64,000 nucleotides of DNA from Solirubrum puertoriconensis (GTDB taxonomy: Bacteria > Bacteroidota > Bacteroidia > Cytophagales > Hymenobacteraceae): the NCBI RefSeq assembly GCF_001483135.1, contig NZ_LNAL01000003.1:558001-622000 (forward strand), in the 5' to 3' direction. Below, piece after piece: positions 1-64,000 of the stretch; within the stretch, counting starts at the first letter, position 1; each line of letters opens with the position of its first letter. Below the pieces are notes generated by a model that was given only the letters and a program-made list of their open reading frames with translations, was not told the origin of the DNA and ran no database searches. The position numbers were made by a program, and so were the translations under genes.

Positions 1-38
1 GCGCCAAAAACGAGCAGGAAAGAAGTCAGCTGTTTCAT
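1..38 (-). CDS. Start of an exported protein (5' end only, cut by window edge)
   Basis: On the minus strand an ATG at 38-36 opens a frame reading MKQLTSFLLVFGA before the window ends. A short positive N-terminus followed by a hydrophobic run is what a signal peptide looks like. The frame is divergent from the MarR gene and shares its 160-bp control region. Only about 12 codons are visible, so the function is unknown and the call rests on the signal-peptide look and the divergent layout. Confidence 0.45.
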   Translation of the reverse strand, partial: MKQLTSFLLVFG

Positions 39-146
39 AAAAAGGAGGAGTGTGGTCTGATTTGTGCTACTTCCGCACGCCCTCCATACGGGAACTGCCA
101 AACAAAAGGTAGGTCAAGCAGCTTATGAAAAAATAATGGAACAATG

Positions 147-177
147 TTGCTACATATAATGTATGTACATATATTTG
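147..177 (+). promoter_or_regulatory. Promoter of the MarR-YceI operon
   Basis: TTG at 147-149 and TATATTTG at 170-177 are separated by 20 bp. This matches the Bacteroidota housekeeping promoter (-33 TTG, -7 TAnnTTTG). The start codon of the regulator follows 20 bp downstream, so the leader would be short. Confidence 0.6.
151..167. promoter_or_regulatory. Probable MarR operator
   Basis: An inverted repeat TACATA-N5-TATGTA sits exactly between the -33 and -7 elements. A wider pair, GTTGC at 146-150 and GCAAC at 177-181, encloses it. MarR-family repressors usually bind 16-20 bp palindromes overlapping their own promoter, so autoregulation is the likely reading (inference). Confidence 0.5.
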
Positions 178-197
178 CAACGCATTCCAAATAACGC

Positions 198-647
198 ATG
201 AAGCTCGAAGACGAAATACAGCAGCGGGTGTTCAAGAGCCCCTACCAAAAAGCCTACTTAAACGTGGTTTTTACGGCAGGCTGGCTGCAACAACGCTTGG
301 CTGCAGCCTTCAAGCCATATGGCATTACGCTGCCGCAGTACAACGTGCTGCGCATTTTGCGGGGCCAGCACCCCAAGCCCGCTACCGTGAACCTGCTCAT
401 CGAGCGCATGCTCGATAAAACCAGCAACGCCTCGCGCATTGTGGATAAGCTAGAGGCCAAAGGACTGGTAACGCGCCAGGTGTGCCCCAGTAACCGCCGC
501 GCCGTGGATATCCGCATCACCGAGGCCGGGCTTGATTTGCTGCTGCGCACCGAGGAGCTGGCCAACGCCCAACACAGCGGGCTGGAGAACCTTAGCGGCG
601 ATGAGGCCGCGCAACTCAGCGACTTACTTGATAAAATTCGCAGCTAA
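198..647 (+). CDS. MarR-family transcriptional regulator
   Basis: A 149-residue winged helix-turn-helix protein of normal MarR length. The recognition helix region lies at about residues 71-92 and the wing contains the family signature around SNRRAVDIRITEAG at about residues 97-110. Members are dimeric DNA-binding proteins that repress nearby genes and release DNA on ligand binding or oxidation. The gene is followed after 46 bp by a YceI gene on the same strand, so the two probably form an operon. A palindrome between the promoter elements suggests it represses itself and possibly the divergent gene. Ligand unknown. Confidence 0.88.
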   Translation: MKLEDEIQQRVFKSPYQKAYLNVVFTAGWLQQRLAAAFKPYGITLPQYNVLRILRGQHPKPATVNLLIERMLDKTSNASRIVDKLEAKGLVTRQVCPSNRRAVDIRITEAGLDLLLRTEELANAQHSGLENLSGDEAAQLSDLLDKIRS

Positions 648-693
648 TACTGGGCTGCTCGCATTACAACCGTTCTCTCACTCTCTCTAAATC

Positions 694-1350
694 ATGAAAA
701 AAGTAATTCTGCCCCTGCTGCTCGTAGGCGCTCTGTTTACGGCTCCGGCCCACGCTCAGGAGAAATTCGGCGTTAAGAAAACCACTCCGGGCACCGCTAA
801 GGCCAATAACAATGCCTACGCTGTGCAGCCGCAGCTGAGCACCCTAGGTTGGTTGGGCAAGAAAGTAGGCGGTCAGCACAACGGTACCGTAGCGCTGAAA
901 GATGGCCAGGTGCTGGTGCGTGGCAACCAGGTAACGGGCGGCACTTTCACCTTCGATATGAACTCGATTAAGGTGGAAGACATTAAGGACGCCGACTACA
1001 ACGGCAAACTGGTGGGCCACCTGAAGAACGACGACTTCTTCAGCTCGGAGAAGTACCCCACCGCCACTTTCGTAATCACGAACCTGAAGCCCCTGAAAGG
1101 CGATGCCAACGGCAACAACGCCCTGGTAACCGGCAACCTCACCATCAAAGGCAAAACCGGCGTGGTAAGCTTCCCGGCTAAAGTAGGCGTGAAGGACGGC
1201 GTGGCTTCGGCCTCGGGCGTGGCTACCGTCGACCGCACCAAGTACGACGTGAAGTACGGCTCGACCTTGTTCGGCGCTGCTGCCGACAAAGCCATCGACG
1301 ACAATTTCACGCTGAGCTTCAATGTAATTGCTAAGCAACAAGCTCAATAA
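694..1350 (+). CDS. YceI-family periplasmic protein
   Basis: 218 residues, starting with a clear Sec signal peptide (about residues 1-22, ending AHAQ). The rest fits the YceI lipocalin-like beta-barrel, a fold that binds long isoprenoid or lipid molecules: features include the GGTFTFDMNSI strand near residue 90 and the conserved segment DFFSSEKYPTATF near residue 112. It acts in the periplasm; the bound ligand cannot be read from sequence. It follows the MarR gene by 46 bp and ends in a strong bidirectional terminator, so the two genes make a compact stress- or ligand-responsive unit (inference). Confidence 0.88.
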   Translation: MKKVILPLLLVGALFTAPAHAQEKFGVKKTTPGTAKANNNAYAVQPQLSTLGWLGKKVGGQHNGTVALKDGQVLVRGNQVTGGTFTFDMNSIKVEDIKDADYNGKLVGHLKNDDFFSSEKYPTATFVITNLKPLKGDANGNNALVTGNLTIKGKTGVVSFPAKVGVKDGVASASGVATVDRTKYDVKYGSTLFGAAADKAIDDNFTLSFNVIAKQQAQ

Positions 1351-1372
1351 TTGACCTCTTACTTAGGTAAGA

Positions 1373-1427
1373 CCAAAAGCGAGAACGGCCCCACCTGCAG
1401 TGCAGGTGGGGCCGTTCTCGCTTTTGG
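1373..1427. terminator. Long bidirectional terminator hairpin
   Basis: Perfect 27-bp arms at 1373-1399 and 1401-1427 with a one-base centre. A-rich ends on one side and T-rich ends on the other serve both strands. It separates the convergent YceI gene and the lipoprotein gene. Confidence 0.85.
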
Positions 1428-1449
1428 CACCTAGAGTTTGTACCCTAGG

Positions 1450-2181
1450 TTAATTCTGGCCGCCACTGTTGCTAGGAGCAGGGCTAGTGGCAGGGGCAGC
1501 AGCGGGTGCGGCTTGGGGCTCGGCAGCAGGAGCCGCTGGCGTGGCAGCAGTGCTGTTGCGTAGTACTACGCGCAGCGGGGCCACGTTAGTTTCGCGCAAC
1601 GGCAGGATGCCATGCACCGTTTCGCCCGGCTTAATTACTTTGTTGGTAAGGTCGTATGTGGCAAACTCGTTGCGCAGGTTCTTGTTGGCGCCGCTGGCAC
1701 CCAGCATGTTGCCCACCGCTACCACAGGACCCCACGGAAACAGTGTACCACCAGTGGTTTGACCGGTCATGGGGTCAGTGGAACCGCCTACGCGACCAAT
1801 TCCGAGCACGTAGAGCAGGTAAATGGCCACGCCCTGTTTCAGGTCGTTAGCGGCCTGCACCGACGGCACGGCCTGCACCGGACGGTCGCCGAAGTACAAT
1901 TCCAAATCGCGCGAAAAGTTGATGTCGGCGCTGGTGTTGTTTTTCACGCTCACGGCCACCACTTGGTAGCCTTGCTTGCGCTCCTTCTTAACGTATTTTT
2001 TGTTGGGGCCGTTGGTAATCAGGGCGCTGTACTTGTAGCCGAACTCAACGGGGGCGTTGGCTGCGGCTACCGATTGGTACGTGGCAATGCGCGCCGGGCG
2101 AATGGGAGAATAGCTGCCCGCGCAGCTCGTTAGGCCCAGGAATGCACAACCGGTAAGGATACGGGTAATGTTTTTCTGCAT
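1450..2181 (-). CDS. Lipoprotein of unknown function
   Basis: 243 residues. A lipoprotein signal peptide ends in the lipobox LTSC, with Cys20 as the lipidation site, so the protein is anchored in the inner or outer membrane. The body has a beta-rich middle part (VVAVSVKNNTSADINF near residue 75) reminiscent of cell-surface beta-sandwich domains. A hydrophobic Gly-rich segment lies around residues 117-155. The last 35 residues are an Ala/Pro/Ser-rich tail, probably unstructured. I do not recognise a named family. A TAGCTTTG box lies 50 bp upstream, so it has its own promoter. Confidence 0.75.
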   Translation of the reverse strand: MQKNITRILTGCAFLGLTSCAGSYSPIRPARIATYQSVAAANAPVEFGYKYSALITNGPNKKYVKKERKQGYQVVAVSVKNNTSADINFSRDLELYFGDRPVQAVPSVQAANDLKQGVAIYLLYVLGIGRVGGSTDPMTGQTTGGTLFPWGPVVAVGNMLGASGANKNLRNEFATYDLTNKVIKPGETVHGILPLRETNVAPLRVVLRNSTAATPAAPAAEPQAAPAAAPATSPAPSNSGGQN

Positions 2182-2231
2182 AAAGGCTGCAAAAAGAAAG
2201 TGAAGATGGTAAGTGGGTTTAACTCAGCCTT

Positions 2232-2239
2232 CAAAGCTA
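2232..2239 (-). promoter_or_regulatory. -7 box of the lipoprotein gene
   Basis: TAGCTTTG on the minus strand, 50 bp before the ATG at 2181. No well-spaced TTG was found upstream, so the promoter call rests on the -7 element alone. Confidence 0.4.
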
Positions 2240-2335
2240 AACTTCATTCCTCATCCGATCTTCATATAATCATACAATACTTAATTTATTATAACGAATA
2301 TGGCTTAAGCGCAAGAGTGGGTTGACAGGCATGCT

Positions 2336-2890
2336 TTACAGCTGCGGCAGCTCTAGCTCTTTGGGCAGGGCGTAGCGCAACTGGCGGTGCTTCTCGTGCA
2401 CCCGCAACGTCGTCAGTATTTCGTCGATTTCGGGCTTGTATTCCAGCCACAAATCTTCGTGGAGTTTGGGCACCAGCTTGGCCGTGCGCAGCAGCATGCG
2501 CACCGTGGCCACGTAAAACGATTGAAAATAACCGTCGAAAAATTGGCTGTACTCTTCCTGCACCAGTCGCAGGGTGTAAAGGCTCAGTTCCACCTCCAAG
2601 CGCTTGTCTTTGGTGATGCGCTTGGCCCGGGCAATTTCCTTTGCGGCCTTACCTAGGGCCCGCGAAAGGGCGCGGTTCATTACGCGGCCGTTGGCTTTTT
2701 GTAGCAGCTCGGCGATGCGCTCGGCGTGTTCGTCCTGCACGGTGCGCAGGTCTACCTCGGGCAATATTTCGTAGCGTAGCAAGTCGTACAGCTCGGCGTC
2801 GCGGCGCACGGCTTTCAGCAGCAGGTCTTCTTTTTCTTTATCGGAAAGCTGGCGCAGGGCACGCTTGAAGTCGGTGGAAGGAGCGGGCAT
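2336..2890 (-). CDS. Conserved-looking all-helical cytoplasmic protein, unknown function
   Basis: 184 residues, without signal peptide or membrane segment. The sequence is rich in Leu, Glu, Lys and Arg and should be almost wholly alpha-helical, with amphipathic stretches through residues 10-120 and a Tyr/Phe-rich segment (EEYSQFFDGYFQSFYVATV) near residue 115. I do not recognise the family. It stands alone, downstream of the peptidase gene on the same strand but separated by a terminator. Base use and codons match its neighbours, which supports a real gene. Confidence 0.7.
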   Translation of the reverse strand: MPAPSTDFKRALRQLSDKEKEDLLLKAVRRDAELYDLLRYEILPEVDLRTVQDEHAERIAELLQKANGRVMNRALSRALGKAAKEIARAKRITKDKRLEVELSLYTLRLVQEEYSQFFDGYFQSFYVATVRMLLRTAKLVPKLHEDLWLEYKPEIDEILTTLRVHEKHRQLRYALPKELELPQL

Positions 2891-2949
2891 TCTGAAAAGC
2901 AGTGAGCAGGTAAGTTAAAGCAGATTTATCAGGGGCTTCCTCAATAAAG

Positions 2950-3004
2950 GAAGGACCTTGTCACCGTGAACGGCTAAACGCCCTCCACGGTGACAAGGTC
3001 CTTC
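2950..3004 (-). terminator. Terminator of the DPP IV-like gene
   Basis: Perfect 19-bp arms at 2950-2968 and 2986-3004 with a 17-base loop, 28 bp past the peptidase stop codon. T-run on the minus strand is weak. Confidence 0.65.
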
Positions 3005-3031
3005 ATCAGCCACAGGTAGCAGGCAGCAAAA

Positions 3032-5251
3032 CTACTGCCCGCTGGTGCTGGTACCCGCAGCCGGGGCTTCCGGCTTCAGGTACATATCGAGGTAGTTCGT
3101 GATTTTGGTGTAGAGGTGCACGCGGTCTTTGCCGCCTACGTTGTGCGGGTGGCCGGGGTACACGAAATAGTCGAGCTGCACGCCTTTATCGACAGCCGTT
3201 TTGAGGTAAGCCTGGCTGTGCTGCCACACCACTACATCGTCGATGGTGCCGTGAATCATCAGCAGCGGCGCCTTCAGGTTCTCTACGTAATTCAGCAGGT
3301 TGGCTTTCTGATAGCCTTCGGGGTTTTCCTGCGGAGTGTCCATGTAGCGCTCGGTATACATCACCTCGTACAGGCGCCAATCGATAACGGGGCCGCCGGC
3401 CACGCCTACCTTAAAGGTGCCCTGCGGCGCGAGCGTGAGCATGGTCGTCGTCATAAAACCGCCGTAGCTCCAGCCGTGTACGCCAATGCGCTGGGCATCC
3501 ACGTAGGGCAAGGACTTCAGGTAATCAACGCCCTTGAGCTGATCGGCCAGCTCTTGCGTGCCCAACTGCCGGTGCGTGGTCTGCTCGAAGGGTAAGCCGC
3601 GGTTGCCCGAGCCACGCGAATCGACGGTGAACACCACGTAGCCTTTCTCGGCCATCATCTGCATCCAGAGGTTGCCGCCGCCCAGCCACGAATCGGTTAC
3701 GAGCTGCACGTGCGGGCCGCCGTACACGTAAATTACGGCCGGGTACTTCTTGTTCAGGTCGAAGTTGGGCGGCGTGATGATGCGGGCGTACAGATCGGTT
3801 TGCCCATCGGCGGCCTTAATCGAGAATACCTTGGTGGCACCTAGGCGGTAGTTGGCCAAGGGGTTGGGCGCATTCAGCAGCTGCAATTGGCTTTTGCCAT
3901 CCTTGGTGCCCAGCACGGCAATGGTGCGCGGCGTAATTTGACTGCTGTACGAATCAAGTAAAAGCTCGCCCGAGGGGCTGAGCGTGCCGGTGTGAGTGCC
4001 CGCTCCGCTGCTGATGCGGCGCGGCTTGCCGCCACCTAGGGGCAGCGCGTAAAGCTGGCGCTGAATGGTACCCTCTTGGTTGCTGGCGAAGTAGATGGTT
4101 TTGCCTTTGCCATCGAAGCCGAGCACATCGGTAACCAGCCAGGGGCCTTTGGTGAGCTGGCGCAACTGCTTGCCCGCGGTGTTGTAGAGGTACAGGTGGT
4201 TGTAGCCGTCGCGCTGGCTTTGCCACACAAATTGGTCGGGCTGGCCCGGCACAAACTGCAGAGGGTGCTGCGGCTCCACGTACTCCTTGTCAGTTTCCTC
4301 GAACAAGGTTTTTACCAGCGCACCGGTAGCGGCATCGTACTGGCGCAGCCACATGTGGTTTTGCTCGCGGTTGAGCACAGCCACGTACACCGATTTCTCG
4401 TCGGGGCTCCAGCTGATGTTGGTGAGGTATTGCTCCTTCGGCTCGCCGGTTTGCAGAAATACGGTTTTGCCCGAAGCTACATCGTACACGCCCACGGTTA
4501 CCTGGTGGCTTTTGTCGCCGGCCATTGGGTACTTAATGGGCTCGGCCTTGGCCGGCACTTCCGCGGTGTTAATCAGCGGGTAGTCCGTTACCATGGTCTG
4601 ATCCATGCGGTAGTAGGCCAGCTTGTTGCCCTTGGGGCTCCAGAACGTGCCTTTGGTAATACCGAACTCGGAGCGGTGAGCGGCCTGGCCGTTCACAATG
4701 GCCGGGCTGCTTTCGGTGGTAACGGCTACGTTCTCCTTGCCGGCCTGGCTGATGAACAGGTTTTGCTCTTTGGTGTAGGCCACCCGCGTTTTCGTCGGGT
4801 CAAAGTCCACGTTGTCGGCGCCGGCCTGGTAGCCGAACAGCTTAGTGGCCTTGCCATCGGCGGTGGAGTAGCGGAACACCTCGCGGCTGGGCATCGCAAC
4901 CAGGAAGGCGTCGGGGCTGGTCCACTGCACTTGCGGGAAGCCCATGGCTTTTACGGCCGGGGCACCTGCCGCCTGCAACGCCTGCCCTAGGTTGCCAAGC
5001 GTTACTACGGCCTGCAGGGTGCCGCCTACGCGGCCGCGCACCAGCTCGTCTTGCCCGTTTTCGGTTCGCACAAAGCTGTACTCGTCTTTCGAGCCGGGTA
5101 TCCAGCCGAGTTGCCGCAGGTTGGCGGGGTTGAGGGTAGGGTTGCGGAAGGCGTCTTCGACGGTAAGGAGCTGTTGCTGCGCCAACGCGGGCGAGCCGGC
5201 CAGGGCCAGCAGTACAAGAGGCAGCGAAAGCTGCCGCAACGTGAAGTGCAT
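3032..5251 (-). CDS. Secreted S9 dipeptidyl peptidase IV-like serine peptidase
   Basis: 739 residues from the ATG at 5251, chosen because a clean signal peptide (MHFTLRQL to SPALAQ, 25 residues) begins there; a frame extension upstream lacks one. The first ~480 residues form a DPP IV N-terminal beta-propeller, followed by an alpha/beta hydrolase domain. The catalytic triad is visible: Ser in GWSYGG (about 593), Asp in HGTIDD (about 669) and His in YPGHPHN (about 701). The oxyanion-region motif DSRGSGNRG is also present. Such enzymes cut dipeptides, often X-Pro, from peptide N-termini in the periplasm. The gene is single, divergent from clpS, with a terminator downstream. Confidence 0.92.
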   Translation of the reverse strand: MHFTLRQLSLPLVLLALAGSPALAQQQLLTVEDAFRNPTLNPANLRQLGWIPGSKDEYSFVRTENGQDELVRGRVGGTLQAVVTLGNLGQALQAAGAPAVKAMGFPQVQWTSPDAFLVAMPSREVFRYSTADGKATKLFGYQAGADNVDFDPTKTRVAYTKEQNLFISQAGKENVAVTTESSPAIVNGQAAHRSEFGITKGTFWSPKGNKLAYYRMDQTMVTDYPLINTAEVPAKAEPIKYPMAGDKSHQVTVGVYDVASGKTVFLQTGEPKEQYLTNISWSPDEKSVYVAVLNREQNHMWLRQYDAATGALVKTLFEETDKEYVEPQHPLQFVPGQPDQFVWQSQRDGYNHLYLYNTAGKQLRQLTKGPWLVTDVLGFDGKGKTIYFASNQEGTIQRQLYALPLGGGKPRRISSGAGTHTGTLSPSGELLLDSYSSQITPRTIAVLGTKDGKSQLQLLNAPNPLANYRLGATKVFSIKAADGQTDLYARIITPPNFDLNKKYPAVIYVYGGPHVQLVTDSWLGGGNLWMQMMAEKGYVVFTVDSRGSGNRGLPFEQTTHRQLGTQELADQLKGVDYLKSLPYVDAQRIGVHGWSYGGFMTTTMLTLAPQGTFKVGVAGGPVIDWRLYEVMYTERYMDTPQENPEGYQKANLLNYVENLKAPLLMIHGTIDDVVVWQHSQAYLKTAVDKGVQLDYFVYPGHPHNVGGKDRVHLYTKITNYLDMYLKPEAPAAGTSTSGQ

Positions 5252-5411
5252 AAGGGGCGAAAAGTGGGTGAGGGCCGAACGATTGTGCCGGGAAATTACG
5301 GCAGAATCAACAGATCTGACGCCCCACAAATTCCGGCTCAGCGGCAACTATACCACTCCGCAGGGTGTTATGCTGTACCGCCCGCCCAACCACAACCAAC
5401 CACCTGAAGCT

Positions 5412-5419
5412 GTACCTTT
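5412..5419 (+). promoter_or_regulatory. -7-like box before clpS
   Basis: TACCTTTA, one base off the TAnnTTTG consensus, only 5 bp before the clpS ATG at 5425. Transcription from it would give an almost leaderless mRNA. Confidence 0.35.
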
Positions 5420-5424
5420 ACACC

Positions 5425-5706
5425 ATGAACACTAAACCGCTGATTGCCCCGGAAGTGGATGTTTTGGTGCTGGAAGAAAGCACCGACTTGCGCGACCTTG
5501 TGGTATACAACGACGACGTAAATACCTTCGACCACGTCATTCAGACGCTTATCGATGTATGCGGCCACGAGCCTATGCAGGCTGAGCAATGCACACTACT
5601 GATTCATTATAAAGGCCAGTGCACGGTTAAGGTAGGCTCGTACGAAGAGCTGGAGCCCATGTGCACGGCCATTCACGACCGCGGCATTTCGGCCGACGTA
5701 GTATAA
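5425..5706 (+). CDS. clpS: ATP-dependent Clp protease adaptor ClpS
   Basis: 93 residues, the normal ClpS length. The family core is plain: [14 protein letters not shown] (about residues 27-40), where the Asn-Asp-Asp stretch lines the N-degron pocket. ClpS binds proteins with destabilising N-terminal residues and delivers them to ClpA or ClpC with ClpP in the cytoplasm. The ATG at 5425 is chosen because it gives a typical ClpS length; the frame upstream has no homologous residues. recR follows 91 bp downstream on the same strand. Confidence 0.92.
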
Positions 5707-5707
5707 G

Positions 5708-5795
5708 CGTTGCCAGTTATCCGTTGTTGGTTGCCAAGGCCCTTGGTGGGTGGCTGGTACCGGACAACTGACAGCTGACAACCGACAACCAACCC
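5708..5795. repeat. GACAAC-rich intergenic repeat tract
   Basis: Between clpS and recR, copies of ACAACTGACAGCTGACAACC on the right are mirrored by GTTGTTGGTTG-type copies on the left. The complementary blocks are in A-B-A'-B' order, so they do not nest into one simple hairpin. Nature unknown; probably a small dispersed repeat. Confidence 0.35.
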
Positions 5796-5797
5796 GA

Positions 5798-6412
5798 ATG
5801 GAATTTCCATCCAAACTGATCGAAAACGCGGTAGCGGAACTCTCGAAGCTGCCCGGCATCGGCCGCAAAACGGCTTTGCGCTTGGCGCTGCACCTGCTGA
5901 AAGCTGAAACGGAAACGACCAGCTCGTTGGCAGAGGCCTTGGCCAAAATGCGCTTCGATATTCGCTACTGCAACACCTGCTTTAACATCTCCGACACGGA
6001 GCAGTGCTCGATTTGCGCCAACCCGCTGCGCGATCATAGCACGGTGTGCGTTGTGTCGGACATTCGCGACGTAATTGCCATCGAAAACACCGGCCAGTAC
6101 CAGGGCGTGTACCACGTGCTGGGGGGTGTCATCTCGCCCATCGAAGGCATCGGCCCGAGCGACTTGCACATTGAGCCGCTGATGAACCGCATGCAAGGGG
6201 AGGAGAGCGAGGTGAAGGAAGTCATCCTGGCCATCAGCCCCACCATGGAAGGCGACACCACGGCGTTTTACCTCACGCGCCGCCTGCGCGAGTTCCCTGA
6301 GGTGCACATCAGCTCTATTGCCCGCGGTATTCCGGTGGGCGGCGAGCTGGAGTACGCCGACGAGATTACCCTAGGTCGCTCGATTGTGGAGCGCCAACGG
6401 CAGGCGCGGTAA
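5798..6412 (+). CDS. recR: Recombination mediator RecR
   Basis: 204 residues, standard RecR length. In order: helix-hairpin-helix with LPGIGRKTA (about 18-26), a four-Cys zinc finger (Cys58, Cys61, Cys70, Cys73) and a Toprim domain with [14 protein letters not shown] and [15 protein letters not shown]. RecR works with RecO (and RecF) to load RecA onto gapped single-stranded DNA. The ATG at 5798 gives the canonical N-terminus [12 protein letters not shown]. It is followed by a clear intrinsic terminator. Confidence 0.95.
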
Positions 6413-6432
6413 AGGCCGTACTGCCCCGATTC

Positions 6433-6466
6433 AACCGCCTTCGCTACGCAGCGAAGGCGGTTTTTA
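6433..6466 (+). terminator. Intrinsic terminator of recR
   Basis: CCGCCTTCGC at 6435-6444 pairs with GCGAAGGCGG at 6451-6460, with AA/TT extending the stem and a T5ATTTT run after it. Confidence 0.85.
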
Positions 6467-6616
6467 TTTTGGGCGTTGGCAATTGCAGGGGCGGGTTGTG
6501 GCAAGCAGGATATTAAAGAATCAAAACCTAGCAGTTAAGAAATCTATAAGATGCGGCTCGTCCGTAGGTAGGGCATTAGCAAAGTCGCTAACTTTCGGTG
6601 TATTGCTTTCCCACCT

Positions 6617-8608
6617 GTGCCCGCTTACCCCAAGCTTTCCGTCGTCATCGTCAATTACAATGTCTGCTACTTTCTGGAGCAGACGCTGTTATCGGTGCGC
6701 CGTGCAGTCGAAAAGCTTGGTGAGCCGGTGGAGGTGTTTGTGGTCGATAACAATTCCGTCGACCGCTCGGTGGCCATGGTGCGGCAGCGCTTTCCGGAGG
6801 TCATCCTCATCGAAAACCAGGACAACCCCGGCTTCAGCAAGGCCAACAACCAAGCCCTGCGCCAAGCCAAGGGAGAGTACCTGCTGCTGCTGAACCCCGA
6901 CACCGTGGTGGAGGAGGATACCTTCCGGGCCTGCTGCGAGTTCATGGACGCGCACCCCAAAGCCGGCGGCCTGGGGGTGAAAATGCTCGACGGGCAGGGC
7001 AAGTTTCTGCCCGAAAGCAAGCGCAGCCTGCCCACGCCTTGGATTGCCTTCTATAAAGTGTTCGGCCTGGCAGCGCTGTTTCCGAAGTCGCGCAAATTTG
7101 GCCGCTACCACCTAGGGTTTCTCGACAAAGACCAGACGCACGAGATAGAGGTGCTGAGCGGCGCTTTTATGCTAATGCGCAAAGCGGCGCTGGAGCAAGT
7201 AGGCCTGCTCGACGAAGACTACTTCATGTACGGCGAGGACATCGACCTCTCGTACCGGCTCACGCAGGGCGGCTGGAAGAATTACTACTACCCCGGCACC
7301 CGCATCATCCATTACAAGGGCGAAAGCACCAAGCGCACCTCCGTAAACTACGTGTTCGTGTTTTACCGGGCCATGGTCATTTTCGCCCAAAAGCACTTCG
7401 CGCCCAAGCAAGCCGGCGCGTTTTCGCTGCTGATCAACTTTGCCATTTGGCTGCGCGCCGGGGTGGCCCTATGTCGGCGCTTCTGGGATAAGGCCTGGCC
7501 CGTGCTGCTCGATGCGCTCATTATCCTGGGGGGCATGTACTTCCTGAAGGATTACTGGGAGCAGAACCACAAGTTTGTGCCCACACCGTACCCGCCGCAG
7601 TACATGCTGGTGGCCGTGCCGGCCTACATTGTGGTGTGGCTCAGCTCGGCCTACCTCAGCGGCTCTTACGACGAACCCGCTAAAACCTCGCGCATCGTCC
7701 GCGGCATCTTCATCGGTACGGTTCTGATTTCGGCCATATCTAACTTTCTGGATGCCTGGCGTTTTTCGAAAGCGTTGATCATCCTGGGTGGTGTGTGGGC
7801 GGTGGGCGCCATGGTGGCGCGGCGGGTAGTGCAGCACTTTATCCGCTACCGCGACCTGCGCCTCTCGGAACAGCCGCCCAAAACCATTGCCATTGTGGGC
7901 TCCGAGGTCGAAAGCCAACGTGTGCGCAGGCTCCTAGGTGCGGCAGCCGTACAAGCGCGCATCCTGGGCTTCATCAGCCCCACCGACGAGGGCTCGGCCG
8001 CCGATACGCCCACCGACCAACTGGGCTCGTTGCGCCAGCTGGGTGAGGTGCTGCAAATTTACGACGTGACGGAGCTGGTGTTTTGCGGTAAGGATCTCAC
8101 GGCCAGTCAGATCATGGGCAACATGGTGCAGCTGCAGGATACGCACCCCGAAGTGGCCTTCAAGATCCTGCCCGAAGACAGCGACTACATCATCGGCAGC
8201 TCCTCCAAGGATTCGCCGGGCGACTATTACGCCCTCGAAATTGAGCTAAACCTCTACAAGCCACAGCAACGCCGGGCCAAGCGGCTGCTTGATATCGTTA
8301 TCAGCCTAGCCGTGCTGGTTGGTACGCCCTTGGTGCTGTTGCGCCAGCGCAACGCCCTAGGTGGTTTTCTGCGTAACGTGCTGCGGGTGCTGCTGGGCCG
8401 GCGCACGTGGGTTGGGCTGCGCTACATGGCCCCGCGCACGGGCACGCCACGGGCCGTGTTTTCGCCCGCCGATGAAGCCGTGCACGCCAACTTCGCCATG
8501 AACGATGCTACGCGCCGCCGCCTGGAGCTGATTTACGCCCGCGACTATTCGCCCGCCGACGACTTGCGGCTGGTGTTGCGCAATTTTCAGGTGCTGGGGC
8601 AAGAGTAG
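6617..8608 (+). CDS. Family 2 glycosyltransferase fused to a degenerate sugar-phosphotransferase-like region
   Basis: 663 residues from a GTG start. Residues 1-260 are a GT-A family 2 domain (VVIVNYN, VDNNS, LNPDTVVEED near 93, and EDIDLSYR), similar to rhamnosyl- or dTDP-sugar transferases that act at the cytoplasmic membrane face. Four membrane segments follow at about 295, 328, 362 and 386. Then comes a CoA-binding-3-like nucleotide-binding fold (IAIVGSEVES near 422). A last hydrophobic segment preceded by KRLLDIVISL (about 556) resembles the start of a polyprenyl-phosphate sugar phosphotransferase. The catalytic part of that family is missing or eroded. Likely role: surface polysaccharide synthesis; the C-terminal half may be only a membrane scaffold. 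Confidence 0.85.
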   Translation: MPAYPKLSVVIVNYNVCYFLEQTLLSVRRAVEKLGEPVEVFVVDNNSVDRSVAMVRQRFPEVILIENQDNPGFSKANNQALRQAKGEYLLLLNPDTVVEEDTFRACCEFMDAHPKAGGLGVKMLDGQGKFLPESKRSLPTPWIAFYKVFGLAALFPKSRKFGRYHLGFLDKDQTHEIEVLSGAFMLMRKAALEQVGLLDEDYFMYGEDIDLSYRLTQGGWKNYYYPGTRIIHYKGESTKRTSVNYVFVFYRAMVIFAQKHFAPKQAGAFSLLINFAIWLRAGVALCRRFWDKAWPVLLDALIILGGMYFLKDYWEQNHKFVPTPYPPQYMLVAVPAYIVVWLSSAYLSGSYDEPAKTSRIVRGIFIGTVLISAISNFLDAWRFSKALIILGGVWAVGAMVARRVVQHFIRYRDLRLSEQPPKTIAIVGSEVESQRVRRLLGAAAVQARILGFISPTDEGSAADTPTDQLGSLRQLGEVLQIYDVTELVFCGKDLTASQIMGNMVQLQDTHPEVAFKILPEDSDYIIGSSSKDSPGDYYALEIELNLYKPQQRRAKRLLDIVISLAVLVGTPLVLLRQRNALGGFLRNVLRVLLGRRTWVGLRYMAPRTGTPRAVFSPADEAVHANFAMNDATRRRLELIYARDYSPADDLRLVLRNFQVLGQE

Positions 8609-8685
8609 GAGCGGCTAACCTAGGGGCTGCGCATTTGGTTAGTGGGTCAGGGTTTGTGCAAAGCAGGCCAAAGGGCTATACTGCG

Positions 8686-8693
8686 TACCTTTG
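8686..8693 (+). promoter_or_regulatory. -7 box of the aminotransferase gene
   Basis: TACCTTTG, 40 bp before the ATG at 8734. A TTTG at 8653-8656 lies upstream but at 29 bp, longer than the usual 19-21 bp. Confidence 0.45.
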
Positions 8694-8733
8694 CGCTTTC
8701 CCCATTTCCCACTCCCAAGTCTGCATTCTCCCC

Positions 8734-9957
8734 ATGTCGAACGCTGCCGAAACGCTAGCACCCTCGTTCTTATCCGACCGCATTAATGCGTTGGAAGAGT
8801 CGCAAACCATTGGCATGGCCAAAAAGGCCCGCGAGCTAGCGGCCCAAGGCGTCGACGTAATCAGCCTCAGCTTCGGCGAGCCTGATTTTCAGACCCCCCA
8901 ATACATCAAAGACGCGGCCAAGAAGGCCATCGACGACGGCTACACCTTTTACACGCCCGTGCCCGGCTACCCCGAGCTGCGCGCTGCCATTGCCGAAAAG
9001 TTTAAGCGCGACAACAACCTCGACTACAAGCCCGAAAACATTGTGGTGAGCACCGGTGCTAAGCAAAGCATTGCCAATGCGGTGATGAGCTTGGTAAATC
9101 CCGGCGACGAAGTGCTGATTTTTTCGCCCTACTGGGTTAGCTACGAGGAGATTGTGAAGTTGGCCGAAGGCACGCCCATTAAGCTGGTGGGCACCCTCGA
9201 AAACGACTACAAAGTAACCGCCGAGCAGCTCGAAGAGGCCATTACGCCCCGTACCAAGTTGGTAATGTACTCGTCGCCGTGCAATCCTACGGGTTCGGTA
9301 TTCTCGCGCGAAGAGTTGGCCGCCATTGCCGAGGTTGTGGCCCGCAACCCCCACGTGTACGTAATTGCCGACGAGATTTACGAGTACATCAACTTTGTGG
9401 GTGAGCACGTGAGCCTGGCGCAGTTCGCGGAGGTGAAAGATCAAGTAATCACCATCAACGGCTTCTCGAAGGGCTATGCCATGACGGGCTGGCGCATTGG
9501 CTACTTGGCTGCCCGCAAGGAAATTGCCGCCGCCTGCGAGAAGATGCAAAGCCAGATTACCTCGGGTACCTGCTCCATTGCGCAACGCGCGGCTATTGCT
9601 GCCCTGCAAGGTGGCCGCACCTCGGCAGACGAGATGGTAGAAGCCTACCGCCGCCGCCGCGACCTGGTGCTGGAGATAGTGCGCGACATTCCGGGCCTAA
9701 AAACGCCCACGCCGAGCGGGGCTTTCTATGTGTTCCCCGAAGTGTCGTCGTTCTTCGGCAAAACCACACCCGGCGGCCAAGTAATCGAAAACGCCTGCGA
9801 CCTGGCCATTTACCTGCTCAACGACGGCCACGTAGCCACCGTTGACGGTGGTGCTTTTGGTGCCCCGCAGTGCTTGCGCATGAGCACCGCCGCCGCCGAT
9901 GAGAAGCTGCGCGAAGCCTTCCGCCGCATCAAGGTTAGTCTGGCGAAGCTGGTTTAA
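8734..9957 (+). CDS. PLP-dependent class I aminotransferase (aspartate aminotransferase-like)
   Basis: 407 residues from the ATG at 8734, which gives the usual family N-terminus; the in-frame extension upstream overlaps the promoter. Fold type I features: SLSFGEPDF near 48, substrate-loop YTPVPGYPELR, SPCNPTG near 187, and the PLP-binding Lys in GFSKGYAMTGWRIG (about Lys246). The family interconverts amino acids and 2-oxo acids, most often aspartate/glutamate, in the cytoplasm. It has its own promoter and terminator, so it is a single-gene unit. Exact substrate cannot be read. Confidence 0.9.
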   Translation: MSNAAETLAPSFLSDRINALEESQTIGMAKKARELAAQGVDVISLSFGEPDFQTPQYIKDAAKKAIDDGYTFYTPVPGYPELRAAIAEKFKRDNNLDYKPENIVVSTGAKQSIANAVMSLVNPGDEVLIFSPYWVSYEEIVKLAEGTPIKLVGTLENDYKVTAEQLEEAITPRTKLVMYSSPCNPTGSVFSREELAAIAEVVARNPHVYVIADEIYEYINFVGEHVSLAQFAEVKDQVITINGFSKGYAMTGWRIGYLAARKEIAAACEKMQSQITSGTCSIAQRAAIAALQGGRTSADEMVEAYRRRRDLVLEIVRDIPGLKTPTPSGAFYVFPEVSSFFGKTTPGGQVIENACDLAIYLLNDGHVATVDGGAFGAPQCLRMSTAAADEKLREAFRRIKVSLAKLV

Positions 9958-9981
9958 TCAGCGCCTGAAGCGCCCTAGGTA

Positions 9982-10012
9982 AAAAGCCGCACCCAAACAG
10001 GGTGCGGCTTTC
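9982..10012 (+). terminator. Intrinsic terminator of the aminotransferase gene
   Basis: GCCGCACCC at 9986-9994 pairs with GGGTGCGGC at 10000-10008, flanked by AAA and TTT. A CCTAGG copy lies just before the stem. Confidence 0.8.
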
Positions 10013-10087
10013 TTATTAGCGTCGCGCTGTTTTGCTGTGCATTGCCGTGGGTTAAATACCTAGGCCGCACACTACCCGACAGTGGAT

Positions 10088-10095
10088 TATCTTTG
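10088..10095 (+). promoter_or_regulatory. -7 box of the heptose kinase-like gene
   Basis: TATCTTTG, 27 bp before the ATG at 10123. No TTG at the usual distance upstream. Confidence 0.4.
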
Positions 10096-10122
10096 CGGCT
10101 TCATTCGCTTTTCTGCTTTCCG

Positions 10123-11133
10123 ATGCCTGCAGCCGCTTTGTCGTCGTCCGCCACGCTTACCGATCTTTTCGCCGCTTTCAACGACCTGACCGTGCTCATC
10201 GTGGGCGACGTGATGGTGGATGCCTACGTGTGGGGCAAAGCCGGGCGCTTGTCGCCGGAGGCACCGGTGCCCATTGTGAATGTAACGCGCACCGAGCAGC
10301 GCTTAGGTGGTGCGGCCAACGTGGCCCTGAATGTACAAGCCCTAGGTGCTACGCCGCTGCTGTGCGCCGTGATTGGCGACGATGCCGGCGGCGACCAGCT
10401 GCTGCACCTGCTGCACGAGCGGCACCTGCCCGCCGATGGGTTGGTGCGCAGTGCGGAGCGGCCCACTACGGTAAAGCAGCGCATCCTGGCCCACGGCCAG
10501 CACCTGCTGCGCATCGACTCGGAAGTTGAAACCGACCTAACGACTACGGAAGACGCCGCCCTGACGGAAGCCTATGAACAGTTGCTCGACCGCGTCGATG
10601 TGGTCATCTTCGAAGACTACGACAAAGGGGTGTTAAATGCTGAGCGCATCGCTCACTTCATCGACTTGGCGCGCCGCAAAGGCGTACCAACAGTGGTCGA
10701 TCCGAAGAAGCGCAACTTTCTGGCGTATCGCGGCTGTACGCTCTTCAAACCCAACCTGAAGGAACTGCGCGAAGGCTTAAAGCTGGAGTTTGCCGATGGC
10801 GACAAAGCCGGCCTAGAAAACGCCGTGGCCGTGCTGCGCCAACACTTGGCACCCGAAATGGTGCTCGTTACGCTCTCGGAGCGCGGCGTCTTCTGCGATG
10901 CAGCTACGGGCCCGGTGTACCTGCCAGCCCACGTGCGCGCCATTTCCGATGTTTCCGGCGCTGGTGACACAGTAATCAGCATTGCCGCGCTGTGCGTAGC
11001 CCTTGGTACCAGCCCCGAAGCTATGGCCGCCTTGGCCAACCTAGGCGGTGGCTTGGTGTGCGAGCAAGTAGGAGTGGTGCCGATTGAGAAAACCCGCTTG
11101 CTGCAGGAAGCCGAAACAGCGGAAGTGCTGTAA
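10123..11133 (+). CDS. rfaE1: PfkB-family sugar kinase, probable D-glycero-beta-D-manno-heptose-7-phosphate kinase
   Basis: 336 residues. PfkB fold with VGDVMVDAYVWGKAGRLSPEAPVP (shown in parts; near 28-50), the glycine-rich RLGGAANVALN region and the catalytic loop SGAGDTVI (base Asp about 282). The VDPKKRNF and FKPNLKE motifs are typical of the kinase half of HldE/RfaE1. The enzyme makes heptose-1,7-bisphosphate for the ADP-heptose of LPS core. No nucleotidyltransferase half is fused, so this is the single-domain form. The ATG at 10123 is preferred because the promoter box lies inside the longer frame. Confidence 0.85.
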   Translation: MPAAALSSSATLTDLFAAFNDLTVLIVGDVMVDAYVWGKAGRLSPEAPVPIVNVTRTEQRLGGAANVALNVQALGATPLLCAVIGDDAGGDQLLHLLHERHLPADGLVRSAERPTTVKQRILAHGQHLLRIDSEVETDLTTTEDAALTEAYEQLLDRVDVVIFEDYDKGVLNAERIAHFIDLARRKGVPTVVDPKKRNFLAYRGCTLFKPNLKELREGLKLEFADGDKAGLENAVAVLRQHLAPEMVLVTLSERGVFCDAATGPVYLPAHVRAISDVSGAGDTVISIAALCVALGTSPEAMAALANLGGGLVCEQVGVVPIEKTRLLQEAETAEVL

Positions 11134-11195
11134 CGATCAGCCATACCGTGTTTCTAAAGGTGTCATCGAGCAACAATCCTAAGGCACTGCCAACG

Positions 11196-12596
11196 TTAGG
11201 GGTGGAGTAGTTTAGGAGCTTCTGCCAAAGCCGCTTGTGTACTTGCTGACAGGGTAAAGCAGATGCCGACAAACAGCAGGTAAGCAACCGCTAGGCTCGG
11301 CAAGCGGCCTTGTAGCTTCGGCCAAACGCTATGCCAACCAAAGCACGCTAATGTCAGGAGTAATAAGTGCATGGTTAGCAAATACCGGCACTCCACTGGC
11401 ATCGGTATCGAAACACCAGCGGGTGCTAAAACGGCCGCAATTATCACGCAATGCAGAAGGGTAAGTTGGCGCAACTGTAATAGAATGAACAAAATAGCGC
11501 CAAACAGCAAAGTGTAGTTTATGCAAGCCAATACCGTAGTCGAGGTGTATACGCGGTATAGATAAGGGGTAGGATAAAGCACATCTATACCGTTGAACGC
11601 ATGCCTGAAATACAGTGCCACCGCATCGAGTGGATGAGCAAGCATGAACTTGACGTACTCTCCGTACGAATCTATCTTCTGGTTGGGGTCCTGTCGAAGT
11701 AAGTGAAGGCCTGCAGGATCCAAATATTGTACTGCTGCATTGGTGTAATCGACGGCAATGCTAGTCTCATACTTCTGAACGGAGAAACCATCGTTAATCT
11801 TCTGCAGATATAAGTCGCCGTTCTTCACCATCACCGGATCGTCCAAATCGATACCAATTACCAGTGGGGTATCTTTTTGGAACTTGTGGTGATTGATATA
11901 CCACTGCGGAGCACATGGCAAGGCAAAGCCAAGCCCGAATGCCAGTCCGAATTGCATCACCGCTACAGGCCAAATATTTGTCTGGCGTACAGCAGTGATG
12001 GTGCCTAGTAATGCTACAAATGGCAGCACCACTAAGTATACCGGTCTGAAATTAATGCTAGCTGCTACTAAAACACCGGCGAGGAAAGCCCATGCAGGAG
12101 TTCGTGGGAGAAGCAGCAGATACAGGCCGCTAACCAAGCAAGCCACCGCCGGGAAATCAGTAAGGGTGTAATTGAAGTAGTCTCGCCAGAGTAGAAAGCC
12201 GGCCAAGACAAATACGAGCTTGGGCAACGGCATTACGCGTCGGCCAGTTGCCAATTGCCACAATGCTGGAATTGCCACTCCGAACAGAAATCCCGCCAAC
12301 AGGGCCCCCAGTACCTTGATAATTGCTTCTTCCGTTATAAATGCGGAATCAGTGCTTGCGGCAACAACAGGCACGTAAAGCAACGGGAACAAATACCCGC
12401 GCAAGGCGCTATCGAACCTTAGCAGTAAGGGTACTTCGTTGGAATGGTACAAGGTGTGAGCCAGCTTCATGTAGCCCCCGGCATCGTACACTTGCATGTG
12501 GAAACGCGAAGTGAGTACATGAATGCCGAACAGCAGGCTGGTGCCAATAAACCAGATCCAAGAGCGACTAGTAAACTTCGAGAATCGCGTAAGCAC
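11196..12596 (-). CDS. Polytopic membrane protein, GT-C glycosyltransferase-like
   Basis: 466 residues with about 10-11 hydrophobic segments. After the first one comes an outside loop with an acidic motif (YDAGGYMKLAHTLY, near residue 38), the place where lipid-phosphate-sugar dependent GT-C enzymes carry their catalytic acid. A large soluble loop lies at about residues 238-320. Family assignment is by layout only; an O-antigen or lipid glycosylation role is possible. G+C looks lower than in neighbours and the gene has no CCTAGG copy, both compatible with recent acquisition. hemE lies upstream, separated by a terminator. Confidence 0.7.
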   Translation of the reverse strand: MLTRFSKFTSRSWIWFIGTSLLFGIHVLTSRFHMQVYDAGGYMKLAHTLYHSNEVPLLLRFDSALRGYLFPLLYVPVVAASTDSAFITEEAIIKVLGALLAGFLFGVAIPALWQLATGRRVMPLPKLVFVLAGFLLWRDYFNYTLTDFPAVACLVSGLYLLLLPRTPAWAFLAGVLVAASINFRPVYLVVLPFVALLGTITAVRQTNIWPVAVMQFGLAFGLGFALPCAPQWYINHHKFQKDTPLVIGIDLDDPVMVKNGDLYLQKINDGFSVQKYETSIAVDYTNAAVQYLDPAGLHLLRQDPNQKIDSYGEYVKFMLAHPLDAVALYFRHAFNGIDVLYPTPYLYRVYTSTTVLACINYTLLFGAILFILLQLRQLTLLHCVIIAAVLAPAGVSIPMPVECRYLLTMHLLLLTLACFGWHSVWPKLQGRLPSLAVAYLLFVGICFTLSASTQAALAEAPKLLHP

Positions 12597-12615
12597 TAAG
12601 AACAGGTAAAATCAA

Positions 12616-12650
12616 CCCAATGCTACTAGCTATTAACTGGTAGCATTGGG
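12616..12650 (-). terminator. Hairpin downstream of hemE
   Basis: CCCAATGCTAC at 12616-12626 pairs with GTAGCATTGGG at 12640-12650. It lies between the hemE stop and the start of the GT-C-like gene, both on the minus strand. Confidence 0.65.
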
Positions 12651-12683
12651 CCGGTGCGAATATTAAGCAAAAGTTTATGTGCC

Positions 12684-13730
12684 TTAAGCCAAATCCTGAC
12701 GCATGCGGGTGCTGTGCTCCTTCACCGTTTCCACAAACACCTTTACGCGGTCGGGGTTGGTATCGGGGTACACGCCGTGGCCTAGGTTGGCAATGTGGCG
12801 TTGCGGGCCGAAGCGCTCCAACATTTCGATGGTAGCGGCACGTACTTGCTCCGGCGAGCCGTAAAGGGCGCAGGGGTCGAGGTTGCCTTGCAGGGTTTTG
12901 TCGCCTACCAGTTGGCGTACGGCCTTGGGGTCTTCGTTCCAGTCGAGGCCGATGGTGCGGCAGGGCATCTGGGCGAAGTCGTGGTGGGCGAAGAAAGCGC
13001 CTTTGGCAAACACTGTTACGGGCACGTCGGCCGGCATAGCGGCGCAAATTTCACCGATGTAGCGGGCCGAAAACTCGTGGTAGTGCTGGGGGTTTAGGAT
13101 ACCCGCCCACGAGTCGAACACCTGCACCATGTTGGCACCAGCCTCAATTTGGGCGCGTAGGTAGGCAATGGTGGTACCGGTAATCTTTTGCAGCAGCTGG
13201 TGCGATAACGCCGGATCCTGAAACAGCATGCGGCGCGCCTTGCTGAAGGTTTTGGAGCCGTGGCCTTCTACCATGTAGGCCAGGATAGTCCAGGGGGCGC
13301 CAGCAAAACCGATCAGCGGCACGCGGCCACCTAGGGCTTTTTTGGTGACGCGAATTGCCTCGAGTACGTAGCCTAGGTGCTCCTCGGGGTCGGCTACGCG
13401 CAGGCGCGCCACATCGGCCGCCGATTTCACGGTTTCCGGAAACAGCGGGCCGCGGGCTTCCACCATTTCGTAGGTGAGGCCCATGGCTTCGGGCACTACC
13501 AGAATGTCGGAGAAGATGATTGCCGCGTCGACATCGAGCGCGTCGATGGGCTGAATGGTTACCTCGGCCGCGAGGTCGGGCGTTTCAACCAGTTCCTTGA
13601 AACCGCTCAGCTTGGCGCGCAACGCGCGGTACTCGGGCAAAATGCGGCCAGCTTGGCGCATCAGCCATACAGGAGTACGTTCGGTTTGTTCGCCGCGGGC
13701 GGCACGCAGGATCAGGTCGTTCTTAAGCAT
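12684..13730 (-). CDS. hemE: Uroporphyrinogen decarboxylase
   Basis: 348 residues, normal HemE length. Diagnostic motifs: [16 protein letters not shown] near residue 20 (substrate carboxylate binding), the IIFSDIL Asp region near 80 and GFAGAPWT near 150. HemE removes four acetate carboxyls from uroporphyrinogen III to give coproporphyrinogen III in cytoplasmic heme synthesis. The ATG at 13730 is chosen because a longer frame would start from a TTG lying inside the -7 box. Other heme genes are not in the window. Confidence 0.95.
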
Positions 13731-13751
13731 CAGATATGCGGTTTCGGGCCG

Positions 13752-13759
13752 CAAAGATA
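13752..13759 (-). promoter_or_regulatory. -7 box of hemE
   Basis: TATCTTTG on the minus strand, 21 bp before the ATG at 13730. It decides the start codon, because the longer frame would begin within it. Confidence 0.5.
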
Positions 13760-13850
13760 GCCTACGGATGGTTGTGCTGTTTGGATGATAATTATCAGCT
13801 GCCGTAACGGGGCGAAAGTTTAATCATCTGCTTTCGTGAAGCGCTAATTA

Positions 13851-14468
13851 TCAGCTCTCGAACAGCGCCTTAATGGCCGAGGCCAAGAAGTTTACTCCGA
13901 TAGCCAGCGTAATAAAACCCATGATGCGCGCCAGCGCCGCCATGCCCGGCCGACCTAGGAAGCGCGTAAGCCGCAACGACGACAACAAAATCATGTAGCT
14001 GGCCAATGCTACCAGCACAAAACCGAACACGATCATACCCATATCGACGTAACTAAGCCGCTCAGTAAACAAGCTGATACACACCGCAATGGAGCCTGGG
14101 CCCGAGAGCATGGGCATGGCCAGCGGCGTAAAGCTGATGTCGTCTTTGTGCAAGCTTTCTTCGAGGGCGGCGGGGCCTACCCGGTCGCGGTTGGCACCGG
14201 GCGTTAGTAAATCGAACGCCGAGCGCATCAGTAAGATGCCGCCCGCAATGCGCAGGTGGTGAATATTGATGCCGAAGAAATTGAGCACATACTGCCCAGC
14301 AAAAAACGACACCCCCAATACCGCCACCATGTAGATGCACGCACGCAAGGCGGTTGCGGCGCGCTGGTGTCCGGTATCAGCTTCCGTAAGCGTCAGAAAT
14401 ACGGGCATTGCGCCGAACGGATTAACAACCGAGAACAGCGTAGTGAAGGTGGCGAGCAGTATCTCCAT
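13851..14468 (-). CDS. MarC-family integral membrane protein
   Basis: 205 residues with six hydrophobic segments, the MarC/UPF0056 pattern. Typical motifs are SVVNPFGAMPVFLTLT at about 13-28 and LAMPMLSGPGSIAV near 118. The family sits in the inner membrane; its transport role is unproven despite the historic multiple-antibiotic-resistance name. A TACCTTTA box at 14491-14498 lies 22 bp upstream of the ATG. The gene is divergent from purE. Confidence 0.88.
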   Translation of the reverse strand: MEILLATFTTLFSVVNPFGAMPVFLTLTEADTGHQRAATALRACIYMVAVLGVSFFAGQYVLNFFGINIHHLRIAGGILLMRSAFDLLTPGANRDRVGPAALEESLHKDDISFTPLAMPMLSGPGSIAVCISLFTERLSYVDMGMIVFGFVLVALASYMILLSSLRLTRFLGRPGMAALARIMGFITLAIGVNFLASAIKALFES

Positions 14469-14490
14469 GCAGCGGGCAATATATTCCGGC

Positions 14491-14498
14491 TAAAGGTA
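14491..14498 (-). promoter_or_regulatory. -7-like box of marC-family gene
   Basis: TACCTTTA on the minus strand, one base off consensus, 22 bp before the start codon. Confidence 0.35.
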
Positions 14499-14607
14499 GG
14501 CGAGAAGCGCATACGGTACCGATTTTGTTGGCTTGGGGAAGGAGCATTTGCGTATGCATACTGCCGGGCTTACGGCTCGGTACTCCTTCTCCTTCCCCCG
14601 TACTGCC

Positions 14608-15153
14608 ATGACTACCCTTCCTCCCGACCACAACGCTCCCGATGCCTCCACGCCGGTGGTAGGCATTATCATGGGTAGCCAATCCGACCTGCGCGTGATG
14701 AACGTGGCGGCCGAGGTGCTGCGCCAGTTTCAGGTGCCCTTTGAGATTACGCTGGTGTCGCCGCACCGCACGCCGCACCGCTTGGTAGAATACGCCGAGT
14801 CGGCGCGCAAGCGCGGGCTGCGCGTGGTAATTGCCGGTGGAGGCGGGGCGGCCCACCTGCCCGGTATGGTGGCGGCCTTCACCACGCTGCCGGTTATTGG
14901 CGTGCCCATCAATGCAGCTACCAGCATTGCCGGGCTCGACTCAGTACTCTCGATGCTGCAAATGCCCGCGGGCGTGCCCGTAGCAACCGTAGCCCTCGAC
15001 AACGCTGCCAACGCCGCCATCCTGGCCGTGCAGATGCTGGCCATTGGCAATGCCCGCTTAGCTGATGCGCTCGAAAAGTACCGGGCCGCCCTGCGCGACA
15101 AGGTAATGCGCACCGTAGACGAGCTGCGCAAGGGTGGCCTCGACGACTTCTAA
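14608..15153 (+). CDS. purE: N5-carboxyaminoimidazole ribonucleotide mutase PurE (class I)
   Basis: 181 residues. The family motifs are IIMGSQSDLRVM (near 23), VSPHRTPHR (near 51) and AGGGGAAHLPGM (near 80). The His in the SPHRTP loop is the acid/base of class I PurE. The enzyme shifts the carboxyl group from N5-CAIR to CAIR in purine synthesis. The ATG at 14608 is used because codons upstream are not PurE-like. A PurK gene would be expected nearby in many genomes but is not seen here. Confidence 0.95.
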   Translation: MTTLPPDHNAPDASTPVVGIIMGSQSDLRVMNVAAEVLRQFQVPFEITLVSPHRTPHRLVEYAESARKRGLRVVIAGGGGAAHLPGMVAAFTTLPVIGVPINAATSIAGLDSVLSMLQMPAGVPVATVALDNAANAAILAVQMLAIGNARLADALEKYRAALRDKVMRTVDELRKGGLDDF

Positions 15154-15275
15154 TACTGCTGAGCTTCTGACCTCAGTGCAATTGCCCGCGCGTGGGCCAC
15201 TCATTTTATAATAGGCGCTGCAACTTACTTCCCCGGGCGTAGTACAATAGCTCAACTGCCTCTCTCAACCCACCT

Positions 15276-16469
15276 GTGCTAACCTTTCTGCTAACCTTGT
15301 TTACGCGCGTGCTCGATGGCTTAGTGGCCATTGTGGGCACCGCAGCCCTGGTAGCCACGCTGCTTCCGCTGGTACGCCGCGAGGCGTGGTGGATCAGGGT
15401 ATTCGATTTTCCACGCCTGCAAGTAGTGGGCGCCCTCGTGGTGGCGCTGGTAGGTGGCGTGCTGCTCAGCTTCTGGCAATTCGATTGGCTGGGGCCGCTG
15501 TTCGTGCTTACCATGGCCGGGGCTATTGTGTACCAGCTGGCGCGCATCCTGCCCTACACCAATTTACTGCCTAAAAAAGTGCTCGACAGCAGCCGGGCAA
15601 CTACCGACAACGATAACCACCTGAGCCTGCTGGTTACCAACGTGCTCATGACCAACCGCGACGCCTCGCGCTGCCTAGGTGTCATTCAGCGTTGCAACCC
15701 CGACATCATCTTGGCCGTGGAAACCGACCAGTGGTGGCTCGAGCAACTTCGCTCCCTCGAAGAAACCCACCCGTACACGGCCTACGCCCCGCTGCCCAAT
15801 ACCTATGGCATGCTGGTGTTTTCGCGGCTGCCGCTGCACAACCCCGAAATCCGGTTTCTGCTCGACGACGACATTCCGTCGTTTCATGCGCAGGTTGAGA
15901 TGCCCAACGGCCAATTGGTGCGCATGTACGGCTTGCACCCCAAGCCGCCGACACCGCAAGAGTCGAAAACCAGCACCAAGCGCGATGCCGAGCTGCTGCT
16001 AGTAGGGCACCAGATTGAAGACCACGACGGCCCCACCATCGTGGCCGGCGACATGAACGATGTGGCCTGGTCGCACACTTCCGAGTTGTTCCGGCGCATC
16101 AGCCGCCTGCTCGATCCGCGCATGGGCCGGGGGCTGCTGCCTACTTTTCATGCCGACTACCGCCTGCTGCGCTGGCCCCTCGACCACGTCTTCCATTCGG
16201 GCCATTTCAAGGTGGCTAGCATCGAGCGGCTGCCGCACATTGGCTCCGATCATTTTCCGATTTACATCCGGTTGAGCTACGAGCCGCACGCCAAGATGCA
16301 GCACCTAGCCAACATGGAGCGCCCCGACGAAAGCGACTTTCAGGAAGCCGCCGAGAAGATTCAGAAAGGCTTTGAAGAGGAAACCGAACAAGAGGCCGCC
16401 GAGGTAAAAGGCCAGCCTCAGCCCGTACCCATTGAGCTGCAGCAACCTGCCCGGCCGAGCGCGCCGTAG
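15276..16469 (+). CDS. Membrane-anchored endonuclease/exonuclease/phosphatase-family protein
   Basis: 397 residues from a GTG start. Three N-terminal membrane segments (about 5-30, 49-67 and 72-90) are followed by an EEP domain, with VETDQWW (about 150), the GDMNDVAW active-site strand (about 257) and the terminal SDHFP motif (about 324). The metal-binding Asp/Asn and His of the fold are thus present. Such membrane EEP proteins are found widely in Bacteroidota; substrate (phospholipid, nucleic acid or inositol phosphate) is unknown. The tail from residue 345 is acidic and rich in Glu/Gln/Pro. The start context CCCACCTGTGC also precedes the glycosyltransferase at 6617. Confidence 0.85.
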   Translation: MLTFLLTLFTRVLDGLVAIVGTAALVATLLPLVRREAWWIRVFDFPRLQVVGALVVALVGGVLLSFWQFDWLGPLFVLTMAGAIVYQLARILPYTNLLPKKVLDSSRATTDNDNHLSLLVTNVLMTNRDASRCLGVIQRCNPDIILAVETDQWWLEQLRSLEETHPYTAYAPLPNTYGMLVFSRLPLHNPEIRFLLDDDIPSFHAQVEMPNGQLVRMYGLHPKPPTPQESKTSTKRDAELLLVGHQIEDHDGPTIVAGDMNDVAWSHTSELFRRISRLLDPRMGRGLLPTFHADYRLLRWPLDHVFHSGHFKVASIERLPHIGSDHFPIYIRLSYEPHAKMQHLANMERPDESDFQEAAEKIQKGFEEETEQEAAEVKGQPQPVPIELQQPARPSAP

Positions 16470-16488
16470 CGCACCTAGGGCCGCGGCA

Positions 16489-17628
16489 TCAGCGTTCGTA
16501 CAAAAACTGCATTTGCTGGGTGTTCACGGAGTTGGGCACACGCCGCATCACAGCGTTGCGTAGCGTTACAAGCCACGGCTGCGAGAACTGTGCTACCTGC
16601 CCAAGCTGCCACGACTGCCGCACAATGCGCGTGGTGCGGGGCAGGCGTCGTTGCTCGAACAATCGGAAGGCAGCATGCAAATTGGTTTGCTCGCGCAGGC
16701 ATTGGGCCAGCATAGCCGCGTCCTCAACGGCTTGCCCGGCACCCTGGCCCATGTTGGGCGTGGTAGCGTGGGCTGCATCGCCGAGCAGTAGCACGCGACC
16801 GTAGGCAAAATGCTTTAGCGGCTTCAGGTCGATGATGTCGCCCCAAATAACCTGCTCGTCGGTGGTAAGGGCCAGCAGTTCCGGAATAGGAGCATGAAAG
16901 TTGGCGAAGTGCTGCTGCACATCGGCCAGCCGGAAGCCTTTGTACACCGGGTTCTGAGGCGTTTTGCTGTTGATGCAGGCAAACCAATACACCTGCCCAT
17001 TGCCGAGCGGTACCATACCAAACCGCCCCGCCGCTCCCCACGACTCGGTGCTTCGCCCAGCCAAAGTTTGCAGTGCTGCACCATCGGTAACACCGCGCCA
17101 GCACGTGTAGCCCGCGTAGCGCGGCTGCGTGTGGGGTAGCAATTGCAGGCGTACGCGCGAGCGGATGCCATCGGCCGCCAGCAGCGCATCGGCTGCGGCC
17201 GAGCTGCCATCGGCGAAGTACGCAGTTACTTGATTGTCGTGCTGCTCAAAGCGCTCCAGCGGTTTGCCTAGGTGCAGCACGCCCGGAGGCAGGTGCTCGA
17301 GCAGTACGCGCTGCAAATCGGCCCGGTGGATGGCGAGGTTGTCGTAGCCGAGGCGCTCGGTAAATGGGCGCGTGTCGATGTCGTTGAGCACTTGGCCGTG
17401 TTCATCGAGCAGGCTGATTCGCTTAACGGCGAAACCAGCGGCGTGTACGGCATCGTGCAGGCCTAGGTGGCCCAGGGCCTGCATGGCATTGGCTCCGAGC
17501 ACAACGCCGGCGCCTATCTCGCGCAGGCTAGGCGCTGCCTCGTACACGTCAACTTGATGACCCTGCCGGTGCAACGCCAAGGCTGTAGTGAGGCCCGCAA
17601 TACCGGCACCAATGATCAGGAAATGCAT
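16489..17628 (-). CDS. FAD-dependent aromatic-ring-type monooxygenase
   Basis: 379 residues of the p-hydroxybenzoate/salicylate hydroxylase flavoprotein class. The Rossmann dinucleotide motif IIGAGIAGLTTA begins at residue 4. The second FAD motif is LLLGDAAHATTPNMGQG near residue 280. The central part carries the DG-type motif (ALLAADGIRSRVR near 150). These enzymes hydroxylate aromatic or polyketide-like substrates using NAD(P)H and O2. Gene neighbours give no pathway; some relatives modify tetracycline-like drugs, but nothing here proves that. It ends 19 bp from the EEP gene, convergent with it. Confidence 0.85.
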   Translation of the reverse strand: MHFLIIGAGIAGLTTALALHRQGHQVDVYEAAPSLREIGAGVVLGANAMQALGHLGLHDAVHAAGFAVKRISLLDEHGQVLNDIDTRPFTERLGYDNLAIHRADLQRVLLEHLPPGVLHLGKPLERFEQHDNQVTAYFADGSSAAADALLAADGIRSRVRLQLLPHTQPRYAGYTCWRGVTDGAALQTLAGRSTESWGAAGRFGMVPLGNGQVYWFACINSKTPQNPVYKGFRLADVQQHFANFHAPIPELLALTTDEQVIWGDIIDLKPLKHFAYGRVLLLGDAAHATTPNMGQGAGQAVEDAAMLAQCLREQTNLHAAFRLFEQRRLPRTTRIVRQSWQLGQVAQFSQPWLVTLRNAVMRRVPNSVNTQQMQFLYER

Positions 17629-17843
17629 GGCGCAAGGTAGGGAAGAAGGCCGCAGCAGTGGTTCGGCTAGGCTACCAACTACTTGCTGCTTTGCTGTAAC
17701 GCTTGTGGGCGCAGGATTTGGAATTTGGTGGGTATTTATAAATAGTTAAATTAAACATATGATTAGTTCAAAATAATAGTTGCAAGGTGCTGGGTCGGTG
17801 CTGGCTGTAATGAACTTACGGCCACCGGGCAGCGGTTGGAGCC

Positions 17844-18587
17844 ATGCAGCTTACTCAACTCCATCTGCGCATGACTGCCTTTGCTACTTTTTTAATTGCA
17901 GCCGCTTTACTCGGCCCCCTGCAAGTCACGCTTGCGCAAGCAGCTACCCCGTTCGACCCTGCCGCATTACCCGCCAAAGCAGCGCGCACCGCAGCATTTG
18001 TGCCTACTGGCTGGTTGCTGGAGCGCCAGATTTCCGGAGATTTGAACGGTGATAAGCGCGCCGACCCTGTGTTGGTGTTGGTGGAGCGGCCTTCGCCTAC
18101 TGCCCCCGAAGCACGCCGCGAACGGGCTGTGGTGGTACTATTGGCCGATGCCACCGGGCAGATGCAGCGGGTAGCGGCCTCGGGCAAAGTGCTCTACGGC
18201 ATCGGTGGACCTGATTTGCTCGTCAGCTCCGATAAAATTCCCGAAATCAAAATCGACAAAGGAGTACTGACGGTGCGACACATTTCGGGCACTGAGCAAA
18301 ACCTCGAGTTTACGCACCGCTTCAGCTACGAGCCCAGCACCAGCAAAATGCGCTTGGTAGGCGAGGAGCAGATCAAGAGCAACCGCCAGACACTCGATAC
18401 CACTATCAAAACCACCGACTACGTTACGGGCAAGCAGCGCTCCGAACGCGTGTTCCGCGACCCCGCCGACCCAGCCGGGCAGCGCCAGCTTACCTCGCGC
18501 AAGGATGTAACCGTACCCACCGCCACCAAGCGCTACCTCGAGGACGTGGACGTTCGCAAAACCACCGCCGAATCCAGTATTAAGTGA
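17844..18587 (+). CDS. Secreted protein of unknown function, tandem paralogue 1
   Basis: 247 residues with an N-terminal hydrophobic segment that ends near AQAATP, consistent with export; a second Met at 17871 would give a shorter signal peptide. After it comes the block AAFVPTGWLLERQ followed by SGDLNGDKRADPVLVL, which looks like an EF-hand or FG-GAP-like Asp-rich loop. The C-terminus has KRYLEDVDV. The next gene, 76 bp on, repeats this order. No named family is recognised; a calcium-binding or integrin-like structural role is only a guess from the Asp-rich loop. Confidence 0.75.
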   Translation: MQLTQLHLRMTAFATFLIAAALLGPLQVTLAQAATPFDPAALPAKAARTAAFVPTGWLLERQISGDLNGDKRADPVLVLVERPSPTAPEARRERAVVVLLADATGQMQRVAASGKVLYGIGGPDLLVSSDKIPEIKIDKGVLTVRHISGTEQNLEFTHRFSYEPSTSKMRLVGEEQIKSNRQTLDTTIKTTDYVTGKQRSERVFRDPADPAGQRQLTSRKDVTVPTATKRYLEDVDVRKTTAESSIK

Positions 18588-18613
18588 GCCTGCTAACGCA
18601 GCGAAATCGACGA

Positions 18614-18659
18614 TAAGGGGGCGCAACCTCAGCTTAGCCGTTGCGCCCCCTTATTTTTA
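18614..18659 (+). terminator. Terminator between the tandem paralogues
   Basis: 14-bp perfect arms at 18614-18627 and 18640-18653, then a T5 run. The next start codon is at 18664, so the terminator almost touches the second gene. Confidence 0.8.
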
Positions 18660-18663
18660 GCTT

Positions 18664-19380
18664 ATGCTCTACACAGCCCTGCAACTGCTGATTGCAACTT
18701 CCCTAGGTCAGCCAACTACCGTGAGCCCCATGCAGGCAGAACACCGCGTGCTTGATGCCAACCGGCTACCCGCTACGGCTGCACAAGTAGCAGCCTTTGT
18801 GCCGAAGGGGTGGAAGCTAGAACGGCAACTCTCGGGCGACCTGAACACCGACAAGCGCCCCGATAAGGTGCTCATGCTAATTGAGCAACAATCGCCTGAC
18901 CCGCAAGATGACACCCGCTACCGGGCACTAATGGTGTTGCTGACCCAGCCCGACGGCAACTTGCGCCGCGTGGGGGTAGGGTCAAAGCTGCTCTACTGCA
19001 CCAGCTGCTTTGGTGCCCTAGGTGGCGAAGGCATCCAGCCCGAACTGAGTATTGAGCGGGGCGTGCTGCTGGTGTCGCACTACGCGGGTTCGCGTTGGGC
19101 CTACAATGTGCTGCAGCGCTTTCGGTTCGAACCGAACAGTAGCCGCGTACGACTCATTGGCGAGGATTATACCAGTGTCGACCGGGCCAACGGCTCCAGC
19201 AAAAGCCTCAGCACCAACATGCTCACTGGCCAACAGGTGCTACAAGTGCAACCCGCCGAGGGACAGCCGCAGCCGGCGCCGCAGCGCCGCACGGTGCGCG
19301 TACCCAAGCTGTACCTCGAGGACGTGGACCCCGAGTCGGAGCAGTCGATGAGCTGGACGCCTAAAGGCTTCTTGGGCTAA
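18664..19380 (+). CDS. Secreted protein of unknown function, tandem paralogue 2
   Basis: 238 residues. The short N-terminal hydrophobic stretch (MLYTALQLLIATSLG) is probably a signal peptide. It shares with the preceding gene the blocks AAFVPKGWKLERQLSGDLN, TDKRPDKVLMLIE, a central LLVSHY-type strand, FRFEP and a C-terminal LYLEDVD. The two are therefore an old tandem duplication that has diverged strongly. Two Cys residues (CTSC near 112) are unique to this copy. Function unknown. Because a terminator lies immediately upstream, its expression needs readthrough or a promoter hidden in that hairpin. Confidence 0.75.
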   Translation: MLYTALQLLIATSLGQPTTVSPMQAEHRVLDANRLPATAAQVAAFVPKGWKLERQLSGDLNTDKRPDKVLMLIEQQSPDPQDDTRYRALMVLLTQPDGNLRRVGVGSKLLYCTSCFGALGGEGIQPELSIERGVLLVSHYAGSRWAYNVLQRFRFEPNSSRVRLIGEDYTSVDRANGSSKSLSTNMLTGQQVLQVQPAEGQPQPAPQRRTVRVPKLYLEDVDPESEQSMSWTPKGFLG

Positions 19381-19423
19381 GCAGTTACCGGCAGGCTGCC
19401 GCACCTAGGAGGGTAAAAAAACA

Positions 19424-19454
19424 AAAAGGCCGGGGAGCAGATCCCCGGCCTTTT
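19424..19454. terminator. Bidirectional terminator between paralogue 2 and dnaK
   Basis: AAAAGGCCGGGGA at 19424-19436 pairs with TCCCCGGCCTTTT at 19442-19454. It serves both convergent genes. Confidence 0.85.
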
Positions 19455-19479
19455 CGCCACAGTTCGCGGTTGGCAGCAA

Positions 19480-21438
19480 TTACTTGTTGCCGTCCACTTC
19501 TTCGTAATCTACGTCCGTCACGTTGTCGTGCGGGGCGCCTTGGGCCTGCTGGCCGTTGCCGCCGGGCTGGCCGCCCTGGAAGCCGCTGGCGTCGCCGCCG
19601 GGGTAGCCCTGCGGGCCACCTTGCGCGCCGCTCTGAGCGTACATCTCCTGCGAAGCCGCCTGCCAAGCAGCGTTGATGGCCTCCATGGCCGAGTCAACGC
19701 GGGCTACGTCTTTGCTTTCGTGGGCCGAGCGCAGATCAGCCAGTGCCGATTCGATAGCCGATTTGTTGCCGGCGCTCAGTTTGTCGCCGTACTCTTTCAA
19801 CTGCTTCTCGGTCTGGAAGATCATCGAGTCGGCCTGATTCAGCTTATCGATACGCTCGCGCTCGGCTTTGTCGGCGTCGGCGTTGGCCTGGGCCTCCTGG
19901 CGCATGCGCTCGATATCGGCGTCGGACAGACCCGACGAAGCTTCGATGCGGATCTTCTGCTCCTTGCCGGTGCCTTTGTCCTTAGCCGTTACGTGCAGGA
20001 TACCGTTGGCGTCGATGTCGAAGATTACTTCGATTTGCGGAACGCCACGGGGTGCCGGCGGAATGTCGGTGAGGTGGAAGCGGCCGATGGTGCGGTTCTG
20101 CGAAGCCATCGGACGTTCGCCCTGCAGTACGTGAATTTCTACCGAAGGCTGGTTGTCCGAAGCCGTCGAGAAGGTTTCCGATTTCTTCGTCGGGATGGTG
20201 GTGTTGGCTTCGATGAGCTTGGTCATCACGCCGCCCATCGTCTCGATGCCGAGGCTCAGCGGGGTTACGTCGAGCAGCAGCACGTCCTTCACCTCGCCCG
20301 TCAGTACACCGCCTTGGATGGCAGCGCCCACGGCTACTACTTCGTCGGGGTTAACGCCCTTCGAAGGCTTCTTGCCGAAGAACTTCTCTACCTCTTCCTG
20401 GATGCGCGGAATGCGGGTGGAGCCACCTACCAGAATCACGTCGTTAATGTCCGAAGCCGACAGACCAGCGTCTTGCAGAGCCTTGCGTACGGGCTCCATC
20501 GAGCGGCGAATCAGCGAATCGGCCAGTTGCTCGAACTTGGCGCGGCTCAGCTTCACCACCAAGTGCTTGGGGCCGGTAGCCGTAGCGGTGATGTAGGGCA
20601 GGTTGATTTCCGTTTCCGTCGACGACGATAGCTCAATCTTGGCTTTCTCGGCGGCTTCCTTCAAACGCTGCAGGGCCATGGCGTCTTTGCGCAGGTCCAT
20701 GCCTTCGTTTTCCGAAGCAAACTGATCGGCCAAGAAGTTGATGATAACCTGGTCGAAGTCGTCGCCACCTAGGTGGGTGTCGCCGTTGGTGCTCAGCACC
20801 TCAAACACGCCGTTGTCGAGCTCGAGGATGGAAATATCAAACGTACCACCGCCGAGGTCGTACACGGCCACTTTGTGGTTCGAGTGGTCTTTGTCGAGGC
20901 CGTAGGCCAGGGCAGCAGCCGTGGGCTCGTTGATGATGCGCTTTACATCGAGGCCCGCAATGGCACCGGCTTCTTTGGTAGCCTGGCGCTGGGCGTCGTT
21001 GAAGTAAGCCGGCACGGTAATAACCGCTTCGGTTACGGGCTGGCCGAGGTAGTCTTCGGCGGTTTGCTTCATCTTCTGAAGCACCATGGCCGAAATTTCC
21101 TGCGGGGTGTACTGACGGTCGCCAATTTGCACGCCCACGGTGTTGTTCGAGCCGCTGGCCAATTGGTACGCCACGTGCTTGGTTTCCTCGGTTACTTCCG
21201 AGAAACGGCGGCCCATGAAGCGCTTAATCGACTGAATGGTGTTATGCGGGTTGGTAATAGCCTGGCGCTTGGCAGGGTCGCCTACCTTACGTTCGCCTTT
21301 GCCATTATCGAGAAAGGCCACAATCGACGGCGTCGTACGGCGGCCTTCGCTATTCGGAATTACAACCGGTTCGTTGCCTTCCATTACGGCCACGCACGAG
21401 TTGGTCGTGCCGAGGTCAATACCGATAATCTTTCCCAT
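19480..21438 (-). CDS. dnaK: Chaperone protein DnaK (Hsp70)
   Basis: 652 residues, full length. The ATPase domain shows [17 protein letters not shown] at the N-terminus and [13 protein letters not shown] near 335. The substrate-binding domain follows ([17 protein letters not shown] near 392), then a helical lid and a Gly/Gln-rich linker ending in an acidic tail DYEEVDGNK. DnaK binds hydrophobic stretches of unfolded proteins in an ATP cycle driven by DnaJ and GrpE, which are not adjacent here. No CIRCE element is visible upstream, so any heat regulation is not of the HrcA/CIRCE type near this gene. Confidence 0.98.
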
Positions 21439-21773
21439 TGGTATGGATGAGTAGGAGTGAAGGTGTCTTAGTTTAGCAAGCTGCCCTAGGTGCGGGCGGC
21501 TGCGGGGCTAGTTACAAGCAGCGTACCAAGGCCAAAACCTGCCGTTTTGGCTGTCAGATTGTCACCGGTGCTGTGTTTGAGTTAGCCAGTTGCTGACGAA
21601 AATTGTCTTACGGGAAAGCGGAGCCGACAGATGTTCAGAGTTGTACGCAGCGTTTGGCGCAATTACTCAAGCTACCTCTGTGATTAAAGTCGATTCTATA
21701 ACTGGAGCCTATGCTACGGCCGCTCCCCGATGCGCTGTAGCGCCCGTGCCAATCGGGCGAGTAATTTGGCGGC
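21439..21773. other. Intergenic region between dnaK and the Crp-type gene
   Basis: About 335 bp between divergent genes. It must carry both promoters, but no good TTG/TAnnTTTG pair was found. One CCTAGG copy is at 21485. A frame running through part of it overlaps the next gene and has no protein-like features. Confidence 0.5.
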
Positions 21774-22358
21774 ATGCATTCATTACTCACCTACCTGCAC
21801 CGGTTTGTGCCGCAGCTTACCGATGCCGAGTGGGCGCCGCTTGCTGCCGTTTTGAAAACTGAGCGACTGATGCGCGGCAGCTATTTCGTACAGGCCGGGC
21901 AATACCGCCCCCAAGTGGCGCTGGTGGTTAGCGGAGCCTTACGCTTGTTTTACCCGCGGCCCGACGGCGAGGAGCGCACCACCTATTTCTTCTTCGAAAA
22001 CCACTTGCTGGCCGATTACCCCAGCTGCCTAACCGGCCAGCCCAGCCAACTCAGCATACAAGCCCTGACGGACACCGAGCTGGTGGTGTTCGACTACGCG
22101 GTGCTGCGCGGGTTGTACGAGCAGTTTCCGGTGTACGAAAGGTTTGGTCGTCTCGTGGCCGAGTACCACTTGCTGGGCACCGATGCGCGCTTGGTGGAGC
22201 AACTGCTGCTTTCGCCCGAAGAACGGTACCGGGCGTTGCTGACCTCCGGCAAGACCAAGATCCTGGAGCGTATTCCGCAGCACTTGGTGGCCAACTACCT
22301 AGGCATTACGCCCGTGTCGTTGAGCCGAATAAGAGCCCGCGTGGCGCGCGGCGAGTAG
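21774..22358 (+). CDS. Crp/Fnr-family transcriptional regulator
   Basis: 194 residues. Residues about 15-115 form a cyclic-nucleotide-binding-type beta-barrel (SYFVQAGQ, VVSGALRLFY). A helix-turn-helix sits at the C-terminus (RIPQHLVANYLGITPVSLSRIR). There are no Fnr-type iron-sulphur cysteines. This small type is abundant in Bacteroidota and often controls one adjacent gene. The DUF4260 gene starts 81 bp downstream on the same strand and is the likeliest target (inference). Effector unknown. Confidence 0.88.
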   Translation: MHSLLTYLHRFVPQLTDAEWAPLAAVLKTERLMRGSYFVQAGQYRPQVALVVSGALRLFYPRPDGEERTTYFFFENHLLADYPSCLTGQPSQLSIQALTDTELVVFDYAVLRGLYEQFPVYERFGRLVAEYHLLGTDARLVEQLLLSPEERYRALLTSGKTKILERIPQHLVANYLGITPVSLSRIRARVARGE

Positions 22359-22439
22359 GTTTTCTTAGCTTTTGTTATCGTCGGCCATAGGTGGGTGGCC
22401 AGACCTTTGGAGTGTTCACTTTACAATTCCGACGTGGTC

Positions 22440-22817
22440 ATGAAAACCCTGCTGAAAACCGAAGAACTAGCCGAACTGCTGCTGGCTGTAGCTGTGTTTG
22501 CCCACCTGCCCTACGCCTGGTGGGTGCTGCCCGCTGCTTTTCTGCTGCCCGATTTAAGTGCCCTAGGCTACCTGGCTGGCCCGCGGGTAGGCGCCATCAG
22601 CTACAATGTTTTCCACCACAAAGCCTTGGCTATAGCCTGCGGCGTTGCGGGCTGGGTTTTGGGTGTTCCTGGGTTGCTATTAGCTAGCACGGTATTGCTC
22701 ACGCATGCTTCCTTCGACCGCCTGCTTGGCTACGGGCTTAAGTACGCAACTGGCTTTCAGGATACGCACCTAGGGCGCATTGGGCGCGCGATGCTTCCGC
22801 AGCAACAAACTGCCTAA
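22440..22817 (+). CDS. DUF4260 small membrane protein
   Basis: 125 residues from the ATG at 22440. The segments LLPDLSALGYLAGPRVGA and SYNVFHHKALAIA are the hallmark of DUF4260, a family of small proteins with about three or four hydrophobic helices and conserved His and Asp residues in the loops. The function of the family is not known. It follows a Crp-type regulator, a pairing seen often in this phylum from general familiarity. No terminator is obvious before the convergent hydrolase gene. Confidence 0.82.
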   Translation: MKTLLKTEELAELLLAVAVFAHLPYAWWVLPAAFLLPDLSALGYLAGPRVGAISYNVFHHKALAIACGVAGWVLGVPGLLLASTVLLTHASFDRLLGYGLKYATGFQDTHLGRIGRAMLPQQQTA

Positions 22818-22856
22818 TTGCCCTACCCATGCTGCTGGCGTACCTAGGGCATTACG

Positions 22857-23897
22857 CTACCTAGGCGCGAGCTGCGAAGAACATGAAACTGCGATAGGAG
22901 GGAGCAAAAATGCACTAATGGTTTGCTGCCACGCCTCGCGGTGCTTGCGCCAATACGGTTCGTGTCCGCTGCCGGCAAAGTCGTGGCGCTGCTTGGGGCC
23001 ACTTAGGGCCGCGAAGATGGCATCGGTTTCCTGGCGCGTCACGCGCGGGTCGGCGGTGCCCCACATAAGCAACGTTGGCATCGTGATGTTGGTCGCGTAG
23101 GCTTCGGCAGAAAGGTCAAACGCCCAAAAGCCGTTTTGTACACCACCCCAAAACACCAGCAAGTTGGCCATTGGGAAAGCCGGCACACCCATCGAGGCAA
23201 AGCGGTTCTGGGCAGTTTGCAGCATGCTGCCGTAAGGGCATTCGATAATGTTAGCCGCGGCTTGCACACCTAGCTCGCTTTCGGCCCGCAGAATAGCTAC
23301 GGCGCCCATGCTCACACCGTAAAGCACCACGCGCTGCCTAGGTTGTTGCTGCTGTAACCAGCGCACCACCGCGGCCACATCGTACGATTCGCGGTACCCC
23401 ACAGTGATGCGGTAGCCCTCGGAGCCGCCGGCACCGGCAAAATCGGTGAGCAGCACCGAATATCCTAGGTGGCGGAAGTAGGCAGCTTCGCGGAGCAGGT
23501 GCGATTTGTCGCTGGTGTAGCCGTGGAACAGCGCCACGGTGCCACGCGCTTGCGGTACCGGGCTGTACCAGCACTCGAGCTTACCGTTGGGGCTGCTGAT
23601 GTAAAACGTGCGGTAAGCAAAGGCTGGCGGCTGCGCATGAATAGGCTTGGGGTTGCGAATGCCCGTGGCTAGTACCCACAGCTTATCGGCCAACGATAAT
23701 TGTTCCGGACTGATCGTGTGCCGGCCCGGTTGGGCCGAAAAGTGCGTAAAGCGCCACGCATGATTGAACGCAACCACGTTGATCAGCACGAAAAGCAACA
23801 GCGCCGCTCGTACCAGCCAGTACAAACGGCGCCGCTGCTTTGATGTGGAATGGCTAACGCGAGCCACGCGTACCCCGGCCTGCTGATGAGGAGCCAT
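22857..23897 (-). CDS. Membrane-anchored alpha/beta hydrolase
   Basis: 346 residues if started at the ATG at 23897, which overlaps the end of the pseudouridine synthase gene by 44 bp. A longer frame runs antisense-free through that gene's low-complexity tail and is not credible. One N-terminal membrane segment (about residues 28-48) is followed by the hydrolase fold. Ser in GVSMGA (about 194), Asp in WGTADPR (about 282) and His in GSGHEPY (about 310) form the triad. LFHGYTSDKSH gives the oxyanion region. It resembles YqiA/YsgA-like or lysophospholipase-type esterases; substrate unknown. A GTG a little downstream is an alternative start. Confidence 0.82.
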   Translation of the reverse strand: MAPHQQAGVRVARVSHSTSKQRRRLYWLVRAALLLFVLINVVAFNHAWRFTHFSAQPGRHTISPEQLSLADKLWVLATGIRNPKPIHAQPPAFAYRTFYISSPNGKLECWYSPVPQARGTVALFHGYTSDKSHLLREAAYFRHLGYSVLLTDFAGAGGSEGYRITVGYRESYDVAAVVRWLQQQQPRQRVVLYGVSMGAVAILRAESELGVQAAANIIECPYGSMLQTAQNRFASMGVPAFPMANLLVFWGGVQNGFWAFDLSAEAYATNITMPTLLMWGTADPRVTRQETDAIFAALSGPKQRHDFAGSGHEPYWRKHREAWQQTISAFLLPPIAVSCSSQLAPR

Positions 23898-24762
23898 TGC
23901 CCGAGCGGGTTGGGCCCGCAGGCCTACCACCTGAGCGCGGTGCAGTGCTGCCTCCGGTGGGTTTGCTGCCCCGCGGAGCAGCACCAGCCGAGCGGCCACC
24001 ACGCGCGCTACCCGGCCCATCGGTGGAGCGGCCACTGCCGGCGCTCTTGGGGCCTCGCGATGCACCAAACTTGCCACCTGTGCGGGCGGCCTGCGCGGCT
24101 TTGCGGGCAGCCACCTTCTGTTCAAAATTGGGGTCGTAGCGCTCGGTGGGCTTTTTGCGAGCCGGAGCGGTTTCGCCGGGCAAGTTGGCCGCTGTAAGCT
24201 GCTTTAGGGTTTGAATTTCGGTTGCCGTAAGCTCGCGCCATTGCCCGGGAGCCAGCTTGTTTAGCGTAAGCGAAGCAATGCCGGCCCGAATTAGGCGAAG
24301 CGTTGGGAAGCCGACGGCGGCAGTCATTTTGCGCACCTGTCGGTTCATACCCTCCGAAATGGTCAGCTCAATCCAACTTGTGGGAATGTTGGCGCGGAAG
24401 CGTACAGGCTTGCTGCGCTCCCACAGGCCAGCTGGCCCTTCCGGCAGCAGGCGCACTTGGGCCGGCGCCGTAAAGCCATCTTTGATTTGAACGCCGCGGC
24501 GCAGCTGCTCCAAAGCTTCCTCGGTAGGTTCGCCTTCTACCTGCACCCAATAGGTTTTGGGTACTTTGTAGCGCGGCTCGGCCAACCGGAACTGCATCTG
24601 TTTGTCGTCGGTGAGCAGCATTAGGCCCTCCGAATCATAGTCGAGGCGGCCGACGGGGTATACGTCGGGCACCGCCACGAACTGCTTAAGGGTGGCACGG
24701 CCGGCCTCGTCGGTAAACTGGGGCAGGACTTCGTAAGGTTTGTTGACGAGGATGTAGCGCAT
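23854..24762 (-). CDS. RluE/RsuA-family pseudouridine synthase
   Basis: 302 residues. Catalytic Asp41 lies in the motif GRLDYDSEGLMLLT. Further family motifs are KTYWVQVEG and EGMNRQVRKM. There is no S4 domain in front, as in the RluE subgroup, which modifies a single uridine in 23S rRNA. Residues 190-302 form a basic tail rich in Gly, Ser, Arg, Ala and Pro that is probably disordered and may bind RNA. The last 44 bp overlap the hydrolase gene. A TACCTTTG box lies 7 bp before the ATG. Confidence 0.9.
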   Translation of the reverse strand: MRYILVNKPYEVLPQFTDEAGRATLKQFVAVPDVYPVGRLDYDSEGLMLLTDDKQMQFRLAEPRYKVPKTYWVQVEGEPTEEALEQLRRGVQIKDGFTAPAQVRLLPEGPAGLWERSKPVRFRANIPTSWIELTISEGMNRQVRKMTAAVGFPTLRLIRAGIASLTLNKLAPGQWRELTATEIQTLKQLTAANLPGETAPARKKPTERYDPNFEQKVAARKAAQAARTGGKFGASRGPKSAGSGRSTDGPGSARGGRSAGAAPRGSKPTGGSTAPRSGGRPAGPTRSGNGSSSAGRGTRGSR

Positions 24763-24769
24763 ATTGCCT

Positions 24770-24777
24770 CAAAGGTA
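24770..24777 (-). promoter_or_regulatory. -7 box of the pseudouridine synthase gene
   Basis: TACCTTTG on the minus strand, 7 bp before the ATG. The mRNA would start at or near the start codon. Confidence 0.45.
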
Positions 24778-24868
24778 CGGCGTTCCGGATGGCACTCCGC
24801 CATGGCTGCTTGTATAGGTGCAGTACCGATGGGGCGCGGAGTGCTATTCGGCGCTAGTTTACCGGTGC

Positions 24869-25303
24869 TTACTCCAGCCAGTTGGCTACTTCGCGCCTAA
24901 TCGAATCGAACTCACCAGCCAACACGAAGTTCCAGCCTAATTCAATGGCTTTTACTGCACGGCTCATTTCCTGCACATCGGCCACCTCAAACCCCGATTC
25001 CCGCTCAACCCACTCCGCGTATTTGCGGCCGGTGGTCAGCAGGTTATTTACGGCGTAAACCAGCGCACGATCGAGGGTCTGTGCTTTGGTCTCGGCTGCG
25101 GCTTCGGAGGGCTGCTCGCCATTGAGGTGCACATTCACGACCTCGAAGCAGTCCAAAATGTTCTCAGCCAAAGGCTGCACCGGCCGGAATCCTTTCTTGT
25201 CGCTGATCAGGAACAGCGTTTGCAAAAAATCGTCGGCCGAAGGCTTGTTCTTGGAAGTGCCAGCGTGGCGCTGAATGCGTTCGAGGGCGGTAGGGTAGTC
25301 CAT
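24869..25303 (-). CDS. Small cytoplasmic protein, unknown function
   Basis: 144 residues from the ATG at 25303 (MDYPTALERIQRH). The stop of the upstream gene ends two bases before this ATG (TAA-C-ATG), which supports this start and suggests translational coupling. The protein is helical, acidic, with no signal or membrane segment. DDFLQTLFLISDKKGF lies near residue 25. I do not recognise the family. Copies of CCTAGG are absent from here to 26.2 kb. Confidence 0.6.
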   Translation of the reverse strand: MDYPTALERIQRHAGTSKNKPSADDFLQTLFLISDKKGFRPVQPLAENILDCFEVVNVHLNGEQPSEAAAETKAQTLDRALVYAVNNLLTTGRKYAEWVERESGFEVADVQEMSRAVKAIELGWNFVLAGEFDSIRREVANWLE

Positions 25304-25304
25304 G

Positions 25305-25643
25305 TTAAAGAGCAAAGTATAGAAACGGAGTAGCAGCAAAGATGCTCAGTACGACAATGTCCCCGCCTCTGCGCTGCCAAGTAGTGTAACTGTCAAAGCT
25401 ATGTTCGTAATGACGCCACTTACGCGATTTGATAGAATGAAAGGGTAGCCAAGCGCCTACAGTACCACAGATGGCAACCAACATCAACGTTGCGGCTGAA
25501 CTAAGTTGAAACCGGAGGTAGTCAAACAGAAGCAGGCTGGCTGCACACAACCATGCAATGGTTGGTATCAACATGAGCTTCGCTGCCCTATACAGTGAAT
25601 CCTTGCGGTTGTATCGGCCTTGGTCATGGCCACCGGTGTACAA
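25305..25643 (-). CDS. Small membrane protein, unknown function
   Basis: 112 residues if started at a TTG at 25643; an internal ATG at residue 24 (MLIPTIAW) is a possible start too. Three hydrophobic segments lie at about 23-42, 50-67 and 95-112. A charged loop (SIKSRKWRHYEHSF) lies between the second and third. It ends one base before the start of the next gene, so the two are likely expressed together. The DNA is less G+C-rich than its neighbours. Function unknown. Confidence 0.5.
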   Translation of the reverse strand: MYTGGHDQGRYNRKDSLYRAAKLMLIPTIAWLCAASLLLFDYLRFQLSSAATLMLVAICGTVGAWLPFHSIKSRKWRHYEHSFDSYTTWQRRGGDIVVLSIFAATPFLYFAL

Positions 25644-25699
25644 CCATCGGTATAGGCGTCAAATCAGGTAAGAGTAGCCCCTCATCAAATGTGACAGTC

Positions 25700-27769
25700 T
25701 TAAATACTCCCCGAGTACCGCCGAATGGCCCACTCGGCCGTAGCCAACGCCAGCAGCAGGAAGAACAGCCACTTTTCGTCGATAATATCCTTAAGCTCTT
25801 CTTGCGTGTAAAGCACCGGCTTGAATTTGGCCTGTATTAATTGCTGCTCAAGCTGCTGCAGCTGCGCGGGGTAGTAAAGGCGGCCGCCGCTACGTTGCGC
25901 CAGTTGGTAGAGCATGTTGTGGTCGGCGCGCGAGGCTGCGGCTTCCAGTTGCTGCTCCTGCACCAGCAGCTCGCCGCGGTCTTCCTGGGCTTGGCCGGCT
26001 ACGGTAGCGCGGGCGGTGTAGCGGTAGAGGCCACCGGGCAAGGTGCCGAGGTTCAGGGGGCCGCCGTTTTCACGGTTGGTGAAGTTGAACGTGCGCGGAC
26101 GGTTTTGCTCGTCGGTGAGCGTAAGGGTAATGCGCTGCCCGTACACGCGCTCAAACACGGCATTGTACGTCTCGACACCTAGGGTTACCTCATCGGTGGT
26201 GTTGAATGCGTCCTGCGTGGGGTACACATCGAGGCGCTTGCGGCGGCTATCCTGCGTGAGCAGCTGCAGCAGGCGCGTCATCAGGCCATCGTAGGCGCTG
26301 GGCTTGTCGTCGTGGGTGGCGGCTTCTTCGAGGCGCCACTGCCAGCTGCCGTCGGTTAGCAAGGTGGCCTGCCGCTGGCCCGCCTGGCCGGCTACTACCA
26401 GCAGCGGGCGGGTGGTGCGCGTGCCATTTACCTGCTGACGCAAGATTACTTCTGCCCCCCCGCCTAGTTGCGGTGTGCCCACTACGGGCACTTGCGGATA
26501 ATCCGTCAGGCGCGAGGCTACACCGGCATCTAGGGCAAAACGCGTGAAATTGGGGTTGAGCACGGGCGAAGCATCGGGGCCGGTGCCGCCGTTCACGCGC
26601 ACGCCGGTACCTAGGTTGTTGTAGGCGCCTAGGTCGGATTGGGCGCCTAGGATGTAGAAGGCCGGCAAGCGGCGTGTGCGTACGTACTGCACAATGTCGC
26701 GGCCCTCGGCGGTGCGGCTGGGCAGTTGGTGTAGCACGGCCACGTCGTAATCTTGGTTAGCGCGCAGTGGCGAAATGCCGGGCAGCACCAGCGTCACGTC
26801 GAAATTGTCGTTCTGGATAAGCGCAGCACGCAGGGCTTTCAGGTCGGGGTGGGGCACGGCGCCGGCCAGCAGCACGCGCAGGCGGCCTTTCACTACTTCC
26901 ACGTAGGCGTTGCGGGCGTTGTTGAGCAGCGTAAACTCGCCGGGCTGCTGCTCCACCAACACTTCGTAGCGGTGCTTGCCGGGGGCAGCGGCTGTCAGCA
27001 AAAATTGGGTGCGCTGCAGGCGGCGGTTGGGGTTGAGCTGCACCGTTTGGCGAGCCAGCACGCGGCCGTTCTCACGGATGAGCACATTAGCCGACCCGCT
27101 GCTAAAACCATCGTAGCCAATTTCGGCCTCGATGGGGAAACGGTTGCCCGAAAAAGCCACGCGGTTGTAGCGCAGGTCTGTTACGCGCAAGTCGCGGCGG
27201 GGCACGGTGTCACCTAGGGCCAGCGGGTAAATGGGGTAGGTGAAGTCGGCATACACAGGCGGGCGGCCCTGGTTGGCCAGGCCATCGGAGGCCAGCACCA
27301 CGGCGGCCAGGTTACGGCCTTGGTAGCCCTCCTGCAAGCCCGTGAGCAGTTGGTCGAGGTTGGTGGCCGATTGGCGAAAGCGCAGTTGTGCCGCCTGCGC
27401 GGGCGAGGCTGTATCGAGGGTACGCAGCTGAACTTCGTAGCCAGCATCGCGAAGGCGCGCCGCCATGGCATCGAGGCCCGTGAGCGTACGGCGCAAGCTA
27501 GTCGTATCAGCGGTATAAAGCGGTACCGAACGCGAATCATCGACGGCGAATACCACGGTGGGTGCCTCCTCGGTGGTGCTGTTGCGCCGGATAATCGGAC
27601 CTAGGAGCAGCCAGCAGAGGAGGCTCACCAAGGTAAAGCGCAGGAAGGCAAGGCCGTAGTTAACGGCTTTGCTCCAGGGTGCGCGTTTGGAGTACAGCAA
27701 CGCCGCATAGCCAGCGCCTACGGCCAAGCACAGCAGGAGAAACCAAGGGGAGTAGGCGGTCGTCAGCAA
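25700..27769 (-). CDS. Large VWA-like membrane protein, unknown role
   Basis: 689 residues. Two N-terminal membrane helices (about 8-28 and 38-60) are followed by a von Willebrand A-like domain with VFAVDDSRSVPL (about 74-85), VVLASDGLANQG (about 157-168) and a Pro-rich loop. The DDSRS replaces the canonical DxSxS metal site, so metal binding is uncertain. A middle region (about 290-480) resembles the glutamine-amidotransferase-like fold seen in related membrane proteins. One C-terminal helix (about 668-684) ends the protein. Bacteroidota carry many such proteins near BatA/aerotolerance-type genes, but no Bat or MoxR genes are adjacent here. Confidence 0.8.
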   Translation of the reverse strand: MLTTAYSPWFLLLCLAVGAGYAALLYSKRAPWSKAVNYGLAFLRFTLVSLLCWLLLGPIIRRNSTTEEAPTVVFAVDDSRSVPLYTADTTSLRRTLTGLDAMAARLRDAGYEVQLRTLDTASPAQAAQLRFRQSATNLDQLLTGLQEGYQGRNLAAVVLASDGLANQGRPPVYADFTYPIYPLALGDTVPRRDLRVTDLRYNRVAFSGNRFPIEAEIGYDGFSSGSANVLIRENGRVLARQTVQLNPNRRLQRTQFLLTAAAPGKHRYEVLVEQQPGEFTLLNNARNAYVEVVKGRLRVLLAGAVPHPDLKALRAALIQNDNFDVTLVLPGISPLRANQDYDVAVLHQLPSRTAEGRDIVQYVRTRRLPAFYILGAQSDLGAYNNLGTGVRVNGGTGPDASPVLNPNFTRFALDAGVASRLTDYPQVPVVGTPQLGGGAEVILRQQVNGTRTTRPLLVVAGQAGQRQATLLTDGSWQWRLEEAATHDDKPSAYDGLMTRLLQLLTQDSRRKRLDVYPTQDAFNTTDEVTLGVETYNAVFERVYGQRITLTLTDEQNRPRTFNFTNRENGGPLNLGTLPGGLYRYTARATVAGQAQEDRGELLVQEQQLEAAASRADHNMLYQLAQRSGGRLYYPAQLQQLEQQLIQAKFKPVLYTQEELKDIIDEKWLFFLLLALATAEWAIRRYSGSI

Positions 27770-27879
27770 CGGGCGAAATCAGCAAGTGGAATACCAAGAA
27801 CTCCACTGCAAGCTAAACGGTTGCGCGGCACGGAGTCGGAAGAGGCGTAAATAACGCCCGGTGCGCTAAGTTAGGCCGG

Positions 27880-28640
27880 ATGAATCACGTCGGACCAATG
27901 CACCTGAGGTTATGCCTGGCCATCGATAAGCTTTACAAGGGATTTGCGCGGTATCCGTTAAACCCCGCGATGGAGGGCAGCCAATGTATGGTGCTGTGTT
28001 ACATCAATGGAATCAGCAGCTTGCCGCTACTGCCTTGCGAGAGTTATCCGAAGAAGATCTGCGGATTTTCCACTTCAAAGTCATGACGACGTGGGGCGAT
28101 GTAAATGACTTCAAGCACTTTTTGCCGCGCATCTTTGAGCTGCTTGCTCAATTTTCATTGGGGTTTGAAGAGTGGATAGCCTTAGATAAGCTCAACTACG
28201 GCAAGTGGCATACTTGGCCCCAGCAGGAGCAGGCTGCCGTGGCAGAGTATCTACTGGCCCTTTAGGATGAAATATTGACTACGTCCGACGAACGAGCGGA
28301 TGCTTTCTGCGGTGACTACTTCGGAGCTATAGCAAACGTGTATCCCGATCTGAAGGAGTTACTGTGCCGCTGGGAGCAGGCACCCTCATCGGGGCTAATT
28401 AGGTTAGGACTTTTTGTCTACTATAACCTTGACTACCTGAAGAAAAACGGTCGGCTTTCGGCGCATGATAAACGGACTGATCTTGCGCCACAGGTGCTAC
28501 AATGGTTAGTGGCCGACCAAATTGCAAGCAAAATAGAAACAGCCTTTTTTGCGGCGGCGGACCCATTCCTGGCAGAACAAATGTCAACAGCGGTACAAAT
28601 GCTGGGGCGCTACAGCCCTGAGCGGTACATGGGTTGCTAA
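27880..28640 (+). pseudogene. Decayed gene: one frameshift and one in-frame amber codon
   Basis: Three reading pieces join into one protein of about 250 residues. Piece one starts at 27880 or 27898 and reads KLYKGFARYPLNPAMEGSQC. It continues in another frame from about 27985-28010 with LRELSEEDL, MTTWGDVNDFKHFLPR and YGKWHTWPQQEQAAVAEYLLAL. That piece stops at TAG (28263-28265). Past this stop the same frame goes on without a break (DEILTTSDERADAF, then QVLQWLVADQIASKIETAFF) to 28640. From memory, intact relatives have Trp at the amber position (TGG to TAG). The family has no known function. The segment is A+T-richer and lacks CCTAGG. Confidence 0.65.
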
Positions 28641-28910
28641 CGCCTTGCCACCGTCACTAGCTCCTCCCTGTTGAACCTTTGCACCGGCTAAATCACGCGC
28701 CCCAGCAGTGCCACTTGCCTACCGTCTCGTTCGCGCATTTGCTGCTGTACTAAATGCGTCAAGGTGAACCTTTATTAGCTGCAATATACAGGATGTAATA
28801 TTATGAAATTATTTGTTTAGTATAATTTTTTATAAAAATAGTTTAAAATGTTAAACTTGTTAACCTTAACTTATTGCAAGTGAATCTTTAACACCTTTTA
28901 CGCAACGATT

Positions 28911-29303
28911 ATGAAACACTCTCAACACCTCGGGTATGCTGCTTTACTACCTATGATTTTGCTGTTCGGAAGCTGTCAGAAGGCCGCAGACGAAGTAACA
29001 CCTAATGTTCCTAGTGCCGATCCTATGGGGCAGTTAGCAGTTGGTGCCCAATGGGAACAAGGGGGGGCAGTAACAGGCTTGGATTGCCCCGTTCTGATGA
29101 CTGTAGTCTCGATGGCGGTTACAGATCAGGGCGCTGGGACAGTTGCTCGCTGGGTTGGAAAAGCCACATGTCCGCCCGATAAGAAGCTGTCGTTTAGAGC
29201 AAGCTACACGAACGAAGCGGGTAATTACTTTGAATACCAAACGATTACCGAAACGGACGGGGATGTGAAGATGGTAACCTTCTACTTGCCATCTAAGCAA
29301 TAG
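28911..29303 (+). CDS. Orphan lipoprotein
   Basis: 130 residues. The signal peptide ends in a lipobox LFGSC (Cys22), so the protein is membrane-anchored by lipid. The mature part has two further Cys residues (DCP near 59 and TCP near 87) that could form a disulphide, and a beta-rich C-terminus. No family is recognised. The 270 bp upstream are very A+T-rich (about 28780-28900), probably a promoter region. The gene shares low G+C and absence of CCTAGG with the pseudogene beside it, a sign of transferred DNA. Confidence 0.65.
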   Translation: MKHSQHLGYAALLPMILLFGSCQKAADEVTPNVPSADPMGQLAVGAQWEQGGAVTGLDCPVLMTVVSMAVTDQGAGTVARWVGKATCPPDKKLSFRASYTNEAGNYFEYQTITETDGDVKMVTFYLPSKQ

Positions 29304-29404
29304 CTATAACTGAATATCGACACAGGCTTAGCAGTCCGTTACCCGCAAAATTGCTGGCATGGCGAGCATATGAGTGTTCACTGGTTGAAGCTCTACTTGG
29401 GTAT

Positions 29405-29456
29405 GCACAGTAAAAAAGCAGCCGCTCCCTAGGGGGCGGCTGCTTTTTTACTGTGC
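29405..29456. terminator. Bidirectional terminator with CCTAGG in its loop
   Basis: Perfect 21-bp arms at 29405-29425 and 29436-29456, including A6 and T6 runs. The 10-base tip contains CCTAGG (29428-29433). Separates the lipoprotein gene and fabG. Confidence 0.88.
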
Positions 29457-29544
29457 GCTAGTTTTGCAAGAAAGAGTAAGATTATTATCCGCTTCGATTG
29501 CAGGATTAACGAAACCCTTTGATAAATACAGCTAGCTGCAAACC

Positions 29545-30294
29545 CTAGGTCAGCATGCCGCCGTCAACCTGCAGCACTTGGCCGGTGATATAGGCCGAGT
29601 CGTCCGAGGCCAAGAAGGCGGTGGCTTTGGCTACATCTTCGGGGGTGCCGCCGCGCTTCAGCGGAATGGCCTTGCGCCACTCGTCAACCACTTTTTGGTC
29701 TAGCTCGCCGGTCATTTCGGTTTCGATGAAGCCTGGGGCAATGGCGTTGCAACGGATGTTGCGCGAGCCTAGCTCCAAAGCTACCGACTTGGTGAAGCCG
29801 ATGATGCCTGACTTAGAAGCCGCGTAGTTGGCCTGGCCAGCGTTGCCTTTGATGCCCACCACCGAGGTCATGTTGATGATGGAACCCGATTTGGCGCGCA
29901 TCATGGGCTTGGTGGCGGCTTTCGTCAGGTTGAACACCGATTTCAGGTTCACATTCAGCACCTGGTCCCACTGCTCCTCGCTCATGCGCATCAGCAGGCC
30001 ATCTTTGGTGATGCCGGCGTTGTTCACGAGCACATCCAGCTTGCCGAACTCGGCAATTACATCGTCAACGAGCTTTTCGGCTTGCTGATAGTCGGAAGCG
30101 TCGGAGCGGTACCCTTTTACTTTGGTGCCGAAGGCGGCCAGCTCCTGTTCGAGCTGCTGGCCCTTCTCAACGCTGGAGAGGTACGTAAAGGCAACCTGAG
30201 CGCCCAGTTGGGCAAAATGCTGGGCAATGGCCCGGCCAATTCCTTTCGAAGCGCCCGTAATCAGGGCTACTTTTCCGTCGAGCAGTTTGGTCAT
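29545..30294 (-). CDS. fabG: 3-oxoacyl-[acyl-carrier-protein] reductase FabG
   Basis: 249 residues from the ATG at 30294. Classical short-chain dehydrogenase: TGASKGIG at 13-20, NNAG at 91-94, catalytic Ser144, Tyr157 and Lys161 in the YAASK motif. The C-terminal ITGQVLQVDGG is typical of FabG. It reduces 3-oxoacyl-ACP with NADPH in fatty acid elongation. A TAGCTTTG box begins 6 bp upstream of the ATG, so the longer frame upstream is excluded. The gene is alone, divergent from the TonB receptor. Confidence 0.93.
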   Translation of the reverse strand: MTKLLDGKVALITGASKGIGRAIAQHFAQLGAQVAFTYLSSVEKGQQLEQELAAFGTKVKGYRSDASDYQQAEKLVDDVIAEFGKLDVLVNNAGITKDGLLMRMSEEQWDQVLNVNLKSVFNLTKAATKPMMRAKSGSIINMTSVVGIKGNAGQANYAASKSGIIGFTKSVALELGSRNIRCNAIAPGFIETEMTGELDQKVVDEWRKAIPLKRGGTPEDVAKATAFLASDDSAYITGQVLQVDGGMLT

Positions 30295-30299
30295 AAAGG

Positions 30300-30307
30300 C
30301 AAAGCTA
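30300..30307 (-). promoter_or_regulatory. -7 box of fabG
   Basis: TAGCTTTG on the minus strand just before the ATG at 30294; it supports the shorter fabG start. Confidence 0.45.
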
Positions 30308-30554
30308 AACCACTGGCGAAGCTTGCGCCGCTGATTTATCGGATTTTTTGTGCGAGCTAAAGTCCTGATCCGAATTATATAAGCCCGTTTGGGCAATACT
30401 AAAAGCAGGCTTAGAGCGCAGTTACCACCTTTGCAGCCGCAAGCTGCGTAGTGCTTGCAAGCAACCATTTCGCCCGGCCAGTAATCAAACTATTCTACTG
30501 ATGAGTGGGTTAGCCTCAGGCCGCCGAAGTACTTCGCGTGCTTTACCTGTATTC

Positions 30555-32897
30555 ATGGTTCGTTTACGCTCGTTCCGATTTGTTTTTTCGTTGCTGCTCC
30601 TGCTGGCGGCACCGCTTAGTTTGTTGGCCCAGGTGGTGCTGCGCGGCACGGTGCGTGGCTCCGATGGCAGCGCCTTGCCAGGAGCCAACGTGGCCGTGCC
30701 GCGCCTAGGTTTGGGTACCGCTACCAACCCCGATGGCAGCTACGAACTGAGTTTGCCCACCGGCCGGCACAGCGTGCAAGCCTCGTTTATCGGCTACCAA
30801 AACCAAAGCCTCGACGTAAACCTTCGCAACACGCAGCGCCTCGATTTTACGCTTGCGCCGGGTGGTACCGAGCTGCAAGAAGTTGTAATCGAGGGCTCGG
30901 GCACGCTGGAGCAGAAGCTGCAAACCACTCAAATGGGGGCCGAGCGCATTACCGCGCGCGAGGCCAAGTTGCTGCCGGCGTTGTTTGGCGAGGTGGATAT
31001 TCTGAAAACCCTGCAGCTAAAGCCCGGCGTGCAAAACGGCGGCGAGGGCACCAGCGGCTTGTTCGTGCGCGGCGGCTCGGCCGACCAAAACCTATTTCTG
31101 GTTGATGACGCCGTGGTGTACAATCCCAACCACTTGTTCGGGTTGTTCAGCACTTTCAACTCCGATGTGGTGCAGTCCGTCGACCTGTACAAATCGGGCT
31201 ACCCGGCGCAGTACGGTGGCCGTTTGTCGTCGGTGGTGGATGTGAAGCTGCGCGAAGGCAGCCGCGACTCCCTAGGGGTAAGTGGCGGCATCGGCCTAAT
31301 TTCGTCGCGCCTGGCGGTGGAAGCGCCCATCAAGAAGGGCAAGGGTTCGTTTATCGTAGCAGGCCGGCGCACCTACTTCGATGTGTTTACACGGCAAATC
31401 AACAAGCTAAACGCCGACGACCCCGATTACAACCCCATTCCGGATTACTATTTCTACGACCTCAATGCCAAGGCCAATTACCAACTCACCGACAAGGACC
31501 AGGTGTTCCTGAGCGGGTACTTCGGCAACGACGTTTTCGGATTCAACTCCACGCAGGGCTTCAACTTCGATTTTCGGTGGGGCAACCGCGCCGCCACGGC
31601 CCGCTGGAGCCACGTGTTCAGCCCTAGGTTCTTTACCAATACCTCGGCCACGGCATCTTATTACACCTACAACATCGCCAACAAGCTCGATCAGTTCAGC
31701 TTTGGCCTGAGCAGCAGTATCCGCGACTACAACCTGCGCTCCGATTGGGAGTGGCGCCCCGAGGGCGGCAAGCACGTGGTGCGGTTTGGCGGTAGCGGCA
31801 CTTTGCACCACTTCGGGGTGGGCCGCCTGCAAGCCGGCTCGCAGGATCAGGAGCTGAACATCGGCCAGGATGTGCAGTACGACGGGCAGGAGGGAGGCCT
31901 GTACGCGGCCGACAACTTTACGGTAACCGATAAGCTGGCCCTCGACTACGGTTTGCGCCTCTCGGGCTTCCGCTCGGGCCGCAACGATTACGGCGGGTTG
32001 GAGCCCCGCCTGGCCGCGCGTTACACTTTGTCGCCGAAAACCACGCTGAAGGCCAGCTACGCCCTCATGTACCAGTACGTACACTTGGTTACGAACTCGG
32101 GTGCTTCGCTGCCCACGGATATTTGGTACCCCTCGCGCCTGTCGGTAAAGCCGCAACGCTCGCAGCAGGTATCGGCAGGGGTGAGCTGGCTGTTTGCGGG
32201 TGGTAAGCTGTTGCTCACCAACGAGGTGTACTACAAGTGGGCCCAGCGCCAGATCGACTTCCGCGACGGCGCGCAGCTGTTCGTGAACCCCGAATTGGAT
32301 CAGGAATTTCTGTTCGGGCGCGGCTGGGCCTACGGCAACGAGGTGTACCTCGAGAAGAAGGACGGCCGCACCACCGGCTGGCTGGGCTACACCTTGGCCT
32401 GGACGAAGCGCGAGTTTGAACCCCAGCGCGGTACCGATGGCATCAACGGCGGCCGACCGTTTTATCCCACCTACGACCGCCGCCACAACCTCACGCTGGT
32501 GCTGCTGCACCAACTCAGCAAGCGCATCAACCTCACGGGCTCGTTTGTGTACACCTCGGGCAACCCCACCACGCTGCCCACGGGCCGCATTGCCGTGCAA
32601 GATGTGTTTGGCGGCGAGCTGGAGGCCGTGCCCTTGTACCCCGACCGCAACAGCTTCCGGCTGCCCAGCTACAACCGCCTCGACCTAGGCGTGGTGTACA
32701 AACTGCGGCCCATGCGCTGGGGCGGCGAGTCGGACCTGACGCTGAGCATTTACAACGCCTACAACCGGCGCAATCCCTACTTCATCTACATCGATGAGGT
32801 GCGCGACCAAGAAACCGAGGAGGTACTGCGTTACCGCGCCCGCCAGGTGTCGTTGTTCCCCGTGATTCCGTCGCTGACTTACAACTTCAAATTCTAA
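30555..32897 (+). CDS. TonB-dependent outer-membrane receptor with carboxypeptidase-like N-domain
   Basis: 780 residues from the ATG at 30555, which opens a clear signal peptide (to LLAQ). A carboxypeptidase-D-like regulatory domain follows (LRGTVRGSDGSALPGANV to about residue 110). Then comes a plug domain (GLFVRGGSADQNLFLVDDA near 178) and a long beta-barrel ending with aromatic Phe (YNFKF), as outer-membrane proteins do. Energy comes from TonB-ExbBD. The DUF4249 lipoprotein gene begins 9 bp after the stop, so the two form one operon and probably one uptake complex. Substrate unknown; this subgroup differs from SusC by lacking a SusD partner. Confidence 0.92.
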   Translation: MVRLRSFRFVFSLLLLLAAPLSLLAQVVLRGTVRGSDGSALPGANVAVPRLGLGTATNPDGSYELSLPTGRHSVQASFIGYQNQSLDVNLRNTQRLDFTLAPGGTELQEVVIEGSGTLEQKLQTTQMGAERITAREAKLLPALFGEVDILKTLQLKPGVQNGGEGTSGLFVRGGSADQNLFLVDDAVVYNPNHLFGLFSTFNSDVVQSVDLYKSGYPAQYGGRLSSVVDVKLREGSRDSLGVSGGIGLISSRLAVEAPIKKGKGSFIVAGRRTYFDVFTRQINKLNADDPDYNPIPDYYFYDLNAKANYQLTDKDQVFLSGYFGNDVFGFNSTQGFNFDFRWGNRAATARWSHVFSPRFFTNTSATASYYTYNIANKLDQFSFGLSSSIRDYNLRSDWEWRPEGGKHVVRFGGSGTLHHFGVGRLQAGSQDQELNIGQDVQYDGQEGGLYAADNFTVTDKLALDYGLRLSGFRSGRNDYGGLEPRLAARYTLSPKTTLKASYALMYQYVHLVTNSGASLPTDIWYPSRLSVKPQRSQQVSAGVSWLFAGGKLLLTNEVYYKWAQRQIDFRDGAQLFVNPELDQEFLFGRGWAYGNEVYLEKKDGRTTGWLGYTLAWTKREFEPQRGTDGINGGRPFYPTYDRRHNLTLVLLHQLSKRINLTGSFVYTSGNPTTLPTGRIAVQDVFGGELEAVPLYPDRNSFRLPSYNRLDLGVVYKLRPMRWGGESDLTLSIYNAYNRRNPYFIYIDEVRDQETEEVLRYRARQVSLFPVIPSLTYNFKF

Positions 32898-32905
32898 GCT
32901 GAACG

Positions 32906-33757
32906 ATGCCATTGCCTTCAACAGCTTCTGCTTTTCGCCTGTTTAGGCCTGTACTGGCCATCGTTTCGGTGGGCTGGCTAAGCAGCTGCGGCTTGCAGAA
33001 AGACGTGGACGTGGAGCTGCCCGCGCCGCCCGCCCAGCTGGTAGCCGAGTGCTACCTCGAGTCGGGCCAGATTCCGCAGATTACCGTTACCGAAACGGTG
33101 CCGTACCTCAGCGAGCCAAGCAACGAGCTGCTCACCGACGTAACCGTTACGCTTACCGGGCCCACTGGCCGTATTGATACCCTGCGCTTTGGCCCCGGCC
33201 AGAACGCCGGCACCAAAAAGTTCTTCACGCACCGGGGGCGCCGCCGCCTCACCATCCGTCCCGGTGACACGTACCGCCTCGATGTGAAGGACACCAAAGG
33301 ACGCCACCTGTTTGGCTCCTCCACCATGCCGGCTATCGTGCCTATTGATACGGTGGAGTGGAAGTTTAACGACCGCACCGGCGAACAGCGCAAAGCCTAC
33401 GTGCTAACCAAGTTCGACGACCCCGCCGCCACCGTCGATTTTTACCGCTTGCAGGTGCACCGCCGCCATGTAAACGACGACCCCGAGGTGGACTACACGC
33501 CCGACGACCGCCTGCTCAACGGCCAGCGGTTTGTGCTTGGTACCAGCTACGAGTTCTCGCCCAACGATACGCTCTTCGTGGCGTTGTACCACCTCGAGCG
33601 GCCCTATTACGATTTCCTGCGCTCCATTGACGATGCGCAATCGGCCAACGGCAACCCCTTTGGGCAGCCCGCTAAAGTGCGCAGCACGGTAGAGGGCGGC
33701 ATTGGCGTGTTCACCATCCTGAGTTACGAGCGTCGTCGGGTTATTTTGAAGGAGTAG
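32906..33757 (+). CDS. DUF4249 lipoprotein, partner of the TonB receptor
   Basis: 283 residues. Lipoprotein signal peptide with WLSSC (Cys28). The mature protein is beta-rich with YLESGQIPQITVTETVPYL (about 56-74) and the paired strands typical of DUF4249, a Bacteroidota family always found beside a TonB receptor of this type. It probably sits at the outer membrane and caps or assists the receptor. It is translated from the same mRNA as the receptor (9 bp gap) and is closed by a bidirectional terminator. Exact role unknown. Confidence 0.85.
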   Translation: MPLPSTASAFRLFRPVLAIVSVGWLSSCGLQKDVDVELPAPPAQLVAECYLESGQIPQITVTETVPYLSEPSNELLTDVTVTLTGPTGRIDTLRFGPGQNAGTKKFFTHRGRRRLTIRPGDTYRLDVKDTKGRHLFGSSTMPAIVPIDTVEWKFNDRTGEQRKAYVLTKFDDPAATVDFYRLQVHRRHVNDDPEVDYTPDDRLLNGQRFVLGTSYEFSPNDTLFVALYHLERPYYDFLRSIDDAQSANGNPFGQPAKVRSTVEGGIGVFTILSYERRRVILKE

Positions 33758-33777
33758 AGCTAAGCTGAGTTACCAAT

Positions 33778-33816
33778 AAATCGGGGCCACGAACCTAGGT
33801 TCGGTGGCCCCGATTT
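33778..33816. terminator. Bidirectional terminator with a CCTAGG tip
   Basis: AAATCGGGGCCAC at 33778-33790 pairs with GTGGCCCCGATTT at 33804-33816. The loop is the palindrome GAACCTAGGTTC, so the whole hairpin is nearly fully paired. Confidence 0.85.
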
Positions 33817-33835
33817 GTTGAGTTGCCAGTAGTCC

Positions 33836-34678
33836 TTACTGCTGTTCCACCACGCGCTTCAGCAACGCAGTCAGGCGTGGCTCGGCATCGGCGGCGGCGG
33901 CGAGGATGTGCTGAATATCAACTGGCTTGAGGTGCTCGGGGCTGGCCAGGTCGGTGATGACGGAAACGGCCAAAACCGGCAGGCCCATGTGGCGCGCGGC
34001 AATTACCTCGGGCACGGTGCTCATGCCCACGGCATCGGAGCCGATAATGCGCAGGTAGCGGTACTCGGCCGGCGTTTCGAGCATGGGGCCGGGCAAGGAG
34101 GCATACACCCCCCGGCGCACGCGCGGGCCAAACCCTAGGTCGGCGGCGGCGGCTTGGGCTTGGGCAAGCAGGTCGGCGTCGTAGGGCGCAAACATATCGG
34201 GGAAGCGCGGCCCTAGCTCATCGAGGTTGGGACCCACGAGCGGATTGGTGGGCTGCAGGTTGATGTGGTCATCGATGAGCATCAGGTCGCTGATGCGGAA
34301 CTCGGGGTGCAGGCCACCGGCAGCGTTGCTCACGAACAGCTTGCTGATGCCCAGCAACTTCAGCACCCGCACCGGAAACACCACCTGCTGCATGGTGTAG
34401 CCCTCGTAGTAATGGAAGCGCCCTTGCAGCACTGCCACCCGCCGGCCACCTAGGGTGCCCAGCAGCAACCGGCCCGCGTGGCTTTCCACCGTTGATACCG
34501 GAAAGTGCGGAATATCGGCGTAGCTGAGCGCGTGCTCTACTTGCACCTCCTTGGCTAAGGCACCTAGGCCCGTGCCCAGGATGATGCCAAATTCGGGCTG
34601 GAAAGCAGCGGCTTGTTGCTGAATGTATGCGGCGGCAGCGCGCAGTTGGGAAAGTTGTTCGGCGGCAGTTTGGGGCAT
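33836..34678 (-). CDS. Purine-nucleoside phosphorylase (trimeric PNP type)
   Basis: 280 residues from the ATG at 34678. Motifs: GIILGTGLGALA near 33, HAGRLLLGTLGGRRV near 68, QGRFHYYEGY near 88 and VSNAAGGLHPEF near 118 (N/A/A-G base-binding strand). MSTVPEVIAARHMG near 224 is the PNP-MTAP signature. It splits inosine, guanosine and relatives with phosphate to base and ribose-1-phosphate in the cytoplasm. A hairpin followed by T6 runs directly into its ATG, so translation and transcription from upstream may be attenuated. Confidence 0.93.
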   Translation of the reverse strand: MPQTAAEQLSQLRAAAAYIQQQAAAFQPEFGIILGTGLGALAKEVQVEHALSYADIPHFPVSTVESHAGRLLLGTLGGRRVAVLQGRFHYYEGYTMQQVVFPVRVLKLLGISKLFVSNAAGGLHPEFRISDLMLIDDHINLQPTNPLVGPNLDELGPRFPDMFAPYDADLLAQAQAAAADLGFGPRVRRGVYASLPGPMLETPAEYRYLRIIGSDAVGMSTVPEVIAARHMGLPVLAVSVITDLASPEHLKPVDIQHILAAAADAEPRLTALLKRVVEQQ

Positions 34679-34710
34679 AAAAAAGCGCCGCCGACAAGTG
34701 CCGGCGGCGC
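34679..34710 (-). promoter_or_regulatory. Hairpin plus T6 directly before the PNP start codon
   Basis: GCGCCGCCG at 34685-34693 pairs with CGGCGGCGC at 34702-34710. On the minus strand it is followed by TTTTTT and then ATG without any gap. It may end sppA transcription, attenuate PNP or hide its ribosome site. Confidence 0.6.
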
Positions 34711-34791
34711 GTAAAAGTAGCTCTAAGTTGAGCTTCGCAACATTTGGGTCCGGGCTGATTTTCATCAAGCCCCCGGCCTCAGGCAATGTGC

Positions 34792-36555
34792 TTACTGAAT
34801 CTGCAGCTCGTAGGGCAGGCGGGCCTGCACGCCCTGCATTTGTGTAACGGTGCGGTACTGCTCGTAGATGGGGAACAGCGGGCCGAGCTTGGCTTTCAGG
34901 GCACGGGCTTCGGCTTCTTCCGAGTCGCCGAGTAAAGCCATAAAGCTTTCGAAAGCCGATTTGCGGCGGGGCAGGCTTTGCAGGCGGTAGTCGCCTTCGT
35001 CGAGCTTGGCGCGCTTAGCGGCCATGGCCACGGCATCGTCGAAGTCGCCGAGTACGTCAACCAAGCCACGCTCTTTGGCCTCAGTGCCCGACCACACGCG
35101 GCCCGATGCTAGGCGGCGCAGGCGCTCCACCGGCATTTTCCGACCTAGGGCCGCTTTGCTCGTGAAATCGGCGTAGGTGCGCTCTACTTCGTGCTGCAGC
35201 TGCTGCTGCTCGAAGGGCGTGAGGCGGCGCGTTACCGTTGGGATGTCGGAGAACTTGCCGGTGGTTACGCGGTCGACGGTGATGCCGAGCTTATCGGAGA
35301 GCAGTGGCCCTAGGTTGGGCAGCACGCCAAACACGCCAATCGAGCCGGTAATGGTGTTGGGGTGGGCCACAATGGCGTCGCAACCCATGGCCAGGTAGTA
35401 CCCGCCCGAGGCCGCCACGTCCGACATCGAGGCAATTACCGGCTTCTCTTTTTTGGCCAGCAGCACCTCGCGGTACATCACATCCGAGGCCAAAGCCGAG
35501 CCGCCTGGCGAGTTGATGCGCAGCACAATGGCTTTCACCTTTTTATCGAGGCGGGCTTTGCGGATGGCCTCGGCGAATTTGGTGCCGCCAATGCTTTCCT
35601 CGCCGCCTTTGCCGCTCACGATGTCGCCCTCGGCGTAAATGACGGCAATGCGGTTGCTGCTCGTTACTTCGTCGTCATCCTTATCAGCCTTGCTGTAGGT
35701 GCTCAGGCTAATGAGGCTGGGCTTTTTGTCTTTGCCTAGGTTCAGCTTGGTGCGCATGTAGTCGAGCACTTCGTCGTAGTAGCCCAGCTTGGTTACGAGG
35801 CCGAAGCGCTTGGCATCCTCGGCGTTGTGCACCAGCATGGAGTCTTGCACGGCCTTGAGGCGGGCAACCGGCAGCTTGCGCGCGGCGGCAATCTGCTGCA
35901 CGGTGTGGTTGTTGATGGAGTTCAGGAACGATACCGTTTGATAACGGGCCGAGTCGGAGAAATTCTCGCGCATGTAGGGCTCCACGGCGCTTTTGAACGA
36001 GCCCACCCGGAAGATAAACGGCTCCACGCCCAGCTTATCGAACAAGCGCTTGTAGAAGAACACCTCCGACGACAAGCCGTTGAACTCGAGCAGGCCTTGC
36101 GGGTGCAGGTACACCTCATCGGCCACCGACGACAGGTAGTAGCCTTTCTCGGAGCCGGTTTCGTGGTAGGCCACCACGAACTTGCCCGACTTCTTAAAGT
36201 CGATCAGCGCGTCGCGTACTTCCTCCAGCGAGGCCATACCGCCCGATACCACATCCAGGTTCAGCAAAATGCCGCGGATGTCGTCGTCGGTTTTGGCCCG
36301 GCCGATGGCTTCTTTCAGGTTGACGAGGCCAATGGAGGCGTTGCCCGCACCAAAGGGCGTGAACTCGGCCTCCTGCTTGCGCTCGGTAATCGGCTTGTCG
36401 AGCTTCAGCTCCAGCACCGAGTTGCTGGCCACGGTTACTTCGTCGGCTGAGCTACCTAGGGCAGCCACCATTGCGACGAACAAGAACAGGCCCACCACCG
36501 AAAACAGGATCAGCCCGACGATGGTAGCCAGTACGTATTTAAGAAATTGACGCAT
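34792..36555 (-). CDS. sppA: Signal peptide peptidase SppA (67K type)
   Basis: 587 residues from the ATG at 36555; a longer frame includes the -7 box and is rejected. One N-terminal membrane helix (about 8-32) anchors two tandem ClpP-like domains. The catalytic Lys is in [10 protein letters not shown] (about Lys188) in the first domain, and the Ser in AASGGYYLA (about Ser383) in the second. This is the Ser/Lys dyad of the long E. coli-type enzyme. It degrades cleaved signal peptides in the inner membrane. PNP lies 113 bp downstream. Confidence 0.92.
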
Positions 36556-36588
36556 TGTTGAGGAAGAAGGATATAAGCGGCTAATAAA

Positions 36589-36596
36589 CAAAAGTA
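36589..36596 (-). promoter_or_regulatory. -7 box of sppA
   Basis: TACTTTTG on the minus strand, 33 bp before the ATG at 36555. A TTTG lies 24 bp further up, slightly wider than usual. Confidence 0.45.
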
Positions 36597-36712
36597 GAAG
36601 GGTTTTAGTAGCGGGTTGCACAAAGTAGCGCCGAACGGTGCTCGGCGCAGTATGCCAAAACGACCATTTGGCACAATGCGGCTGCCAGACGAAATACTAC
36701 ACCAAAGCACCT

Positions 36713-36912
36713 AGGTGCCCACTGGCGCGAGTCTTAGCGCTTCCAGCGCGCGACCCGTGCCGGCCACATGGGTAGGAGTCTCCAGACTCCCGTGTCGCGA
36801 ACGACACCTAGGGCATCGTGCAACGCCCGGGAGTCTGGAGACTCCCCTCCATGCCGCCGGTACGAGTCGCGCCCTACGGGCTAAGACTCGCGCCAGTAAG
36901 CCATAGGCACCT
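36713..36912. repeat. 200-bp nested inverted-repeat element between sppA and rarA
   Basis: Three nested complementary pairs: AGGTGCC (36713-36719) with GGCACCT (36906-36912); an 18-bp perfect pair at 36721-36738 and 36880-36897; an 18-bp perfect pair at 36775-36792 and 36828-36845. Each inner copy is also a hairpin by itself (GGAGTCT-CC-AGACTCC). The element fills most of the 430-bp gap without genes. It lacks a coding sequence and looks like a REP doublet or MITE-like unit. Confidence 0.75.
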
Positions 36913-36984
36913 GGGGCCTCTGCAGTTGGCGCAGTTCCGGACTGGCGCCTGTGGCGCCGGCGCCGAACATCGCACAGCATTACA

Positions 36985-38295
36985 TCAATACCCATACTTC
37001 TCGCCCCACCAGTAGCGCAGGCGCTCCAGCATTTTGGCTTCGGTGGGGTTGTCGCCGGGGGTGTAGAAGCGCTTCTTGCCGAGGCCATCGGGCATAAACT
37101 CCTGAAACACAAAGTTGCCTTCGCCATTGTGCGAGTAGTGGTACTCGGCACCGTAGTTCAGCTGCTTCATGAGCTTGGTGGGGGCGTTGCGCAATTGCAG
37201 CGGCACCGCGGCCACGCCGTTTTGCCGCACAAAAGCCCGCGCCTCCCGAATGGCCGTGTACGAGGCGTTACTCTTGGGCGAAGTGGCCAAATACACCACG
37301 CACTGACCTAGGATAATGTCCGACTCGGGCATGCCGATAACCGTAACGGCCTGAAACGTGCTCTGGGCCAGCAGCAGGGCGTTGGGGTTGGCGTTGCCCA
37401 CATCTTCCGAAGCCAGAATGAGCAGCCGCCGGGCAATAAACTTGGGGTCTTCGCCGCCTTCGAGCATCACGGCCAGGTAGTACAGCGCCGCGTTGGGATC
37501 GGAGCCCCGAATGCTCTTGATAAAGGCCGAAATGACGTCGTAGTGCATTTCGCCGCCTTTGTCGTAGCGGGAAAGGTTTTGCTGGGCCAGCTGTTGCACT
37601 ACTTCGTCGTTCACCATCACCTCGCCGGTTTCGGGGTTGGCTTTGGCGGCCTGCACCACAATTTCGAGCAGATTGAGCAGCTTGCGCGCATCGCCGCCCG
37701 AAATGCGCAGCAGCGCGTCGTAGCTTTCGAGGCGCACGGGCCGGCGGCGCAGGGCTTCGTCTTCGCGCAGGGCCCGGTCCACGAGGCCGGTTAGCTCCTC
37801 TTTACCTAGGGGCTCGAGCACGTATACCTGGGCCCGGCTGAGAATAGCCGGAATTACCTCGAATGAGGGGTTTTCAGTAGTAGCGCCTACAAGCGTAACA
37901 ATGCCCTGCTCCACGGCCCCGAGCAGCGCATCTTGCTGCGACTTGCTGAAACGGTGAATCTCATCAATAAACAGCACCGTATTGCGCCGCGACTTGGCCT
38001 GCTGAATTACGTCGCGCACATCTTTCACGCCGGCATTAATGGCGCTTAGGGCCACAAACGGTAGTTTCAGCTGCGAGGCCAGTAAGTGCGCCAGGGTGGT
38101 TTTGCCTACCCCGGGCGGGCCCCACAGAATCAGCGAAGGCAACCGACCGGCTTCGAGGTAGCGGCGCAGCACGCCGCCCTCACCAATAAGATGTTGCTGC
38201 CCCACGTACTCGGCCAAAGTGCGGGGGCGGAGCCGTTCGGCCAGCGGGGCGCCGGGCCGTGGTTGGTCGGCGGGTGGGTCGAAAAGAGAGTTCAT
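36985..38295 (-). CDS. rarA: Replication-associated recombination protein A (RarA/MgsA), AAA+ ATPase
   Basis: 436 residues from the ATG at 38295. The AAA+ core has Walker A GPPGVGKTTL (about 57-66), Walker B LFIDEIHRF (about 106-114), the sensor region LVGATTENPSFEV and an Arg finger in SRAQVY. The C-terminal MgsA domain follows (IRGSDPNAALYYLA near 280). RarA forms tetramers that act at stalled replication forks. The ATG at 38295 (MNSLFDPP) fits the family; codons upstream belong to the structured repeat region. Confidence 0.93.
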   Translation of the reverse strand: MNSLFDPPADQPRPGAPLAERLRPRTLAEYVGQQHLIGEGGVLRRYLEAGRLPSLILWGPPGVGKTTLAHLLASQLKLPFVALSAINAGVKDVRDVIQQAKSRRNTVLFIDEIHRFSKSQQDALLGAVEQGIVTLVGATTENPSFEVIPAILSRAQVYVLEPLGKEELTGLVDRALREDEALRRRPVRLESYDALLRISGGDARKLLNLLEIVVQAAKANPETGEVMVNDEVVQQLAQQNLSRYDKGGEMHYDVISAFIKSIRGSDPNAALYYLAVMLEGGEDPKFIARRLLILASEDVGNANPNALLLAQSTFQAVTVIGMPESDIILGQCVVYLATSPKSNASYTAIREARAFVRQNGVAAVPLQLRNAPTKLMKQLNYGAEYHYSHNGEGNFVFQEFMPDGLGKKRFYTPGDNPTEAKMLERLRYWWGEKYGY

Positions 38296-38337
38296 ACAAG
38301 AGGAGCAAGGCTGGCAAGCGCGGATGCCATGGCACAA

Positions 38338-38429
38338 CGAAGATGTAGCACCTAGGCCGTACTTCGCGTATCAGTACACGATTGTAGCTCCGCACATACG
38401 CGAAGTGCCGCCCCTGCGCTACATCTTCG
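38338..38429. repeat. 92-bp nested inverted repeat between rarA and the EamA gene
   Basis: CGAAGATGTAGC at 38338-38349 pairs with GCTACATCTTCG at 38418-38429. Inside it, ACTTCGCGTAT at 38361-38371 pairs with ATACGCGAAGT at 38396-38406. The gap holds the promoters of two divergent genes, so the element may affect both. Confidence 0.7.
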
Positions 38430-38456
38430 CACCCTCGTCCACTTAGTATTTGTTGC

Positions 38457-39401
38457 GTGAATCAGCTCTCAAACCCACTGCGCGTGCATACCGCGCTGTT
38501 TATCGTGTCGCTGATTTACGCCGCCAACTACAGCCTCTCCAAGGAGGTGATGCCGCATTACGTAGGGCCCTACGGCATTGTGGTGCTGCGCGTGGTTACG
38601 GCCGCGGTGGTATTCGAGGTGCTGGCGCGGCTGTTTGCCAAGGAGCGCATTACCGGTCGTGCCGATAACATACGCTCCATTTTGTGTGGCATTTCGGGCA
38701 TTGGCCTGAACCAACTGCTGTTTTTTGGCGGGCTCAACCTTACCACGCCCATCAGCGCCTCGCTGGTGCAAACCATTTCGCCTATTGTGGTGGTGCTGGC
38801 CTCGGTGGTGCTGCTCGGCGAGCGTATCACCCTGAAGCGTGCCCTAGGTATTGGCATTGCCGGGGCGGGGGCGGCCATGGTAATTCTGAGCCGCGGCCCA
38901 GCCGGTGCCGCGGGCCAATCAGTAGCCCTAGGTAATCTGTTGATTCTGCTTAATGCCACCTTCTTTGGGCTGTACCTAGTGCTGGTAGCCCCCCTGATGC
39001 GCAAGTACCACGCCTTTACGGTGCTGGCGCGCAGCTTTCTGGTGGGGGCATTTATTGTGGTGCCCTTCGGCTTCAAGCAGGCTTTGGCGCCCGATTACGC
39101 AGAGCTTCCCCTGCGCATTTGGGTTATTATTCTCTATATGGTGTTCATGCTCACGGTGGTAGCCTACCTGCTCAACAATTGGGCCCTGAAGCATGCTTCG
39201 CCGGCGTTGCTGGGTGTGTATATCTACCTGCAGCCCATTCTGGCCGTGCTTATTGCCGTGGCCCTAGGTAAAGACCACCTTACGTGGGGCCGGGCCCTGC
39301 AAGGCACTCTGATTTTTGCCGGGGTGTGGCTGGTAAGTCAGAAACCGAAGCACAAAACCATAATTGGCAAGGAGGTGCCGCTGGAGCCGGTGCAGGACTG
39401 A
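38457..39401 (+). CDS. EamA/DMT-family transporter
   Basis: 314 residues from a GTG start. About ten membrane helices in two repeats of five, the EamA pattern: the first repeat carries SLSKEVMPHYVGPYG near 22, the second SPALLGVYIYLQPILAVLIA near 240. Such permeases export amino acids, metabolites or drugs across the inner membrane; the substrate is not readable. The gene is divergent from rarA, with the nested repeat between them. Confidence 0.88.
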   Translation: MNQLSNPLRVHTALFIVSLIYAANYSLSKEVMPHYVGPYGIVVLRVVTAAVVFEVLARLFAKERITGRADNIRSILCGISGIGLNQLLFFGGLNLTTPISASLVQTISPIVVVLASVVLLGERITLKRALGIGIAGAGAAMVILSRGPAGAAGQSVALGNLLILLNATFFGLYLVLVAPLMRKYHAFTVLARSFLVGAFIVVPFGFKQALAPDYAELPLRIWVIILYMVFMLTVVAYLLNNWALKHASPALLGVYIYLQPILAVLIAVALGKDHLTWGRALQGTLIFAGVWLVSQKPKHKTIIGKEVPLEPVQD

Positions 39402-39402
39402 C

Positions 39403-39624
39403 CTAGGCGTCGAGCAACTGGCGGTTTACGCGCCAGCCCCAACGTACAAACAATACTATCAACAGCACCTTGGCCAGCAAGGCGCAGCTCAGGCCCAGCA
39501 GCAGGCCACCATCGGCCAGCAGCGGCGAGAGGTTTGAAAGCTTGAAGAACACGCCCAAGCCAGCTAATACTAAGCCACCCAGCAGCAGGTACAGCAATTT
39601 CCAGAAGGTGAGGAGCGTCTTCAT
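39403..39624 (-). CDS. Small two-helix membrane protein, unknown function
   Basis: 73 residues from the ATG at 39624 (MKTLLTFWKLLYLLLGG). Two hydrophobic helices (about 5-25 and 32-60) and a basic C-terminus (RWGWRVNRQLLDA). Its stop is one base from the stop of the convergent EamA gene. No family recognised. Codon use is like its neighbours, including a CCTAGG at the 3' end. Confidence 0.55.
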   Translation of the reverse strand: MKTLLTFWKLLYLLLGGLVLAGLGVFFKLSNLSPLLADGGLLLGLSCALLAKVLLIVLFVRWGWRVNRQLLDA

Positions 39625-39800
39625 GCGGAGCGGTGCTTGGGTATTAGAGTTTACATCAAGGCAGTGCGTTAGCCAACGATAGCAAAATCTCGGCAATACG
39701 CGAAACATTAGTGCTGACTTGTGTGCTCTCGGCGGCAGCTGCATTTCTGCTGGTACCGGCCTTGAACCCATAAAGCCAAAATCAAGTCAGTTCAACAACC

Positions 39801-40241
39801 ATGCGGATCGAAGAATTGATACCCCAAAGCGGCGATTCTGTTCTCAACAGCTACCGATACCTACAAGGGCAGTTGTGCATCGAACTCGACGTGCCTGAGC
39901 TGGAGCAGGCTATACTGATTCAGGTTGAAACCGACCAGATATCAGTGAATAACCTAGCTCTGACCCACAACGAGGTGTCCGGCACTTGCTACGTTGCGCT
40001 TATCGACCTGAGTATCGTGCTGGCGATAGAAAACGGCATATACCGGCCGAACCCGCACTTTGGTAATATGATGCAGGAAGTACGCCGTCACTACCACTTA
40101 GCTTATGGGCAGCGGCAAAGCGAGGCCAAGATGCTATTGACTTTACGCGGAAGCAGCACCTTGCTCTCCTGTTTAATTGCCGATGCTGCGGCGGTAACAG
40201 TGCGAATGATGGGGAGTAAACCAGGACCGGATGAGCACTAG
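39801..40241 (+). CDS. Hypothetical cytoplasmic protein
   Basis: 146 residues, starting MRIEELIPQSGD. No signal peptide or membrane helix. The sequence is mixed alpha/beta with YRYLQGQLCIELDVP near residue 18. The short protein at 49253 also has a YLEGQLLV-type strand after a similar N-terminus, so the two may be distantly related, but I cannot confirm this. It stands 70 bp before the response regulator on the same strand. Function unknown. Confidence 0.6.
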   Translation: MRIEELIPQSGDSVLNSYRYLQGQLCIELDVPELEQAILIQVETDQISVNNLALTHNEVSGTCYVALIDLSIVLAIENGIYRPNPHFGNMMQEVRRHYHLAYGQRQSEAKMLLTLRGSSTLLSCLIADAAAVTVRMMGSKPGPDEH

Positions 40242-40314
40242 CCAAGCACCTCAACTCGGGTTCGTGCGTAACTTCGTATCAGTTGGGAGGTAACCTTGCC
40301 CGCACCGCCGTTGC

Positions 40315-40992
40315 ATGAAATTACTACTCGTTGAGGACGAGCCCAAGCTGGCCTCGTTTATCCGAAAAGGATTCGAAAACGAAGCCTACGAGATAGAAGT
40401 AGCCTACGACGGCCGCGTCGGCAAGTCGTTGCTCGACCGCAACCGCTACGACGTGGTTATTCTCGACGTCAACTTGCCCTACATCAACGGGTTTGAGCTG
40501 TGCCGCCAGTTGCGCGAGCACGACGCTCACGTGCCCGTGCTCATGCTCACGGCCCTCGATAGCCTCGATGATAAAGTGGCTGGCTTCGAGGCCGGTGCCG
40601 ACGATTACCTCGTAAAGCCTTTCGAGTTTAAAGAGCTGCTGCTGCGTACCCGGGCCCTAGGCAAGCGCAACCACGAGGCCGCTACCGCCAAACGCATTTT
40701 GCGCATGGCCGACCTCGAGATGAACCTCGACGGCCGTTACGTAACCCGCGCCGGACAGCGCATCGACCTGACCACCCGCGAGTATTCTTTGCTGGAATAC
40801 CTGCTGCTAAACCGTGGCAAAACCGTAACGCGCGTGGATATTGCCGAGCGGGTGTGGGAGCTGAACTTCGACACCAACACCAACATCATTGATGTGTACG
40901 TGAGCTACTTGCGCAAGAAGATCGACAAGGATTTCTCGCCAAAGCTCATTCATACGGTGGTGGGCATGGGCTACACCATGCGCGAAGGCTAA
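40315..40992 (+). CDS. OmpR/PhoB-family response regulator
   Basis: 225 residues. The receiver domain has phospho-acceptor Asp in VILDVNLPYINGFE (about 51), the Thr in LMLTALD (about 79) and the Lys in LVKPFEFKELL (about 101). The DNA-binding winged helix follows (LTTREYSLLEYLLLNRGK near 152, ending VVGMGYTMREG). The kinase gene begins 35 bp downstream. The RND efflux genes after it carry phased TAAT repeats, which are the likely targets. Confidence 0.93.
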   Translation: MKLLLVEDEPKLASFIRKGFENEAYEIEVAYDGRVGKSLLDRNRYDVVILDVNLPYINGFELCRQLREHDAHVPVLMLTALDSLDDKVAGFEAGADDYLVKPFEFKELLLRTRALGKRNHEAATAKRILRMADLEMNLDGRYVTRAGQRIDLTTREYSLLEYLLLNRGKTVTRVDIAERVWELNFDTNTNIIDVYVSYLRKKIDKDFSPKLIHTVVGMGYTMREG

Positions 40993-41027
40993 GCAACCTA
41001 AGAACGGGAGGAGAGAAAGAGGCCAAG

Positions 41028-42422
41028 ATGCTGATCCGCAACAAACTGATTCTGCGCTTTACGCTGCTGGTACTGGCTATACAGCTGTGCTTTTCGCTGT
41101 TTATCTACTACTTCAACGCTGCCACGCGCGAAAAGAAGTTTCAGAACCGCATGGCCGGCAAGGTGGAGCTTACGGGCCGCATTCTGCTGAAGCGCGACAA
41201 CCTGCGGCGCGGCATCCTGAGCGCGTTCCGGCGGCGCGACTTGCTTACGCAGGCGGGCGAGCAAATCAGTATTTTCAGCCCGCACGGCCGCCTCATCTAC
41301 GCCTCCGACGACCACATCGACCAGCGCGGCAACCTCGCGCATTTCAACCAAATACAGCCTAACCACTCAGTAGCGTTTAAGTACGGTGGCCGCGAGTGCC
41401 TGGGCGTGTACTACGAGCACCGCGGGCAGGGCTACCGTATTTTTGCCGCCGGCTACGATGAGGTGGGCCACCAGCAATTGGGCAAGCTGCTGCTGATTCT
41501 GCTGGTGGGCAACATTGGGGCGCTGGCCCTCACGGTAGTAGCCGGCTGGTACTTCGCCGAAGAATCACTAAAACCCATTGCGCGCATTGTGCGCGAAGTG
41601 CGCCGTATTACGGCCTCCAACCTAGGACAGCGCGTGCACGAGGGCAACCAGAAAGATGAAATTGCCCAGCTGGCCATCACGTTCAACCGCATGCTCGAGG
41701 GGCTGGAGCAGGCCTTTGAGGCGCACAAAAGCTTTGTGGCCCACGCCTCGCACGAGCTGCGCACGCCACTTGCCAACGCCCTAGGTACCCTCGAAACCTC
41801 GCTGAGCTACGACACCGACCTGACCGAAGCCAAGCGCAGCATGCAATCTTCCATCGAGGAGCTGCGTCGCATTATCGAACTGACCAACGGCCTATTGGCC
41901 CTGGCAAAAGCCGACGAAACCAGCTTCAAGCGCAACCCCGTGCGCCTCGATGAATGCCTCACGCAGGCCATTGATTACTGCACAGCCAAGCACACCAACT
42001 GCGCGGTGCAGCTGCAGTTCGGCTACCTGCCCGACGACGTGGAAGACCCGTTTATGGTGCTCGGCAACGAGCACCTGCTTACCACGGCCCTATTTAACCT
42101 TCTCGACAACGCCTGCAAGTACTCCGGCAAGCCCGTAACGGTGGAGCTGGGCTACCACAACCGCAAGACCCTGGTTGTAACCGTTGCCGACGCAGGCATT
42201 GGCATTGAGCCGCAGGCTTTGCAGCGCGTGTTCGAGCCGCTGTTTCGGGCCGAAAACGGCCGCTCCAAACCGGGCTACGGCATTGGCCTGCCCATGACGC
42301 AAAAGGTGGTACGCCTGCACAAAGGCGAGCTTACCCTGAGCTCCGAGCCGGGGCAGGGCACTACCGCCACCGTGCGGCTGCCGGCCTACGTAGCGGCTGC
42401 CGAGCCCAAAACGGCCCATTAG
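41028..42422 (+). CDS. Sensor histidine kinase
   Basis: 464 residues. Two membrane helices (about 10-30 and 155-178) enclose a periplasmic sensor of ~125 residues. Then follow a HAMP linker, the HisKA helix with the phospho-acceptor His in ASHELRTPLANA (about His242) and the HATPase domain with N-box LLDNACKYSG, G1 VADAGIGI and G2 GYGIGLPMT. The signal is unknown, but coupling with an RND pump suggests drugs, metals or envelope stress. It is the second gene of a two-gene operon with the response regulator. Confidence 0.93.
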   Translation: MLIRNKLILRFTLLVLAIQLCFSLFIYYFNAATREKKFQNRMAGKVELTGRILLKRDNLRRGILSAFRRRDLLTQAGEQISIFSPHGRLIYASDDHIDQRGNLAHFNQIQPNHSVAFKYGGRECLGVYYEHRGQGYRIFAAGYDEVGHQQLGKLLLILLVGNIGALALTVVAGWYFAEESLKPIARIVREVRRITASNLGQRVHEGNQKDEIAQLAITFNRMLEGLEQAFEAHKSFVAHASHELRTPLANALGTLETSLSYDTDLTEAKRSMQSSIEELRRIIELTNGLLALAKADETSFKRNPVRLDECLTQAIDYCTAKHTNCAVQLQFGYLPDDVEDPFMVLGNEHLLTTALFNLLDNACKYSGKPVTVELGYHNRKTLVVTVADAGIGIEPQALQRVFEPLFRAENGRSKPGYGIGLPMTQKVVRLHKGELTLSSEPGQGTTATVRLPAYVAAAEPKTAH

Positions 42423-42438
42423 CACCTAGGGGGCAGCC

Positions 42439-42475
42439 TTAATCTTTTCTAATCCGGTTTTCACGTGGCTTTAAT
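42439..42475 (+). promoter_or_regulatory. Probable response-regulator binding site 1
   Basis: The 15-mer TTAATCTTTTCTAAT at 42439-42453 is an exact copy of the one at 42790-42804. TAAT cores lie at 42440, 42450 and 42472, i.e. 10 and 22 bp apart. It sits 36 bp before the small membrane gene. Confidence 0.55.
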
Positions 42476-42511
42476 GCCCTGCGGCCTCCTTTGTGGCCGA
42501 TCAGTGCATTT

Positions 42512-42793
42512 ATGCCCATGAAGAAGCACCGTCGGCCGACGCAGCTACCAGCCTTTTTGCTGCTGGCAGCATTGCTGTTGTCGGCTAGTCTGAACTGCTA
42601 TTTGCTGTACCCCGACGCCGACCACCGCCTTGATAAAGAGGCGGTGGCCGATACGCGCGCCGACGAGTCGGAGGTGGAGCTGCGCCTGATGCGAGGCCAA
42701 TTGGCCGACTGCCAGGCCGAGCAGCTACGCAAAGACAGCCTGTTGGTTAGCCTGCTCAGCGAGGAGCAGCCCACGGCCCAAACCCGACTTTAA
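42512..42793 (+). CDS. Small single-pass membrane protein in the efflux locus
   Basis: 93 residues from the ATG at 42512 (or 42518). A basic N-terminus (KKHRRPT) leads to one membrane helix (about 10-30). After it comes a charged helical region (about 40-85) with heptad-like Leu spacing that may form a coiled coil. It lies between two copies of the TAAT-repeat site, so it is probably under the same regulator. No family recognised; a regulator or accessory part of the pump is possible. Confidence 0.6.
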   Translation: MPMKKHRRPTQLPAFLLLAALLLSASLNCYLLYPDADHRLDKEAVADTRADESEVELRLMRGQLADCQAEQLRKDSLLVSLLSEEQPTAQTRL

Positions 42794-42826
42794 TCTTTTC
42801 TAATGTTAGCCTAATGCGGCTCTAAT
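42790..42826 (+). promoter_or_regulatory. Probable response-regulator binding site 2 (RND operon)
   Basis: TTAATCTTTTCTAAT at 42790-42804, then CTAATG at 42800, 42811 and 42822 with exact 11-bp spacing. The array faces the adaptor gene at 42887, one helical turn per repeat, the pattern bound head-to-tail by OmpR/PhoB regulators. Confidence 0.65.
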
Positions 42827-42886
42827 GCTGTAGCTACAGCTTTGGGGGCGCCAATTACACCTATTGTCTTTTTTGGCCAGCTCGCC

Positions 42887-44098
42887 ATGTCACCATTGCC
42901 CCGAATACTACACTTGCCCATACTTGCCGCCGTTCTGGGTGGCTTGGCCCTTGCGGGCTGCACCGCCAAAGGCGAAACCGAACAATCGGCCACTGCCACG
43001 GCCGAGGAAGCCCCCGTGCTGCCCGTAACGCAGCTGGTAGCCAAGGATACCGTGCTGTTTCGCAAGTACGTGGCCGACATTCAGGCCCTGCGCAACGTAG
43101 AGGTGCGCGGCCGCGTGCAAGGCTTCCTCGATAAAATTCACGTCGACGAAGGCCAGGAGGTAAAACAAGGCCAGCTGCTGTTCAGCATCAACGACGCGCC
43201 CTACCGTACCCAAATCAGCAAAGCCAAAGCGGCCCTGGCCAGTGCCCAAGCCGCTACCCGCGTAGCCGAGCTGGAGGTAAAGCAGGTGACGCTGCTGGTT
43301 GAAAAAAACATCGTGTCGAAAACGGAGCTGGAGGTAGCGCAGGCTAAGCTAAAGGCGGCGCAATCCGAAGCAGCCCAAGCCCGTTCGGCCTTAACCGAAG
43401 CGCAGCTGAGCCTTTCCTACACGCAAGTGCGCGCCCCCTTCGACGGCATCATCGACCGCATTCCGCTGAAGGTGGGCAGCCTGGTTGATGACGGCACGCT
43501 GCTTACCACCGTATCCGACATTCGGGCCGTGTTTGCCTATTTCACCGTGTCGGAAGGCGAGTACCTCGACTACATGAAGCGCCGCCGCAAAGGGGCCGGC
43601 AGCCACACCGACGAGGTGCAGCTGGTGCTGGCCGATGGCTCGCAGTACCCGCACCTAGGCAAAATTGAAACCGTGGAAAGTGAATTCGACGCCAACACCG
43701 GTTCCATTGCTTTTCGGGCGCGTTTTCAGAACCCCGATAAGCTGCTGAAGCACGGCGCTACCGGCCGCATTAAGCTGGCCAGCGAGGTAGAAGACGCCGT
43801 GCTTCTGCCGCAAAAAGCCGTATTCGAGCTGCAGGACAAGAACTACGTGTTCCTCGTCGATCAGAACAACCGCCTGCGCCAAACGCACTTTGTACCCAAA
43901 ACCCGTCTCTCGCACTTCTACGTGGTGGAGACCGGCCTAAAGCCCGGCGACCGGGTGGTGTACGAGGGCGTGCAGGATGCCCGCGACGGTATGCGCATCA
44001 AGCCCCGGCCCGTGGGCATCGATAGCCTGCTGGCGCCAGCACCTAGGCCCAGCAATGGCGGCGGCAGCGGCTCGGTAGCTACCGTGCACGCTTACTAA
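42887..44098 (+). CDS. RND efflux periplasmic adaptor subunit (HlyD/MFP family)
   Basis: 403 residues. A lipoprotein signal peptide ends with LALAGC (Cys24). The order is beta-barrel/lipoyl half (VRGRVQGFLDKIHVDEGQEV near 75), a helical hairpin rich in Ala (about 107-180), the second lipoyl half (VRAPFDGIIDRIPLKVGSLV near 182) and the barrel and membrane-proximal domains. It bridges the inner-membrane pump and the TolC-type channel encoded downstream. The start at 42887 is chosen for the lipobox. Confidence 0.92.
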   Translation: MSPLPRILHLPILAAVLGGLALAGCTAKGETEQSATATAEEAPVLPVTQLVAKDTVLFRKYVADIQALRNVEVRGRVQGFLDKIHVDEGQEVKQGQLLFSINDAPYRTQISKAKAALASAQAATRVAELEVKQVTLLVEKNIVSKTELEVAQAKLKAAQSEAAQARSALTEAQLSLSYTQVRAPFDGIIDRIPLKVGSLVDDGTLLTTVSDIRAVFAYFTVSEGEYLDYMKRRRKGAGSHTDEVQLVLADGSQYPHLGKIETVESEFDANTGSIAFRARFQNPDKLLKHGATGRIKLASEVEDAVLLPQKAVFELQDKNYVFLVDQNNRLRQTHFVPKTRLSHFYVVETGLKPGDRVVYEGVQDARDGMRIKPRPVGIDSLLAPAPRPSNGGGSGSVATVHAY

Positions 44099-44314
44099 CC
44101 CCGCCCCGATGTCGCTGCTCTCCACCTGTTCAGCACGCGACATCCGCCCGCCGAAGCTGCGTTGCCTCATCCCCGGCCAGTACCATTAATTTTCTTAGGA
44201 GAAAAAGGTGAATGGTGTGGTTCAGGTCGGCTGGCAACGCGGCTTCTGGCGGGCGTTAGGGCAGGCGGCCCTAGGTGGGCCGGTTGCAACTACCCACTAC
44301 CACCCATTGCTCCG

Positions 44315-47300
44315 ATGCTCGCACTGTTTATAAAACGACCGGTACTCTCGCTGGTCATTTCGCTGATTTTCGTGCTGTTGGGCGGGCTGGCATTTCTTAC
44401 CCTGCCCATCACGCAGTTCCCCGAAATTGTGCCGCCCTCCGTAACGGTAACGGCCAAGTACACCGGGGCCAACGCCGAGGTGTGCGCCAAGGCCGTGGCC
44501 ACGCCGTTGGAGCGCGCCATCAACGGCGTACCGGGCATGACGTACATGTCGACGGTTACCTCCAACAACGGCATTACGGCCATTCAGGTGTTTTTTGAGG
44601 TGGGCACCGACCCCAACCTAGCGGCCGTGAACGTGCAAAACCGCGTCACGACCATTATCGACGAACTGCCCGAAGAGGTAATTAAGGCCGGCGTAACTAC
44701 CGAGAAGGAGGTAAACAGCATGCTGCTGTACCTCAACGTGATGAGCGACGACCCCTCGGCCGACGAGGAGTTTATCTACAACTTCGCCGACATCAACATT
44801 CTGCAGGAACTCAAGCGCATTGAGGGCGTGGGCCGGGCCGAAATCATGGGCTCGCGCGAGTACTCCATGCGCGTGTGGCTGAAGCCCGACCGCCTGCTGG
44901 CCTACGACGTATCGGCCGATGAAGTGGTAGAAGCTATTCGGGCCCAGAACGTGGAGGCCGCGCCCGGCCAAACCGGCGAAAGCTCGGGCCGCACCGCCCA
45001 AATGCTGCAGTACGTGCTGCGCTACACGGGCAAGTTGTTCGAGCCCGATCAGTACAAGAACATCGTCATCCGGGCCAACTCCGATGGCTCGGTGCTGAAG
45101 CTGCGCGACGTAGCCGACGTGGAGTTTGGCACGCTGAGCTACGGAATGGCCTCCAAAACCGATGGCCGGCCCTCGGCGGCTATCATGATGAAGCAGCGCC
45201 CCGGCTCCAACGCCCGCGAGGTTATCGAGAACGTGAAAACCCGCATGGCCGAGCTGAAGCAAACGAGCTTCCCGCCGGGCATGACGTACAACATCAGCTA
45301 CGACGTGTCGCGCTTCCTCGATGCTTCTATCCACGAAGTGGTGCGCACCTTGTTCGAGGCCTTTTTGCTGGTATTTGTGGTGGTGTACCTGTTTCTGCAG
45401 GATTGGCGCTCCACGCTTATTCCGGCGCTGGCAGTGCCGGTGGCGCTGGTGGGCACGCTGGCCTTTATGCAGATGTTCGGCTTCAGCATCAACCTGCTCA
45501 CGCTCTTCGCGCTGGTGCTGGCCATTGGTATTGTGGTCGATAATGCCATTGTGGTAGTAGAAGCCGTGCACGTGAAAATGCACGAGGAGCACCTTTCGGC
45601 GCGCAAAGCCACCTTGGCTGCCATGGGCGAGATTGGCGGCGCTATTGTGGCCATCACGCTGGTAATGTCGGCGGTGTTTGTGCCGGTGGCGTTTATGTCG
45701 GGCCCGGTGGGGGTGTTCTACCGGCAGTTCTCGCTTACGCTGGCAATTTCCATTGTCATTTCGGGCATCAACGCCCTTACGCTCACGCCGGCGCTGTGCG
45801 CGCTGATGCTGAAGCCCACGCATGCTATTGAAGGCGATACGCCCGATGCTGACGGCAAGCGGCCCGGGTTGCTGGCGCGGTTCTTCGCCGGTTTCAACCG
45901 CCGCTACGATGCCGTGGCCCGCGGCTACGAACGCCTGCTGCGCCGCTGGGCGCCCAAGCGGGCGGTTACCCTAGGTCTGTTTGCCTTGTTCTGCGCGGCC
46001 ACCTTCGGCCTGAGCATGATTCTACCCACAGGCTTTATCCCGACCGAGGACCAGGGCATGATTTACGTGAACGTAACGGCGCCCGCCGGTGCCACGGTGG
46101 AGCGTACCGAAAAGGTGCTCGACCAGATTCAGCAACAAGCCGCCAAGCTCGATGCCGTGGAGTCGGTTTCGACGCTGGCCGGCTACAGCCTCCTGAACGA
46201 AGTGGCCGGTGCTTCTTACGGCATGGGCATGATCAACCTGAAGCCCTGGGACCAGCGCGAGCTGTCGGTGCAGGAGCTGATTGAGGAGCTGAACAAGCGC
46301 ACGGCCGGCATCAGCGATGCGCGCATCGAGTTCTTCTCGCCGCCTACGGTGCCAGGCTTCGGCAACAGCAGCGGTTTCGAGCTGCGCGTGCTCGATAAAA
46401 CCGGCCGCGGCGACCTGCAGCAGACGGCCGCCGTGTCGAACAAGTTTATCACGGCCTTGGCCAAAACGCCCGAAATCGGCTCGGCCTTCACCACCTTCGA
46501 TGCCAGCTTCCCGCAGTACCTCATCCACGTCGATCAGGAAATGGCTGCCAAGAAGGGCGTAACCGTCGACCGCGCCATGAGCACGCTGCAAACGCTGCTG
46601 GGCTCGTTCTACGCCTCCAACTTCATCCGCTTCGGGCAGATGTACAAGGTAATGGTGCAGGCCGCGCCCAACTACCGCGCCGCGCCCGAAGACGTGCTGA
46701 AGCTGTACGTGAAAAACGACCGCGGCGAGATGGTGCCCTACGCCACCTTCCTGACGATGGAGCGCGTGTACGGCCCCGAGCAACTCACGCGCTACAACAT
46801 GTACACCTCGGCCATGCTCAACGGCGACGCCGCTCCCGGCTTCAGCTCCGGCGACGCCATTGCCGCCGTGGAGCGCGTGGCCAGCAAAGAGCTGCCGCGC
46901 GGCTTCAGCTTCGAGTGGTCGGGCATGACGCGCGAACAGATTCTGTCGGGCAACCAGGCCGTGTACATCTTCCTGGTGGTAATCGTGTTCGTGTACCTGC
47001 TGCTGGCCGCCCAGTACGAGAGCTTCCTGCTGCCCATGCCGGTGCTGCTGTCGTTGCCCACCGGGGTGTTCGGCGCCTTCCTGTCGCTGAAAGTCCTAGG
47101 TCTCGAAAACAACATCTATGCGCAGGTGGCGCTGGTAATGCTCATCGGCTTGCTAGGTAAAAACGCCATCCTCATCATCGAGGTGGCCAACCAGCGGCGG
47201 CAGCAAGGGGCCTCGGTGCTCGATGCCGCTGTGGAAGGAGCTGTGTCGCGCCTGCGGCCTATCCTGATGACGTCGTTCGCCTTCATCGCGGGCCTGATTC

Positions 47301-47524
47301 CGCTGTGCATTGCTACCGGCGCTGGCGCTATGGGCAACCGCTCTATTGGTACGGCTTCGGCAGGCGGTATGCTCATCGGTACCCTGTTTGGGGTGGTGCT
47401 GATTCCGGGCTTGTACGTGCTGTTTGCGGGCCTGAGCAAACCGGCCGCGCCCGATGAGGATGACGAAGAAGACGCTGTAGAAAACCAACGCGCGGTGCGG
47501 CGCCTCGAGCCCGAACACGCCTAA
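44315..47524 (+). CDS. RND-family inner-membrane efflux pump (HAE1 type)
   Basis: 1069 residues with 12 membrane helices and two large periplasmic loops. The N-terminus is ALFIKRPVLSLVISLIFV. The proton-relay helix 4 reads GIVVDNAIVVVEAVH (near 405), where E. coli AcrB has two adjacent Asp residues; the second is Asn here, so the relay differs. GSANAREVI-type and SSGFELRVLDKTG pore regions are present. It exports drugs, bile-salt-like compounds or lipids in exchange for protons. It lies between the adaptor and the TolC-like gene, 216 bp after the adaptor. Confidence 0.93.
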   Translation: MLALFIKRPVLSLVISLIFVLLGGLAFLTLPITQFPEIVPPSVTVTAKYTGANAEVCAKAVATPLERAINGVPGMTYMSTVTSNNGITAIQVFFEVGTDPNLAAVNVQNRVTTIIDELPEEVIKAGVTTEKEVNSMLLYLNVMSDDPSADEEFIYNFADINILQELKRIEGVGRAEIMGSREYSMRVWLKPDRLLAYDVSADEVVEAIRAQNVEAAPGQTGESSGRTAQMLQYVLRYTGKLFEPDQYKNIVIRANSDGSVLKLRDVADVEFGTLSYGMASKTDGRPSAAIMMKQRPGSNAREVIENVKTRMAELKQTSFPPGMTYNISYDVSRFLDASIHEVVRTLFEAFLLVFVVVYLFLQDWRSTLIPALAVPVALVGTLAFMQMFGFSINLLTLFALVLAIGIVVDNAIVVVEAVHVKMHEEHLSARKATLAAMGEIGGAIVAITLVMSAVFVPVAFMSGPVGVFYRQFSLTLAISIVISGINALTLTPALCALMLKPTHAIEGDTPDADGKRPGLLARFFAGFNRRYDAVARGYERLLRRWAPKRAVTLGLFALFCAATFGLSMILPTGFIPTEDQGMIYVNVTAPAGATVERTEKVLDQIQQQAAKLDAVESVSTLAGYSLLNEVAGASYGMGMINLKPWDQRELSVQELIEELNKRTAGISDARIEFFSPPTVPGFGNSSGFELRVLDKTGRGDLQQTAAVSNKFITALAKTPEIGSAFTTFDASFPQYLIHVDQEMAAKKGVTVDRAMSTLQTLLGSFYASNFIRFGQMYKVMVQAAPNYRAAPEDVLKLYVKNDRGEMVPYATFLTMERVYGPEQLTRYNMYTSAMLNGDAAPGFSSGDAIAAVERVASKELPRGFSFEWSGMTREQILSGNQAVYIFLVVIVFVYLLLAAQYESFLLPMPVLLSLPTGVFGAFLSLKVLGLENNIYAQVALVMLIGLLGKNAILIIEVANQRRQQGASVLDAAVEGAVSRLRPILMTSFAFIAGLIPLCIATGAGAMGNRSIGTASAGGMLIGTLFGVVLIPGLYVLFAGLSKPAAPDEDDEEDAVENQRAVRRLEPEHA

Positions 47525-47567
47525 ACGATATGACTGCTTAAACGCCTAGGTGGCAGGCCCACTTACC

Positions 47568-47678
47568 GTTGTGCCGGGCACAGCCAGGCTTCGCGCCAAA
47601 TAGCAAGCAAATGGTTGCGGTTGGGGAACCGCCATTCGGCGACGAGGTGCCGAAGCTTCGGCTTGTGCCCAGCACAAC
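47568..47678. repeat. Imperfect inverted repeat before the TolC-like gene
   Basis: The arms, about 26-28 bp, at 47568-47593 and 47651-47678 share GTTGTGC, GGGCACA and the GCTTCG end in complementary order with a few mismatches. The region has no gene; it may act as a processing or attenuation structure within the operon. Confidence 0.55.
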
Positions 47679-47738
47679 GCGCTACACTACCTAGGCCGGG
47701 CTCTGCACCTGCGGCGGCCTGCTTTTATGCTCTAACTC

Positions 47739-49196
47739 ATGCTTTCTCAACGCCTATATTTTCTGCTAAGCTTGCTGCTGATGGCGGGCTGCAAAGTGGC
47801 CGAGCCCACACCACCTAGGGCCGCGGCCACCTTGCCGGCGCAGTACGGCCCCGCCGCCGTTACCGACTCGGCCAGCATTGCCGAGCGGCCCTGGCGCGAG
47901 TTCTTTGCCGATGGTAAGCTGGTGGGTCTCATCGATACGGCCTTGCAAAACAACCTTGATGTGCGCATGGCCGTGCAGCGCATCGAGCAGGCACGTGCGG
48001 CCGTAGTGGCTGCCCGTGGCGCTCTGCTGCCCACCGTAAATGGTGTAGCCGCCGCTGGTTTCGATCGGTGGGGCAAGTACACGCTCAACGGCGTCGGCAA
48101 CTACGATACCAACCTCTCGCCCAACATCCGCGGCGACCAGCGCATCCCCAATCCTGCCACGCCCGATTACTTCCTGGGGCTGCGCAGTACCTGGGAAATC
48201 GACCTGTGGGGCAAGCTGCGGCAGCGCCGGCAAGCAGCCTATGCCCGGTTGCTGGCTACCGAGCAAGGGCGCTACCTGGTTACTACCTCACTGGTGGCAC
48301 AGGTAGCCAGCCTGTACTACGAGCTGCTAGCCCTCGACTCGGAGCTGGATGTGCTGGTGCGCAACGCCCGCTTGCAGGAGCGCGCCCTGGAGATTGTGAA
48401 GGTGCAGAAAACCGGCGGCCGCGCTACCGAACTGGCCGTGCAGCAGTTTACAGCACAAATGCTGCGCACCCAAAGCCTCGAGCAGCAAGTGCGGCAGCGC
48501 ATTGTGCGGGCCGAAAACGAGCTCAACCAACTCCTAGGGCGCTACCCGCAGCGCATCGTGCGGGGCGCACCCATCCGGCAGCAAGTACTGCCCGATAGCG
48601 TAGCCGCCGGCGTGCCCACCCGCTTGCTGCTGCGCCGCCCCGATATTCGGCAGGCCGAGCTGGAGCTAACCGCAACCCGCGCCGACGTAGCCGCGGCCCG
48701 TGCGGCGTTTCTGCCTTCGCTTACCATTACGCCTTACGTAGGCCTGAATGCTTACCGCACGTCGCTGTTGTTTCAGCCGCAATCGGTAGCCTTTGGGCTG
48801 CTGGCTGGGTTGGCCGCTCCGGTGTTCAACCGTAGCCAGATCAGGGCCGATTACCAGCGCGCTACCGCTACCGAGCGTGAAGCCGTGTTTGCTTACCAAA
48901 AAGCCCTGCAAACGGGTATCCGGGAGGTGCACACCAATTTGAGTGGCTTGGCCTACTTCCGGCGTGCCTACACGCTTAAGGAGCAGGAGGTGGCCTCGCT
49001 CAACCGAGCCGTAGGTGCCTCCAACGATTTGTACGTGGCCAACCGGGCTACCTACCTCGAGGTAATTACCGCCCAGCGCAACGTCCTCGATGCCGAGCTC
49101 GAAGCCACGCAGCTGCGCAAAGAGCAGTTCTTGCTCCTCATCGATTTGTACCGCGCCCTAGGTGGCGGCTGGGAGGCTGCCCCCGCAACCCCGTAA
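47739..49196 (+). CDS. TolC-type outer-membrane efflux lipoprotein (NodT family)
   Basis: 485 residues. Lipoprotein signal peptide with LLMAGC (Cys18). Two repeated helical segments fit the OEP fold (EQARAAVVAARGALLPTVN near 82, and ARAAFLPSLTITPY near 317), together with the motif SVAAGVPTRLLLRRPDIRQAE (in parts; near 286) that marks NodT-type proteins. It forms the outer-membrane channel of the pump encoded just before it. Confidence 0.9.
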   Translation: MLSQRLYFLLSLLLMAGCKVAEPTPPRAAATLPAQYGPAAVTDSASIAERPWREFFADGKLVGLIDTALQNNLDVRMAVQRIEQARAAVVAARGALLPTVNGVAAAGFDRWGKYTLNGVGNYDTNLSPNIRGDQRIPNPATPDYFLGLRSTWEIDLWGKLRQRRQAAYARLLATEQGRYLVTTSLVAQVASLYYELLALDSELDVLVRNARLQERALEIVKVQKTGGRATELAVQQFTAQMLRTQSLEQQVRQRIVRAENELNQLLGRYPQRIVRGAPIRQQVLPDSVAAGVPTRLLLRRPDIRQAELELTATRADVAAARAAFLPSLTITPYVGLNAYRTSLLFQPQSVAFGLLAGLAAPVFNRSQIRADYQRATATEREAVFAYQKALQTGIREVHTNLSGLAYFRRAYTLKEQEVASLNRAVGASNDLYVANRATYLEVITAQRNVLDAELEATQLRKEQFLLLIDLYRALGGGWEAAPATP

Positions 49197-49252
49197 CCTA
49201 CCAACCAAACCCGAATACGCGGTGCCGCTGCCAGCTTCGCCGCGCAGATTGA

Positions 49253-49489
49253 ATGAATAAGAATGAGTTAACCCAAGCAGGGTTTATCCCTGCCGACTGG
49301 ATTCCGAGCGACACACGCTACCTCGAGGGGCAGCTGCTGGTGCGCATGAGCGAGCGAGGCATTTTACGGCTGTTTATTCCTACCCGCAACGCCGAGGTAG
49401 AGCTGTCGTCGGGTACCCTGTACGAGCCGGTTGTGCATTACGTGGGAGCTTTGGATGGCTTGGCCGCAGTGCTCGAGAAGCTGCTTTAG
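49253..49489 (+). CDS. Small hypothetical protein
   Basis: 78 residues (MNKNELTQAGFIPADWIP). Soluble, mixed alpha/beta, no signal peptide. A strand pair RYLEGQLLVRMS and GILRLFIPT lies near 25-42. It follows the TolC-like gene by 56 bp and may be the last gene of the efflux operon. A weak likeness to the protein at 39801 is noted there. Function unknown. Confidence 0.55.
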   Translation: MNKNELTQAGFIPADWIPSDTRYLEGQLLVRMSERGILRLFIPTRNAEVELSSGTLYEPVVHYVGALDGLAAVLEKLL

Positions 49490-49627
49490 CCAGAACCACG
49501 CCGAGGCCTAGGTGCAAACATTAGCTACAAGGCAGGTAAGGCAGCACCCCCAAGCCTAATTCTGGAAACATATCGATAAGTGTATATTGGAGATAGTTGC
49601 AGCCCGGCAACTCATCGGCGTTCCACT

Positions 49628-50140
49628 ATGCATTTATCCAACCGTACGGCCTTTCGAGTTGCCTGCATAAGCATCGGCCTAGGATTGTTGAGCGGCTGCA
49701 GCTCCAGCAAACAAGCCTCAGAGGCTGTGACAGCGGCGCGGCCGCCTGCCGATGTTGCGCTGTTTCGCACCATTGCGCACCAAGACAGCCTCCTGTTCGA
49801 CGCCTTCAACCGGCACGATGCCGACAAGATGCAGGCGTTCTTCGCCGACGACTTAGAGTTTTACCACGACAAGGATGGCCTGAGCAACTACGAGCAGGTA
49901 ATGGCCAGTTTCCGGCGCTTGTTCGAGAACAACCAAACCTCCGGGCTCAACCGCCGACTAGTGCCGGGCACCATGGAGGTGTATCCGCTCAAAGGCTATG
50001 GTGCCGTCGAAACGTATCAGCACCGCTTTTGCCACCAGGAAAACGGCAAGGACGATTGCGGCACTTTCAAGAACGTGATGGTGTGGCGGCTGAAGGACGG
50101 CCAGTGGAAGATTACGCGCGTGGTGAGCTACGACCACTAA
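49628..50140 (+). CDS. NTF2/SnoaL-like lipoprotein
   Basis: 170 residues from the ATG at 49628. Lipoprotein signal peptide (LLSGC, Cys24). The mature part is a DUF4440/NTF2-like cone-shaped domain: HDADKMQAFFADDLEFYHDKDG (in parts; about 61-82), the conserved YQHRFCHQENGKDDCG segment and VWRLKDGQWKITRVVSYDH at the end. This fold holds small hydrophobic ligands or acts as a minor enzyme; the role here is open. Two Cys residues near the C-terminus may form a disulphide. Confidence 0.8.
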   Translation: MHLSNRTAFRVACISIGLGLLSGCSSSKQASEAVTAARPPADVALFRTIAHQDSLLFDAFNRHDADKMQAFFADDLEFYHDKDGLSNYEQVMASFRRLFENNQTSGLNRRLVPGTMEVYPLKGYGAVETYQHRFCHQENGKDDCGTFKNVMVWRLKDGQWKITRVVSYDH

Positions 50141-50223
50141 GCGGCTCCCGAACGTATCTATGCTCGTCAATAACTAATTGGCTTACAAACGGGTAGTCTG
50201 TTGTGTGTCTCAATCGACTACTC

Positions 50224-50517
50224 ATGAAAACATTTCAACCATTACTATTGGCGAGCGTGGTAGTGCTACTCGCAACCGGCTGCTCCGTGTTCAATTCCGA
50301 CTCCAGCACCATGGGCTCGTCTACCTCCGGCTCCATGATTACCAGCGACGCTGCTCAGGTAGAAGCACTGCGCAGCGAGATCCGCGAGCAGGAGCGCGTT
50401 ACCGAAGAAGCTCAGCTACGAGCCAAAAGCGAGGAAGAACGGCTGAAAGCCAAAAAGCACCAGCTAAAAGCCGCCGAACGCGAGATGAAAGCCAACCAAG
50501 TGGGCTCGGGCGGTTAG
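50224..50517 (+). CDS. Small coiled-coil lipoprotein
   Basis: 97 residues from the ATG at 50224. Signal peptide with lipobox LATGC (about Cys20). A Ser/Thr-rich linker leads to a highly charged helix (about 45-95; Glu, Lys, Arg, Gln) that should form a coiled coil, then a Gly tail. This shape suits an outer-membrane spacer or lipoprotein of Lpp type. No named family is recognised. Confidence 0.65.
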   Translation: MKTFQPLLLASVVVLLATGCSVFNSDSSTMGSSTSGSMITSDAAQVEALRSEIREQERVTEEAQLRAKSEEERLKAKKHQLKAAEREMKANQVGSGG

Positions 50518-50601
50518 CGGGTTTGGCAAGCAGTGCCGCTACGCAGGAGCTTGACTGATACATTGCTATTTGCAATATTGTGAATCAACAATGCTACGGC
50601 T

Positions 50602-50844
50602 ATGGGCTTGCCTATGCGAGTATTTGGGGGTACCGGCGAGTACGCAAACATGCACAATCATATCCCTTTACCGGATTTGGCCTCATCACTGGCTTTGTTC
50701 GACCCGGCTAGTATTTGGTCTGGTCTTCAGCAGCTTTCCTCTCTGCAGCAGCGGCAGAAAGCCAGAGCGATAGTTGTTGGCAGAATTCTCAAACGACAGC
50801 TCTCGAAGGTTCGGACTCTGATGCACAGGAATAAGGTGAAGTAA
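50602..50844 (+). CDS. Possible small ORF, weakly supported
   Basis: 80 residues from an ATG at 50602. No signal, membrane helix or motif; the C-terminus is basic (RILKRQLSKVRTL). It lies in the 400-bp gap between the lipoprotein gene and lpd, closed by a terminator 16 bp after its stop, which gives slight support. It may be non-coding. Confidence 0.25.
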   Translation: MGLPMRVFGGTGEYANMHNHIPLPDLASSLALFDPASIWSGLQQLSSLQQRQKARAIVVGRILKRQLSKVRTLMHRNKVK

Positions 50845-50860
50845 CAACACCGTTAAGCAC

Positions 50861-50895
50861 AACGGCCCGCCGGAACACTGTTCCGGCGGGCCGTT
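50861..50895. terminator. Bidirectional terminator before lpd
   Basis: Perfect 15-bp arms at 50861-50875 and 50881-50895 with a 5-base loop. It serves the minus-strand lpd gene and the plus-strand genes. Confidence 0.85.
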
Positions 50896-50917
50896 AGCGT
50901 GTAAAGTAACCTAGAGC

Positions 50918-52312
50918 TTACAGGTGAATTACCTCACCGTAAGCAGCAGCAGCAGCTTCCATCACCGCCTCCGACATGGTGGGGTGGGGGTGAATGGCCT
51001 TAATGATTTCCAGGCCGGTGGTTTCGAGCTTGCGCGCTACCACGGCTTCGGCAATCATGTCGGTTACGCCGGCGCCAATCATGTGGGCGCCCAGCCATTC
51101 CCCGTACTTCTTGTCGAAAATTACTTTCACGAAGCCATCCTTAGCACCCGAAGCCGAAGCTTTGCCCGAGGCCGAGAAGGGAAATTTGCCCACCAGCACG
51201 TCGTAGCCCTGCTTGCGGGCTTCTTCTTCGGTGAGGCCCACAGAGGCAATTTCGGGGTAGCAGTAGGTGCAGCCGGGAATGTTGCCGTAGTTGATGGGCT
51301 CGGGGTGGTGGCCCGCAATAGCCTCCACGCAGGTAATGCCTTCGGCCGAAGCCACGTGCGCCAGCGCCGGGCCGGGCACGATGTCGCCGATGGCGTAGAT
51401 GCCGGGCACATTGGTGCGGTAGTACTCATCTACCTTAATGCGGCCTTTCTCCACGGTGATGCCTAGCTCCTCGAGGCCTAGGTTCTCGAGGTTCGGCTGA
51501 ATGCCCACAGCGCTCAGCACGATGTCAGCCTCCATTTGCTGCTCGCCTTTGGCGGTTTTGATGGTCACCTTGCAGCCGGCGCCGCTGGTGTCCACCTTCT
51601 CCACCGAGGCGTTGGTCATGATGTCGATGCCCGACTTCTTAAACGAACGCTCCAGCTGCTTTGACACTTCTTCGTCCTCCACCGGCACAATGCGCGGCAT
51701 GAACTCCACGATGGTAACCTTGGTACCCATGGTGGCATAGAAGTAAGCAAACTCTACGCCGATGGCGCCTGAGCCTACTACTACCATGCTCTTGGGCTGC
51801 TCGGGCAGCACCATAGCCTGGCGGTAGCCAACGATTTTCTTGCCGTCGATGGGCAGGTTGGGCAGCTCGCGGGCGCGGGCACCGGTAGCCAGAATGATGT
51901 GCTTGGCCTGTACGGTTTCGCTGCCACCATCGGCTTTGGTTACGGCCACTTCGCCGGGCTTGCTGATTTTAGCCGTGCCCGAGATTACATCGACCTTGTT
52001 TTTCTTCAGCAGGAACGTAACGCCCTTGCTCATGCCCTCGGCCACGCCGCGGCTGCGCTTTACTACGGCGCCAAAGTCGTAGCCCACGTTGTCGGCCGAA
52101 AGTCCGTAGTCCTGTGGGTGCTTCAGGTAATCGAATACCTGCGCCGATTTCAGTAGGGCTTTGGTGGGGATACAGCCCCAGTTGAGGCAGATACCACCGA
52201 GCGATTCGCGCTCTACCACGCCTACTTTCAGGCCAAGCTGCGAGGCGCGAATGGCCGCTACGTAGCCGCCAGGGCCCGAGCCAATCACGACTACGTCGTA
52301 CTGCAATGCCAT
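50918..52312 (-). CDS. lpdA: Dihydrolipoyl dehydrogenase (E3)
   Basis: 464 residues from the ATG at 52312. Order: FAD motif VIGSGPGGYVAA near 9, the redox disulphide in GGICLNWGCIPTK (about Cys39-Cys44), NAD motif VVVGSGAIGVEFA near 178, GDIVPGPALAHVA near 310 and the His-Glu pair in HPHPTMSEA near 440. It reoxidises lipoamide in pyruvate and 2-oxoglutarate dehydrogenase complexes. E1/E2 genes are not adjacent. A good promoter lies 64 bp upstream; the leader contains a hairpin. Confidence 0.95.
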   Translation of the reverse strand: MALQYDVVVIGSGPGGYVAAIRASQLGLKVGVVERESLGGICLNWGCIPTKALLKSAQVFDYLKHPQDYGLSADNVGYDFGAVVKRSRGVAEGMSKGVTFLLKKNKVDVISGTAKISKPGEVAVTKADGGSETVQAKHIILATGARARELPNLPIDGKKIVGYRQAMVLPEQPKSMVVVGSGAIGVEFAYFYATMGTKVTIVEFMPRIVPVEDEEVSKQLERSFKKSGIDIMTNASVEKVDTSGAGCKVTIKTAKGEQQMEADIVLSAVGIQPNLENLGLEELGITVEKGRIKVDEYYRTNVPGIYAIGDIVPGPALAHVASAEGITCVEAIAGHHPEPINYGNIPGCTYCYPEIASVGLTEEEARKQGYDVLVGKFPFSASGKASASGAKDGFVKVIFDKKYGEWLGAHMIGAGVTDMIAEAVVARKLETTGLEIIKAIHPHPTMSEAVMEAAAAAYGEVIHL

Positions 52313-52349
52313 ATAAGGTTGTCTGATGGGAAAGATGGGCAATTGAAAG

Positions 52350-52370
52350 CCGGGCCCAGCTTGGGCCCGG
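52350..52370 (-). other. Hairpin in the lpd leader
   Basis: CCGGGCCCA (52350-52358) pairs with TGGGCCCGG (52362-52370) around a 3-base loop. It lies in the 5' leader between promoter and start codon and could affect mRNA stability or translation. Confidence 0.5.
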
Positions 52371-52375
52371 GTGGG

Positions 52376-52407
52376 CAAAGATAGCCGCCCCGGCAATACC
52401 GCCCCAA
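52376..52407 (-). promoter_or_regulatory. Promoter of lpd
   Basis: TTG (52407-52405, minus strand), then 21 bp, then TATCTTTG (52383-52376). A full match to the Bacteroidota consensus in sequence and spacing. Confidence 0.6.
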
Positions 52408-52504
52408 TGCGCGGTACTTCTGCGGCTCGCTGCCGTATACTAAACCGCGGAGCCTGGGTTTGGGCTTTCCCGCGTTTGCTTTCATTTTCTCCGATCAGCT
52501 TCCC

Positions 52505-53266
52505 ATGAAACTAGCTATACAATCCTTGCCGGCCCTAGGTGGCCTGTTTTTGTTCCTGCTTACCGCCCAGTGCTCGGCCACTCGCGAAAACGAAACGCCC
52601 ACCATGGCTGCCCGGGCCCGCCTCAACGAGGCCGAAGCCGCGGCAGCCGCCGACTCGAGCAGGCCGCTAACCACCACAGCCGCCACGCCAGTGGCTAGTA
52701 ACGAGCCCACGCCCGGGCCAAGTGCTCCCGAAGCACCTGCGGTACCAGCTGAGCGGCGCACCCCGGCCGAGTTTCGGGCCGAGATAAAAGTGGCCGACGC
52801 GCAGCTGAAAACCAATCCGCGCAATGCCGAAGCTCTAATTGCCCGCGGCCGAGCCAAAGCCCAGCTGAAAGATTATCGCAATGCCTTAACCGACTTCAAC
52901 GCGGCCTTGCGCATCAAAGCCACCAACTCCGTGGCGTTCTACAATCGCGGCCTTACGCGCTTGCGGCTAAAAGAGTACAACGCCGCCATCAGCGACTTTG
53001 GAAAGGCCATCCGCTACAACCCCACCGACAAGGAAGCTTACTTTGGCCGCGGCATTGCCAAAATGCAGCTGAGCAACTACAAAGGCGCCATGCCCGATTT
53101 CAATAAGGCCATCGACCTCGATCCGCAGTACGCCGATGCCTACGAGTACCGCGGCATTTGCTACGCCTCGCTCAACAAGCCCGAAGACGCCCGCCGCGAC
53201 CTGGAGCGCGCCGCCGAGCTTAACCCCGACGCTACCAAGAGCCTGCGCCGCTACGCCGGCAAGTAG
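52505..53266 (+). CDS. TPR-repeat lipoprotein
   Basis: 253 residues from the ATG at 52505. Lipobox LTAQC (about Cys22). A Pro/Ala/Thr-rich linker (about 30-95) is followed by four TPR repeats (about 105-245), each with the W/Y-A-G-Y-type pattern (for example AYFGRGIAKMQLSNYKGAM). TPR domains bind partner proteins, so this is a membrane-anchored adaptor, probably in the periplasm. No partner is suggested by neighbours. Confidence 0.82.
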   Translation: MKLAIQSLPALGGLFLFLLTAQCSATRENETPTMAARARLNEAEAAAAADSSRPLTTTAATPVASNEPTPGPSAPEAPAVPAERRTPAEFRAEIKVADAQLKTNPRNAEALIARGRAKAQLKDYRNALTDFNAALRIKATNSVAFYNRGLTRLRLKEYNAAISDFGKAIRYNPTDKEAYFGRGIAKMQLSNYKGAMPDFNKAIDLDPQYADAYEYRGICYASLNKPEDARRDLERAAELNPDATKSLRRYAGK

Positions 53267-53290
53267 CACCTAGGGCCCAAACAAACTGCC

Positions 53291-53356
53291 GTAGTGTAGC
53301 GCGGAAATCCGTTCCGCGACGCGCTTAAGGCGCGTATCCGGTGCCGTGAACACTAC
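53291..53356. repeat. Three-stem structured element between TPR and flavoprotein genes
   Basis: Outer stem GTAGTGT (53291-53297) with ACACTAC (53350-53356). Inside are two hairpins: CGCGGAA/TTCCGCG (53300-53318) and ACGCGC/GCGCGT (53319-53335). A Y-shaped fold in a convergent gap; REP-like, or a joint terminator. Confidence 0.55.
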
Positions 53357-53372
53357 AGATCCTAGGTACCCG

Positions 53373-54614
53373 TTACTTACCCGCCAACAGGCGCAGGTAA
53401 AACGACGGTTGCCGCAGTCGCTCGCGCAAATCCAAGTCGAGAAACATAGCCGACAGTGTTTCGGCCAAGGTAGGGTTGCGGGCGGCGCGGTTGGCCACAA
53501 AGTTGAACAGGCTGGGCCAGCGCAGCAGCCGCTGCATGCCGTGGCTCAGGCGCAGCTCCTTACCCAGGCGGCGGTACACAGCGGCATCGTAGCCCTGCAG
53601 GAAGCTAGCCGAGGTATCGTTGGCGACTAAGGCCCGAGCGGCCCAGTCGGCGGCGTGCCTACCCGAAATCATGGCGTGGCCGATACCCTCACCCGTAAAT
53701 GGGTCGATAAGGGAGCCGGCGTCGCCGAGGAGCAGGTAGCCGTTGCCGGAAAGGGAGCGGCGCTTAGAACCTAGGGGCAAGCCAAAACCGCGCACCGGGC
53801 CTTCGGGCGTGGCATCGGCAAACCGGTCGCGCAGCTTCGGGTGGGTAGTGAGCAGCTCGTGCAGCCGTTCGCGCAGGTTCACGCGCTTGCGCGACACCTC
53901 CTTGGTAAGCATGCCCACGCCCACGTTGGCAGCGCCATCGGGCAGCGGAAAAATCCAGAGGTAGCCGGGCAGAAAATCGGGCAGAAAGTGGAGCTCGATA
54001 AAGTTGTGCGGGTGCAGCTGGCGCACGCCGCGGTAGTACACTCGTAGCCCGGCGCAGTGGTGCGCCGGTTCGAGCGCGTGGCCGCCAATTTGCCGCGCAA
54101 ACGCCGATTGGGCTCCATTAGCCACCAGCAGCAACCGCGCCGTGATGATGGGCTGATCGGCGGCATCGAGCAGCTGCCAACGGCCATCGGCACCTAGGCG
54201 GTGGTCGGCTACGGTGGTGCCTTCGATCAGCTCTACCTCGGGGCGCAGGCGCAACTCATCAACCAACAGCTGATCGAAATCGAGGCGGCGCGCTACGTGG
54301 CCAGCGGGGGCTTCGGTATCGGGGATGTAGCGCGGCCGAAAGGGTACGCTGAGGCGCTGCCCGTTGGGCGCAAAAAAGTCGATGCCCCAGCTCGGTATCT
54401 GGCCGGGCCAAGCGGCTAGCTTGGCAGGCAAGGCTTCATCAATGCGCCGCAGCTCCATCAGTACCTTGCCGCTAAGGGCATCGCCGCACACTTTGTCGCG
54501 CGGGAAAGTGGCCCGGTCGAGTACCGTTACGCGGTGGCCGGCATTGGCTAGGTGCAAAGCAGCGGTGGCGCCGGCCGGGCCAGCACCAAGAATGCAGATA
54601 TCAGCGTGACGCAT
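53373..54614 (-). CDS. Geranylgeranyl-reductase-family FAD oxidoreductase
   Basis: 413 residues from the ATG at 54614. FAD motif ILGAGPAGATAALHLA near 8; the family motif FPRDKVCGDALSGK near 37; second FAD motif LLLGDAGSLIDPFTGEGIG near 278. Members reduce isoprenoid double bonds (archaeal lipids, chlorophyll, menaquinone side chain) or act on related flavin chemistry. In pigmented Bacteroidota a link to menaquinone or carotenoid is conceivable, but no such genes adjoin. thioredoxin lies upstream; a hairpin plus T6 runs into this gene's ATG. Confidence 0.82.
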   Translation of the reverse strand: MRHADICILGAGPAGATAALHLANAGHRVTVLDRATFPRDKVCGDALSGKVLMELRRIDEALPAKLAAWPGQIPSWGIDFFAPNGQRLSVPFRPRYIPDTEAPAGHVARRLDFDQLLVDELRLRPEVELIEGTTVADHRLGADGRWQLLDAADQPIITARLLLVANGAQSAFARQIGGHALEPAHHCAGLRVYYRGVRQLHPHNFIELHFLPDFLPGYLWIFPLPDGAANVGVGMLTKEVSRKRVNLRERLHELLTTHPKLRDRFADATPEGPVRGFGLPLGSKRRSLSGNGYLLLGDAGSLIDPFTGEGIGHAMISGRHAADWAARALVANDTSASFLQGYDAAVYRRLGKELRLSHGMQRLLRWPSLFNFVANRAARNPTLAETLSAMFLDLDLRERLRQPSFYLRLLAGK

Positions 54615-54644
54615 AAAAAACGGCCAGCGCATCAGCACCGGCCG
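54615..54644 (-). promoter_or_regulatory. Hairpin plus T6 directly before the flavoprotein start codon
   Basis: CGGCC at 54621-54625 pairs with GGCCG at 54640-54644. On the minus strand it is followed by TTTTTT and at once ATG. Same layout as before the PNP gene at 34678. Confidence 0.55.
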
Positions 54645-54668
54645 CACAAGATAAGGCGCGCAAGTTGC

Positions 54669-54986
54669 TTAGGCACGCTGCCCCACGTAGCTCGAGAGTA
54701 CCTGGTTGAGTTGCGGCTCGGGCACTACGCCCGATTGCCGCCACACCGGCTGGCCTTTGTGGAACAAGATGAGCGTAGGAATACCCTGCACCCGGAACTG
54801 CTGCGCTGCTGCCGGGTTGCGGTCCACGTCTACCTTGATCACCTTGATTTTACCTTGGTGCTGCGCCGCTACTTGCTCCAGAATGGGCGCCATAGCCTTG
54901 CACGGGCCGCACCAATCGGCGTAAAAATCGACCAGTACAGGCATGCCTGGGCTGTTGATAAGCTCGTTGAAGGATTTTTTGGCCAT
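54669..54986 (-). CDS. trxA: Thioredoxin
   Basis: 105 residues. Active site WCGPC at 25-29, preceded by LVDFYAD, and the cis-Pro in GIPTLILF near 70. No signal peptide, so it is cytoplasmic. It reduces protein disulphides using thioredoxin reductase. The gene is followed by the flavoprotein gene on the same strand after 54 bp that hold a terminator-like hairpin. Confidence 0.95.
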   Translation of the reverse strand: MAKKSFNELINSPGMPVLVDFYADWCGPCKAMAPILEQVAAQHQGKIKVIKVDVDRNPAAAQQFRVQGIPTLILFHKGQPVWRQSGVVPEPQLNQVLSSYVGQRA

Positions 54987-55047
54987 GGGAACATTGCGCT
55001 GGGTGCTGCGAAGTTATACGTAGCAGCCAAGCAACTGGGTAGTATAC

Positions 55048-55085
55048 AAAAAAGCCACCCGATACGTGGGTGCGTACCGGGCGGC
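55048..55085 (-). terminator. Terminator of the secreted protein gene
   Basis: A 13-bp stem with two mismatches (55054-55066 with 55073-55085), a 6-base loop, then T6 on the minus strand (55048-55053). Confidence 0.65.
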
Positions 55086-55110
55086 CAAAGTGGTCGGAGT
55101 CAAGGCGCTG

Positions 55111-55551
55111 CTATTTTTTTGCGCGCTCTACAACGGTTACGTCGTTGGAAACCGCGGGCAGCGAAAAGCGGCCACCACCGGCGCGTTTCCCGCTTACTTC
55201 GCAAATCCAAGTGTAGTCGCCGGGGGCGCTGTTGGCAGCAATGCCGTTCTCGGTTTGGAAGAAATCGGCCTCCGTGGCTGGGCTCGGAAATACGACATCG
55301 ACGCCGTTCTGGCCGTTTTGTACCTCCTTAACAAGGGTGTACGTTTTGCCCGTCGATTGGCTTGTTACGGTAAACTTAGCCTTATAGGCACCAAGCTGCC
55401 CGAACTTGTCGGCAACGCCAATCTTCACAAACGGGTCGGTCGAAACCATCCAGGTTTGTGCCTGTGCGTTAGGTGAGCCGAGTAGCAGCACGAACAGCAG
55501 GCCGGCAAGACTGCTAACGCGCTTCCACATAGCAAGAGTAGTTGTGTTCAT
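55111..55551 (-). CDS. Secreted protein of unknown function
   Basis: 146 residues with a signal peptide ending NAQAQ (about residue 32). A start at an internal Met (MWKRVSSLAG, 8 residues in) is also possible and gives a more typical signal peptide. The mature part is beta-rich (FTVTSQSTGKTYTLVKEV, YTWICEVSG), like an immunoglobulin-type domain with a single Cys. No family recognised. It has its own terminator. The 255 bp upstream hold A+T-rich stretches but no clear promoter box. Confidence 0.65.
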   Translation of the reverse strand: MNTTTLAMWKRVSSLAGLLFVLLLGSPNAQAQTWMVSTDPFVKIGVADKFGQLGAYKAKFTVTSQSTGKTYTLVKEVQNGQNGVDVVFPSPATEADFFQTENGIAANSAPGDYTWICEVSGKRAGGGRFSLPAVSNDVTVVERAKK

Positions 55552-55806
55552 AGGGCGGAGTGTGTGAAATAGTTGAAGAGACGAACCAGGGGAGGGAGAT
55601 GGGGCGGGCAGAAGAGCGGTACGTCAGCAAAAAAGCAAAGCACCCAAGCACGAAATCTGGCTGATGCGCTTACGTTACACTAACGCTACCAAATATATAA
55701 ATCTGACAACCACCCTGAAAAAGCACAAGGATTTTTTTTTCGGAGGCCGCGCTGCTTGGTGCAACCTAAGGTATCCTCTACCTCGACCTTCGCGTAAGCC
55801 ATTGCT

Positions 55807-56124
55807 GTGGCCCGACGTCGGAAAATAGACTTGCAAGCGGCGGCTTCCTCGCCCGAGCCTATCTGTCAGCTTTGCGAGCGGCAGGTGCAGCAAGTGTCGC
55901 GTCATCATTTGGTGCCCCGCGAGGAAGGCGGCCGCTACGGGCCCACCATTGATTTGTGCCAGCCGTGCCACAGCACTGTGCACCTCATGCTCACCAACAA
56001 AGCGCTGGCCCGGCAATACCACTCCGTGGAGGCCCTGCGCAGCGCCGATGAGCTGCAGAAGTACTTGCACTGGATCAAGCGCAGCCGCGTGGAGCGCATC
56101 AGCAACCGCCGACGGCGCCGCTAA
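55807..56124 (+). CDS. Small HNH-type nuclease-like protein
   Basis: 105 residues from a GTG start. The zinc-binding pairs CQLC (about 20-23) and CQPC (about 51-54) frame the HNH core: SRHHLVPREEGG (His-His near 32) and HSTVHLML (near 55). The short length and basic ends fit stand-alone HNH proteins of unknown biological role; DNA binding or nicking is likely but unproved. The next gene starts 31 bp downstream, so the two are probably co-transcribed. Confidence 0.75.
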   Translation: MARRRKIDLQAAASSPEPICQLCERQVQQVSRHHLVPREEGGRYGPTIDLCQPCHSTVHLMLTNKALARQYHSVEALRSADELQKYLHWIKRSRVERISNRRRRR

Positions 56125-56154
56125 TTGGCTTGCCCGCTGTTTCTTTGCCGGCGT

Positions 56155-57234
56155 ATGCCCCAGTTTACTTTTCTGCCGTTTGCTCAGGCCCGAGGCCAAG
56201 CCGCTGCCACCGTTGTGGTCGACAGTATTTTACCGAGGGCCGCTCTAACGCTGGCTCACTGGCGCCAGGCACCCACGCCCGCGCCTTTTCGCGACGATAC
56301 CAGCGCCGGCTCGGCGTTGCGTGCGTTGCACAAGCTACCTGCCGAGCTACAGGGCGCCCAGTTTGTTACGGCCAACCACTTCGATGTAGATGGTTTTGTA
56401 GGCGTGTGGACACTGCTGAACCCCGAGTTGGCCTTGCAGCACGAAACCTTGCTGCGCATGGTAGCTACCCTAGGTGATTTTCGGGAGCTGGGCTGGCAGC
56501 ACCCGCTGGCCAATACGGCCCTGAAGCTGGTTTGCTGGCTGAATGCGAAGGAAAAGGAGTTGTTTTACCCGCCGTTTGGGGCGCCGGAACTGCGTCGCCG
56601 CGAAGACGAAGCCTCCGCCGAGAAGTTTGCCTGGTTTCTGTCGGCCTTTGCCGAGGTGCTACAAAACCCCGACCTAGGGCGCACAGCCTGGCTACCCGAG
56701 TACGAGCGCGTGCGCCGAGGTATTGCCGCAATGCAAAGCTCCGCCACGCAGCTGAACCGCTACCCCGAGCTAGGCTTAGTAGTAGTGCATACGCCCGATC
56801 CGCTGCCCTACTACGCCTTGTTTGGACCCACTGAGGGTTATGATATTGTGCTGAGCTGTTACGGCGAACAGCGTTACGAGCTGGAATACAAGTACACCAC
56901 TTGGGTAGATCTGGAGAGCCGCCCCACACTGCCGCGCCTGCCGCTACAACCCCTGGTCGAATGCCTAAACCAGCTCGAAACAACCCGCCGCCTCTGGACG
57001 TGCGATGCCGTAACCGACACAGGCCCGCAACTGCGCCTTTCCGGCCGCGACCTCAGCAAAGTACAGCGCTACGCCGACCCCGATCAGCGGCCCATTTATG
57101 CGTCTTCCATTCCTGCTGCTGAGCTTGAAGCGGAGGTGATTCGCTTTTTCAAGACGCAATACGTTGGTATTGAGCCCCGGCGCTATTGGAGTTGGGATGA
57201 AATCCGTGCTGGCGGCGCAGCACTACAGCAGTAG
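56155..57234 (+). CDS. DUF6687-like protein of unknown function
   Basis: 359 residues from the ATG at 56155 (MPQFTFLPF). The N-terminal part has the segment TANHFDVDGFVGVWTLLNPE (about 80-98), with clustered Asp and His that recall a metal or phosphate site. CWLNAKEKELFYPP and YKYTTWVDLESRP are further distinctive stretches. No signal or membrane helix. The family assignment is from memory of the FDVDGF motif and may be wrong. It is preceded by the HNH gene and followed by a REP doublet. Confidence 0.65.
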   Translation: MPQFTFLPFAQARGQAAATVVVDSILPRAALTLAHWRQAPTPAPFRDDTSAGSALRALHKLPAELQGAQFVTANHFDVDGFVGVWTLLNPELALQHETLLRMVATLGDFRELGWQHPLANTALKLVCWLNAKEKELFYPPFGAPELRRREDEASAEKFAWFLSAFAEVLQNPDLGRTAWLPEYERVRRGIAAMQSSATQLNRYPELGLVVVHTPDPLPYYALFGPTEGYDIVLSCYGEQRYELEYKYTTWVDLESRPTLPRLPLQPLVECLNQLETTRRLWTCDAVTDTGPQLRLSGRDLSKVQRYADPDQRPIYASSIPAAELEAEVIRFFKTQYVGIEPRRYWSWDEIRAGGAALQQ

Positions 57235-57331
57235 CGCGGGCTTCAGCCCGCGTGTGTAAGAACGATTACCGTTGAACAGCAAGCGCATCAACGTGGTCGT
57301 TCGTGCACACGCGGGCTGAAGCCCGCGCTAC
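57231..57331. repeat. REP-type inverted doublet
   Basis: A perfect 26-bp inverted repeat: 57231-57256 and 57306-57331, 49 bp apart. Each arm is also a hairpin (GCGGGCT-TCA-GCCCGC), the layout of a REP/BIME unit. It begins inside the last codons of the DUF6687-like gene and separates it from convergent sbcC. Confidence 0.75.
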
Positions 57332-57338
57332 AGTTGCG

Positions 57339-60300
57339 TTACTCTTCGCTGCCGAAACCAACCACGCGCAGCGTGCTTACGCCGCCGGCACCACGGCGCA
57401 CGTGTATTTGCGTGCTTACGCGTTCTTTCAGCGCCTCCACGTGCGAGATGACGCCAATCATTTTGCCGGTGCCTTGCAGCGTTTCGAGCGCCGAAAGCGC
57501 TACGTCGAGCGTGTCGGGGTCGAGGGTGCCAAAGCCTTCGTCAATGAAGAGCGTGTCGATCTGCGTCTTACGGCCGGCCAACTCCGACAGACCTAGGGCT
57601 AGCGCCAGGCTCACCAAAAAACTTTCACCACCCGATAGCGAGTTCATCGAGCGGGTGCTGCCGGCCTGGTACTCGTCTACAATGAGTAGGTCGAGGTGCT
57701 CGTGGGGGTTGCGCGTGATGCGGTACTGGTCGTTAAGGCGGGCCAGGTGGCGGTTGGCCAACTCTACGAGGCGGGCCAGCGTGAGGCCCTGCGCAAACTC
57801 GCTGAACTTCTTGCCATCGGCCGAGCCGATAAGCTCTGCCAAGCGGCGCCAGCGGCGAGCCTCCTGCAGTTGTTTATCCAGCTCGGCTACAATTTGAGCG
57901 TGGCGCTCCTGGCCGCTGCGGTGGTCGGCGAGGCGTTGTTGGCGCTGGCCCAGCTGCTGGTTGAGCGCAGCCAGCTGGTGCTCGGCTTCACGCAGCTGCA
58001 CCTGCACCACCTCCGACGACTCGGTGGTGAGGGCGCGAGCCTGCTCGGTTTGGTGCTGATGCGTAAGCTCCGTAATGCTGTGTTGCGCAGCCGCTACAGC
58101 CCGCTCGTGCGCTTGCAGTTGCTCGGCCAGGCGGTGCACTTCCTGCTCGGGTAACAAGCGGGCGGCCAGCTCGGCGCCATCGGCAGGTAGGCCGGCAGCT
58201 TGCAAATCGGCCAGCAAAGCGGCGTGGCGTTGGTCGCGCTGCTGCTGTTGCTGCGCAATCTCCTCGCCGAGCTGCTTGTGGCGTTCGTCGTGGCGAGCCA
58301 GTGCGGCTTCCTGCTCACAGAAAGCCTTGTCGTGGCGTTCGAAGGCTTCGGCGGCATGGCGCACGGCTTCGGCTAGCTGCGCTCGCGCTTGGGCCACATC
58401 GGTGCCGGCGAAGTGCTCTTGGCGTTGCGTACGCTGCTGCTCGATGCCCTTGAACTGCTGCACCAACACCTCTTTGCGCGCCGATAGCCACTGCTGATTA
58501 TCGGCGCGGCTCTTGGTGAGCTCCTCCACGCGAGCTTGCGCAGTACTGAGCTGCTTTTCTACGTTGGTGCGCGCCTGCTTTTTCTGCTCGAACTCGGCGC
58601 CCAGGCGCTTCAGCTGCTCAACCAGCGTAGCACCGTTTTCGCCCGTAAACTGCAGCCCAAACGAGCTCAGCAAGCTAGTGATGGTAGCGCGCACCACTGG
58701 CACCCGCTCCTCGGCATCAGCTAGGCGGGCCTGCAGCACAGCTAACTCCTGCGTAAGCTGTTGCTGCTGGGCGGCTGCTTGCTGCTGCAAGCCTTGGGCT
58801 TTGGTAAAAGCAACTTCGAGGTCATGCTGCTGCTGATCCAGCTCACGGAGCTGTTGGCCTATAGCGCGCACTGCCTTGGGAGCGGCTTCTTCGTCGGCTT
58901 CGGTAAGGAGCGTGAGCAGGGTAGGTGCCTCAGCCGCGGCGGCGTTGCCACCGGCGTGCTCGAGCAAGCCCGTGAGGCTTTGCATACGGTTGAGGCGTGC
59001 ATTCAAGGTACGCACCAGCTGGCCTAGCTCTTCCTCGCGTTGCTGGTCGCGCTTCAGCGAATCGTGGCTAATGCCCAGCACGCCCGCGGCGTAGGGGTGC
59101 TCGGTAGCGCCGCATAGCGGGCACGGCTCGCCAGCTACCAAGTGTTGGCGGGCTTCTTCGTGCGTCAGGATTAACTGGTGAGCTTGGGTAAGGCGGCGTA
59201 GGTCGTCCCAGCGTTGCTCTTGCTCGCGGTGTTCGCGCTGCAGGGCCGATACGTGGTGCAGCAGAAGGCGCAGCCACTCGTCGCGCTCGGTGGCGGCAGC
59301 TTGGTGCTGTTGGCGCACGGCGACAAGGCGCTGCTGTGTGGTTTCGGTTTCGCCTTGCCCGCGCTGAGCGGCCGTGGTGGCGGCTGCCAAACGGGTTTTC
59401 AGGTCAGCCTCGGCTTTGCGCAGCTCACCCAACTCGGCTTGCAGGCTGGTCCATACCTGCAATTCGCTGGTTAGGTCGGGCAAGGCTTCGGACAGCTCGG
59501 CCAGGCGCTGGTTTTGCTGCAGCCACTGATCCAGTTCGTGCAGCTGCTGACCTTGGGCTTGCACTTGCGCGGTGGTTTGCTCAAGCGTTGCGGCGGCCAG
59601 CTTGTGCTGCTCCAGGCGCTGATCGTACTCCAGCCGCTCTTTGCGGAGCTGCTCTTCGGCCTGCCCAATCAAGCCATCGAGCTTATCGGCCTCGAGCAGC
59701 TTGGGCTCCTGCTCTTGCTGGGCTTGCTGAGCTTGGGCGTGCTGCTGCTTAGCCGTAGCGCGCTGCTGGCGGGCGCTTTCGAGGGTGGTGTGAAGCAGCG
59801 GGCGGCGCAACGCCAACTGCTCCTGCTCGTGGCGCAGGCGCTGCAGTTGCGCATCGGTTTGCTGCACCAGGGCCCACGGCGTGCTGAAAGGTGCTGCCTG
59901 TTGGTGGGCCATGAGGCGCTGGTGCATGGGCTTGAGGCTAGCTGCCTGCGCCGTGAGCTGCTCCAGCGTGGCGGCCGCGCGTTGGCGGCGTAGCCCTAGG
60001 TCTTCGAGCTGCCGCAACCACAAATGAGCTTCGTTGAGGCGCTGGCGCATAGCGGTGGCCGTAGCGGCTTGTGCTTCGAGGGCGGCTACTTCGGCTGTTA
60101 GCGCGGTCAGTTCTTCCTCCGACAGCAGCGTTACCCCGGCAAGGCCCGCCCGCAGGGCTTCGCTGCGCTTGTCTTCTTCCTTGGCTTTCTCGAAGGCGAA
60201 GCGCGAAATCTCGGAGTACTTCTGTGTGTCGGTAATCTTTTCGAGCAGCTGGGCCCGTTCGCCGGGATTCGATTTCAGAAAGCGCGTAAACTCGCCTTGC

Positions 60301-60764
60301 GCCAGCAACACCGAACGCAAAAACTGGCGGTACTCCAGGCCGCTCAGCTCGGCTACCCGCGTCGGCACCCGCGACTTGTAGCTTTCCAGAATAACACCTT
60401 CGTCGGAGCCTTCTTTCAGCTCGCTGATGCTCATGGAGGCGTCCTGCAACTGCCCTTCGGCCTTTTTGCGGGCGCGGTGCTGGCCCCAGCGCGAGCGGTA
60501 CAGCTTGCCGTTTACGCTAAACTCCACTTCGGCCCAGCTTTCGCCGGTGCCTTGGCTCATCACTTGGGCTACCTCGCCGTCGTGGCGGGGTACTTGGCCG
60601 TAGAGCGCCAGCGTAATGGCATCGAGAATAGTGGTTTTGCCCGCGCCGGTAGGGCCCGTAATGGCAAACAAGCCCGCATCGGAAAGCGGGGCGTTGCTGA
60701 AATCAATCTCGTGCTGCCCGCGCAGCGAGTTGAGGTTGAAGAACCGGACGCGGAGAATTCTCAT
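57339..60764 (-). CDS. sbcC: Nuclease SbcCD, ATPase subunit SbcC
   Basis: 1141 residues from the ATG at 60764. Walker A GPTGAGKTT at 37-45; a long coiled coil, rich in Gln, Glu and Ala, on each side of the zinc hook CPLC (about 549-552); signature LSGGESFLVSLALA (about 1040) and Walker B LFIDEGFGTLD (about 1073). With SbcD it is a Mre11-Rad50-type complex that cuts hairpins and DNA ends. The start at 60764 removes a few codons that would lie in the inserted repeat. The gene is separated from sbcD by the DUF559 cassette. Confidence 0.95.
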   Translation of the reverse strand: MRILRVRFFNLNSLRGQHEIDFSNAPLSDAGLFAITGPTGAGKTTILDAITLALYGQVPRHDGEVAQVMSQGTGESWAEVEFSVNGKLYRSRWGQHRARKKAEGQLQDASMSISELKEGSDEGVILESYKSRVPTRVAELSGLEYRQFLRSVLLAQGEFTRFLKSNPGERAQLLEKITDTQKYSEISRFAFEKAKEEDKRSEALRAGLAGVTLLSEEELTALTAEVAALEAQAATATAMRQRLNEAHLWLRQLEDLGLRRQRAAATLEQLTAQAASLKPMHQRLMAHQQAAPFSTPWALVQQTDAQLQRLRHEQEQLALRRPLLHTTLESARQQRATAKQQHAQAQQAQQEQEPKLLEADKLDGLIGQAEEQLRKERLEYDQRLEQHKLAAATLEQTTAQVQAQGQQLHELDQWLQQNQRLAELSEALPDLTSELQVWTSLQAELGELRKAEADLKTRLAAATTAAQRGQGETETTQQRLVAVRQQHQAAATERDEWLRLLLHHVSALQREHREQEQRWDDLRRLTQAHQLILTHEEARQHLVAGEPCPLCGATEHPYAAGVLGISHDSLKRDQQREEELGQLVRTLNARLNRMQSLTGLLEHAGGNAAAAEAPTLLTLLTEADEEAAPKAVRAIGQQLRELDQQQHDLEVAFTKAQGLQQQAAAQQQQLTQELAVLQARLADAEERVPVVRATITSLLSSFGLQFTGENGATLVEQLKRLGAEFEQKKQARTNVEKQLSTAQARVEELTKSRADNQQWLSARKEVLVQQFKGIEQQRTQRQEHFAGTDVAQARAQLAEAVRHAAEAFERHDKAFCEQEAALARHDERHKQLGEEIAQQQQQRDQRHAALLADLQAAGLPADGAELAARLLPEQEVHRLAEQLQAHERAVAAAQHSITELTHQHQTEQARALTTESSEVVQVQLREAEHQLAALNQQLGQRQQRLADHRSGQERHAQIVAELDKQLQEARRWRRLAELIGSADGKKFSEFAQGLTLARLVELANRHLARLNDQYRITRNPHEHLDLLIVDEYQAGSTRSMNSLSGGESFLVSLALALGLSELAGRKTQIDTLFIDEGFGTLDPDTLDVALSALETLQGTGKMIGVISHVEALKERVSTQIHVRRGAGGVSTLRVVGFGSEE

Positions 60765-60766
60765 AT

Positions 60767-60817
60767 GGGGCCTCACCCCCCGGCCCCCTCTCCGAGGGGA
60801 GAGGGGGAACCTGACGA
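60767..60817. repeat. Left terminal inverted repeat of the DUF559 cassette
   Basis: 51 bp, starting GGGGCCTCACCCCCCGG and ending CCTGACGA. It holds its own hairpin, so it could also terminate or process the sbcD-DUF559-sbcC transcript. Confidence 0.8.
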
Positions 60818-60883
60818 GGGCACGTATTCAGGGTAAAGAAGATAAGTGTGGCTGTCGTATCGCGCAGCCATTTACTAAGCAAG

Positions 60884-61309
60884 TTAAGGCAGGTGCTGGC
60901 GAATTCGTGCCAGTACAGATGCGGTTTGATGCAAGACTTCTTCGTTGGCAAAACGCAGAACGGTGTAGCCAAGTGTTGCTAGATCGAAAGTGCGGCCTTC
61001 ATCATAAGCGGTTTGCTCAGGCTCAGAATGATAACATCTATCTACCTCGATAATAAGCTTAGCCGGCAAGCAGATGAAATCGGCAATGTAGCGGTCAATT
61101 ACATGCTGCCGTCTGAAGCGAAGACCAGTTTGGTTACCTCTCAGGTGCTGCCACAATACCTCCTCTGCCAAAGTAGGTTGCCGGCGCATTTGCCTAGCTG
61201 ATGCACTGATTAACTCATAAAGTACCTTGTCAGCAGTAGCCCATTTCAACTTCGTTGAAGTCGGGACACCACTCGTATTATTTGAAATATCAGCTATACA
61301 TCCATTCAT
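60884..61309 (-). CDS. DUF559 endonuclease-like protein
   Basis: 141 residues from an ATG 16 bp inside the right repeat; an internal Met41 is an alternative start. The core is classic DUF559, a Vsr-like PD-(D/E)xK fold: LWQHLRGNQ (about 52-60), FRRQHVIDRYIADF (Asp77) and LIIEVD (Glu88, Asp90), then YHSEPEQTAYDEGRTFDL and LGYTVLRF. These acidic residues fit a metal-dependent nuclease site. Members are common, of unknown role. There is little room for a promoter, so it probably depends on sbcD readthrough. Confidence 0.82.
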   Translation of the reverse strand: MNGCIADISNNTSGVPTSTKLKWATADKVLYELISASARQMRRQPTLAEEVLWQHLRGNQTGLRFRRQHVIDRYIADFICLPAKLIIEVDRCYHSEPEQTAYDEGRTFDLATLGYTVLRFANEEVLHQTASVLARIRQHLP

Positions 61310-61324
61310 CTTACGCTAATCAAT

Positions 61325-61374
61325 TCGTCAGGCTCCCCCTCTCCCTTGGAGAGGGGGCCGGGGGGTGAGGCCCC
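61325..61374. repeat. Right terminal inverted repeat of the DUF559 cassette
   Basis: 50 bp, starting TCGTCAGG and ending GGTGAGGCCCC. Its last base is the first base (61374) of the reverse-complemented sbcD stop triplet. Confidence 0.8.
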
Positions 61375-62603
61375 TAGTTGTGCATCAGCTCCACCAACTC
61401 ATCGAACGTGCGCATCAACTCCGCGCGGCCGTCTTCCGGCTCGCCTTCTAAGCGGCGCTCAAAAACTTCCCGCTCCGAAAAATCGTGCAGGCTGCGGGTG
61501 AGCGGTTCGGCTTCGGTTTCGCCGAGCGGCCGGAGCGTTACGATGCGGAAATGCCGCCGTGCCAGCACCTCAATCTGCTTGCGGTCGAGCTTCTCGATAA
61601 CCTTGAGCAACTGCTCGGCTACTTCGAGCTGGCCGATTTCAGAGCGGATTTCAACATCGGCCCAGGCCGGGAGGGGTAGCTCGCCGTTTTCGTAGGCGGC
61701 AAGCTGGTTTAATACTTCCTCTAGGTCGCCGTGGAAGCGCACGAGGCGGCGGGCGGTAGGCACCTCAATGGTTTCGATGCTGGGGCAGCCTGCGCCCTTA
61801 AACTCGAGCAGCAGTACTTGCTTGGGGTCGTGGATTTCGGAAAACGACAGCGGAATGGGAGAACCGCTGTAGCGGATATGCTCGCGGCCGCCTACGCGCT
61901 GCGGGCGGTGCAAGTGACCTAGGGCCACGTAGTCGAAACAATCGGGGAAGTGGTCGGCCGAGACTTGCCCTAGGTTGCCCACGTGAATGGTGCGCTCCGA
62001 GTCGGAGGCAGCACCGCCGGCGGCGTAGAGGTGGCCGGTTGCCAGCACCGGCAAGCCATTGGCTTTGTGCTGCCACACTTGCTCGCACTCGGCTACGCGG
62101 GCGTAGTGGTCGGCAATGCCTTGTTTGATGCGGGCCTCGCGCTCTTCGGCGGTTTCGCCAGGCAGGGAGAGGCGCACGTCACGGTCGCGCAGGAAGGGTA
62201 CGGCGCACACCACCAGCGCGGGTTGGCCGGTGGCATCGTCGAGTATCAGCACCTGGTCGTCGAAGCAATCGGGCACGCAGCCCACCACGTGCACGCGCAA
62301 GTGGCGTAGCAGGCGGGCCGGGGCGTTGAGCGTAGCCGGCGAGTCGTGGTTGCCGCCTACAATTACCACGTCGCGGCAGTTGGTTTGGCGCAGCTGCACC
62401 AAAAAGGAGTAGTACAGCTCGAGCGCGGCGCTTGAGGGCGAGCCGGTGTCGAATACGTCGCCGGCTAGTACCAGCACTTCTACCTGCCGCTCCTGCACAG
62501 TGCACACCAGCCACTCCAGAAAATGGCGGTGCTCCTCGGTGCGCTCGTGGCCGCTGATAAAGCGTTGGCCCAGGTGCCAATCGGCGGTGTGCAGGACTCT
62601 CAT
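61374..62603 (-). CDS. sbcD: Nuclease SbcCD, nuclease subunit SbcD
   Basis: 409 residues from the ATG at 62603 (MRVLHTADWHLGQ). Mre11-type calcineurin-like phosphoesterase motifs: Asp8 and His10 in DWH, GDVFD near 51, GNHDS near 86, then ATGHLY and the ALGHLHRPQ motif. These bind two Mn ions. It cuts DNA ends and hairpins together with SbcC. Its TAG stop codon abuts the right terminal repeat of the cassette. A TATTTTTG box lies 27 bp upstream of the ATG. Confidence 0.95.
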   Translation of the reverse strand: MRVLHTADWHLGQRFISGHERTEEHRHFLEWLVCTVQERQVEVLVLAGDVFDTGSPSSAALELYYSFLVQLRQTNCRDVVIVGGNHDSPATLNAPARLLRHLRVHVVGCVPDCFDDQVLILDDATGQPALVVCAVPFLRDRDVRLSLPGETAEEREARIKQGIADHYARVAECEQVWQHKANGLPVLATGHLYAAGGAASDSERTIHVGNLGQVSADHFPDCFDYVALGHLHRPQRVGGREHIRYSGSPIPLSFSEIHDPKQVLLLEFKGAGCPSIETIEVPTARRLVRFHGDLEEVLNQLAAYENGELPLPAWADVEIRSEIGQLEVAEQLLKVIEKLDRKQIEVLARRHFRIVTLRPLGETEAEPLTRSLHDFSEREVFERRLEGEPEDGRAELMRTFDELVELMHN

Positions 62604-62630
62604 GCAGGTGGTGGAAGAAGTAATGAACAC

Positions 62631-62638
62631 CAAAAATA
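62631..62638 (-). promoter_or_regulatory. -7 box of sbcD
   Basis: TATTTTTG on the minus strand, 27 bp before the ATG at 62603; the upstream TTTG is 26 bp away, longer than usual. Confidence 0.4.
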
Positions 62639-62695
62639 ACGCTTCGGGTGCCGAAATTGCTCCGCAAATTGTCGGCGTAAACAACGATTAGCTAG

Positions 62696-62713
62696 TTGTA
62701 AACTTGGTTACAA
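62696..62713. promoter_or_regulatory. Possible operator in the sbcD upstream region
   Basis: Inverted repeat TTGTAA-N6-TTACAA, beside a direct repeat TGTAAACT (62697-62704 and 62723-62730). It resembles a repressor site, but no regulator gene is adjacent. Confidence 0.3.
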
Positions 62714-62814
62714 ATAACAACCTGTAAACTAGTTTATTAAATGGTGGGTTGGTCGGCTGAGTGTACTGTGCAGCCGAAATACTGCGTAGTGTGCTCGATT
62801 TGTAGCCCGTAAAA

Positions 62815-62850
62815 CAACACAGCCCCGGCAGTAGAGCCGGGGCTGTGTTG
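62815..62850 (-). terminator. Terminator of the MBL-rhodanese gene
   Basis: Perfect 15-bp arms at 62815-62829 and 62836-62850 with a 6-base loop, 20 bp past the stop. Confidence 0.8.
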
Positions 62851-62870
62851 GCTTTGAGCATCAGGCAAGC

Positions 62871-64000
62871 TTAGTGCACTGCTTGCTTCTGAAACTCGGT
62901 TATGGCTTCGCCTAGGTCGTACACGGGTACGTTGGGCAGCACAGCCTTGAGAATGCTGCTGCCCGCGGCCGAGCGGTAGCCACCGGCGCAGTGCACCAGC
63001 ACGGGCTTGTCGGCGGGTACTTCGTGGGCACGCTCGCGCAGCTCGGGCAGCGGAATGAGCAGGGCATTGTCGAACACCGGCTGCTTAGCCTCAGTGCGGT
63101 TGCGGATATCGACGATGGTGAACTGCTCGGGGTGCTGGCGCACTCGCTCCACATCAACCTCGGGCGAGGTAGCAGGCAGCTCGCGCGGGGTAAGCAGGGC
63201 CCCTGTGATGTTGCTTTCGTAACCAATTTTGGCGGTTTTCCGGATTACCGTATCGAGGGCAATCTGCGAATCGGCCACCAGGTAAAACTGCTCTTTCGGA
63301 CCTAGGATGGAGCCAAGCCACGTCTCGAACTTGCCACCGTCCATCAGGTTAATTGCGCCGGGCAAGTGGCCTTGGCGGAACTGCGCCGCTGGGCGGGTAT
63401 CGATGATGGGAATGCCGGCTTCGAGCGGAGCACCGCTTTGCAGGTGCGGCACAGAGCGCACGGAGTCTTCGAAGGCGGGCGCGCCTTGCTTGTTGATTTG
63501 CACGTCGCGGCCGAAGTACTTGGGCGCGAAGGGCTGGTCTTCGAGCAGTACACGCACAAATTCGTCGCGCGACATAGGCTGCAGCGCGTAGTTTGTCTTC
63601 AACTCTTTGCCGATGGTCGAGTCGAGGTCGGTGGAAGTGGTTTTGCCGCACAAAGAGCCCGGACCGTGCGCCGGATACACCTTGGTGGTGGGCGGCAAGG
63701 TCATTAGCTTGTTGCGGGTGCTGTCGTACATCTGCGCGGCTAGCTCCTCTCGCTTGTGGCCGCCTATGGCTTCGTCTTCGCGCAGGTCGGGGCGGCCTAC
63801 ATCGCCCACAAACAGCGTGTCGCCCGTGAATACAGCGCGGGTGCCGCCCAGCTCGTCAATTAGTAAAATGCAGATGGAGTCGGGCGAGTGGCCAGGCGTA
63901 TTAATGGCGTGCAGCTCAACTTGCCCCACGGTAATCCGGTCGCCCTCGTCGAAGGGCTTGTGCGGGTACGTGGCCTTTACCAGCTTGCTCACGTAAATGG
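62871..64000 (-). CDS. MBL-fold hydrolase with rhodanese domains (5' end cut by window)
   Basis: At least 376 residues; the N-terminal part with the first metal motif (HxHxDH) lies outside. Visible are the MBL motifs TPGHSPDS, FTGDTLFVGDVGRPD and YPAHGPGSLCG, then two rhodanese domains (about 195-270 and 285-370). The first (IPIIDTRPAAQF) has no Cys in its active-site loop; the second has Cys in VLVHCAGGYRSA. The layout is that of persulfide dioxygenase/sulfurtransferase fusions that oxidise glutathione or protein persulfides in sulphide detoxification. The exact substrate is not certain. Confidence 0.88.
   Translation of the reverse strand, partial: IYVSKLVKATYPHKPFDEGDRITVGQVELHAINTPGHSPDSICILLIDELGGTRAVFTGDTLFVGDVGRPDLREDEAIGGHKREELAAQMYDSTRNKLMTLPPTTKVYPAHGPGSLCGKTTSTDLDSTIGKELKTNYALQPMSRDEFVRVLLEDQPFAPKYFGRDVQINKQGAPAFEDSVRSVPHLQSGAPLEAGIPIIDTRPAAQFRQGHLPGAINLMDGGKFETWLGSILGPKEQFYLVADSQIALDTVIRKTAKIGYESNITGALLTPRELPATSPEVDVERVRQHPEQFTIVDIRNRTEAKQPVFDNALLIPLPELRERAHEVPADKPVLVHCAGGYRSAAGSSILKAVLPNVPVYDLGEAITEFQKQAVH

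Follow-up and report, generated by a model that had tools for sequence, protein, structure and literature searches.

We propose that the cassette lying between sbcD and sbcC of Solirubrum puertoriconensis belongs to a kind of mobile DNA in which a DUF559 nuclease gene and the two inverted hairpin-plus-tag repeats that bound it form a single unit. In the reading that we regard as probable, the nuclease cuts at its own folded repeat class, and the copy found in the 64-kb stretch of DNA analysed here (the window) is an older resident of this kind. The arrangement suggests an undescribed nuclease-plus-hairpin unit that may explain a long-orphaned repeat family. According to the proposed mechanism, the DUF559 nuclease would recognise repeats of its own class by their folded end, probably a hairpin with its G-rich tag laid back as a third strand, and would cut DNA, after which the unit, or a bare gene-free repeat pair, would be copied elsewhere by repair or strand transfer. 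We infer the cleavage, the recognition of folded ends, the copying step and the movement of the repeats. Insertions would survive where they are harmless, either in stop-to-start gaps or, in frame, in protein loops, where the repeats would be read as proline/glycine/glutamate-rich linkers.

The cassette (60767-61374, 608 bp) is located between two genes transcribed from the minus strand (Table 1). The original prediction described inverted hairpin repeats of about 50 bp with perfectly complementary outer 27 bp, and a DUF559 nuclease as the only gene between them. Arm comparison and sequence reading confirmed both statements: the arms are inverted, approximately 51 bp long, perfect over the outer 27 bp and 97% complementary over the outer 32 nt, and the sole gene matched PF04480 with an E-value of 1.3e-33 (115.6 bits against a curated cut-off of 20.6), DUF559 and MTES_1575 being the only Pfam families found on it. 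Each arm is a C-rich/G-rich hairpin with a 10-bp stem and a G-rich tag on its outer side. As predicted, 2 bp separate one arm from the sbcC ATG, and the reading frames of sbcD and sbcC are both intact. The cassette was also said to start directly after the sbcD stop codon; it does adjoin this codon, with the correction that the last G of the TAG is the outermost base of the arm, a one-base overlap. The hairpin pattern and a 25-nt cassette end each have two matches in the window, both at the cassette ends, and none in 100 shuffles. As single DNA strands, the ends have predicted folding energies of -15.6 and -15.3 kcal/mol, which only modestly exceed those of shuffles (z -1.43 and -1.58, with 18/200 and 12/200 shuffles equally stable); since folding energy is unconvincing alone, our case is built on symmetry, copies and relatives.

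Table 1. Positions in the window of the cassette features and of the two adjacent genes.
Feature	Position	Strand	Basis
sbcC, ATG 60762-60764; intact	57339..60764	-	
Left inverted-repeat end: outer tag, spacer, hairpin, inner TGACGA	60767..60817		Sequence reading, arm comparison, folding
G-rich tag GGGGGTGAGG, which may join the stem as third strand in a purine-motif triplex	60771..60780	-	Reading; motif class in PMC4666352
Left-end hairpin: stem 60784-60793/60798-60807, loop GAGG	60784..60807		Reading; none in shuffles
DUF559 nuclease gene, 141 aa, predicted Vsr/homing-endonuclease-like fold	60884..61309	-	ORF, Pfam, model, profile search
Right inverted-repeat end	61325..61374		Reading, arm comparison, folding
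Right-end hairpin: stem 61335-61344/61348-61357, loop CTT	61335..61357		Reading; none in shuffles
G-rich tag GGGGGTGAGG; set against the stem arm GGAGAGGGGG read in reverse, 10/10 positions match the G.GC, T/A.AT code (by eye)	61361..61370	+	
sbcD, listed ORF (an inner ATG is probably the true start); intact, with its stop codon at 61374-61376	61374..62684	-	

In the S. puertoriconensis genome (4.80 Mb in 8 contigs), the repeat is not common everywhere without a link to DUF559: there are four exact class-A palindromes, two of which are the cassette ends. The third is part of a bare inverted pair located between a stop codon and an ATG, and the fourth is located just ahead of an ATG. The genome has two DUF559 genes. 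The repeats that adjoin the second one are of a different class (CCCCTCCTCA..TGAGGAGGGG, tag TTAGGGGTGGTTGA) and are also present as a nearby pair. S. puertoriconensis therefore combines two nuclease lineages, and the repeat differs between them. All 33 of 33 100-mers sampled from two same-genus genomes recur in loci of Hymenobacter busanensis and Hymenobacter sp. 15J16-1T3B, which places the window among these relatives.

A search of S. puertoriconensis and its relatives (58 genomes) identified 120 PF04480 matches in 43 genomes, and 91 of these loci were examined, 60 of them mostly from the upper part of the match list. Strong repeats, defined as inverted repeats scoring at least 40 on both sides of DUF559, were found in 71 of the 91 loci, but in none of 180 windows from other parts of these loci and in none of 273 shuffles. 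Mixed flank pairs taken from different DUF559 loci passed the score in 36 of 446 cases, as expected when loci share a repeat class. The 20 loci without a strong both-sided repeat count against the mobile-unit reading. In named genomes, represented by the best 80 loci among the matches listed of one scan (69 of them long enough), 33 of 69 loci had a both-sided repeat, compared with 3 of 289 controls; the other 36 again count against a mobile unit. The passing loci include Bacteroidota, Chloroflexota, one alphaproteobacterium and one candidate Uhrbacteria genome. Both comparisons support, from sequence, the proposed DUF559-repeat unit as real and general. Ten plasmid records were also examined out of 40 with a DUF559 match. 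The loci of Sinorhizobium, Sphingobium, Sphingomonas, Deinococcus and Pseudanabaena passed, and those of Photobacterium, Azospirillum, Picosynechococcus, Synechocystis and E. coli failed the both-sided score; by eye, the five failing loci have C/G-rich hairpins close by on one or both sides. On a Sphingomonas parapaucimobilis plasmid (L285), the DUF559 gene and its matching inverted repeats are located between sufB and sufC.

Repeat class follows the DUF559 lineage, as judged from sequence comparison, also among the paralogues of one genome. For 68 loci with both-sided repeats, end similarity tracked DUF559 similarity (rho 0.51, 0/1000 permutations). The outer flanks correlated with DUF559 similarity too when all pairs were considered (rho 0.21, 0/1000), so genome relatedness contributes to this result, and only the within-genome comparison removes it. 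Within genomes (79 pairs), end and DUF559 similarity gave a rho of 0.61 (0/1000), and the outer flanks a rho of 0.21 (397/1000). Additionally, in 45 of 51 cases the ends were closer to those of the nearest DUF559 of another genome than to those of the nearest of the same genome. Co-occurrence was assessed in 345 genomes of the class, using a DUF559 threshold of E<=1e-15: 74 had both, 20 the class-A repeat only, 66 DUF559 only and 185 neither, with an odds ratio of 10.4 that ignores phylogeny. The 20 of 94 class-A-pattern genomes without DUF559 at this threshold, and the 66 of 140 DUF559 genomes without the pattern, count against the link. The strict class-A pattern scores 0 in S. puertoriconensis because of the longer C5/G5 arms there; it misses these copies, and repeats are therefore undercounted in the co-occurrence table.

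Filled and empty sites were found among close relatives. The sbcD-sbcC cassette is not conserved at this place in all of them: it is present in three of eight same-genus genomes (G000, G006 and G001, S. puertoriconensis included) and missing from five. The three sbcDC DUF559 copies form one clade (100/95) with alignable flanks, which indicates either an old insertion that was later lost from some genomes or its transmission by recombination. The copy thus does not look fresh, and a recent insertion at this junction was rejected. A special tie of the site to the hairpin-cutting SbcCD, as originally suggested, did not hold, as cassettes also occur at other junctions and inside other genes. In G004, the sbcD-sbcC junction (L063) is occupied by a different small ORF of approximately 98 aa (by eye), which suggests that small genes of unrelated kinds may insert there.

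In G008, a cassette is located between two genes that in the same-genus G013 are joined without it. The flanks are 87% and 83% identical, and no more than 9 A-rich bases remain at the site; G013 carries a cassette of the G008 type (82%) elsewhere, with unrelated flanks. The content of one stop/ATG junction differs between genomes: G000, G001 and G002 have a class-A pair there, G007 has instead a pair of class B, and the inverted repeat of G004 is unrelated to either. In G003, the junction has about 95 nt of unread content, and no match to the flanks was obtained in G005 or G006. Between the close species G006 and G000, a class-B DUF559 cassette (L076 vs L001) is flipped relative to its flanks. 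Among eight congeners, the cassette site of a UvrD-like helicase gene is filled in G006 and G004 and empty in G000, G001, G002, G003, G005 and G007, the empty state of G003 being based on alignment coordinates. Relative to G000, the filled helicase gene is 546 nt (182 codons) longer, since 593 nt replace a 47-nt linker; this swap of a linker, rather than a clean split, counts against the mobile-unit reading. The empty sites that the original prediction called for are thus present in relatives. Target duplication, which it had also named, was rejected as a signature, with none clear at the G008/G013, stop/ATG junction and helicase sites. The near-identical DUF559 genes of G001, G002, G003 and G007 were considered as a recent transfer to new places and rejected, since the whole 3.3 kb aligns at approximately 91% and the sites are therefore orthologous. 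With several compared cassettes at orthologous places, our sample has few clear recent jumps.

For many DUF559 matches, the open frame is long because the cassette and its repeats are read through as a segment of a host protein. Of 180 loci labelled with host motifs, 32 were within or at the end of named hosts, 16 in other frames of more than 400 aa and 132 in neither. The named hosts were LeuS (12, at two sites), the PurQ end (6), IleS (4), a UvrD-like helicase (3), MetH (2), RecG (2), UvrA (1), MutS (1) and PriA (1); these counts are a minimum, as only the best DUF559 domain per locus was labelled. Two loci (L221 and L253) have one LeuS-type frame with two DUF559 domains, as if two insertion sites in a single gene were filled. 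A Pfam scan of 20 fused frames identified host domains both before and after DUF559 in 16, and L218 is probably a 17th. A strong both-sided repeat is present in nine of the 16 (L025, L035, L205, L208, L214, L216, L219, L235 and L259) and absent from seven (L013, L236, L246, L247, L250, L251 and L275), several of the latter with repeat-like linker peptides by eye; long frames with DUF559 and no strong repeat include L250, L237 and L252. The translated repeats form linkers such as PPGPLSRGEGEP and SPSPRERGPGGEA. One LeuS gene has, in frame, a bare repeat pair without a nuclease, with a 16-bp perfect inverted match. Palindromic repeats placed in frame within protein genes, like the DUF559 cassettes, are also a property of the Rickettsia palindromic elements, for which we know of no nuclease gene. 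If the reading of a mobile unit is correct, the linkers that the element itself encodes would allow it to enter essential genes with no need for splicing.

The best surviving alternative, which we nevertheless consider unlikely, is a homing-type element, in which DUF559 cuts the empty allele at one site, repair proceeds from the filled allele, and the repeats are by-products or end-holders. It is supported by structure. The model of the window DUF559 protein (mean pLDDT 86) found a Neisseria DUF559 structure as its best match (E 4.5e-8), and the closest solved structure outside DUF559 was the mobile-intron endonuclease I-Bth0305I (E 8.5e-5), in agreement with the profile search; the predicted fold thus resembles that of a homing endonuclease. 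The I-Bth0305I matches also speak for the mobile-unit reading. The cassettes also share with homing endonucleases and inteins the in-frame location in conserved essential genes and the patchy distribution with empty alleles, and the same protein sites are filled across different genera in the UvrD-like helicase, LeuS, IleS, MetH and RecG. At two Microcystis loci (L252 and L260), DUF559 appears at what we take, from motifs, to be the endonuclease position of an intein in a DNA methylase. Repeat-like peptides were observed in the N-terminal part of these two loci. Apart from this possible exception, no splicing domain or intron was found: Pfam gave no splicing domain for the window gene or the 20 fused frames at the cut-offs used, nor for L252 at 1e-6. 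The nearest relative is at a different site for 12 of the 30 labelled rows (both of those for MetH and two of the four for IleS among them), so that repeated entry into the same tolerant loops is probable; overall, however, identity is higher between same-site copies (0.60 vs 0.51, 0/2000 shuffles). Unlike homing endonucleases, the DUF559 unit has repeats at its ends, and gene-free copies of these are scattered over many sites.

Residues E49, D77, H94 and D103, which we take to be the EDxHD catalytic set, are invariant in 29 of 29 aligned DUF559 proteins, the window protein included. In the same alignment, the window protein has R at the nearly invariant G91. The sbcDC copies are altered at such positions, with G91R in the window (60884-61309) and E88G in G001 (L081), perhaps a sign of fading function. 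The dN/dS values were between 0.04 and 0.25 in 17 of 22 DUF559 pairs (finite values only; several pairs with dS >1), with the sbcDC pair G000-G006 the highest (0.25), a codon-level indication that the nuclease is under purifying selection.

A second alternative, which seems improbable to us, is that DUF559 is a Vsr-like mismatch/repair nuclease with a housekeeping or repair role, the repeats gathering around it for other reasons, e.g., as terminators. Vsr was a weak fold match to the model (E 0.08-0.09), and Caulobacter VsrA, a protein with a DUF559 domain, is required for SOS induction without the cytosine methyltransferase ScmA, for which its authors proposed very-short-patch repair (PMC12907096, accessible text). 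This requirement is the best in vivo hint of DNA damage by DUF559 proteins; the accessible text of that paper leaves the repeats unmentioned (0 occurrences of 'palindrom'). A repair role leaves unexplained the matching inverted ends, the within-genome matching of lineage and repeat, and the in-frame insertions in LeuS, MutS and other proteins, where a terminator would be harmful.

In the third alternative, to which we give a very low probability, a RAYT or some other enzyme moves the repeats and DUF559 is their cargo. Y1-type transposase genes are indeed frequent, with 146 matches in 46 of the 58 genomes. Of these loci, 50 were examined, and C-rich hairpins were found within 400 bp of none of them, compared with 70 of 91 DUF559 loci; as the hairpin patterns were written from DUF559 ends, these values express a separation rather than an unbiased rate. 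Where inverted repeats were found flanking Y1/RAYT loci, they belong to other kinds. Several RAYT-like genes (L157-L176) have repeats of their own, e.g., GTAGCGCGGACTTT..AGTCCGCG or CTGGCGCGAGC..GCTCGTG. Additionally, G002 and G007 have 14 and 30 class-A palindromes, respectively, together with DUF559 and no Y1 match. On the loci examined, RAYT was rejected as the mover of the C-rich repeats.

We read the DUF559-driven unit and its dispersed solo and paired repeats as a RAYT-like layout with an unrelated enzyme. Like the REP/REPIN and RAYT system (TnpA-REP, 'REPtron'), it consists of a single gene between inverted hairpin-plus-tag repeats, and one genome can have several repeat families, each paired with a separate enzyme lineage. 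RAYTs pair likewise with REPs in repeat-specific REPtrons (PMC3733652, as far as its accessible text goes), and RAYT-REP co-evolution has been described (PMC8266576, likewise). The REPtron has a HuH tyrosine transposase and GTAG/CGTC tags, whereas the DUF559 unit has a Vsr/homing-endonuclease-like nuclease, a C/G-rich stem and the triplex-type tag GGGGGTGAGG, and in-frame insertion in essential genes also sets the DUF559 unit apart from the REPtron. The RAYT-like role originally suggested for DUF559 stands insofar as the unit is real, general and lineage-matched; that DUF559 actively moves the repeats is what we infer. If true, RAYTs would be joined by a second, unrelated type of enzyme that mobilises REPs.

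An anti-phage defence nuclease with recombinogenic repeats as its bounds is scarcely credible, as the named hosts are mostly housekeeping genes and its support consists of weak PADLOC matches (E 1e-4 to 9e-3), a BREX gene adjoining one copy and the restriction-type hosts L218 and L250.

The architecture of the cassette ends relates the mobile unit to known repeats. Read 5′-3′, the ends consist of a pyrimidine stem, a loop, a purine stem, a 3-nt spacer and a G-rich tag, and at both ends the tag mirrors the purine stem by the purine-motif triplex code at 10/10 positions (by eye). In the accessible text of Holder 2015 (PMC4666352), the BoxC/PIT/TM repeats of E. coli and other bacteria have the same pyrimidine stem, purine stem and G-rich third arm, with some inverted pairs; they form intrastrand triplexes in vitro, triplex formation by the E. 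coli triplex motif being reported by CD/NMR, and they mark unstable loci by a mechanism stated as unclear. The window ends fit this architecture with C5/G5 stems. The exact TM-ECO consensus of PMC4666352 has no match in the window on either strand; the ends thus share the architecture and belong, by their sequence, to a sister subtype of the BoxC/PIT/"triplex motif" class. In a selected test of the triplex code on DUF559-linked repeats that kept G-rich tails only (36 units, 18 distinct stems), stems matched their own tag somewhat better than swapped ones (0.81 vs 0.74, 0/2000), the observed 0.8125 being barely above the largest swapped mean (0.8115). The unselected test, on 337 units, was weaker: 0.617 for a stem with its own tag against 0.572 for swapped ones, whose largest mean was 0.597.

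The BoxC/PIT/TM repeats differ from the DUF559 unit in being described without a dedicated enzyme in the accessible part of PMC4666352, in whose main text 'DUF559', 'endonuclease' and 'ycjD' have 0 occurrences. A literature search, with many subscription papers and preprints outside its reach, found no published link between DUF559 and these repeats. We lean slightly towards the broader proposal that DUF559 proteins are dedicated mobilisers of BoxC/triplex-motif and sister repeats across bacteria. The ends would be recognised as intrastrand triplexes, and the mobile DNA would spread as cassettes and bare pairs and could enter essential genes in frame through linker ends. In E. coli, BoxC would then have ycjD as its partner, whether still active or retired. 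If true, a dedicated nuclease would explain the spread of BoxC/triplex repeats and DUF559 would gain a role; the idea is testable in E. coli K-12 with ycjD. The ycjD gene is a DUF559 gene located between sapF and fabI (L277 and L288). A simple empty/filled ycjD site was rejected, as two ycjD-free E. coli strains (L287 and L289) have other genes there. Using a 1.7-kb query of the ycjD locus, at least 80% of its length was present in 3363 of 5426 E. coli genomes, and a full TM-ECO consensus match is located approximately 170 bp downstream of ycjD, strain K-12 included.
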